Virus record (IMG/VR): IMGVR_UViG_3300009408_000079
Span: 1 to 27,641 of that record
From: a virus
Strand: one strand, 5' to 3'
Length of the DNA stretch: 27,641 bases
Shown: positions 1-27,641 of the stretch, piece after piece
Numbering within the stretch: the stretch's first letter is position 1
How the letters are laid out: every line of letters starts with the position of its first letter
Position numbers and translations under genes: made by a program
The notes under the pieces: generated by a model
What the model was told of the DNA's origin: nothing
What the model saw: the letters and a program-made list of their open reading frames with translations, nothing else
Database searches by the model: none

Positions 1-421
1 GAGCGGCGGGGGTCTGATCAGCCGCAGCTGCCGCCATGGCCGACATGTCGTTGGCCTGGGAGAAGTCCGTGGTGTCGGGCTGAAAGAGCTGCCCTGGACG
101 CGGAGGAGGGGCCGCTGCCGCGGCAGGAGGGGCCGCAGGGGCAGACGCACGGAACCGAAGGCCCGAAGTGCGGAACGTGTCCGCAGCGCGTCCCTGGAGG
201 CTCCTGGCTCGTTCCATGAGGCGGTTGAAGGTGCGGCGAGCCGCAGGAGCGCCCGAACGCGCATCCCCGAAGAGTGCGGAGTCAGGAGGTACCTGGGTGT
301 CACCACCAAAGGCACGACGCATGTATGCCCGAGCTCGAGCCGCGTCAGCGGTTCGAGCGAAGAAGTCGAAGTCCAGGGAGGTATCCGCCAACCAAGCATC
401 GAATGTAGCAGCTCTGGCCAT
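1..421 (-). CDS. Putative virion protein, 3' end outside window
   Basis: An open minus-strand frame starts at ATG 421 and runs off the left edge, giving 140 codons with no stop. The start overlaps the stop of the preceding gene as ATGA. The product begins MARAATFDAWLADTS, has an arginine/alanine-rich helical stretch to about residue 80, then an alanine/proline-rich linker near residues 93-107. I do not recognise a family. Its place after the tail protein and another alanine-rich virion protein suggests an internal or ejected virion protein, which is inference from gene order only. The frame is clearly coding by its unbroken length and coupling, but its function is open. Confidence 0.7.
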   Translation of the reverse strand, partial: MARAATFDAWLADTSLDFDFFARTADAARARAYMRRAFGGDTQVPPDSALFGDARSGAPAARRTFNRLMERARSLQGRAADTFRTSGLRFRASAPAAPPAAAAAPPPRPGQLFQPDTTDFSQANDMSAMAAAAADQTPAA

Positions 422-1110
422 CACGCACTCCTTTGGCGAGACTGGAAGAAGAGCTTCAGGAAGTCGCTGGCCACACCCACTGCGGGAATCGCTGCACCCA
501 CGGTGTCGGCGATGGCCAAGGGAGCCCTGGAGGCATCATTGGGTGCCGCAGCTGCCGGGGGCCCAGGATTGGACTGCGTAGGACCCGCAGGAGCGGGATG
601 AACGCCGGGATTGGACTGCGCAGGAACCGCAGGAGCGGGGGAGGTGTCCGCGGAGCCACCACGCGCTGCGGCGGCCTGCTGGAAGAACGCGGAGGGGGCT
701 CCACTTCGGGGGCCTGCTTGGAACGTGCCCAAGCCCGTGGCCTCCGAGGTCCCCTGAGGAGCCATGGTTGCCAGGGTGGCTTGTTGGTCCGCTGAGGCGC
801 TGGCGCGTGCATCCTGAAGCCCTGCGCTTCGCTGGGAGAGGAACGCCCCTGCGTCCGCTCCTGCCTGGATGAGACCCCCCACACGACCAATCACTCGCTG
901 GCGCTGCTGTTCACGCATCTGTGCGTCCGCGACGTTGGCCTGTGCCTGTCCCTGCGCCAACGTGTTCTGCGCTTGGCGCTCCGCCCGGAAGGCGTTGCCA
1001 CCGGGACCTTCAGCGAGGCGAGAGACTGCACGGGCTGTGTTGAGGTCCCGCCGAGCGTTTGCAACGGTGTTGACACCCGTAGTGCCAAATAATGTGTCTA
1101 GAAAGCTCAT
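421..1110 (-). CDS. Putative internal virion protein, 229 aa, with short repeat
   Basis: This 229-residue protein is rich in Ala, Gln and Gly. The start ATG at 1110 overlaps the stop of the large tail gene (ATGA) and has GGAG eight bases upstream. Residues 15-120 look helical with many Gln and Ala. A Pro/Ala-rich stretch follows and holds two 14-residue repeats sharing the core QSNPG. The C-terminus has a hydrophobic patch (AIADTVGAAIPAVGVA). Small Gln/Ala-rich proteins after the tail nozzle gene are often internal or ejected proteins in podoviruses, comparable in position to T7 gp14. No diagnostic motif was seen, so the role rests on composition and gene order. Confidence 0.65.
   Translation of the reverse strand: MSFLDTLFGTTGVNTVANARRDLNTARAVSRLAEGPGGNAFRAERQAQNTLAQGQAQANVADAQMREQQRQRVIGRVGGLIQAGADAGAFLSQRSAGLQDARASASADQQATLATMAPQGTSEATGLGTFQAGPRSGAPSAFFQQAAAARGGSADTSPAPAVPAQSNPGVHPAPAGPTQSNPGPPAAAAPNDASRAPLAIADTVGAAIPAVGVASDFLKLFFQSRQRSA
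566..639. repeat. Two 32-bp direct repeats, period 42 bp, inside a gene
   Basis: Positions 566-597 and 608-639 match at 30 of 32 bases and lie 42 bp apart, exactly 14 codons. They encode the two QSNPG-containing units of the Pro/Ala-rich segment in the overlapping virion protein gene. The in-frame period suggests a recent duplication of a flexible linker rather than a regulatory repeat. Confidence 0.8.
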
Positions 1111-4100
1111 CGAGTATTCTCCATCTTAGTACGGAAGCGACCAGGTTTCACCCCCGCCTCCAACATTAGGGAGACGACCTGGGCACCCGTGGAGAACGGA
1201 AGCCCTCCGCCATTCCCCTTGGGGTCGGTGTCTTCAGAACTAAATACGAGCCTAATGGATTCAGTCTTTTGATGTTTCAAGTGAATATTCACTGAAAAGT
1301 TTCCATCAAGGTTGACCAGAGCAGCCATTTCGTCCTCCGTCCACAAGCGGGACTGTACCGCGGTCGTTCCGTCGTAGTCCTTGTAGACGTCCACCTTCAG
1401 GTAGCCGCTCTTCCAGTGTCCTGTAAGTAGCACACGTCGAACCCGTTGGTATCCCTGAATACCACCAAGCTTCAGCCATGATGTTCCCATGACAGTGGGG
1501 GCGATTGGGGAGGAGCTGGGGCCGGTGTAAGCCGTGGCTGACTCCGAGCGGATACTCCCGTCCGCTTGGAGAATCGTGAACATCCCGCGATACATGGTGG
1601 AGTCGATGGCGGTCAACCCCGTGTGACGGGTCCACACGTTCAGGCGGTAGTCCCATACCAAGACATTCTGGTCATCCATCACGAAGCGCACTTGCTTCGC
1701 AAGTGGGAGGATATCTGCGGAGATGGGCTGAGAGGAGCCCACCGTGTCCTCCACGTCCTTCCCGATGTAGTTGAGGGACATGTCGGGGTTGATGACGTAG
1801 AAGCCACCCTGGCCGAAGAAGATGACGCCGAAGTCACCCACCACCACTGACTCCTGCTTGAGCACGCCCGTGTCGGATGACAGGAGCTTGGGCTGAGGGA
1901 ATCCTGCCCCTGTGCCTGCGTTGGTAGGTCCCTCCCCCGCCGTCCAGAACAGCTGGTCCCGGGAGGCGAGGATGAGACGGTTGCCCACGGGGAATACCGC
2001 CGTCAGCTCCTGTGCCGATGTCTCTGGGAGGGAAATCTTCAGCGCCGAGTTGAACTCCGCCGAGATGTCCTTCTCCTTGTGCTTCGAGAACCATACTTCG
2101 TTGGGTTCATCCATGGAGATGCCAAAGATGCGGTCGCCGTAGGTGGTGATGGCGCTGAAGGGTGGAGTGGGCTCGGAGGCCAACACGTTGCCATTGGTGT
2201 ATAGGAGGTTGCCCTTCGCCGTGACGGAAGAGGGAAGCTGGTAAGTGAAAGCCGGAGGGAGTAGCGGCAACGGAGGATGGTGGACACGAAGGGGGTCGGA
2301 CTCCGGGTGGATGACATCGGAAAGGTAGTAGGTCCCTCCGGCTGACGCGGATAGGTACACCTCAATGGCCACGTCCATCGACTCCAGGTTGGTTGCCTCA
2401 AACAAGGAGGGGGGTATGAAGTACATGATCTTGCTCTTCTGGAAGCCTTGCTCCAAGGAGGGGGTGGACCTATGTACCTCTCCCTTGGCGTCCTTCCAGG
2501 TGAACACCAGCTTCACGAAGATGTCCGTTCCGTATTCACCGAAGGTATCTGTGGCTGCGGTCTTCCACGGGGCGATGTACGACACCGCCTCCACCTCCCG
2601 GATGCCATCAAAGCTGAATAGGTTGCCACGGTTGCGGTATCCGCTCCTGTTGAAGTTCACAAAGGAGGAAGTCTCCATGCCGATGTTCAGCGTGGTGGAA
2701 CGCACGTCGCGCTTGACTCGACCTACAAGGGGCACATCGGAGCCGAGCACGTCCTTCTGGTTGCGGAACTCCTGCACGGTGACTCCCGCGAACACGAAGT
2801 TGACATACTGCCCGTCAGCATCCAGCTCATAGACAGATGGTACGGGCATCTGCATTCCCAGCTGTCCCTGCCTCTGTGCGACGATGTTCTGTGACCAGTA
2901 GTAGTTGGGGTACATCCCTCCCTGAGCCAATGGCATGTATGTGACACGGTCTCGCATGAAACGGAACAACGGCTTGAACGTCGGGTATATGGACCCAACA
3001 GGAGGCGTGGAGGGTGGATACGAACACAGGCTCACTGACGGGGTGAGGAAGGCTTCGAGGGGGCCGTAGTGATTAGTCTGCTCAGCGTTCGTCATACCAG
3101 ACAACAGGAACGGGAGAATCATCTCCCCGTACTTCTGGCTGAGAAAAGGCTTCGCAGCAATCGCAGCTCCGTTAGCGATTCCTTGTGATTGGATGAGTGT
3201 TCCTAGCGTGGTCAGATCGAACACAGTAGTGGATATTGCGTGGCTGAATAATAGGCCCGGCTGCTGCTCTGGAGCATTCTCCTCTGCCATCATCGTGATG
3301 ATGTTACGCCCGGTGTCATAAGCCATGGCCGTGCGGGTCTTGTCCGTGTCAATGTAGTTAGATGCTCCATAGGTTCCAGTGGCAGTGGCAAACGTGTGTG
3401 TGTACAACTTGGGGGCCGGAGTGTACGCGGCGCCTAATGCCGGGATGTCATTCGTGGAGGACGAAGTGGCCATGATGGTGGTGCCAGCCACATCAATGAT
3501 GGACACACCGTAGTCCCCGTACATCCCAGAAGGAAGAGACGTTCTCCACCCTAAGGTAGGTGTATCCCCTACCATCTTGAACTCTACTGCCTCACCTACA
3601 TGAGGAGGAGGCCACACATCCGACTTCACACCAACGGCCACGACACACGAAGAGAAGGAGGAGGTAGGGGCGATGGCGATGTTGACCACGTCCGTAATGC
3701 TGGAGAGCACTAATGGAGCCGAGTAGTACGGAGCTACGGCGGACATGTTGATGTAGTAGCCAACCGCTACACGGCTTCCTACCGTGGTGGGGCCGGAGTA
3801 GGTGAGCGAGATTGCTGCGATGACGAACTTTCCATCATTCGTTGCGCTAGCCACTGGTTTCACAAACGTAAAAGTAGGTGATAGTTCCGTGATTGGAATG
3901 AGTGTGGTGGGGTTCTCCGGATCTGCGAAGTCCTCCACCATGAACCACGTCTTTAGGTACTCTTTAGGAATCACAGCGAAGTTGTCATTGACCAGCGTGG
4001 CCTCGTAGGCGCACTCCGACCACACGGTCATGATCTTGGTGCCAATCATCGCGTGAGACACGCAGGAGACTGTGCCATTAGGAGCTGCCAGGACCTTGGT

Positions 4101-4442
4101 CTTAGCCTTGACTCCTAGACGGTTGATGTCGCTTACCTGCTTCCACGAGAGGTCCGTTGGGCTGTACACGAAGCCACCAAACTCCGTCTGTGCAAAGAGC
4201 GTGTCATTGTAGGAGTCGATGGTGCGAATGGTACCTGAGACCCCATTCAGCGAGATGGTGTCGTAGCCATGGCGTTTGATGAAGGTGTCGTCCTTCGCCA
4301 CGACAAGGTTGTCCAGCGTTTTCATCGCGGGCTGGCCGCGGAGGATGTCGTCCCTTCGTTCCTTTAGGCCCGCGTGGATGGAGCCCTGTGAGGTGTCTGC
4401 CACCGCGATGGGGATGGGGATGAGCTTCTTCTTGAGCGCCAT
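1107..4442 (-). CDS. Large tail protein, probable tail nozzle/tubular protein B type
   Basis: This is a 1111-residue protein, the largest in the window. The start ATG at 4442 overlaps the previous stop as ATGA. The sequence is almost all beta-type, with repeated short blade-like stretches such as YNDTLFAQTEFGGFVYSP near residues 78-95. The C-terminal third has YGDRIFGISMDEPNEVWFSK followed by FPVGNRLILASRDQLFW. That pattern is typical of very large podovirus tail proteins placed just after the head-tail adaptor, equivalent in position to the T7 tail tubular protein B (nozzle). No signal peptide or catalytic motif is visible. Function is inferred from size, beta-rich composition and position. 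Confidence 0.75.
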   Translation of the reverse strand: MALKKKLIPIPIAVADTSQGSIHAGLKERRDDILRGQPAMKTLDNLVVAKDDTFIKRHGYDTISLNGVSGTIRTIDSYNDTLFAQTEFGGFVYSPTDLSWKQVSDINRLGVKAKTKVLAAPNGTVSCVSHAMIGTKIMTVWSECAYEATLVNDNFAVIPKEYLKTWFMVEDFADPENPTTLIPITELSPTFTFVKPVASATNDGKFVIAAISLTYSGPTTVGSRVAVGYYINMSAVAPYYSAPLVLSSITDVVNIAIAPTSSFSSCVVAVGVKSDVWPPPHVGEAVEFKMVGDTPTLGWRTSLPSGMYGDYGVSIIDVAGTTIMATSSSTNDIPALGAAYTPAPKLYTHTFATATGTYGASNYIDTDKTRTAMAYDTGRNIITMMAEENAPEQQPGLLFSHAISTTVFDLTTLGTLIQSQGIANGAAIAAKPFLSQKYGEMILPFLLSGMTNAEQTNHYGPLEAFLTPSVSLCSYPPSTPPVGSIYPTFKPLFRFMRDRVTYMPLAQGGMYPNYYWSQNIVAQRQGQLGMQMPVPSVYELDADGQYVNFVFAGVTVQEFRNQKDVLGSDVPLVGRVKRDVRSTTLNIGMETSSFVNFNRSGYRNRGNLFSFDGIREVEAVSYIAPWKTAATDTFGEYGTDIFVKLVFTWKDAKGEVHRSTPSLEQGFQKSKIMYFIPPSLFEATNLESMDVAIEVYLSASAGGTYYLSDVIHPESDPLRVHHPPLPLLPPAFTYQLPSSVTAKGNLLYTNGNVLASEPTPPFSAITTYGDRIFGISMDEPNEVWFSKHKEKDISAEFNSALKISLPETSAQELTAVFPVGNRLILASRDQLFWTAGEGPTNAGTGAGFPQPKLLSSDTGVLKQESVVVGDFGVIFFGQGGFYVINPDMSLNYIGKDVEDTVGSSQPISADILPLAKQVRFVMDDQNVLVWDYRLNVWTRHTGLTAIDSTMYRGMFTILQADGSIRSESATAYTGPSSSPIAPTVMGTSWLKLGGIQGYQRVRRVLLTGHWKSGYLKVDVYKDYDGTTAVQSRLWTEDEMAALVNLDGNFSVNIHLKHQKTESIRLVFSSEDTDPKGNGGGLPFSTGAQVVSLMLEAGVKPGRFRTKMENTR

Positions 4443-4744
4443 CAGCGGATCCTCAACGTGACTGTGACGGCGCCATTCGCCTTCAAGGAGATGAACTTGG
4501 ACTCGTCAGCTGATGGTCCTGCGTTATGTACTACGTTGGCTGTGTCCTGCTTCAAAACGGAGAACTCGGTCCAGGGGTGCCCGAGGTTGTGGGCGATGTC
4601 CTGTGCGGAGGACGTGATGGCCACGTTCTCCAGCACCACTCCACCAGAGGACGCCAGAGCATCGTTGGTGGAATCGATCTGCCGGTTCTGCACCAGCGAG
4701 CCCACCTCGGAGATAATCTGCGTGACCAGAGCTAGATACCCCAC
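4442..4744 (-). CDS. Small phage structural-type protein, 100 aa
   Basis: The GTG start at 4744 lies 13 bases inside the end of the adaptor gene and has a GGGAGG-type ribosome site just upstream. Residues 1-30 are helical and hydrophobic. The second half has the pattern DIAHNLGHPWTEFSVL, then a short beta-rich tail ending in VTVTLRIR. A HxLG-plus-aromatic pattern with a beta C-terminus occurs in small unassigned proteins beside podovirus adaptor and tail genes. I recognise the style but cannot name a function. It is translationally coupled to both neighbours, so it is probably a structural or assembly component. Confidence 0.7.
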   Translation of the reverse strand: MGYLALVTQIISEVGSLVQNRQIDSTNDALASSGGVVLENVAITSSAQDIAHNLGHPWTEFSVLKQDTANVVHNAGPSADESKFISLKANGAVTVTLRIR

Positions 4745-5427
4745 AAGCCACCTCCCTCTACGAAGTCTTGCAGGTTGCCCCCACGCACGTCTCGAACGCG
4801 GGGGGCCTCTCCACGGTCCACCAGGTGGGCCTGGTTGGTGATTTCCCGCTCAATGCGCTGGCGCTTCACCTGTGCGGGGCGTGAGTCCGAGTCCTCCTTG
4901 TCCAGTAACTGGACCGCCACGTCATAGACAATCCAGTCCTCCCACCCGTTGGGGTAGGCGACCGTGTCCGTGCCAAGAGCCAGCAGGGCGGGCTCCCTGA
5001 TGATGTACGCCTGGTAGTCCACCCCATCAGGAGGAGTTGGGTACAGGCGCGCCAAGGGGGCGCCCGTGCCGAAGCCGGTGAGGGAGTAGTGGTAGCGGGT
5101 GTTGCTGGTGGCCGTCACGCCCTGGTAGCGGTTGCGGTCCTGCCACTGGAGCACCTTCATCTCCTCCCAGAGGCCACTTACCTTGGTGTCGATGCCGGAG
5201 ACCTGGAACGTGTCCAACGGGAACACGACAACGCCACCAACGGTGACACCTGTGATGCGCTCAATGAAGAAGTTCTCAGCCAGCCCCACCGAGCTGATGA
5301 TACCAAGGAGCCTGCGATTGCTCGCATTGATTTGGTCCACCAGCTCGGCGTCGGGAAACGTCGAGTTCTCCATGTCGGCGGCACGCCGCACACGGTCTTG
5401 TAGTTGCGTGAGAGTCGCTGCCGGCAT
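4732..5427 (-). CDS. Head-tail adaptor (gp6/tail tubular A-like)
   Basis: The product has 231 residues, usual for podovirus head-tail adaptors. Residues 1-50 form an alpha-helical start (LTQLQDRVRRAADM, then FPDAELVDQINASNRRL), which is the hallmark opening of this group. A beta-rich middle and an RLYPTPPDG segment follow. Next is GWEDWIVYDVAVQLLDKED near residues 160-180, the conserved helix before the C-terminal tail. The protein would sit as a ring under the portal and connect head to nozzle. It lies directly upstream of the 100-residue and nozzle-like genes. Identification is by pattern and gene order, not by alignment. Confidence 0.78.
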   Translation of the reverse strand: MPAATLTQLQDRVRRAADMENSTFPDAELVDQINASNRRLLGIISSVGLAENFFIERITGVTVGGVVVFPLDTFQVSGIDTKVSGLWEEMKVLQWQDRNRYQGVTATSNTRYHYSLTGFGTGAPLARLYPTPPDGVDYQAYIIREPALLALGTDTVAYPNGWEDWIVYDVAVQLLDKEDSDSRPAQVKRQRIEREITNQAHLVDRGEAPRVRDVRGGNLQDFVEGGGLWGI

Positions 5428-5441
5428 GGGTTACCTCGTGT

Positions 5442-5663
5442 TTAGGACTTGAGTAGACGCACCAACGTCAGCAGCCCCTTCTTGATTTTGTCCTTGTTGC
5501 CACTGACGATGGCCTCAGCCGCTGAATCCACCGCCATGGAGGTCATCTCAGTGTCCTGAGACTCGTCCTTGGGGGTGTCCTCCGTGTCAGCACCATCACC
5601 ATCATCCCCCTCCCCGCCACGCTTGGCGAGGAAGAGGAGGGCGGACTTCTTTCCCGGCATCAT
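5442..5663 (-). CDS. Small acidic-linker protein, 73 aa, unknown
   Basis: The start codon pair ATGATG at 5663/5660 overlaps the upstream stop. The sequence has a short basic start (MMPGKKSALLFLAKR), then about 20 residues very rich in Asp, Glu and Gly, then a C-terminal helix ending KKGLLTLVRLLKS. No family is recognised. Its place between two structural genes suggests a minor virion or assembly protein. High third-position GC and tight coupling make it a real gene. Confidence 0.65.
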   Translation of the reverse strand: MMPGKKSALLFLAKRGGEGDDGDGADTEDTPKDESQDTEMTSMAVDSAAEAIVSGNKDKIKKGLLTLVRLLKS

Positions 5664-6022
5664 ACCGCGGAGTCCTTCATAACGGCGACGAAGTTGATTC
5701 GATCATCCGTGTTGGTTCCGGGATCAACCACAGCAGCTGCCGCCACGTCCCAGAGGTAGACGTCGAAACCTGTGGCGGTCTTGCCTACGATGCTACAGAA
5801 CTGGGCAACCACAGCAGTGGACTGACGAGTGGCCGTGGCAGAGAGCGTCTTGGGGAACGTCTTGTCGAACCGAACGGCGTACCGTCCAGCAGACACACGG
5901 GTGACGGTGAAGCCCTCCCCCTCGATGTTCACGATGCTGTTGCCTGCATCGACCCCGAAGGACCCAGCGACAATCATCGCAGCTCGTTCACCACGCATGG
6001 CATAGGTTGAACGTGTACTCAT
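5660..6022 (-). CDS. Putative capsid-associated (decoration-type) protein, 120 aa
   Basis: The ATG at 6022 has a GGAG site seven bases upstream. The 120-residue product is mostly beta-strand (SIVNIEGEGFTVTRVSAGRY, FDVYLWDVA, RINFVAVMKDSAV) with a short basic N-terminus. It follows the major coat gene and the strong hairpin at 6077-6116. Small beta proteins in this position are often capsid decoration or head-completion proteins, but no specific family is recognisable. The leader also contains a 6-bp inverted repeat (6046-6051 with 6059-6064) upstream of the ribosome site. Call by position and composition only. Confidence 0.6.
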   Translation of the reverse strand: MSTRSTYAMRGERAAMIVAGSFGVDAGNSIVNIEGEGFTVTRVSAGRYAVRFDKTFPKTLSATATRQSTAVVAQFCSIVGKTATGFDVYLWDVAAAAVVDPGTNTDDRINFVAVMKDSAV

Positions 6023-6076
6023 ATCAATCTCCAGTTGGCTTTTGAATCCCTGGAAGTTAGGGATGAAAATGTGGAA

Positions 6077-6116
6077 GCCCTAGACCTCCGGGCAGATTTG
6101 CCCGAGGGTCTAGGGC
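6077..6116 (-). terminator. Strong hairpin after the major coat gene
   Basis: A 40-nt inverted repeat forms an 18-position stem with one mismatch and one G-T pair around a four-base loop. It starts seven bases past the coat stop. On the minus strand it is followed by a short T-rich stretch (CATTTTCAT) about five bases away rather than a perfect U-tract. It probably acts as a partial terminator or 3' stabiliser, separating high coat expression from the genes after it. Confidence 0.75.
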
Positions 6117-6122
6117 GTCAGA

Positions 6123-7379
6123 TCACGGAAGGGTCACGCGGCAGTTCTTGCCGGGCGCCGTGCAGTAGAGCTGCCCACGGTACCGAGCACGGTACTCGAA
6201 GCCATCCGCGTTGGCCTTCGCACGGATGCGGAGACCGTCCCAGGTGATGAGGACCGGAGCTGCCAGCAAGGAGCTGAACTTCCAGGTGCTCATGGTGAGC
6301 ATGTACGCCACACCCTGGGGGCACTGGTAGTCCGAGAACACCGTCATGGTGCCAGCGGGCGTCTCCAGCTCGTAGCCACGGTATCCGATCGAAGCCGTGG
6401 AACCATCAGCGCGAACAGCCGACCTGCGGGGGCGGGTCGTCTGCGAGCCCAGCTCGATGCCAAGCTTCGCGATGTCGAGGGGCGACATGATGATGGTGTC
6501 GGGCTGCGCTCCGTTGCCTTCTCGGTTGACGCGAGCGCCAGCCAGCTGAAGAGCCTCGGAGATGGTTCCAGCGGCGGAACCGTCGTACCGGATGCCTGCA
6601 AGAGCAACCGGGTCGACCGAGCGGTCCTTTCCGAACCAGCTGTCACCAGCCGTGGGCGCGGTTGCAGGGAGCCAACCGTCGAGACCAGCCACCTTCGTGA
6701 GCAGGCCCGAGCCGTTGGGCGCGTCACCTTCCACGAAGAGATAGTCGGTGGCGACGAGAGTGGGGATGTTTCCCGCCGCGTTCCAGTTACCGGACGTCGT
6801 GAGCGTACCGGTATCACGGTCGACTCCGGTCAACTTCACACGACCCGCACGGACAGCGCCCGTGGTAGTCGCAGCCGCCTTCAGGTACATGCCGATGCTG
6901 AACGAGCCGATGTTCTCGACGTTCGAGATGGTGACCGTGGGGGAAGCCACCGCACCACCATCAAGTCTCCCGAGGGAGCCCGTACCGTCGCTGAACAGGC
7001 CCTTGTGAAGGGACCGGCGAAGCGTGGTGAAGGAGCCCTTCATCTCGTTGTCCAAGGCGCCTACGAGGCTGGCCTTGCGGGTCTTCGTGGTCTCCAGAAG
7101 CTCACCATTCACGCCACCTACGGCGTAGTCGGAAACCTTCGTAATCAACCACTCGCCGTACTGCGCTGAGCCCTGGTTGGCCTGGGCCGTGGCGAAGTCC
7201 ACCGACCGGCCCTGGTTGGACTCAATCTGGATGGCGATGTGCTTGATCTTCTCCTCGAAGTCAGTGTCCTTGGACAAGATTCCCCAGAAGGGGGTCTTGT
7301 CGAAGGTGAGGTCTTCGACGCGCGTCTGAGGCCAGAGTTCCTCGAGGACGGCATCGTAATCGCTAAGTGTTGCGGACAT
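6123..7379 (-). CDS. Major capsid protein
   Basis: The product has 418 residues, a normal length for HK97-fold coat proteins. The ATG at 7379 has AGGAG seven bases upstream. The N-terminal part resembles the N-arm and early helices of podovirus coats (LWPQTRVEDLTFDKTPFWG). The C-terminal half has IIMSPLDIAKLGIELG, then YRGYELETPAGTMTVF, the usual P-domain-like pattern, and ends FEYRARYRGQLYC. It directly follows the scaffold gene. A good promoter (7468-7496) and a strong hairpin (6077-6116) bracket it, as expected for the most abundant virion protein. Identification is by gene order and pattern. Confidence 0.92.
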   Translation of the reverse strand: MSATLSDYDAVLEELWPQTRVEDLTFDKTPFWGILSKDTDFEEKIKHIAIQIESNQGRSVDFATAQANQGSAQYGEWLITKVSDYAVGGVNGELLETTKTRKASLVGALDNEMKGSFTTLRRSLHKGLFSDGTGSLGRLDGGAVASPTVTISNVENIGSFSIGMYLKAAATTTGAVRAGRVKLTGVDRDTGTLTTSGNWNAAGNIPTLVATDYLFVEGDAPNGSGLLTKVAGLDGWLPATAPTAGDSWFGKDRSVDPVALAGIRYDGSAAGTISEALQLAGARVNREGNGAQPDTIIMSPLDIAKLGIELGSQTTRPRRSAVRADGSTASIGYRGYELETPAGTMTVFSDYQCPQGVAYMLTMSTWKFSSLLAAPVLITWDGLRIRAKANADGFEYRARYRGQLYCTAPGKNCRVTLP

Positions 7380-7443
7380 GGCTTATCTCCTAAAACATGG
7401 GGTTTTGGGAGCGTTTACCGCCAACGTACCGAGGACACCGCGA

Positions 7444-7456
7444 CCACCATTGGTGG
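7444..7456. promoter_or_regulatory. 13-bp palindrome beside the coat promoter start
   Basis: CCACCA and TGGTGG flank one central base, giving a perfect 6+1+6 palindrome. It lies just past the expected transcription start (about 7461) of the minus-strand coat promoter. The position suits an operator, though no binding protein is known. It could also be chance. Confidence 0.35.
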
Positions 7457-7467
7457 GTATCCCTGGT

Positions 7468-7496
7468 ATAATAGCACCGTTCGATATGGTCATCAA
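7468..7496 (-). promoter_or_regulatory. Sigma70-type promoter for the major coat gene
   Basis: On the minus strand a -35 TTGATG (7491-7496) and a -10 TATTAT (7468-7473) are separated by exactly 17 bp. It lies in the gap between scaffold and coat genes in an otherwise GC-rich sequence. The inferred start is near 7461, giving a leader of about 80 nt before the coat ATG. This suggests use of host RNA polymerase and extra coat transcription beyond the operon. Confidence 0.65.
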
Positions 7497-7500
7497 CTTC

Positions 7501-8352
7501 TCAATCCGGTAAACGTGCCATTGCTCGACTGAAACACGCGGTAGGACTCATGTCCTTTTCCTCTGGGGGAGAAGGCGAGCGGCTCTCCTCGGGGCTGGGA
7601 GCTTGAAGTGGAGCTGTGAGAGTGGGCTTCGTTGTCCCCGTCTCGGGGGTCAGCTTCGGGGACGGTGCATCAGCCACCGCCCCACGGAGCAACATGAACT
7701 GCTCCTCGAGCCCCTTGTTGAGCATGGCGGCCACCTCAGGGATGGCCACCACCTTCCCCGTGGACTCGAACAGGCGCACGGCCTCGTTGTAGACGCGGAT
7801 CTTGGCATCATCGTAGACGGACAAGAACTTGAAGTCCCCCTCTTGGAGGGCTGCTCCAACATCGTCCAGGTACTGGTTCTCCTGAATGGAGATCTCACGC
7901 TCCGTGACGGTCTTCTCCAGGGACGCCAGCTTCTCCTGCTGCGCCTTGATTTGGGCCTCCACGTCCTTGCGGAGGTCCGCCTCGGGACCAAGTTCACCAG
8001 AGAGGAACTTGGACGTCATCTCCTCGTAAGAGAGGCCGAACTTGCTGAGGGCACCGTCGATGTCTCCCGACGCCATCAGCTTCTTGGCCTCGATGAACTC
8101 CGCGACCTCCTTCTGCTGGGCCTCAAACTCCAGCTGCTGCTTGCGGATGTTGGCCTCCGTGGCGATGACCTTCTGGAGGCGGGCGTCGTAGTCGTCCGCT
8201 GGCTCCTGAACCTCCACCGTGGGAGGAGGTTCTGGTGGTGCCTTGGGGGCTGCGGACTTCGCCTCCAGCGCCTTCACGGCGTTGGCGAAGTAGTCGGGGG
8301 CTTCTGCGGGGGTGGGGGCTTCTGCGGGGGTTTCGGTCGTTGTATCGGCCAT
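7501..8352 (-). CDS. Capsid scaffolding protein
   Basis: The product has 283 residues and its ATG at 8352 has AGGAG seven bases upstream. Residues 1-50 are Ala/Pro/Glu-rich and likely disordered. Residues 55-160 form long charged coiled-coil helices (ANIRKQQLEFEAQQKEVAEF and following). The C-terminus is again Pro/Ser-rich and ends in a short basic helix (CFSRAMARLPD), as in scaffolds that bind coat through a basic tail. Gene order portal-scaffold-coat supports the role. It would act inside the procapsid and leave before or during DNA packaging. Confidence 0.85.
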   Translation of the reverse strand: MADTTTETPAEAPTPAEAPDYFANAVKALEAKSAAPKAPPEPPPTVEVQEPADDYDARLQKVIATEANIRKQQLEFEAQQKEVAEFIEAKKLMASGDIDGALSKFGLSYEEMTSKFLSGELGPEADLRKDVEAQIKAQQEKLASLEKTVTEREISIQENQYLDDVGAALQEGDFKFLSVYDDAKIRVYNEAVRLFESTGKVVAIPEVAAMLNKGLEEQFMLLRGAVADAPSPKLTPETGTTKPTLTAPLQAPSPEESRSPSPPEEKDMSPTACFSRAMARLPD

Positions 8353-8369
8353 CGTACTCTCCTAGTGGT

Positions 8370-10187
8370 TCAGCCCTGAGCGGGCGGGGTCTGTGGGGGT
8401 TGCTTAGCTGCCTGGGCTGCTGCCTGGGCGTCAGTGATTTCCTTGATCTTGCCCGTGACGGCGTCGAGGTACTGGTACAGCAAGTTGACATGTTGAGAGG
8501 GGGTCTCCTGCATGAGAGTCTCTGCCAGCTGTGCCACACCGTGGGAGATGGCGAACTGGAGGTTCGTGTACTCGTCGGGGGGTGTGTAGATGCCCTTGGA
8601 GAGCATCTGGTTGACACGGAAGCGCACCAGCTCCTCCGTGGCCGTGACCACGTTCAGCTCGTCCTTGAGGTCGGGGAAGTCCAGGAGGCGGAGGATGGAG
8701 CCGCGGTCCTTGATGACCCCGTCCTGTACCAGGCTGCGTACGGCCTGAATCTTGGCGGCGGGGTTCTTCGGGAGCGACGACACGGGGAAGATGTCGAAGA
8801 CGAAGTCCTTCTCTTCAATCTTGCAATCCGCCCACTTGAAGTCCTCCAAGGTCCGGGTCTGCTTGTTGGTCATCACAGAGGTAATCTCCACTGCGATGCC
8901 TCCAGCCTCCAGACGCTTGGCCTCTTCCACGATGAGAGTGCCAATGCGGAGGAACAGCTCCTCGTACTCCTGGCCCTTCAACACGAAGCGCCGGGTCTCG
9001 ATGTCATTGAACTCAGTGATGGCTCGACCACTTACCAGGCCCGCGGGCTTCTTGGACTGCGCGTTCATCTGCGAGGCGCCGGAGACGTCGTAGATGAGCG
9101 TGCCTAGCCGGTCCATGTGCGCGTACATCTCCGGAGGCAAGAGCGCCTGGGTGAGCTGCACAGGCGGCGCGGAGCCCACAGTTCGAGGAATCATCGAACC
9201 ATCGGGCTGGTTGGTGATGTCCTTGGCATCGATGCTGCCTGCCTCGTAGCTGATGCGAGAAACACCGTTGGCGTAGAAGGTTCGAGAAATCTTGGTGAGA
9301 ATCTCGTTGTACTCGCGGTCGATGGGACCAATCTCCTGGACCAGGGAGTCGCCCCAGAAGCCGCTGGTGGGCGCCGTCCAGTAGAACCAGAAGAAGGGCA
9401 AGAGCTTGGACGTCCACGTCTCTTTGCCAAGGATGGCTCCATCCACGGCCACGATGTGTGTACCCGTCTCGCCGGTCTCAGACGCCCGCCTCCACGACTC
9501 GATGAGCATGGTGTAGGAGACGTTCCGGTCGAGGGAGTAGGTCGTGAAGATTTCCGCCACATCATCACCGAAGCGAACCGTGGATGCCTCGATGGTGAGC
9601 TTGTGCTTGGGGTACTTCTTGACCAGCTGTGCCGTGGGGATGAACCGCACATAGTGCATCGACATGGGGTCGCCGTAGTAACCATCCTTCTCGTCCACCA
9701 GCACCTCCCAGGGGAAGACGCGATCAATGACGATGCGACCAATCTTGTCCGGGTCGGTATAGGAGCGGATGCGTCCAAGTCCCGTGCCTCCCAACATGGC
9801 GTCGCGGACGACCATGGACACGCTGTGGTGAGCCTTGCTGCGCTTGATGACGGCGGACGTGAAGCCCGTCATCTTCTTGCCTCGCTCCTGCATCTCCAAG
9901 TCGCCACCACGGGTCACGACCGAGGGCAGGGGCTTGGTGTGCGTGATGGTGGCCAGGAGGGAGTTGGTGATGTTCTTGACCAGGTTGGCGGGGTTCTTCG
10001 TCCCACCTCCTGAGTTCAGAATCTCCAACGCCCGCTCTCGGCCACGCTTGCCACGGGGCTTCTTGTGATAGGCACTGAGGTTCTTCAGGTACGTCTTGCG
10101 CCTGAAAGAGTCCTGCTCCATCAGATCTTTGATGTAGGACGCGAGTTGCGCACCGTCTGCTTCCCACCAGGGAGTGTCAATAGCCAT
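8370..10187 (-). CDS. Portal protein
   Basis: I chose ATG 10187 (GGAGG six bases upstream) over the longer frame to 10235, because the shorter form starts 11 bases before the terminase stop and gives a 605-residue product. The N-terminal helices contain QDSFRRKTYLKNLSAYHKK. Further on are IGRIVIDRVFPWEVLVDEKDG near residue 160, SGFWGDSLVQEIGPIDREYN near residue 280, and the long C-terminal helix with NPAAKIQAVRSLVQDGVIK. These are typical podovirus portal features (head-tail connector through which DNA is packaged). The protein ends in a Gln/Pro/Ala tail. It lies between large terminase and scaffold. Confidence 0.92.
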   Translation of the reverse strand: MAIDTPWWEADGAQLASYIKDLMEQDSFRRKTYLKNLSAYHKKPRGKRGRERALEILNSGGGTKNPANLVKNITNSLLATITHTKPLPSVVTRGGDLEMQERGKKMTGFTSAVIKRSKAHHSVSMVVRDAMLGGTGLGRIRSYTDPDKIGRIVIDRVFPWEVLVDEKDGYYGDPMSMHYVRFIPTAQLVKKYPKHKLTIEASTVRFGDDVAEIFTTYSLDRNVSYTMLIESWRRASETGETGTHIVAVDGAILGKETWTSKLLPFFWFYWTAPTSGFWGDSLVQEIGPIDREYNEILTKISRTFYANGVSRISYEAGSIDAKDITNQPDGSMIPRTVGSAPPVQLTQALLPPEMYAHMDRLGTLIYDVSGASQMNAQSKKPAGLVSGRAITEFNDIETRRFVLKGQEYEELFLRIGTLIVEEAKRLEAGGIAVEITSVMTNKQTRTLEDFKWADCKIEEKDFVFDIFPVSSLPKNPAAKIQAVRSLVQDGVIKDRGSILRLLDFPDLKDELNVVTATEELVRFRVNQMLSKGIYTPPDEYTNLQFAISHGVAQLAETLMQETPSQHVNLLYQYLDAVTGKIKEITDAQAAAQAAKQPPQTPPAQG

Positions 10188-11583
10188 AACCATCCTCCGT
10201 TTGAGCCCTTCTGGACTCAGCGATTTCATGTTCAATCATCTCATCCTCTTGCTGTTGGCGCCACTTGGCAGAACCAACCGCAGGAGGGGGCACCTCAGCA
10301 CGCCCCATCCAGGCCATGGCGTCCCTGTAAGCGTAGAGGAAGCCGTCCGCCGCGTGGTCGATGGACCCCTTCTGGACGTCGGTGCCCTCGTCATTCCACA
10401 TCAGCTCTTCCAGCTCCTCCAGGAGAATGTTGGCCCCGGGGGTGACGAAGAACACGTCTCCATCCTCCATGGCACCAATGAGCAGGCGCCTGTTCCCGAG
10501 CTTGTCCCGCTTCTCCGCGGCGAACACGGGCAGACGGTACCTCTTGCGGAAGTCCTTGACGTAGCCCACGCCCAACGCGCCTGCGTCCACAATGACTCTC
10601 GCTACCATGGGGAAGTTCACCATCAGCGCCTTGATGTGGCTGGCGATGGAGGATGGGGTCATGCCGGGCTTCTTGTCCGAGTGGATGACCCAGACCTTGT
10701 TGGGGACCGTCGTGTCCCAGACCATGACGATGAACGAGGTCGAGGGCTTCGCCTCGGACGCGCCAAGATCAACGGCGAGGATGCCCTGTGTGGTCATACG
10801 AGGCACGAAGCCGTCGATGATGCACTCGGGCTTGACCGGGTAGACAATGCCACCAGCGTTGTCAATCCACTTGCCGTACTTGAGCTGGTCCCTGGTTGTA
10901 CTATCCAAGGTATCAAAGCTCTTTTCGTACTCCTCCAGGTTCAGGTGGGGGTTGTCTCTCATGGTGGAGGGGATGAAGACGTGCCCCGCATACGGCTTGA
11001 CGATGAACCGCTTCTTGACCCATTTGTGGCCGTAGCCCCCAGGGTTGGTCGACGCCTTTGTCACCAGCTCGATGGGGTCGCCGTAGTTCTTCCTTCGGCG
11101 CGTCTTGAGGTAGGTGTACTGCGTCTTGGTGAACTGCGTTAGCTCGTCAAAGAACTCACCGTGGTACTCGGAGCCCTGGTGGCTGTACTTGTCCCTCTCG
11201 TCCTTCAGGTGGCTGAAGCGGATGGTGCCACCGTTGGGGAAGCTGTACTCGTTCTTGGAGGCAATCCACGTCACCTTCGGGTTGTTGGCCCACCACTCGT
11301 GGGCGAGCGTGAGGATACCACCTGCCTGATTGAGCTGGGGGAAGGTTCTACGAAAGACCACACCAGAATACCCGGGGAGGTGGACGTCCCTAGCCGCCGC
11401 CGCAAGGAGCGCGACCGTCTTTCCACCACCTGCGGCTCCGCCGTACAGGGTCTCGTCGTCGTTCGTCTCCACGAAGCTGCGCTGCTTCTCAGTGAGCTGC
11501 ACCGGGACGAACTCCGAGTACGAGGTGTCCATGACCTCGATGATCTGCTTGGCCTCCTCCATCAACGTCTCAAGATCATCCAT
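10177..11583 (-). CDS. terL: Terminase large subunit
   Basis: This is the ATPase-nuclease motor that packages and cuts DNA. With start ATG 11583 (GGAG seven bases upstream, overlapping the previous stop) it is 468 residues long. The Walker A GGAAGGGKT is at residues 48-56, with VVFRRTFPQLNQAGG following. The Walker B with catalytic Glu is FFDEL around 144-148. The C-terminal RNase H-like nuclease shows AVDLGAS (Asp 272), VIVDAGALG (Asp 333) and SIDHAADGFLYAYRD (Asp 409 or 413). All key residues are present and length is normal. It overlaps the portal start by 11 bases. Confidence 0.97.
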   Translation of the reverse strand: MDDLETLMEEAKQIIEVMDTSYSEFVPVQLTEKQRSFVETNDDETLYGGAAGGGKTVALLAAAARDVHLPGYSGVVFRRTFPQLNQAGGILTLAHEWWANNPKVTWIASKNEYSFPNGGTIRFSHLKDERDKYSHQGSEYHGEFFDELTQFTKTQYTYLKTRRRKNYGDPIELVTKASTNPGGYGHKWVKKRFIVKPYAGHVFIPSTMRDNPHLNLEEYEKSFDTLDSTTRDQLKYGKWIDNAGGIVYPVKPECIIDGFVPRMTTQGILAVDLGASEAKPSTSFIVMVWDTTVPNKVWVIHSDKKPGMTPSSIASHIKALMVNFPMVARVIVDAGALGVGYVKDFRKRYRLPVFAAEKRDKLGNRRLLIGAMEDGDVFFVTPGANILLEELEELMWNDEGTDVQKGSIDHAADGFLYAYRDAMAWMGRAEVPPPAVGSAKWRQQQEDEMIEHEIAESRRAQTEDGYGY

Positions 11584-12049
11584 TCGCACGCTCCAGGGCC
11601 TGTTCATAGATGAGCCGTTGCTGGAGGAAGTCGTAGTCGAAGCGCCAGTCCGTCCTCTCGGAGGTGTAATCCTTCTGCCACATCTTGGTACCAGAGCAGA
11701 GACACACCATGGGGAGATCGCCACGTGCATGGTCTACCAGGGCACGGGCGAAGCCCAGCTCCCGGAACGGCTTGGCGGTGAAGCCGAAGTAGATGGCCAG
11801 CCACCGCTCTTGCCAATCCTCCGTGGCCATCCACGCCAAGGGCACGTCGGGGCTCTTCGGGTGGACCACCTTCTCGATGTGGGTGCTTGGGAGTGAGAGG
11901 ATGCCCTTCATCGTCTCCCCGAGGACGTACCGGGAGAACACCCGCTCGCCGCTCAAGGGCGTCTTAGAGCGCCTCCCAGACTGCGTCCAGGTGCGGTAGA
12001 TGAACTCCAGATCGCTAGGCTCAGCCGGGAGAATGACGACCTCAGACAT
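11576..12049 (-). CDS. GNAT-like acyltransferase-fold protein between terminase genes
   Basis: The 157-residue product starts at ATG 12049, which overlaps the upstream stop and has GGAGG six bases before it. The opening VVILPAEPSDLEFIYRTWTQ resembles the first strand and helix of GNAT proteins. LAWMATEDWQERWLAIYFGF gives the central strands, and KPFRELGFARALVDHA resembles the acetyl-CoA-binding R-x-x-G-x-A loop and helix. No acceptor is known. GNAT-like small proteins do occur near terminase genes of podoviruses, but their role is unclear. The fold call is by eye and enzyme activity is not shown. Confidence 0.65.
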   Translation of the reverse strand: MSEVVILPAEPSDLEFIYRTWTQSGRRSKTPLSGERVFSRYVLGETMKGILSLPSTHIEKVVHPKSPDVPLAWMATEDWQERWLAIYFGFTAKPFRELGFARALVDHARGDLPMVCLCSGTKMWQKDYTSERTDWRFDYDFLQQRLIYEQALERANG

Positions 12050-12626
12050 CCACAACCTCCGTGGGGAGCACCTTCAGCTCCGCCACTACCTCCTTCGGAA
12101 GGGGGTGCATGGCGGCGTCCAGGGCACGCCTGACGCTCTCTACGCCCCCTGAGAGGTACAGCTGATACACGAGCTGTCCAACCAGCTGCATGGCCTTAGG
12201 AGCCGCCTCAGCGGCCACCACGGGGTTCTCCATGCCCTTCACCACCGTCTCGACCCTGTCCGTGGTCTCTCCCTGAAGAGCCAGGAGCGTCGTGGCGGCC
12301 TTCATGCGGTCGGTGCTTCCAATCCCCTCCTCGCCGCGCATGGCGGAACCAAGCCACCGGGCCACGTCGTCGCGAGAGGTGGGTTGGTTGCGCTCGATGA
12401 AGTCCAGGCAGTCCTTGAGGATGATGAAGTTGGAGGACCCCAGAAGCGCCTCTACAGCCGCCAAGGGCTGCTCCACGAAGTCAGCCAGGAGCGGGAGGCC
12501 GTCCTCGTCCTGGAACCGTGCATGTTGGAGGTAGGTGCTGATGATGTCCCGTTCCACCGGAGACATCAACGCCAGCATCCGAGAGACGAAGTCCCTCTTG
12601 GTGGCCAGTAGCAGTGTCATGTCCAT
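12042..12626 (-). CDS. Putative terminase small subunit, first gene of the late cluster
   Basis: ATG 12626 follows GGAGG by five bases and gives 194 residues. The same frame extends to a GTG at 12665 without a visible ribosome site. A second ATG lies at 12620. The product is almost all alpha-helical (DFVSRMLALMSPVERDII, RMKAATTLLALQGE, AMQLVGQLVYQLYLSGG). Its helical make-up and position at the head of the packaging cluster suit a DNA-recognising small terminase. I see no clear helix-turn-helix, so the call rests mainly on position. An unrelated early-late protein remains possible. Confidence 0.55.
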   Translation of the reverse strand: MDMTLLLATKRDFVSRMLALMSPVERDIISTYLQHARFQDEDGLPLLADFVEQPLAAVEALLGSSNFIILKDCLDFIERNQPTSRDDVARWLGSAMRGEEGIGSTDRMKAATTLLALQGETTDRVETVVKGMENPVVAAEAAPKAMQLVGQLVYQLYLSGGVESVRRALDAAMHPLPKEVVAELKVLPTEVVDV

Positions 12627-12810
12627 GGACTCCTCCAAGTCATCGTACAGGAGGAAGGCTACCACCCGCCGACGCCGCCTTCAACTTCACGCCGCCACCT
12701 GCAAATACAAACCAGGGTCGCCTCCTCGAAGCTACAGAAACTGGTGGGGTACAACACCAAGTTCAAAACGGCCCCAAGGACAGGGGTGACACGGCAGCAG
12801 GGGTTCCCTT

Positions 12811-12885
12811 TACTACCCCTATAAATTCCTAATACTAATACTATTCAATAAATACAAAATACTATTAGGGTATTAGAAATAATAC
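12811..12885. other. AT-rich island, possible DNA unwinding element or promoter region
   Basis: Roughly 75 bp of strongly AT-rich DNA stand out from the GC-rich surroundings and contain repeated ACTAATACTA-type words. No clean promoter pair is visible on either strand, though TTGAAT on the minus strand is 17 bp from a TTTATA. It directly abuts the repeat cluster on its right. Confidence 0.55.
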
Positions 12886-12902
12886 CCCTCTAAAGGAGAG
12901 GG
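12868..12902. other. Two overlapping stem-loops
   Basis: GGGTATTA (12868-12875) pairs perfectly with TAATACCC (12880-12887) around a GAAA loop. CCCTCT (12886-12891) pairs with AGAGGG (12897-12902). The two stems share two bases, so both cannot form fully at once. Neither is followed by a T-tract. Confidence 0.45.
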
Positions 12903-13080
12903 TGTCCACCCTGTCCATAGTATGTAACTACAGGAAATCTAGGCGTTTTCCATGGACACCTCCCCCCTGTCCACCCCTGTCCATTTGACGCCTTACCCCT
13001 GTCCGTTCAAGAAGTACATAAACTTCAGCAAGTTCTGGCGACCATGGCCCCCCTGTCCAACCGACCGACCGTGGACAGGG
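12903..13080. repeat. Cluster of CCCTGTCCA repeats (iteron-like)
   Basis: Direct copies of CCCTGTCCA lie at 12909-12917, 12965-12973, 12975-12983 and 13051-13059. A one-mismatch copy is at 12997-13005 and an inverted copy at 13072-13080. An eight-base inverted copy (GGACAGGG) lies outside at 12778-12785. The hexamer TGTCCA also occurs at 12903-12908 and inverted at 12953-12958. Start-to-start spacings of 56, 10, 22, 54 and 21 bp are near whole helical turns. By chance a given 9-mer would be expected well under once in the whole window. Confidence 0.8.
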
Positions 13081-13143
13081 TTCAAAAACTATTTGTGTGA
13101 ACAAGCCAACACAAAAAGTGCCACCCTGAGCCCCAAATAACCA

Positions 13144-13159
13144 GTCCCTAAACAGGGAC
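13144..13159. other. Short hairpin in the intergenic region
   Basis: GTCCCT and AGGGAC form a perfect 6-bp stem around a four-base AAAC loop. No T-tract follows on the plus strand. It lies 17 bp before the TTGACA element, so it could be an operator or chance. Confidence 0.35.
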
Positions 13160-13175
13160 AATCCGAGGGCTCCCC

Positions 13176-13203
13176 TTGACATGTCGACCCCTGGCCTTAC
13201 TCT
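13176..13203 (+). promoter_or_regulatory. Weak candidate promoter for the replication cluster
   Basis: A perfect -35 hexamer TTGACA (13176-13181) is followed after 16 bp by TACTCT, which matches the -10 consensus at only three of six positions. It faces the replication genes and lies just after the repeat cluster. The leader would be about 300 nt. The -10 is poor, so this is a suggestion only. Confidence 0.3.
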
Positions 13204-13253
13204 TGGGGTGGTGCTCCTGTGCAGGCGTCTCCTGGACGCAATAGTTAGGCGCT

Positions 13254-13280
13254 TGGCCGGATTCTCACTGAGTCCGGCCA
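13254..13280. other. Inverted repeat with 8-bp stem
   Basis: TGGCCGGA (13254-13261) and TCCGGCCA (13273-13280) pair perfectly around an 11-base loop. No T-run follows directly on either strand, so it is not a classical terminator. It could be a leader structure of a rightward transcript. Confidence 0.4.
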
Positions 13281-13337
13281 TTCGTCTATCTGGGCCAGGA
13301 AAAAACTTTCGGCTCCAACCACCGCCTCTTGTGGTTC

Positions 13338-13556
13338 CTACCCGTCCGACCCCCTACCCATGGTGGTGGTCACGACACCCTTCAAGAAAGACGTCCACTC
13401 GGACTTGTACCGAGTGCTGAACGGGCTTATTGTTCTCCTTGCGGTAACGCGCATCAGGATAATCACGACCGCGCAAGCGGCGAAGGAGCCCACGATGGAG
13501 CAGAGCACATGAAGTCGCGAGACGCGGTTGGCCACAAGATCGTACGCGTTGAGCAA
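13338..13556 (-). CDS. Doubtful small membrane protein on the opposite strand
   Basis: A 72-residue frame starts at TTG 13556, with alternative GTG starts at 13535 and 13508. It has one strong hydrophobic segment (VLCSIVGSFAACAVVIILM) followed by a basic stretch. By eye its third positions are GC-rich between 13340 and 13500, while the plus frame there has an AT-rich third position. This favours the minus strand. After its stop, an AACCAC/GTGGTT hairpin and a T6 run some ten bases later could end a transcript. Against it, no start has a ribosome site, and the longest form overlaps the plus-strand gene at 13509. Confidence 0.27.
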   Translation of the reverse strand: MLNAYDLVANRVSRLHVLCSIVGSFAACAVVIILMRVTARRTISPFSTRYKSEWTSFLKGVVTTTMGRGSDG

Positions 13557-13706
13557 GAGCGCCGACGCGTGTGCGAACAGTCCAACGAGGAGGCGTGGGC
13601 GCTCGTCGCCATCGTGCTCGACAACGGATCAAGGATCGAAGTGACGGCTCGCGACACCGACACAGGGCACCTCGTGGAGTCGCACGTTTACAAGGAGATC
13701 ACATGA
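13509..13706 (+). CDS. Small protein, 65 aa, first gene of replication cluster
   Basis: ATG 13509 has GGAG eight bases upstream. The frame is open further left but that part has non-coding third-position composition. The product starts MKSRDAVGHKIVRVEQERRR, has a charged helix, then beta-type AWALVAIVLDNGSRIEVTARD. No family is recognised. Its stop overlaps the primase start as ATGA, so the two are translationally coupled. The role is unknown. Being the first gene of the rightward unit suggests early expression. Confidence 0.6.
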   Translation: MKSRDAVGHKIVRVEQERRRVCEQSNEEAWALVAIVLDNGSRIEVTARDTDTGHLVESHVYKEIT

Positions 13707-14515
13707 CTACGAGACGTGATTCGAAGGGTGGCTGGAGTCCGACACCCATTGAGTTCTCCACATTCTCCAAGGCGGGTGACAACCGTCCAACCCGACGGCA
13801 GGCACCCAGCTGGGAGGCGCTCACGGAGCAGCTATCCCAGCCCCTGGTCACCACAAGCAAAGACGTGATGCTGCTGAGCCCGGCCATCTACGCGCCTGGG
13901 GCAACCAGGGCCAACGCCAACGTCCAGGCCCTGACCTTCCTCATGTTGGACCTTGATCACCGGACGCCCAAAGAAGTCGACGACCTCGTCGACCACCTGG
14001 AAGAGCAGGATTTCACCTACTTCGCTCACACCACCTTCAGCCACACCGCCACAGACCAATGCTGGCGGTTCCTCCTTCCCCTGAGCCGCCCCGTCACCCC
14101 TGCTGAGTGGCCTGGATTCTGGAAGACCTTCACAGAGCAACACGCTCCGACGTCGGACCGGGCCACCAAGGATCCAGCACGCTCCTACTACGTCCCCAGC
14201 TACCGGCCTGACCACCTGCACAACACCGAGCAGTACATGGGTCAGCCCATCCCCGTCGAAGACTACCTCGACCCCACCGAGCCCCTCGAGCCCACCAAGC
14301 CCCTAGATATCCCCCACACCACCACTCCCATCACCTTCACCCAAGACGACTTCCCCCTACAAGCTGATGTATCAGATGTTCCTGGCCGTGGCTCAACAGG
14401 CCGACCTACAAGCCATCCCACCGTGCCCGTTCCTCACCGACCACCCTGGTATCCAGAAGCTCAACCGCCTCGAACAGCCCAACCAGCAGTGGACAGACGC
14501 TCGCCTCCAGCGTGA
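13703..14515 (+). CDS. AEP-type DNA primase domain, N-terminal part of a split primase-helicase
   Basis: Start ATG 13703 has AAGGAGA seven bases upstream. The frame gives 270 residues, but only the first 218 look genuine. MLDLDH carries Asp 83 and Asp 85, the metal-binding pair of archaeo-eukaryotic-type primases. FAHTTFSHT, CWRFLLPLSRPVTPAEW and DPARSYYVPSY (from residue 157) follow the usual order of this phage primase group. From the run of five C's at 14353-14357 onward, third-position GC falls sharply and the sequence becomes Pro/Arg-rich shadow. The next frame becomes coding at that point. In related phages this domain is commonly fused to a VapE-type helicase, so this is probably the front half of one 737-residue protein. 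Confidence 0.8.
   Translation: MTTRRDSKGGWSPTPIEFSTFSKAGDNRPTRRQAPSWEALTEQLSQPLVTTSKDVMLLSPAIYAPGATRANANVQALTFLMLDLDHRTPKEVDDLVDHLEEQDFTYFAHTTFSHTATDQCWRFLLPLSRPVTPAEWPGFWKTFTEQHAPTSDRATKDPARSYYVPSYRPDHLHNTEQYMGQPIPVEDYLDPTEPLEPTKPLDIPHTTTPITFTQDDFPLQADVSDVPGRGSTGRPTSHPTVPVPHRPPWYPEAQPPRTAQPAVDRRSPPA
14353..14357 (+). other. Apparent +1 frameshift site at a run of five C's
   Basis: The primase frame reads TTC CCC CTA here and the helicase frame reads CCC TAC AAG. Skipping one C after CCC joins DDFP directly to YKLMYQMFLAV and produces a continuous 737-residue primase-helicase. Coding-style third positions change frame exactly here. It may be a programmed +1 shift at CCC-C, a real mutation splitting the gene, or a sequencing or assembly error in a homopolymer. 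Confidence 0.6.
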
Positions 14516-15917
14516 TTGGGACCGCTCATGGGAGTGGACCATCTCCTCCAAGCAGACGGCTCCTGTCCTCGAGGAACTCAAGAAGGCCATGCTGGAGGAG
14601 ATTACGCGCCAGCGAGCTGCCACCTGGGCTGGACGCCTCCAACGCACGGCCAAGGACGCCGTGAAGGCCAACGCCTTCAACGCCAAAATCTACGCCATGC
14701 ACCACCCCCTGCTCACCGATCGCTTCGCCCGGGACATCACCAACGACCGGCCCATGCTCCTCCCCCGCGTGGCCCCCGCCAAGTACACGCTCCGTGAGGA
14801 CCACCACGTCAGCCAGTTCCATGTGGACCTGTGCATCGCCACTGGTCTCTCCTTCACCGAGGAGGCCGCCCGCCAAGCGTCGGACTATCAGGCGAGCAAG
14901 AACCCTCGCAACGTGCTCTTGGAGCTGCTGGAGGCAGTCCCGCAGTGGAACAAGCAGGACAACATCCCCCACTTCGTCCGCACCTTCATCAAGGCCGACG
15001 CCGACGACACCGAGGTGGAGCTGATGAAGAAGTGGCTCATCGGCGCCGTCCGCCGTCTGAAGGTCCCTGGTTCCAAGAACGAGAACATGCTCATCCTCCA
15101 TGGGGACCAAGGCATTGGTAAGAACTGGCTCATCGATGTATTGTCCATGGGCGCTGTGAACCAAAACCCGCCACACCCATCCGACAAAGACTTCATCGCG
15201 CAGACCACCAATTCCTGGATTGTCATGTTCGATGAATTCACGAGCATGTACAACAAGGCCGACGTGGACGCCTTCAAGAGCTTCCTCTCCACCTCTGAGG
15301 ACGACAAGAGGCTCTCGTACCGCCACGACTCCAAGCGCATCCTCCGCCGCCAAGCGTATGTGGCCACTACCAACGAGGCGGCCTTCCTCAGGGACAACAC
15401 CGGAAACCGCCGCTTCTGGCCACTTCACATGACGGAGAACATCATCGAGCGCCTGGACGAGATGCGTGCGTGCGTACCTCAGGTGTGGGCTGAGGCCATT
15501 GCTCGAGAGGCTGCTGGGGAGGACAACTTCTTCCTCAAGGAGCAGACCCACCTAACAAACCTTGTACGCATGGAGGACCCGCTCAAGGACTCCATTGAGA
15601 ACATGCTCGAAGCGTCGAACGGTCGCCCATTTTCCTTCGCCGATGTACTTGAGTTCTTGCAGAAGACCAACCGGGATTCCTTCGTTATCTCCAGCATTCT
15701 CCGAGCCCTTGGTTGCCACAAGAAGAGGGGCTCCTTCCCTGGAAGTAAAACCAAGCACTCCATCTACTGGAAGGGCGACGAAGAGCCTGACAAGAACAGC
15801 CGCTTCACTCTTCAGGACATGCGCAGCGGTCATGTACAAGGCACCGCAGCCGTCGCTGCTGGGCTCGCTGCGGTAATCCCCATCAATACCCACACCACCA
15901 AGGAACAGACCCCATGA
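14367..15917 (+). CDS. VapE-type superfamily 3-like replicative helicase
   Basis: As an independent gene this would be 516 residues from ATG 14367, but no ribosome site precedes it. Coding signal in this frame begins a few codons earlier, at about 14358. It has HGDQGIGKN (Walker A; Lys 252, with Asn 253 where Ser or Thr is usual). The Walker B is VMFDE with Asp 289 and Glu 290. YVATTNE follows as sensor 1, then RDNTGNRRFWPL with the arginine pair typical of virulence-associated E proteins. It should unwind DNA at the fork as a ring, next to its primase. The stop overlaps the next start as ATGA. Confidence 0.88.
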   Translation: MYQMFLAVAQQADLQAIPPCPFLTDHPGIQKLNRLEQPNQQWTDARLQRDWDRSWEWTISSKQTAPVLEELKKAMLEEITRQRAATWAGRLQRTAKDAVKANAFNAKIYAMHHPLLTDRFARDITNDRPMLLPRVAPAKYTLREDHHVSQFHVDLCIATGLSFTEEAARQASDYQASKNPRNVLLELLEAVPQWNKQDNIPHFVRTFIKADADDTEVELMKKWLIGAVRRLKVPGSKNENMLILHGDQGIGKNWLIDVLSMGAVNQNPPHPSDKDFIAQTTNSWIVMFDEFTSMYNKADVDAFKSFLSTSEDDKRLSYRHDSKRILRRQAYVATTNEAAFLRDNTGNRRFWPLHMTENIIERLDEMRACVPQVWAEAIAREAAGEDNFFLKEQTHLTNLVRMEDPLKDSIENMLEASNGRPFSFADVLEFLQKTNRDSFVISSILRALGCHKKRGSFPGSKTKHSIYWKGDEEPDKNSRFTLQDMRSGHVQGTAAVAAGLAAVIPINTHTTKEQTP

Positions 15918-16210
15918 GATACGACACACCCAACCAGACGCCCACCCTCGCGGAGGACATGCCCGCCTTCTGGGACGACCGGCTCGACATCATCGTCGTT
16001 CCCCTCTCCCCAAACCAGGCCACCGCCGTGGCCCTGCGGATGCCTGGCCTCGACGTCGTCACCAACGACCACATGGACATCCCCGCTGAACGGGCTTTGG
16101 AGGTCATGGTCGACCTCCAGGAAGTCTCCAAGGCGACGAAGACATACGACAAACCACTGGCCAAGGCACTCCACCGTGTGGCCAAGAAAATCGGAAAGGC
16201 ACGACGATGA
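15914..16210 (+). CDS. Unknown protein, 98 aa
   Basis: ATG 15914 overlaps the helicase stop (ATGA). The product has an acidic N-terminus, a short beta-alpha segment LDIIVVPLSPNQATAVALRM, and a basic helical C-terminus ending KIGKARR. No motif is recognised. Tight coupling on both sides marks it as a genuine member of the replication cluster. Its basic tail could touch nucleic acid, which is speculative. Confidence 0.65.
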   Translation: MRYDTPNQTPTLAEDMPAFWDDRLDIIVVPLSPNQATAVALRMPGLDVVTNDHMDIPAERALEVMVDLQEVSKATKTYDKPLAKALHRVAKKIGKARR

Positions 16211-16545
16211 ACCTCAACCCACCCGCAGTCATCTTCCTTGGTACGAAATCGGAGACGCGGCCCCCCATCCTCACCGCGCAGGCGGTGTTCCTACCATGGC
16301 ACATCGTCGACTACTCCCGCGAGCACGTCCCCACCGACCTGCCCGAACTGGGTGACTCCCAGCAGCCCATCCTGGTGATGCTCCCGCCCCTCACCTCGAA
16401 GCGCCAAGTGGCTAAGGCCGCCAAGCTCGTGGAGAAGTACCCATATCACCGCTTCCTGGGCTCCCAGCCTGCTGACTCGCAGCTCAAGTGGCTGAAGCTT
16501 CGGCCGCGGCACTTCACCCTCCGCGCCAAGAAGGACTCCAAGTGA
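16207..16545 (+). CDS. Unknown protein, 112 aa
   Basis: ATG 16207 overlaps the previous stop as ATGA. The N-terminal half alternates beta strand and loop (AVIFLGTKS, AVFLPWHIVDY, PILVMLPPL), suggesting a small alpha/beta fold. The second half is basic (KRQVAKAAKLVEKYPYHRF and RPRHFTLRAKK). No family is recognised. Its stop overlaps the GTG start of the nuclease. Confidence 0.65.
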   Translation: MNLNPPAVIFLGTKSETRPPILTAQAVFLPWHIVDYSREHVPTDLPELGDSQQPILVMLPPLTSKRQVAKAAKLVEKYPYHRFLGSQPADSQLKWLKLRPRHFTLRAKKDSK

Positions 16546-17849
16546 AAATCGTCAACCGTCCGAAGACCATCTCCCCGTCGCAGCTGAGAAAGTGGCAGTC
16601 CTGTCCCCGCTCTTGGGGCATCGAGAAGCTGTGTGGCGTCAGGAGCCCACCTACCCAGAGCCTCATGGTTGGAACCAAGGTTCACGAGCACCTGGAGAAC
16701 TTCATCACCAGCCACACACTTCCACCCACGGGACAGCTCATCCACGACCCAGAGCACCGCAAGGAGCCCAAAGACCCGGGCGCTCTGGCGCGGCTCGCCC
16801 TCCCCATCCTCCGGGAGCTGCCCTCCAACACCCAGGTGGAGGAGGACTGCCGGTTCGAGGCGGACGGAATCGCATGGTTCGGTCGCGTTGATCTCCAGTA
16901 CAAGACCTCCCACGGCGTACCCGTGGTCTGGGACCACAAGACGTCCTCGGACCCCCGTAAATGGGGACTCACCAACAGGACCCTTCCCTACGACGTGCAG
17001 GCCCTGGTCTACGCCAAGTGGAAGTTCACCCAGGACCCCTCCCTCCAAGAACTCATCCTCAAGTGGATGTACATCCCCACCTCCGAGTCCGCCAAGTCCC
17101 AAGGCGCCTCTGTGGTTTCTTCGAAAATCACACGAAAGGAGCTTGACGCGAGGTGGAAAGATGTTCATAAAGATGCCAAGGACCTCTGGGAGGCCATTCA
17201 GACCACCCAGGATGTTCAACAACTCCTCGCAAACCCGGAAGCGTGTTCACAATGGGGTGGATGCCCACACCGGGAGAGCGGTCGTTGTTCCCTCAACCAG
17301 GAAGCGCACATGTTCGATTCGTTTGAAGCTCAAAACACTCCTCCGCCCCCTCCGCCCCTGCCCCCCAAGAGCCAGAAGCGCATCCAGCTGGAGGCTCTCT
17401 GCTCCGTGGAGGGACTCGAGTATGGCCCCCACCTCACCGACAAGGCTCTAGAGGCCATGCTGGGCGCGGCCATGAACAGCGAGGAGACCCCTGGCCTGGT
17501 GCCGCCCCTCCCCGACGCTCCTCCTCCCCCACCCAGCGCACCCGACACGTCGGACCCCAGCACCACGGACATCCGCACCATGGACCGTGTTCAGCTGAAG
17601 GCCATCGCCGTGGCCAAGGGGCTTTGCCCACCCAACACCCGCCTCAAGAAGAAGGGGTTGCTGGAGCTTTTGGAGGAGCTCGAGCCCGAGCCCACTCCTC
17701 CCCCACCCGACGTGGAGCACCTCAAGGTGGACTTCCCCAAGACGACGTGGCTGATGCTCGTGGCGGCGGCCCTCCAAGGGGGCAACACCCACGAAGACGC
17801 CATGGCCATGGCTGACGTCATCCTCGCAAGGGCGGAGGCTCGGAGCTGA
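16542..17849 (+). CDS. PD-(D/E)XK nuclease, RecB/Cas4-like, with Fe-S cysteines
   Basis: I chose GTG 16542 (GTGA overlap with the previous gene) over the longer frame to 16488. The 435-residue product starts with ISPSQLRKWQSCPRSW (Cys 21), the usual RecB-type opening. GTKVHEHLE follows, then GRVDL (Asp 117), VVWDHKTS (Asp 131, Lys 133) and the QALVYAKW motif. Cys 235, 241 and 249 follow the core and, with Cys 21, could hold a 4Fe-4S cluster as in Cas4 and AddB. The last 170 residues carry Pro-rich linkers and two short helical units around RIQLEALCSVEGLEYG and VQLKAIAVAKGLCPP that resemble SAP/HeH DNA-binding helices. It likely trims DNA ends in recombination or replication. Confidence 0.85.
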   Translation: MKIVNRPKTISPSQLRKWQSCPRSWGIEKLCGVRSPPTQSLMVGTKVHEHLENFITSHTLPPTGQLIHDPEHRKEPKDPGALARLALPILRELPSNTQVEEDCRFEADGIAWFGRVDLQYKTSHGVPVVWDHKTSSDPRKWGLTNRTLPYDVQALVYAKWKFTQDPSLQELILKWMYIPTSESAKSQGASVVSSKITRKELDARWKDVHKDAKDLWEAIQTTQDVQQLLANPEACSQWGGCPHRESGRCSLNQEAHMFDSFEAQNTPPPPPPLPPKSQKRIQLEALCSVEGLEYGPHLTDKALEAMLGAAMNSEETPGLVPPLPDAPPPPPSAPDTSDPSTTDIRTMDRVQLKAIAVAKGLCPPNTRLKKKGLLELLEELEPEPTPPPPDVEHLKVDFPKTTWLMLVAAALQGGNTHEDAMAMADVILARAEARS

Positions 17850-19429
17850 TGGAAGTCCAGGACACCCGAGAGCTGCAACGCATCAAGCACTTGCCAACGC
17901 AGGCGCACATGGTGCTGGAGCAGCTTTCGGGCGTCCGCATCCCACAGCACATCCACCTCCGACCCATCCAGCTCGAGGCTCTGCAGGTTCTCCAGTCCCA
18001 GGGCACGCTCTTCGCGCCTCTGCCCGTTGGCGTGGGCAAGACCCTCATCACCTACCTGGCTCCACAGGCCGTCCAGTCGAAGCGCCCCGTGCTCCTGGTT
18101 CCTGCCAGCCTCCGCAAGAAGACCGAGGAAGACTTCCAAGCCTTCGGTCCCCACAACATCACCATCCGCACCTACGAGTGGCTGGCGCAGGCCAAGAACA
18201 AGGACGCCCTGCAAGATCTCGCTCCCGACCTCTTGATGGCGGACGAGTCGCACAAGCTCAAGTCGAGGAAGACCGCCGCAGCACGGCGCGTCCACCGCTA
18301 CCTGAAGGCCAACCCGGACACCAAGTTCGTGGCCCTCACCGGGACCATCGCCAAGCGCAGCATCCGCGACTACGCCCACATCATGGCCTGGTGTCTACGC
18401 GAGCTGACGCCCCTCCCCGTGCGGTGGAACGTGTTGGACGAGTGGGCACGCGCCACGGACATCCTCAAACCCTACGAGAGCCCCCTGGACCCTGGAGCGC
18501 TCAACCAGCTGCGCCGTCCGGCCGAGACCTTCATGACCATCCGTGAGGTCATCCAACGGCGCATCGCCGAGACCCCTGGTGTGGTGACTGCCCCCGCCCC
18601 GCTCGAGCTCCCAGCCATTAGGTTCGTCCACGACACCGTCCCCACCATACCCATGTCCATCCACGCGGCCATGGGCAGGCTCCGTGGGGAGTGGGTGCTA
18701 CCGGGTGGCACGCTCCTGGAGAGCCCAGTGGCCGTGTGGCGGGCCATGCGACAGCTTTCCATGGGCTACTACCTCCGCTGGACGAAGGTCCCGCCAGCCA
18801 AGTGGATGCATGTCCGCCAGCAGTGGTTCCGCGCCGTGCGGGAAGCCCTCTCCACAGGACGCATCGACACGCCCAAGCAGCTGACCAACGCCATCGAGCG
18901 TGGGGAGTACAGGCACCTCCATTACCTCCGCCGCCAGTGGGAGGACATCAAGTACAGCTTCACGCCCACCACGGAGGCCGTGTGGCTGGACACGTTCCTC
19001 TTGGACTGGACCAAGGCCGTGGTGTCCATACGCCCCGTTCCGCTCCTCGTGTGGACGGACCACGTCGCCTTTGGTGAGGCCCTAGAGCCCAACATCCCCT
19101 GGTGCGGCTCGATGAATCCGCCTGTTCGGGGCCCCGCTGTCCAGTGCTGCTCCATCATGGCCCACGGCACGGGCAAGAACCTCCAGTGGTGCTCCTCCCA
19201 GATGCTACTGTCCGTGCCCCCGACCGGCGCCACGGTCGAGCAGCTGCTTGGACGCACCCACCGCCCTGGTCAGACCCAAGAAGTCACCACCTACATCAAC
19301 ACGTCCCACATCACGCAGCGGATGGACTGGATGAAAGTGCTGGAAGATGCGCGTTATATCCAAGAATCGACCGGACAAGTACAGAAAGTTCTGCAAGCGG
19401 GCTTGACTGCGGGTTCGCTGGGGTTATAG
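17849..19429 (+). CDS. SNF2-like DEAD/H helicase
   Basis: The ATG at 17849 overlaps the nuclease stop (TGATG). The 526-residue product has LRPIQLEAL (Q-like element), PVGVGKT at 59-65 (motif I), VLLVPASLRKK (Ia), LLMADESHKLK with DESH at 132-135 (II) and FVALTGTIAKRS (III). The C-terminal domain has QLLGRTHRPGQTQEV with the arginines of motif VI. The middle part (about 180-420) is longer than in minimal phage SNF2 proteins and holds a Trp-rich region. Such proteins translocate on DNA and are frequent in phage recombination modules. Pairing with the nuclease suggests they act together. Confidence 0.9.
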   Translation: MEVQDTRELQRIKHLPTQAHMVLEQLSGVRIPQHIHLRPIQLEALQVLQSQGTLFAPLPVGVGKTLITYLAPQAVQSKRPVLLVPASLRKKTEEDFQAFGPHNITIRTYEWLAQAKNKDALQDLAPDLLMADESHKLKSRKTAAARRVHRYLKANPDTKFVALTGTIAKRSIRDYAHIMAWCLRELTPLPVRWNVLDEWARATDILKPYESPLDPGALNQLRRPAETFMTIREVIQRRIAETPGVVTAPAPLELPAIRFVHDTVPTIPMSIHAAMGRLRGEWVLPGGTLLESPVAVWRAMRQLSMGYYLRWTKVPPAKWMHVRQQWFRAVREALSTGRIDTPKQLTNAIERGEYRHLHYLRRQWEDIKYSFTPTTEAVWLDTFLLDWTKAVVSIRPVPLLVWTDHVAFGEALEPNIPWCGSMNPPVRGPAVQCCSIMAHGTGKNLQWCSSQMLLSVPPTGATVEQLLGRTHRPGQTQEVTTYINTSHITQRMDWMKVLEDARYIQESTGQVQKVLQAGLTAGSLGL

Positions 19430-19483
19430 TAGTTTTTGGAGGCCACTTCCGGTCTTCTTGAAGTTCAGCAAGTAGGTATAACA

Positions 19484-20041
19484 ATGAGTGATTTTTTTGG
19501 ATCGATGGACAAGATTGACGCCTCCGGCCGTAGCAACCGCTTCACCGCAGGCATCTACGACGTCCGCATCGACCGGTGCGAAGTGGTCAAGGGCTTCCAC
19601 GGCCCCCGCTTCGTGATGGAGGGTGAGATTCTTCACTCCTCCGGCGTGGATGCCCTCCCCGAGGGAGGTACGGCAAGCTGGACCGCCAGCATCGACGGCA
19701 AGTACGCCGACCTGGGCCTCGCCGACGTGAAGGCGCTCGTGGAGGCAGCTGCTCCCAAGGGAACCAAGGTTGACCATGATTACATGGCCAAGGTCGTAGG
19801 ACCGGACCAGGTGCTCAAGGGGCGCACGGTCCACACCGAGGCTTGGTGCATCACCACCAAGAGTGGCAACGACATGACCAAGCACCGCTGGGATGGCATG
19901 GACGCCGCCACTCCTCCTCCCCCGCCTCCAGTCGCGGCCTTCCCCCCGAAGGGTTGGGCCCCCCACCCCTCCGCGCCGGGGTACTTCTTCAAGGACCAGG
20001 AGGTTCTCTCGGAAGGTGACCTCCGAGAACTGACCGCCTGA
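19484..20041 (+). CDS. Putative ssDNA-binding protein (DUF669-like)
   Basis: I chose ATG 19484, giving 185 residues. The longer frame from 19436 covers AT-rich leader and has no ribosome site. The only upstream purine-rich stretch is a weak AAGTAGG. Residues 15-110 are a beta-rich domain (RFTAGIYDVRIDRCEVVKG, then HGPRFVMEGEIL), as seen in DUF669-type phage proteins found beside SNF2 helicases and DNA polymerases. A Pro7-type linker (ATPPPPPPVAAFPP) joins a short tail, GWAPHPSAPGYFFKDQ. A linker and tail of this kind is common for SSB proteins that recruit partners, but the tail here is aromatic rather than acidic. The family call is by pattern. Confidence 0.65.
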   Translation: MSDFFGSMDKIDASGRSNRFTAGIYDVRIDRCEVVKGFHGPRFVMEGEILHSSGVDALPEGGTASWTASIDGKYADLGLADVKALVEAAAPKGTKVDHDYMAKVVGPDQVLKGRTVHTEAWCITTKSGNDMTKHRWDGMDAATPPPPPPVAAFPPKGWAPHPSAPGYFFKDQEVLSEGDLRELTA

Positions 20042-20048
20042 CCCGACC

Positions 20049-20085
20049 GGGGCGCTGCGAGTTTTGCCATGGCTCACAGCGCCCC
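20049..20085 (+). terminator. Terminator-like hairpin after the ssDNA-binding gene
   Basis: GGGGCGCTG (20049-20057) pairs perfectly with CAGCGCCCC (20077-20085). Inside the loop GAG pairs with CTC and a GCCATGGC palindrome extends the fold. A short T4 run follows two bases later. It lies eight bases after the stop codon. It is probably a partial rho-independent terminator separating the SSB gene from the polymerase genes. Confidence 0.55.
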
Positions 20086-20091
20086 ACTTTT

Positions 20092-20179
20092 GGTGGCGGG
20101 AACACCTGGCTGGGACCGGGTGTGGGGTGCTGCATCCCCACGATTTATCTAGGCAGTTCGATTCTGCACCGTCACCCCA
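20092..20179 (+). other. tRNA-like but degenerate element
   Basis: GTGGCGG (20093-20099) pairs over seven positions, one of them G-T, with CCGTCAC (20169-20175), and C CCA follows exactly as in a tRNA 3' end. A T-arm lies in the right place (stem 20152-20156 with 20164-20168, loop TTCGATT 20157-20163, one stem mismatch). G at 20092 opposite C 20176 resembles histidine tRNA. However, the central hairpin (20122-20141) has an eight-base loop without T at position 33, base 8 is not T and the D-arm is long. It is not a normal functional tRNA. It may be a tRNA relic, a tRNA-matching attachment core or a tRNA-mimic leader. Confidence 0.3.
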
Positions 20180-20190
20180 AGGAGAGACCA

Positions 20191-20394
20191 ATGGATACTA
20201 AGCAACAAATTCTGGAATACGTCACAGACCACCCCGCCATCTCTGCCCGGGAAGTCGCGAAGGCCATGGGCGTCACCAACTCCATGGCGTCCCGCTACCT
20301 CAAGGAGCTGCGTGGTGAGGGCGTCCTCTACTCCAAGCGCAAGCGCGGTCTGTTGGGTCGCCCCACGTCCCTCTGGTCGGTGGTTCCGGCGTGA
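20191..20394 (+). CDS. Small winged helix-turn-helix DNA-binding protein
   Basis: The ATG 20191 has AAGGAGAG seven bases upstream, so the frame to 20122 is not needed. The 67-residue product is one domain: helix KQQILEYVTDHP, then SAREVAKAMGVTNSMASRYL (helix-turn-helix with recognition helix), then GVLYSKRKRGLLGRPTSLW as the wing. This matches the MarR/ArsR-like wHTH form often seen in small phage regulators. It is coupled to the DNA polymerase gene by a GTGA overlap and preceded by a structured leader. It may control its own transcript or replication genes, which is inference. Confidence 0.8.
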   Translation: MDTKQQILEYVTDHPAISAREVAKAMGVTNSMASRYLKELRGEGVLYSKRKRGLLGRPTSLWSVVPA

Positions 20395-22298
20395 ACTACT
20401 ACCTGGACAGCGAGACGTACCTCATTGAGCCTGGCATCCTCATCCCACAGATGGTGTGCCTTCAGGACGAAGAGGGCATCCACCTCCGGCGGGACTCCCA
20501 TGACATCGTGGAGGCGCACCTGGATGCGGGGGACACGTTCGTTGCGCACTCCGCCGCCTTCGACGCCGCGGTCCTGATGCGTGCATTCCCAGACCTCGCG
20601 GAGCGCATCTACAAAGCCCCCTGGGAGTGTACGAAGGTCCGTGAGAAGCTCATCTATATCGCCAAGAAACACCCCTTCAAGGGGTCGTACTCGTTGGCCA
20701 TGTGTTTGAAGCGCCACGGGATTGATGGTGGGTACAACGTCGATGCGGATGGCCAGAAGGACGAATACTGGAGGCTCCACTACTCGGAGCTGGACGGTGT
20801 CCCGGTCGCCGACTGGCCAGAAGCCGCTGTGCGGTACGCCATGCTCGATGTTGAGAACGTCAAGGATTTATACGAGTGGCAGGAGGCCAACGTCCCGTCC
20901 GCGGTGTGGGTGGACCTCGAGGCCCAGACTCGCGCGGACCTTGACCTTCACCTTCTGACGGCGTGGGGTGTCCACACTGACCCCGTTGCCGTGGAGCGGT
21001 TCATCACCAAGGTTACCGCCGAGAAGGCAGACCTGGAGAAGTCGCTCCTGGCATCGGGGCTGATCACGCACAAGGGCAAGAAGCGCCAGAAGCTCGCCAA
21101 GGAACGAGCCACCAAGGCGTTCGTCGACATGGGCCTGAGCTTGGACAAGATTCCCCTCACGCCCAAGGGACGTCAGCTCCTGGAGATGACGCCAAACCTC
21201 CCAGCTCACGAGCTGCTCCCCGACTACACGTCCGTAGACAAGGACGCCTGCCTGCTGAGTGGTGACGAGCTCCTGGTGCAGTACGCGCGGTACGGTTCCG
21301 TCAACACCCTCCTGAAGCGAGGGACACGGCTGCGTGCTGGCGTCCACCGCCCCCTCCAGCCCCGCTACAATGTGTTGGTGGAGTCGGGTCGCACCAGCTG
21401 CTCTCAAGGGGTGGATGGCTCCTCCACCCTTGGCTTCCAGATTCAGAACGTCAACCGGGAGCCTGGTCTCCGAGAGTGCTTCGTGCCAAGGCAGGGCAAG
21501 GTCTTCTTTGCCGCCGACTGGTCAGGCGCCGAGCTACACACCCTGGCTGAGGCGTGCAACGTGCTGGTGGGGTACTCCTCCATGGGGGATAAGCTCAACC
21601 GGGGCATCGACCTCCACATGGACTTCGGCGCCCAGCTGATGGGAGTCACCTACGAGGAGGCACAGCGCCTTCGCAAGGCAGGGGACAAGCACGCCAAGGA
21701 CATGCGCCAGATGGGAAAAGCGGCCATGTTTGGCTTCCCTGGTGGTCTTGGGGCCTTCACCTTCGTCATCTACGCCCACGACTCCTACGGCGTGGTGCTC
21801 ACCATTGAAGAGGCCGAGAGGCTGAAGGCCAAGTGGTTGGTGGCGTTCCCCGAGATGTCTGACTACTTCAAGATCATCAACCGCATCTGTGGGTCTGACC
21901 GCCCGGTGGAGCAGCTGTACTCCAAGCGCCTCCGTGGTGGGGCTAGCTACTGTGCAACCGCCAACACCTTCTTCCAGGGCCTGGCCAGCGACATGATGAA
22001 GGACGCCCTTCATCGCATCGTCTCTGAGATGTACTTCCCAGGGGGGCCGTCGTACATGCGCAAGGCCCGCCTCTGGGGAGAGATCCACGATGAGTTCATC
22101 GGGGAGGCCCCCCTGTCCATCGCTCCCGACGTGGCGGAGCGCGTGGCCTTCCACATGGCGGAGGCTGGCAAGAAGTGGTGCCCCAGCTCCCCACCCACCG
22201 CTGAGCCGCTCCTGATGAGCCGGTGGAGCAAGTCTGCGGAGACCGTTCGTGATGACCACGGGCGACTCCAAGTATTTCAAGTTGAAGAGGTATTGTAA
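20391..22298 (+). CDS. Family A DNA polymerase with 3'-5' exonuclease domain
   Basis: The 635-residue protein starts at GTG 20391, overlapping the stop of the wHTH gene. The N-terminal DnaQ-like exonuclease has YLDSE (Asp 6, Glu 8), AHSAAFD (Asp 58) and YAMLD (Tyr 149, Asp 153). All proofreading residues are therefore present. The polymerase domain has FFAADWSGAEL (motif A, Asp 376), RQMGKAAMFGF (motif B: Arg 439, Lys 443, Phe 447) and GEIHDEF (motif C, Asp 567). Phe at 447 instead of the Tyr of T7 polymerase predicts stronger discrimination against dideoxynucleotides. This is the replicative polymerase, shorter than T7 gp5 (about 700). The stop TAA overlaps the next ATG by one base. Confidence 0.96.
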   Translation: MNYYLDSETYLIEPGILIPQMVCLQDEEGIHLRRDSHDIVEAHLDAGDTFVAHSAAFDAAVLMRAFPDLAERIYKAPWECTKVREKLIYIAKKHPFKGSYSLAMCLKRHGIDGGYNVDADGQKDEYWRLHYSELDGVPVADWPEAAVRYAMLDVENVKDLYEWQEANVPSAVWVDLEAQTRADLDLHLLTAWGVHTDPVAVERFITKVTAEKADLEKSLLASGLITHKGKKRQKLAKERATKAFVDMGLSLDKIPLTPKGRQLLEMTPNLPAHELLPDYTSVDKDACLLSGDELLVQYARYGSVNTLLKRGTRLRAGVHRPLQPRYNVLVESGRTSCSQGVDGSSTLGFQIQNVNREPGLRECFVPRQGKVFFAADWSGAELHTLAEACNVLVGYSSMGDKLNRGIDLHMDFGAQLMGVTYEEAQRLRKAGDKHAKDMRQMGKAAMFGFPGGLGAFTFVIYAHDSYGVVLTIEEAERLKAKWLVAFPEMSDYFKIINRICGSDRPVEQLYSKRLRGGASYCATANTFFQGLASDMMKDALHRIVSEMYFPGGPSYMRKARLWGEIHDEFIGEAPLSIAPDVAERVAFHMAEAGKKWCPSSPPTAEPLLMSRWSKSAETVRDDHGRLQVFQVEEVL

Positions 22299-22432
22299 TG
22301 GCGAATCTAGTATTTGGAACCATCGGTCTGGGAATCATCATCGTGACCACCACGGTGGCCTGGACCTTCCATCCCCTCCTAGGTGTTGTGGCCCTCGTCG
22401 GATGGATAGGTCTCAGCGCGGTTGCATCATGA
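22298..22432 (+). CDS. Tiny membrane protein, 44 aa
   Basis: ATG 22298 shares its A with the polymerase stop TAA, and the stop TGA overlaps the resolvase start as ATGA. The product is hydrophobic: LVFGTIGLGIIIVTTTVAW near residues 4-22 and PLLGVVALVGWIGLSAVA near 26-43, two possible membrane segments. Double coupling and the filled gap argue that it is a real gene. No family is recognised. A membrane protein in a replication cluster might anchor the replisome or change the host membrane, which is speculative. Confidence 0.65.
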   Translation: MANLVFGTIGLGIIIVTTTVAWTFHPLLGVVALVGWIGLSAVAS

Positions 22433-22917
22433 CCATGGAAGATGCACGCATCCTCGCCATCGACCCAGGCGTCCGCGTTCTCGGGTGGGCGGTGGTCGAC
22501 CAGGGAGACGGGGTCCTGCTCTCATGTGGCATCGCCATGTGCAAGCGACCCGCAGATCTCGCCATGCTGGTGGCTCAGATTCCCTCCGTCTCCACGGACC
22601 TAGGAGACGTCGTCATCTGTGAGAAGATGACCATCCGCAAGAACGACACGCGCTGCGTGCCGTCCGTGCTTCTGGATGTCCAGCTGGTGGGTGCTGCACT
22701 CTCCGCGCTCCGAGCATCTCCCCACACTCCAGAGTTCGTCACCCCCATGGAGTGGAAGGGCGCAGTGCCTAAGGAAATCCACCAAGCACGCATCTTGGAC
22801 AATCTCTCGGACACGGAGAGAGCCCTGATTGACATCTCGTCTCCCCGCCAAAGCATCAAGCACAACATCATCGACGCAGTAGGAATCGCCAAGTGGAGGC
22901 AAGCCCGTGGACAGTGA
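22429..22917 (+). CDS. RuvC-like Holliday junction resolvase
   Basis: I chose ATG 22429 (second ATG at 22435), giving 162 residues, the usual RuvC length. The frame upstream to 22249 overlaps the polymerase gene and the 44-residue gene. RILAIDPGVRVLGWAVV carries Asp 12, VVICEKM carries Glu 65, and KHNIIDAVGIAKW carries Asp 149 with the preceding His 145. These fit the RNase H-fold catalytic set of RuvC. It would cut branched DNA before packaging or in recombination. It fits the nuclease, SNF2 and SSB genes nearby. No ribosome site is obvious, so coupling from the upstream gene is likely. Confidence 0.88.
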   Translation: MTMEDARILAIDPGVRVLGWAVVDQGDGVLLSCGIAMCKRPADLAMLVAQIPSVSTDLGDVVICEKMTIRKNDTRCVPSVLLDVQLVGAALSALRASPHTPEFVTPMEWKGAVPKEIHQARILDNLSDTERALIDISSPRQSIKHNIIDAVGIAKWRQARGQ

Positions 22918-23020
22918 CAAGACCAAGCTCCAACAACTCCTCGACGTGTGGCCCGGGGTCCTCTGGGCTGCCTTCTGGACGTGCTTCACCATTGCTGTAT
23001 GCATCGGGATGTTCCAGTGA
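22907..23020 (+). CDS. Tiny single-span membrane protein, 37 aa
   Basis: The GTG at 22907 has GGAGG seven bases upstream and lies 11 bases inside the end of the resolvase gene. The stop TGA overlaps the next GTG. The product has a polar N-terminus (DSDKTKLQQLLDVWPG) and one hydrophobic segment (VLWAAFWTCFTIAVCIGMF). It looks genuine by its ribosome site and coupling. No function is recognised. Confidence 0.65.
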   Translation: MDSDKTKLQQLLDVWPGVLWAAFWTCFTIAVCIGMFQ

Positions 23021-23268
23021 ACATAGAAAAGATCTGGAAGGTGGCCAATGAGGCCGATCACATAGACAAGATCCTCTTCATATTCAAGGACGGGGAGCCC
23101 CATATCATGAACATACCAAACCTCATTCCTACCATCTCTCTTTGGCGGTGTGGGGAGACAGCAACCCGTGTGTTCCGCCGAATGAACGTCGCGAGGAACG
23201 GCCACATCCTCCACTACTACCAGGAGATGGGATGCGTGAAGTTGAACGACTCCTCCACAAGGCCATGA
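23017..23268 (+). CDS. Unknown protein, 83 aa
   Basis: The start is GTG 23017 in a GTGA overlap with the preceding stop. The frame is open further upstream but runs through the tiny membrane gene. The product has a helical start (NIEKIWKVANEADHIDK), beta-type ILFIFKDGEPHIMNIP and a basic middle (TRVFRRMNVARNGHIL). No motif is recognised. It is part of a run of small coupled accessory genes after the resolvase. Confidence 0.6.
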   Translation: MNIEKIWKVANEADHIDKILFIFKDGEPHIMNIPNLIPTISLWRCGETATRVFRRMNVARNGHILHYYQEMGCVKLNDSSTRP

Positions 23269-23429
23269 GAACCCGGGCCTACGTCCGAGACTCGAAGAAC
23301 GAGGTCAGGGTCCTCCTGGTCCGGGCGCGGGAGCAGCTGGACGCCATCATCATGGACATGCCCGACCCCTCCCCGTATGCACCTGTGGATGCACTCACCC
23401 AGCTGAAGAACCCGAAGGAGATGCTGTGA
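23232..23429 (+). CDS. Unknown protein, 65 aa
   Basis: ATG 23232 has AGGAG five bases upstream and overlaps the previous gene by 37 bases. ATG 23265 is an alternative that would form a classical ATGA coupling and give 54 residues. The product is basic at the start (REVERLLHKAMRTRAY) and then helical (EVRVLLVRAREQLDAIIMD). No family is recognised. Its stop overlaps the next GTG. Confidence 0.6.
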   Translation: MREVERLLHKAMRTRAYVRDSKNEVRVLLVRAREQLDAIIMDMPDPSPYAPVDALTQLKNPKEML

Positions 23430-23791
23430 CCGTCATCTACAAGCCAGCCCCCAAAGTGCTCCCCCTGATTGCCAGCATCGAGGTGACCAACGCAGACGTG
23501 GTGATTACCTTCGAGGGGGGAGAATACCTGCGACTGGTGGACCTTCCAACGTGCTGTGAGAGTCGCTACTTCTTCACGGACGACGATCTTGGTAAAGCCA
23601 AGGGCTGCTCCCTGGTGGACATCACTGTCCGGGATGTCGTGCAGGTGGGGGAGCGGAACAACTACACGGAACTGGAGGCCACGTTCATCCTCATCAAGAC
23701 CTCCGGCGGCACGTTCGTGATCAACGCCTACAACGAGCACAATGGTGCGTACAGCGGCTTCAATGTCGAGGTGGAGTATGGACAAAGCTGA
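23426..23791 (+). CDS. Conserved phage protein with CCE and HNEHNG motifs (DUF7448-like)
   Basis: GTG 23426 overlaps the previous stop (GTGA). The 121-residue beta-rich protein has LPTCCESRYFFTDDDL around residues 40-55 and INAYNEHNGAYSGF near 100-113. A paired CCE...DDDL and HNEHNG-Y-GF pattern is found in a small family of phage and bacterial proteins of unknown function that I recall as DUF7448. The His, Cys and acidic residues might bind metal, which has not been shown. Role in the phage is unknown. Confidence 0.7.
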   Translation: MTVIYKPAPKVLPLIASIEVTNADVVITFEGGEYLRLVDLPTCCESRYFFTDDDLGKAKGCSLVDITVRDVVQVGERNNYTELEATFILIKTSGGTFVINAYNEHNGAYSGFNVEVEYGQS

Positions 23792-24011
23792 GCGTATTCA
23801 AGTGCGTCGGATGATTGCCGCAAAGGCCACCGAGTCGTGGTCCGAGTGGGACGACGCCATGCACACGCTCCTACACCTCCAGCAGGCTCGGTACGAGGAC
23901 CGCCACTACCGCATCATCTTGACCGTGGCGGAGGTCCTGTGGCTCACCAAGCGCGCCGACCCACCCTTCGAGAGGCCCAAGACATCACAAACAAAGTTCT
24001 CCGTGCGGTAG
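23778..24011 (+). CDS. Unknown protein, 77 aa
   Basis: ATG 23778 lies 14 bases inside the preceding gene with a GGTGGAG site upstream. The product is helical and basic at the start (DKAERIQVRRMIAAKATESW) with a central helix WDDAMHTLLHLQQARYED and a second helix YRIILTVAEVLWLTKRA. No family is recognised. It belongs to the run of small accessory genes. Confidence 0.6.
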   Translation: MDKAERIQVRRMIAAKATESWSEWDDAMHTLLHLQQARYEDRHYRIILTVAEVLWLTKRADPPFERPKTSQTKFSVR

Positions 24012-24043
24012 CAAAGCAGCACACCGCCGTGGAGGAGATATTG

Positions 24044-24181
24044 ATGCAGCTGGTCGCGAGCTACCCTGATGGTACGGACTCCCGTATGCACCTGTCCACG
24101 GAGTCTCAAGGCCCCAAAATTCACGTCCTGCGGGACGGAGTCCGCGTCGCCTGCGTGGAAATCATGATGGAGTCAACATGA
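24044..24181 (+). CDS. Small protein, 45 aa
   Basis: ATG 24044 has GGAGGAG seven bases upstream, and its stop overlaps the next ATG (ATGA). The product is MQLVASYPDGTDSRM followed by a short beta-type part (PKIHVLRDGVRVACVEIMM). The frame stays open upstream and reads plausibly (QDITNKVLRAVAKQH), with GTG 24029 as another start, so the N-terminus is uncertain. No function is recognised. Confidence 0.5.
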   Translation: MQLVASYPDGTDSRMHLSTESQGPKIHVLRDGVRVACVEIMMEST

Positions 24182-24852
24182 ACGACAAGTACGAAGGGCC
24201 ATGGGATGTCATCCAGCAGTACCCCACCTACATCGTGACGAAGAGCTTCGAGTCGAAGGATGAGTCCTTGAGCTTCGCTGCCTGGAAAGCGCGCCGCACG
24301 GGGGAGTGCGTGTGGGTGCTGTCTCCATATGAGCTGCTGGAAATCACGTCCTTGTTCGAATGCGTGAAGCTACCCCCTGTTCCTGGTGAAGACAGAGAGG
24401 TCGCGGCGTTCCTGGGAATCCAGCTGCCTCCACGACCAGATGAGGATGCGGTCGAAGTCGCTGAATGCGTGAAGCTGCCCAAGGAAGTGACCGTTAGAAC
24501 GTGGCCCGAATCCAGCCAGGGCTGGGATGTTCTTGGTCCAGCCAAGGGACTTCCATTCATCGACACCCTTCAGGGCCTCATGGACGCCGACAGTGTAGAG
24601 CTGGGGAACGCCGAAACCGACGCCCCCGAACTCGTCCCACGGGAAGGTTCTGTGGAAGCGCGGAATGCCGTAGCTGCTGATGCCGAGGTCCATGCTTTCA
24701 TCCATGGCGTCAAGGGTGGCAACCACAAGGCGACGCGCCGCACCTGGACGATTCTTGAAGAGAACCTCAGGGTCGAGGATGAGCCGCTTCGCGTGCGCTG
24801 CGTGCGCTACGTCTACAAGCGTCTTGGCGAACTCCTCTTCCCCTCCGGGTGA
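24178..24852 (+). CDS. Last rightward gene; N-terminus credible, C-terminal two thirds antisense to the lysin gene
   Basis: ATG 24178 is coupled to the previous stop. The first 64 codons (to about 24370) have GC-rich third positions and read like a small phage protein (YEGPWDVIQQYPTYIV, ESLSFAAWKARRTGE). After 24370 the frame runs antisense through the glycosidase gene for 160 more codons. There its first positions lie opposite the glycosidase third positions, the phase in which shadow frames stay open in GC-rich DNA, and third-position GC drops. A stop was probably lost, giving a long non-homologous tail of 224 residues in total, or translation really ends late. Function unknown. Confidence 0.5.
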   Translation: MNDKYEGPWDVIQQYPTYIVTKSFESKDESLSFAAWKARRTGECVWVLSPYELLEITSLFECVKLPPVPGEDREVAAFLGIQLPPRPDEDAVEVAECVKLPKEVTVRTWPESSQGWDVLGPAKGLPFIDTLQGLMDADSVELGNAETDAPELVPREGSVEARNAVAADAEVHAFIHGVKGGNHKATRRTWTILEENLRVEDEPLRVRCVRYVYKRLGELLFPSG

Positions 24853-25065
24853 AGGGTACCCCCAGACGTCGGTCGAGATGCCGCCTATCTGCTCCATCGT
24901 GTAGGACCAGTAGGCGGCTTCTTCCGTGCTGAACCCCGTACCCGTGGGCTGCCACAGGGCCTTGATGACCGTCCAGGTGACACCAGCGTCTCGCATCTGC
25001 TCCGCCGCCCTGGCTACCGCTTGACAGTCGCGTCCTGTACGGACGAAGACGCCTACCTTGGTCAC
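24370..25065 (-). CDS. TIM-barrel glycosidase-like endolysin candidate
   Basis: GTG 25065 overlaps the previous stop (GTGA). The 231-residue product reads as an alpha/beta barrel: strands KVGVFVRT, WTVIKAL, STDVWGY, KRLILDPEVLF, LGISSYG, GFGVPQLYT, NIPALAGFG and DRILIWSWRQ alternate with helices. LDPE (Asp 98, Glu 100) at the end of a central strand is where barrel glycosidases such as GH25 lysozymes keep catalytic acids. It is the last gene of a lysis-like cassette, so cell-wall degradation is likely but inferred. No signal peptide is seen, consistent with holin-dependent release. Its 3' end overlaps the opposing gene by 483 bp. Confidence 0.65.
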   Translation of the reverse strand: MTKVGVFVRTGRDCQAVARAAEQMRDAGVTWTVIKALWQPTGTGFSTEEAAYWSYTMEQIGGISTDVWGYPSPGGEEEFAKTLVDVAHAAHAKRLILDPEVLFKNRPGAARRLVVATLDAMDESMDLGISSYGIPRFHRTFPWDEFGGVGFGVPQLYTVGVHEALKGVDEWKSLGWTKNIPALAGFGPRSNGHFLGQLHAFSDFDRILIWSWRQLDSQERRDLSVFTRNRG

Positions 25066-25259
25066 TCCTCGGGCTCGGGGAACTTCTCGTCGATGGCCTC
25101 GTCGATGGCCTTGCGGGTGGCCTCCACCTTGGCGTGTTCCTGCCGAAACAGCTCGATCATCGACATGTGCTCCTGTCGATTCTGCAAGAGCTTGACCAGA
25201 CTAGGCACCACCTCGGGGAGGGCCTCCACAACCCGGCGGACGACTTCACTTTTGCTCAT
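25062..25259 (-). CDS. Small helical protein in lysis cassette, 65 aa
   Basis: ATG 25259 has GGAG eight bases upstream and lies 14 bases inside the previous gene. The longer frame to 25454 is a shadow of the spanin-like gene. The product is all helical: VRRVVEALPEVVPSLVKLLQ, then a charged coiled coil from HMSMIELFRQEH to EAIDEKFPEPEE. It has no membrane segment or signal. It might be an accessory lysis factor, but no family is recognised. Confidence 0.6.
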   Translation of the reverse strand: MSKSEVVRRVVEALPEVVPSLVKLLQNRQEHMSMIELFRQEHAKVEATRKAIDEAIDEKFPEPEE

Positions 25260-25551
25260 GGACTTGCTCCAGTAGAAGGCCAGCGGCTTCCAGGCCGCGG
25301 TATGCGACGTCACATCGCTGGCGTACCTCCGCCACCCGGGCGGTGGCCTCCTCGCGGGTGGTGGCTCCTTCCACGGCGGCCTCCTGCTTCTCGCGACACA
25401 CGACGCGGGTGGCGTCGTAGATTGGCGCCACCATGGCTGCATTGCTAGCACCACACGCCGCCGGGATGATGATGGTGGCCACCAGCGCGAGCACGGCCAC
25501 GATCACCGAGAGCAGCAGCCACGCTCGCTCGCCGTCGAGGCGGTTGGTCAC
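25246..25551 (-). CDS. Spanin-like membrane-anchored protein, 101 aa
   Basis: GTG 25551 overlaps the holin-like stop (GTGA). A short charged start (TNRLDGERA) is followed by a hydrophobic segment WLLLSVIVAVLALVATIII and then PAACGAS, which could be a weak lipobox or just the membrane end. The rest is a charged coiled coil (EKQEAAVEGATTREEATARV). This layout fits an i-spanin (Rz-type) or a lipoprotein spanin next to a holin. No separate overlapping o-spanin frame was found. Role inferred from topology and position. Confidence 0.55.
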   Translation of the reverse strand: MTNRLDGERAWLLLSVIVAVLALVATIIIPAACGASNAAMVAPIYDATRVVCREKQEAAVEGATTREEATARVAEVRQRCDVAYRGLEAAGLLLEQVHEQK

Positions 25552-25817
25552 GACTCACCTGCCATGTACTTGTCCGCCGCAGCGCGAGCGGCCATGTTGA
25601 GTCGCGCCGTCGACTTGGCCCGCAAAGCGTCGACGTGTGGCGACGGCTGCTCGGCCTCGGGTGCGCGCCGCACGGCCTGGGGGAGCGCGATGCCCACCGC
25701 AGCGCCTAGCAGGCCCACGGCGGCCTCGCCGTAGCCGAGCGCGTAGAGCCCGACGCCGGCGCCAAGCAGGAGCAGCAGTGCAATCAGCGCCAGCCAATGG
25801 ATATCAAGTTGTCTCAT
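25548..25817 (-). CDS. Holin-like protein, two membrane segments
   Basis: ATG 25817 has GGAGGAG five to six bases upstream, one of the best ribosome sites in the window. The 89-residue product has two hydrophobic segments: WLALIALLLLLGAGVGLYAL (8-27) and AAVGLLGAAVGIALPQAV (32-49). A polar, mildly basic C-terminus of 40 residues follows. Size and topology fit class II-type holins that time the release of the endolysin. The neighbours are a membrane/coiled-coil protein, a spanin-like protein and a glycosidase. Holins share little sequence, so this is a topology and context call. Confidence 0.65.
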   Translation of the reverse strand: MRQLDIHWLALIALLLLLGAGVGLYALGYGEAAVGLLGAAVGIALPQAVRRAPEAEQPSPHVDALRAKSTARLNMAARAAADKYMAGES

Positions 25818-25818
25818 G

Positions 25819-26208
25819 TCATCTCCTCCGGCGCCGTGTCACTACGGCCCGTAGTTCTCTCACATCCTGCCGCGTGCCCTCGAGCTCACGCTGCACCGCC
25901 TGGAGCTGCGCGCTCACGCGGGCGAGGCTCGCGGTCACGTCAGACGCGCGCCGGCTCTGCGTCGTCTTCGCCGTCTCCAGCGCCACCACGCGCCGCGTCG
26001 TCGACGCGAGCTGCGCATCTGTGGTCGCCTGCCAGCGTGCTCCCATGAGCAGCGACGAGCCCGCCGTGATCGCTGCCGTAAGCAGAAGGCCCACGAGCAT
26101 CTTGCGGAGCGAGCTACCCACCTTGCGGTCGAGCGCGTCGAGTTCGTCGGCGACGCTGTCGTGAGTGGGTCGGTGGTTGGCGTCCACGAGGGGGTGCTGC
26201 GTCTTCAT
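25819..26208 (-). CDS. Membrane protein with C-terminal coiled coil, 129 aa
   Basis: I chose ATG 26208 (ATGA overlap with the previous gene) over the frame to 26349. Residues 1-36 are polar, with a DELDALDRKVGSSLRK helix. Residues 37-56 are one membrane segment (MLVGLLLTAAITAGSSLLMG). Residues 60-124 form a long charged helix likely to be coiled coil (ARVSAQLQAVQRELEG), ending in five arginines. It lies directly before the holin-like gene and may be a lysis accessory, alternative holin or i-spanin-like protein. No family recognised. Confidence 0.6.
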   Translation of the reverse strand: MKTQHPLVDANHRPTHDSVADELDALDRKVGSSLRKMLVGLLLTAAITAGSSLLMGARWQATTDAQLASTTRRVVALETAKTTQSRRASDVTASLARVSAQLQAVQRELEGTRQDVRELRAVVTRRRRR

Positions 26209-26558
26209 CGGGTGCGCTCCGTGGTTTTGGGCGTGGTGACCACCTTGGCCGTCGACTCGTCGCGTGCCCACGTCGTGAGATCGTGCTCGCGCAGCATTGA
26301 CGCCTCGGCCGTGTCCGCTCGCTCGCTCTCGGTCGACTCGACGGCCCACGTCTTGCCCGTGGGGCTGACGTGTATCTCGGGCACGGGCTCGCGCACGATG
26401 TCGGCAGGGTCAACGTGCCTCCCGGACCCAACCTCGGTCAACGTGCCGTCATCTAGGTCAGCGCGGGAGTAGTGTCGCGGGAGGGCGTAGCGCGCGACGA
26501 CTTCGTCACGGTGCGCTTCGGCTGCGAGGCGCGAGCGGAATGTGCGGGTGATGGTCAC
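26205..26558 (-). CDS. Unknown protein, 117 aa
   Basis: GTG 26558 overlaps the lectin-like gene's stop. The frame upstream to 26846 is a shadow of that gene. The product starts TITRTFRSRLAAEAHRDEV, has YALPRHYSRADLDDGTLTE, then IHVSPTGKTWAVESTESE and a Thr/Lys-rich tail. No motif is recognised. It is tightly packed between a fibre-type gene and the lysis cassette and may be a minor structural protein or chaperone. Confidence 0.55.
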   Translation of the reverse strand: MTITRTFRSRLAAEAHRDEVVARYALPRHYSRADLDDGTLTEVGSGRHVDPADIVREPVPEIHVSPTGKTWAVESTESERADTAEASMLREHDLTTWARDESTAKVVTTPKTTERTR

Positions 26559-27307
26559 AGGGACACCCCGAACTCGGACAAGATCCACGCTTCCATGCGT
26601 GCTCGCTGGACCGGTGAATGCCATTCGGGGTAATGGGCGAACAGCGCGGAAGACCCGGGCATTGCGTTGCCATTGTGCCCGTATACATGTACCGGAATGA
26701 GCCCGGTATTCATGGTCGGCGCTGCTCGGGCAACATCGACGCCTCCACTGACGTGACAATGCAATGTGCCAGCCGGGTCCCATCCCCAGACCATCAATCG
26801 CGGAACGTCGTCTTTGACAATCACTCCAGATGATGCCACCTGCCACGCAGTGTCAGCCGCATTACGCGCTAGTACCTGCACCTCCCCCGTGGACAATATT
26901 CGCAATATCCATACGTTTTCGGTGGACCATTTAGTCGCAATGTATCGCACGCCCGTAAATGGGGAGCATGAGAAGACGATGTATTGCGTACAGCCTCCGC
27001 TGGCTTCCACCAGCGACGTAGCGGTGGCAGTGCTCAGGAAGTCCGCCGCGCCATCGGAGCTGTCACCGTCGATGGTTCCCTTGCCCTTGAATCCAGCATT
27101 GCTCGTGCTGTACGAGGGTTTCCGGTTGTCAACCGATTGAGCGGCGTCCAGCGCATTCGGTGATTGATCGGCCCATGCCACCACCCCGAACCCGTCGGTG
27201 GTCACGCCCTTTGAGCCGTGCAGGAAGATGTCCGGCCCATACGTCAGCGGGCTGAACGGCGCCCCGCCAGCACGGCCACGGCTTCGTCCCTGGCGGCGAA
27301 TCATCAC
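26555..27307 (-). CDS. LamG/concanavalin-like domain protein, putative tail fibre or surface protein
   Basis: GTG 27307 (ATG next) overlaps the previous stop as GTGA. The 250-residue product has a basic start (RRQGRSRGRAGG) and then a jelly-roll-type domain: GFGVVAWADQSPNALDAAQ, KPSYSTSNAGFKGKGTIDGD and FLSTATATSLVEASGG, with YIVFSC and HCHVSGGVDVARAA further on. The W-x-D-x-S-x-N and short beta pattern is common in LamG-like lectin domains of phage tail proteins. It probably binds glycans at the host surface. The C-terminal YPEWHSPVQRARMEAW helix is also typical of this group. The domain call is by eye. Confidence 0.65.
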   Translation of the reverse strand: MMIRRQGRSRGRAGGAPFSPLTYGPDIFLHGSKGVTTDGFGVVAWADQSPNALDAAQSVDNRKPSYSTSNAGFKGKGTIDGDSSDGAADFLSTATATSLVEASGGCTQYIVFSCSPFTGVRYIATKWSTENVWILRILSTGEVQVLARNAADTAWQVASSGVIVKDDVPRLMVWGWDPAGTLHCHVSGGVDVARAAPTMNTGLIPVHVYGHNGNAMPGSSALFAHYPEWHSPVQRARMEAWILSEFGVSL

Positions 27308-27641
27308 GACGGAGTCACTACAAGCGAACCGTTTGCCCCACTGACTGCGCGGTACCGGAGGAAGCGAGCACCGTCCGGGACGACTTCGTGCTTACCGGTG
27401 CCCCCTTGGTCGATGCGGCGAGGCACGCCCACGACGGGCACGACGCTGGTGGCGAAAGTCATCACCGTCGTGGTGTCTTCCATGAAGCAGTAGTACACGT
27501 CCACATCCTCACAGTAGATGTGGATGTACCTGTTGGGGTAGGCGCTCAAGTCGAGCGTGGCCTCTGCCACACCCACGGACCCTCTGACCTGAAGGCCAAC
27601 GGTGGCCCCCTGGATGGATGCTGCGGCAACTTGGGTTGTGA
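27304..27641 (-). CDS. Structural-type protein, 5' end outside window
   Basis: The minus frame stays open to the right edge, adding credible sequence (QVAAASIQGATVGLQVRGS) ahead of the GTG at 27576. The gene therefore starts beyond 27641 and its first part is missing. The visible 112 residues are beta-rich (NRYIHIYCEDVDVYYCF, VMTFATSVVPVVGV) and end RYRAVSGANGSLVVTPS. The stop overlaps the next GTG. The sequence resembles small beta domains of tail or fibre-associated proteins, but no family is named. Its location before a lectin-like gene supports a virion role. Confidence 0.65.
   Translation of the reverse strand, partial: TTQVAAASIQGATVGLQVRGSVGVAEATLDLSAYPNRYIHIYCEDVDVYYCFMEDTTTVMTFATSVVPVVGVPRRIDQGGTGKHEVVPDGARFLRYRAVSGANGSLVVTPS

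Follow-up and report, generated by a model that had tools for sequence, protein, structure and literature searches.

A probable iteron replication origin and its candidate VapE/PriRep1-type initiator helicase in a divergent environmental phage

Introduction

In phage P4 the winged helix with which the alpha protein binds its origin is C-terminal. The presence of an origin-binding winged helix in the P4 alpha primase-helicase is given by the title of Yeo et al. 2002, as cited in PMC4234260. In the origins of PICIs iterons flank an AT-rich region (PMC6092414), and in SCCmec Cch2 the isolated C-terminal domain of the initiator helicase binds short direct repeats (PMC7581432).

Here we describe a contig from IMG/VR, a virus record of an uncultured phage, which was analysed over its whole 27,641 nt (the window). 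We conclude that the segment 12778–13080 is probably an iteron replication origin opened by the phage's own VapE/PriRep1-type helicase. A divergent environmental phage, with only ∼30% protein identity to its nearest relatives, is thereby given a concrete origin and initiator to test.

Results

A repeat cluster beside an AT-rich island

The 27.6-kb contig has nine copies of CCCTGTCC, of which seven are packed into the 303 bp from 12778 to 13080. Plus-strand iterons of the full 9-mer CCCTGTCCA are at 12909–12917, 12965–12973, 12975–12983 (10 bp past the 12965 copy) and 13051–13059, and an inverted one is at 13072–13080 (minus strand). A one-mismatch iteron, CCCTGTCCG, lies at 12997–13005 (plus strand), an inverted copy of the 8-mer CCCTGTCC at 12778–12785 (minus strand), and extra TGTCCA cores at 12903–12908 (plus strand, GGTGTCCACC) and 12953–12958 (inverted, minus strand). 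An earlier note on this DNA had described such a set (9-mer copies, an inverted 8-mer and two extra TGTCCA hexamers within about 300 bp), and its coordinates are confirmed.

Counting the motif across the whole contig, a check proposed in that note, bears the cluster out: the largest number of CCCTGTCC copies in any 310 bp was three across 1000 dinucleotide-preserving shuffles, versus the seven observed, and the five full 9-mers in 180 bp compare with at most two in shuffles. One-mismatch matches over the whole window are not unusual in number (16, versus 13 expected), and the significance lies in the clustering of the copies, not in their total. When the whole contig was scanned, a single exact CCCTGTCCA was found outside the cluster, at 22111, in keeping with the scattered single matches reported before, and no second repeat cluster is present elsewhere in the contig, which may be incomplete. 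The same-strand iterons are spaced by 56, 10, 22 and 54 bp, or 5.33, 0.95, 2.10 and 5.14 helical turns; the description of these spacings as near whole turns thus holds only in part.

The iterons adjoin an AT-rich island (∼12812–12890, 73% AT), with one inverted copy to its left (12778) and all others to its right. No other stretch of the contig is as rich in AT as this candidate DNA-unwinding element, its best 79 bp reaching 76% AT versus at most 67% elsewhere, and the AT-rich stretch noted previously is thereby upheld. Within it are two AT-rich direct repeats of ∼20 bp, spaced 27 bp apart, and a hairpin, GGGTATTA/TAATACCC, lies at its edge (12867–12888, minus strand). To the right of the iterons are GC-rich hairpins at 13243–13291 and 13144–13159 (GGCCGGA/TCCGGCC and GTCCCT/AGGGAC); a search of Rfam returned no matches, including for these two.

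Neighbouring genes and a promoter-like match

Island and iterons lie in a 0.84-kb non-coding gap (12666–13508), in which no open reading frame has a codon pattern like that of the genes on either side. It separates a leftward late unit from a rightward replication operon, so the site does sit between divergent units, as had been claimed. The first gene of the late unit is at 12042–12665 (minus strand; open reading frame and codon pattern), and the leftward genes include terminase (large subunit at ∼10177–11682, by PHROG match), portal, major head protein and structural proteins. Rightward, a possible first gene of 65 amino acids (13509–13706, plus strand), of uncertain coding status, is followed by an AEP-type primase-like gene (13703–14515, plus strand; phrog_9765 DNA primase, E 1.5e-17), a VapE-type SF3 helicase, a PD-(D/E)XK nuclease, a SNF2/DEAD-type helicase, a small wHTH protein, a family-A DNA polymerase (PolA, 20391–22298) and a RuvC-like resolvase.

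The primase and helicase frames overlap by ∼150 bp (14350–14515). The codon pattern switches at ∼14350–14370, which suggests that the coding part of the primase-like gene ends near 14365, and a TGATG (14365–14369) sits in the third frame after a run of five C residues. The overlap points to one of three things: an indel in the assembly, a frameshift, or a genuine splitting of a protein that relatives such as L052 have in fused form. At the right end (24850–27641) minus-strand genes appear again, converging with the replication operon as in phage ctsHD2, and one structural-protein PHROG match lies there (26558–27307); the contig may represent an incomplete genome or one that is circularly permuted.

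GC skew changes sign near 13 kb. Each of the two arms has an excess of C on its coding strand, so this switch follows gene direction and cannot map the origin, and we therefore rejected GC skew, which the earlier note had proposed for locating the replication start, as an origin mark.

A sigma-70-like promoter, TGGACA-18-TATTAT, points toward the late unit (12879–12908, minus strand; consensus match only), and its −35 element is the TGTCCA copy at 12903. This overlap and the position between divergent units would suit a multi-site operator, at which a phage DNA-binding protein switches the late and early units and the AT island is promoter DNA. The binder could then be another early protein or the small wHTH protein (20188–20394, plus strand; HTH_24, 2.8e-08; MarR/Ren-like PHROGs), whose resemblance to MarR/HTH_24 proteins also speaks for this reading. 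However, seven copies that are irregularly spaced and differ in orientation look like an origin, and the single promoter match compares with 0.4 expected by chance. The earlier note had left iteron origin and operator side by side; the origin is well supported by the layout, by the survey of VapE loci and by the distant relative L375 (see below), and we consider an operator alone unlikely.

A VapE/PriRep1-type helicase as candidate initiator

The earlier note also stated that no Rep-type protein was recognised and that a binding protein would be new. The first statement was wrong: the gene at 14367–15917 (plus strand) encodes an SF3 helicase of the VapE/PriRep1 class whose C-terminus is modelled as a winged helix, and a protein binding the repeats therefore need not be new. 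This proposed initiator matches PF05272 (E 1.4e-49) and, among solved structures, 7pds, with E 1.3e-25 by single sequence and 1.1e-112 when a profile built from 34 homologues was used; 7pds is annotated ‘Similar to D. nodosus vapE’ and its title is that of PriRep1 with dsDNA. An AlphaFold (AF2) model reached a pLDDT of 82.8 with the 34-row alignment versus 34 with a single sequence, and a Foldseek search with the helicase model placed PriRep1 at the top (4e-22), followed by the helicase of phage NrS-1 and D5-type helicases.

Residues 405–469 of the AF2 model (15579–15773, plus strand) form three helices (405–417, 424–431 and 435–447) and a beta hairpin (450–455 and 464–469), mostly at high confidence (block pLDDT ∼80–94). 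This is the pattern of a winged helix, and we propose the domain as the iteron reader. Sequence homology to the P4 origin-binding domain was unsupported, hhalign of the winged helix to the C-terminus of P4 alpha finding no sequence similarity (probability 0.13%), and a profile search of the PDB with the domain alone gave no match. The small wHTH protein, named previously as one candidate binder, does have MarR/HTH_24/Ren-like similarity, albeit as a weaker candidate than the helicase.

In the mechanism that we propose, the CCCTGTCC(A) repeats would serve as iterons to which the helicase (14367–15917) binds through its C-terminal winged helix. It would then assemble as hexamers, melt the adjoining AT island and load itself on the strands, and the primase (13703 onward) would make primers for the family-A DNA polymerase (20391–22298). 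We infer binding, melting and loading, as well as the direction of replication. Because the site lies between divergent units, binding of the initiator may also dampen the leftward promoter at 12879–12908. The annotated P4 ori likewise lies between divergent units (alpha and sid), and the promoter-like match overlaps an iteron; a combined origin and operator, at which the helicase initiates and its binding also represses the promoter in the gap, nevertheless seems very unlikely, the promoter match being near the chance level.

Relatives of the phage

Close relatives were not found, either by megablast of the window against phage records or by scans with individual proteins, namely the helicase, the terminase and the portal. 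Alignment of PolA recovered four loci with a near-full-length PolA at 30–34% identity. The nearest phages by replication genes are ctsHD2 (MW202816) and L375, which have the PDDEXK–SNF2–PolA order of the contig, although protein identity is only ∼27–34% and the L375 helicase is of the DUF5906 type. L375 has an arrangement like that of the contig, its iterons lying 5′ of the replication operon: TGTCCCA on both strands flanks an AT-rich core, 5′ of the DUF5906 (D5-type) helicase, and on the far side of the array are small genes, mostly on the opposite strand. In ctsHD2 the late genes diverge from the replicative helicase across an AT-rich gap, but unlike the contig it shows weak repeats only and no clear short-iteron cluster. 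No iteron array was found in the PolA relatives L372 and L373, a point against the origin reading. Related PolA genes are also present in contigs of the myxobacterial metagenome-assembled genomes L379 and L380 (Labilithrix), the former with a SNF2-type gene as well, and neither locus has a TGTCCA-type cluster; these PolA genes hint, weakly, that the hosts of the phage group may include Myxococcota.

Repeat arrays in loci encoding VapE helicases

In the best 80 VapE matches, picked by protein similarity alone and neither random nor de-duplicated, CTGTCC and GTCCCA were, of all 2080 hexamers, the two with dense clusters in the largest number of loci (19 each). Forty-three loci, not de-duplicated, were inspected singly for the top-ranked 7-mer cluster on two strands or with spacing not a multiple of three. 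By our own count the densest repeat lies at the 3′ end of the helicase gene in 25 of the 43 (−16 to +36 bp in 17 loci, ∼+378 to +405 bp in eight). Members of the VapE family thus usually have an iteron array next to the helicase, often with a TGT core. The iteron words include TGTCCCA, TGTTACA (L302, L312, L342, L356), TTGTCAC (L299, L331, L336), TGTTGCC (L363), AATGTCC and TGTCCTA. TGTCCA itself is not clustered in this protein-selected set; the common feature here is the iteron array, often with a TGT core, and not the exact TGTCCA word. Similar C-terminal winged helices tend to share an iteron word and differing ones to differ, and a recognition code is possible.

A general rule is suggested, in which the origin of a VapE-helicase phage tends to be a short array of TGT-core repeats beside the helicase gene, so that origins could be read from sequence. 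Like clusters at helicase 3′ ends and inside initiator genes, where a divergent promoter is not expected, speak against the operator. Unlike most VapE loci, the contig has its array 5′ of the primase gene, with no iteron-like cluster seen at the helicase 3′ end (15917). This 5′ placement counts against the origin reading, as do the loci with the most similar helicases (L292, L294, L295, L310 and L315, 30–34% identity), which lack an iteron cluster at the 3′ end.

TGTCCA-type arrays in other phages

Scanning for three TGTCCACC in close array gave at least 120 matches, many of which are coding repeats rich in Gly. Many matches in the first DNA scan were due to chance or coding sequence, with GGTGGACA/GGACAGGG often encoding Gly-rich repeats, and later clusters were therefore filtered for spacing mostly not a multiple of three. 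The filtered clusters from pooled scans represent 46 unrelated phage groups, and in 35 groups the motif is present on both strands. The TGTCCA(CC) cluster adjoins or sits in a replication gene, identified by database match or homology, in at least 19 of the 46; these recurrence counts are descriptive and not calibrated against scrambled words. PF05272 was found in only two of 50 records carrying the tandem motif; TGTCCA arrays are thus not specific to VapE, which led to other types of initiator. The neighbours encode VapE, DUF5906, Toprim-AAA_25, PriCT2-AAA_25, Prim-Pol/DUF3987, DNA polymerase/primase, O-like or DnaD-like initiators, DnaB and, once, Rep_ORF2/G2P. In several groups the first repeat begins 7–27 bp from a stop codon, and a single array in L244 contains both TGTTCACC and TGTCCACC.

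Arrays of TGTCCACC inside or at the edge of O-like/DnaD-like genes occur at L184:6279–6902, L192:930–1892, L243:5066–5836, L259:2966–3613 and L281:9517–10443, and resemble lambda, whose origin is within gene O. Short tandem arrays with TGTCCA are present at the contig termini of L183, L193 and L242 and may be assembly breakpoints or terminal repeats.

A minority of the clusters, as exceptions, lie beside genes for integrase-like (L189/L254), transposase (L188/L287) or ParB-like (L186) proteins, as might be expected if such arrays bound a protein outside replication, for example as recombinase arm sites or as a site related to partition or packaging. For the contig we regard this as most improbable: the cluster adjoins the replication operon, and no integrase, transposase or ParB family match was found among the contig proteins scanned.

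TGTCCA(CC) and its close variants (TGTTCACC, TGTCCCA) could be a widespread origin motif for phages with unrelated initiators (VapE/DUF5906 SF3, Toprim-AAA_25, PriCT2-AAA_25, Prim-Pol-DUF3987 and O/DnaD-like), a proposal that as a whole we put forward tentatively and with some doubt. If true, the motif by itself could suffice to predict origins, and the winged helices that read them would have a single DNA word in common or have arrived at it by convergence.

Discussion

The probable origin described here can be set beside those of SaPIs and PICIs, with their Rep or Pri-Rep self-loading helicases (PMC6092414, PMC7581432; PDB 7pds, 7ola), in a comparison of layout, helicase family and neighbouring genes. 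Like them, the contig has short iterons that lie beside, or surround, a region rich in AT; its helicase belongs to their family (7pds, profile E 1e-112), with a C-terminal domain, here a modelled winged helix, proposed to bind DNA, and a primase gene is adjacent. In PICIs rep is followed directly, on its 3′ side, by the origin, whereas in the contig the probable origin is 5′ of both the primase and helicase genes, and unlike PICIs the contig is that of a tailed phage with its own PolA. SCCmec Cch2 similarly has a primase-polymerase in the helicase operon, although its repeat differs and its origin is 3′ of the helicase gene (PMC7581432).

The P4 ori has multiple 8-bp repeats in both orientations, an AT-rich region and divergent early and late units (alpha and sid), and the contig is alike in these respects. 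Its annotated type-1 repeats are TGTTCACC, a core one base apart from TGTCCACC; the contig has TGTCCA(nn). P4 alpha has a Toprim-type primase whereas that of the contig is AEP-like, and P4 has a second cis site (crr) whereas the contig has no second cluster. With the recurrence of TGTCCA(CC) and this one-base difference from the P4 repeat, a phage winged-helix origin-recognition code becomes directly testable.

We do not class the site as a PICI- or P4-type origin proper, because it differs in the 3′ placement, the exact P4 repeat and the second site. The probable origin of the contig joins a known kind, that of SaPI/PICI- and P4-like origins, placed differently; what is unusual is its position 5′ of the helicase and the recurrence of one motif beside unrelated initiators.

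Follow-up and report, generated by a model that had tools for sequence, protein, structure and literature searches.

A phage AEP primase and VapE-type helicase recorded in two frames: probably one gene broken by a single indel

The 27,641-base window analyzed here, which is the whole of an IMG/VR virus record without an attached host genome, encodes an AEP/PrimPol primase domain followed in the +1 frame by a VapE-type helicase (Table 1). We favor, at a probability of roughly 0.64, the reading that the two are halves of a single phage replication gene whose frame has been broken by one indel, most likely within TTCCCCC. Such an indel would have come from an error of sequencing or assembly, or else the sampled virus would itself have undergone a recent frameshift mutation. 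With the frame restored, the gene would encode a working primase-helicase of about 737 residues, whose helicase ring would unwind DNA and whose N-terminal primase would make primers.

Table 1. Features at and around the frame switch, in window coordinates
Feature	Position	Strand	Frame or size	Basis or remark
AEP/PrimPol primase domain	13703..14356	+	218 codons, mod3=2	Profile, motif, and fold matches
CCC CTA hexamer identical to the switch site	14300..14305	+		Read in the primase frame
TTCCCCC, likeliest switch site	14351..14357	+		Posterior 0.69; total range about 14339-14360
Primase-frame tail	14357..14515	+	52 codons + TGA	Shadow of the helicase frame
VapE-type AAA+ helicase	14358..15917	+	mod3=0, first ATG 14367	Pfam, PHROG, and PDB matches
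TGATG, third-frame stop overlapping the helicase ATG	14365..14369	+		With the primase in mod3=1 here, would form a coupled junction

The primase half matched the PHROG profiles phrog_9765 (DNA primase, E=1.5e-17) and phrog_256, and its motifs LDLDH, TTFSH, and TKDPARSYYVP align with those of its relatives (DxD, sxH, and the third motif). In a moderately confident structure model (pLDDT 69) the three motifs lie on an AEP fold, the top PDB match being the AEP domain of the cyanophage S-2L PrimPol (6zp9, E=5.8e-4). The gene begins at an ATGA start with an SD sequence (aaggag) upstream. The helicase half belongs to the VapE family, since it scores 168.9 bits against Pfam PF05272 (E=1.4e-49; curated cut-off, 25) and possesses both the Walker A (GDQGIGKN) and Walker B (VMFDE) motifs; it also matched phrog_1313 at 1e-54. 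Profiles, motifs, and fold thus agree with a reading made earlier from the sequence only, in which an AEP primase precedes a VapE helicase. The Walker A motif (15103-15130) has an asparagine after GK, a position occupied by serine or threonine in the VapE relatives retrieved. A 758-aa single-frame protein at another locus (L210, 4032-6305) harbors a primase like that of the window at its N terminus (31% identity), together with a D5-like ATPase and a Cys-rich linker.

The record does contain the frame switch. When the coding frame was traced with a codon model that had learned from the window's remaining genes, it followed mod3=2 from 13703 and then mod3=0 from about 14352 to 15906; the frame change that the sequence-only reading claimed at or near the C run is therefore upheld. 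As recorded, the two domains do not share one continuous frame, the change falling at about 14339-14360. Stop codons alone require the switch to lie between 14304-14306, the last stop of the second frame, and 14513-14515, the first stop of the first frame. Within these bounds the C run is indeed the likeliest place (0.69), but its exactness had been overstated, because about 0.23 of the posterior lies upstream at 14339-14348 and a little at 14360. The coordinates reported earlier are correct for the C5 run (14353-14357), the CCC (14354-14356), the TAC (14358), the first ATG of the second frame (14367), and the two terminal stops (14513-14515 and 15915-15917), and skipping one C does give a product of 737 aa. 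The tail of the primase frame was also rightly described as shadow sequence: over 14357-14512 the +1 frame fits better by 36 nats, and an open tail of 52 codons is unremarkable, as stop-free stretches of at least this length are met at 29% of the positions of the shadow frame.

Consistent with a single indel, the primase-helicase is the sole in-gene frame break detected across 27.6 kb, and it is sited in a homopolymer. In a survey of prokaryotic frame transitions, singletons were put down mostly to sequencing error, to indels of recent origin, or to neighboring genes that had been misread (PMC3711429). Against this reading, none of the 59 other C/G runs of at least 5 in intact coding sequence is broken, so that the error rate is not generally high. 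The window (61% GC) carries leftward genes that include those for head adaptor, capsid, portal, and terminase, and rightward replication genes for the primase, VapE helicase, a PD-(D/E)XK nuclease, an SNF2-like helicase, and a family A DNA polymerase. A seeming second overlap at the terminase (11576-11730) was rejected, as it is a normal ATGA junction near 11580 with an upstream ATG wrongly called. The terminase ORF (10177-11730), called from the ATG at 11730, is accordingly overlong, its true start being at that junction, and a 159-aa ORF of unassigned function (11576-12055) precedes the true start.

The helicase lacks a ribosome site of its own, as had been noticed from the sequence. SD pairing amounts to +0.1 kcal/mol at the ATG at 14367 and -0.4 kcal/mol at the ATG at 14376, compared with -4.1 to -9.5 kcal/mol at all other starts checked in the window, including those coupled through ATGA and TGATG. 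The two domains are also joined in distant relatives: among the 48 fetched loci in which both were detected, 47 have primase and helicase in one open frame, and the remaining one has an in-frame stop. Fusion is thus usual among distant relatives, as had been supposed, and for viruses a joined or neighboring primase and helicase has been stated as the norm (PMC5862659). It is because the helicase ATG has no SD, other starts have one, and nearly all two-domain relatives are joined that a single indel-split gene is favored. We infer that the indel is not deliberately read through and that the unbroken gene encodes the two domains as a fusion. An AEP-VapE gene of a Clostridium MAG (L124, 3621-6014) has one in-frame stop between its halves.

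These relatives are all distant. Alignment scans yielded identities of only about 25-39%, with none above about 39% in the searched collections, and searches of GenBank phages, plasmids, IMG/VR, and GTDB genomes brought up no close relative, nor did DNA scans or single-protein scans with the helicase, primase, and terminase. Motif scans (GxQGxGKNW; AIYAxGxxRxNxN; W....DE plus TGNRR at fixed spacing) gave distant matches only, and the GxQGxGKNW pattern retrieved no relative of the window helicase. In a 399-genome sample of the Devosia phylum, six primases were detected, all of them distant, and in no case did a split VapE helicase follow. Manatee Spring phage MW202816, which has the nearest DNA polymerase, was considered and set aside, its "replicative helicase" being unrelated to either half of the window gene.

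Fusion is not universal, since in marine and Vibrio phages the primases of the window's subfamily are encoded on their own, at about 310 aa. A second plain reading, overlooked earlier, is that the window holds two translationally coupled genes, in which case the primase (about 221 aa) would once have ended at the TGA at 14365-14367, and an opposite-sign indel before 14365 would have put it out of frame and caused it to overrun to 14515. The sequence cTGATGt lies exactly at the helicase ATG and matches the junction at 17849 (TGATG, 17847-17851), ATGA junctions are the local style, and at loci L010 and L143 the VapE helicase stands alone, preceded by a primase gene of its own. Codon statistics are unable to discriminate between a coupled pair and a fusion, because just three codons separate the C run from the ATG; for the same reason the earlier assertion that the second frame is already coding before its first ATG, which was based on those codons (Y-K-L), is not demonstrable by composition. 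However, every coupled start in the window retains an SD, whereas 14367 has none; a stop so placed by an ATG is expected by chance about 1 time in 3 to 4 by our estimate; and joined genes are commoner among AEP-VapE relatives. We therefore regard a coupled pair as rather unlikely.

Alternatively, the switch could be a programmed +1 shift at UUC-CCC-CUA, with the P-site tRNA-Pro slipping by one base while the rare CUA stands in the A site, and the products would be the primase alone plus the fused primase-helicase. CCC-C is an exact slippable match, combining a slip-prone P-site codon with +1 re-pairing; CUA is among the rarer Leu codons in the window (27 of 540); and a helicase without a ribosome site is consistent with such a shift. 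Listeria phage PSA uses CCC as a +1 site, and the pheL +1 site has Phe-Pro before UGA (PMC5009743). Nevertheless, the CCC +1 sites that Atkins and others reviewed come with an A-site stop codon or a pseudoknot (PMC5009743), whereas the A-site codon here is a sense codon, downstream nested folding is no better than in shuffled sequences (z of 0.2 and 0.65), and a purine-rich or SD-like element is absent upstream. Nor is CCC-C avoided in frame (it accounts for 46 of the 201 CCC codons, and 25% of codons overall have C as first base). An identical CCC-CTA stands in the reading frame 54 bases upstream, where a +1 slip would hit TAG immediately; the shadow tail carries no coding signal, and the scans produced no relative near enough to reveal conservation. 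The programmed shift put forward by the sequence-only reading is thus unsupported and quite improbable, and the lesion or read error that it named as the plain alternative is the better reading. If the shift were programmed, the ratio of primase to helicase would be controlled by frameshifting, a control for which literature searches found no precedent; that slippage at this site fixes the ratio of free AEP primase to fused primase-helicase, and so shapes the make-up of the phage primosome, is a shade more doubtful still.

Two truly overlapping genes with no indel, the helicase starting at the ATG at 14367 or 14376 and the primase running to 14515, are very improbable. The first ATG lies 9 bases past the coding switch, so that composition cannot part a switch from a start, but SD pairing is lacking at both ATGs, the tail is not coding-like, and a 149-base overlap is unparalleled in this genome, where overlapping pairs join through short junctions (ATGA or TGATG). 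Transcriptional slippage is unlikely at the switch, the C5 run being short.

As recorded, then, the gene belongs, as a divergent member, to a known class of replication proteins and has a probable one-base break. More generally, recoding should not be claimed for a split replication gene from a lone metagenomic record until reads or relatives support it.

Among known systems, the Listeria phage PSA +1 sites (CCC_UGA, and ACA_CCC with a pseudoknot) share the slip-prone CCC proline codon with the window, but they are found in structural genes and have a stop codon or pseudoknot (PMC5009743), whereas the window site has neither a stop codon nor unusual nested structure. The primases nearest to the primase half, at 27-35% identity, are those of Vibrio phages V6Aob and henriette 12B8 and of three IMG/VR records (L174-L176). 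Unlike the window gene, they are stand-alone proteins of about 310 aa that possess a C-terminal domain of their own, and in V6Aob and henriette 12B8 a separate helicase gene follows; the idea that this C-terminal domain continues in the +1 frame across the window junction was set aside, the match being weak (3.4 bits, equaled by 6 of 1500 shuffles). For the helicase half, the sole clear sequence match of solved structure is the VapE of a Staphylococcus island (PDB 7pds, E=1.3e-25), which is distant and whose solved chain of 477 aa lacks an AEP primase. The architecture that we favor is seen in the PHROG 256 proteins gp96 of Brevibacillus phage Emery and clg_09 of Corynebacterium phage CL31, which, like the window, have an N-terminal AEP primase and a C-terminal VapE helicase. 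The phrog_256 profile matches the two halves of the window gene in order, and the two phage proteins, at 21-27% identity to the window, differ in having a longer linker domain and a single open frame of 790-850 aa.
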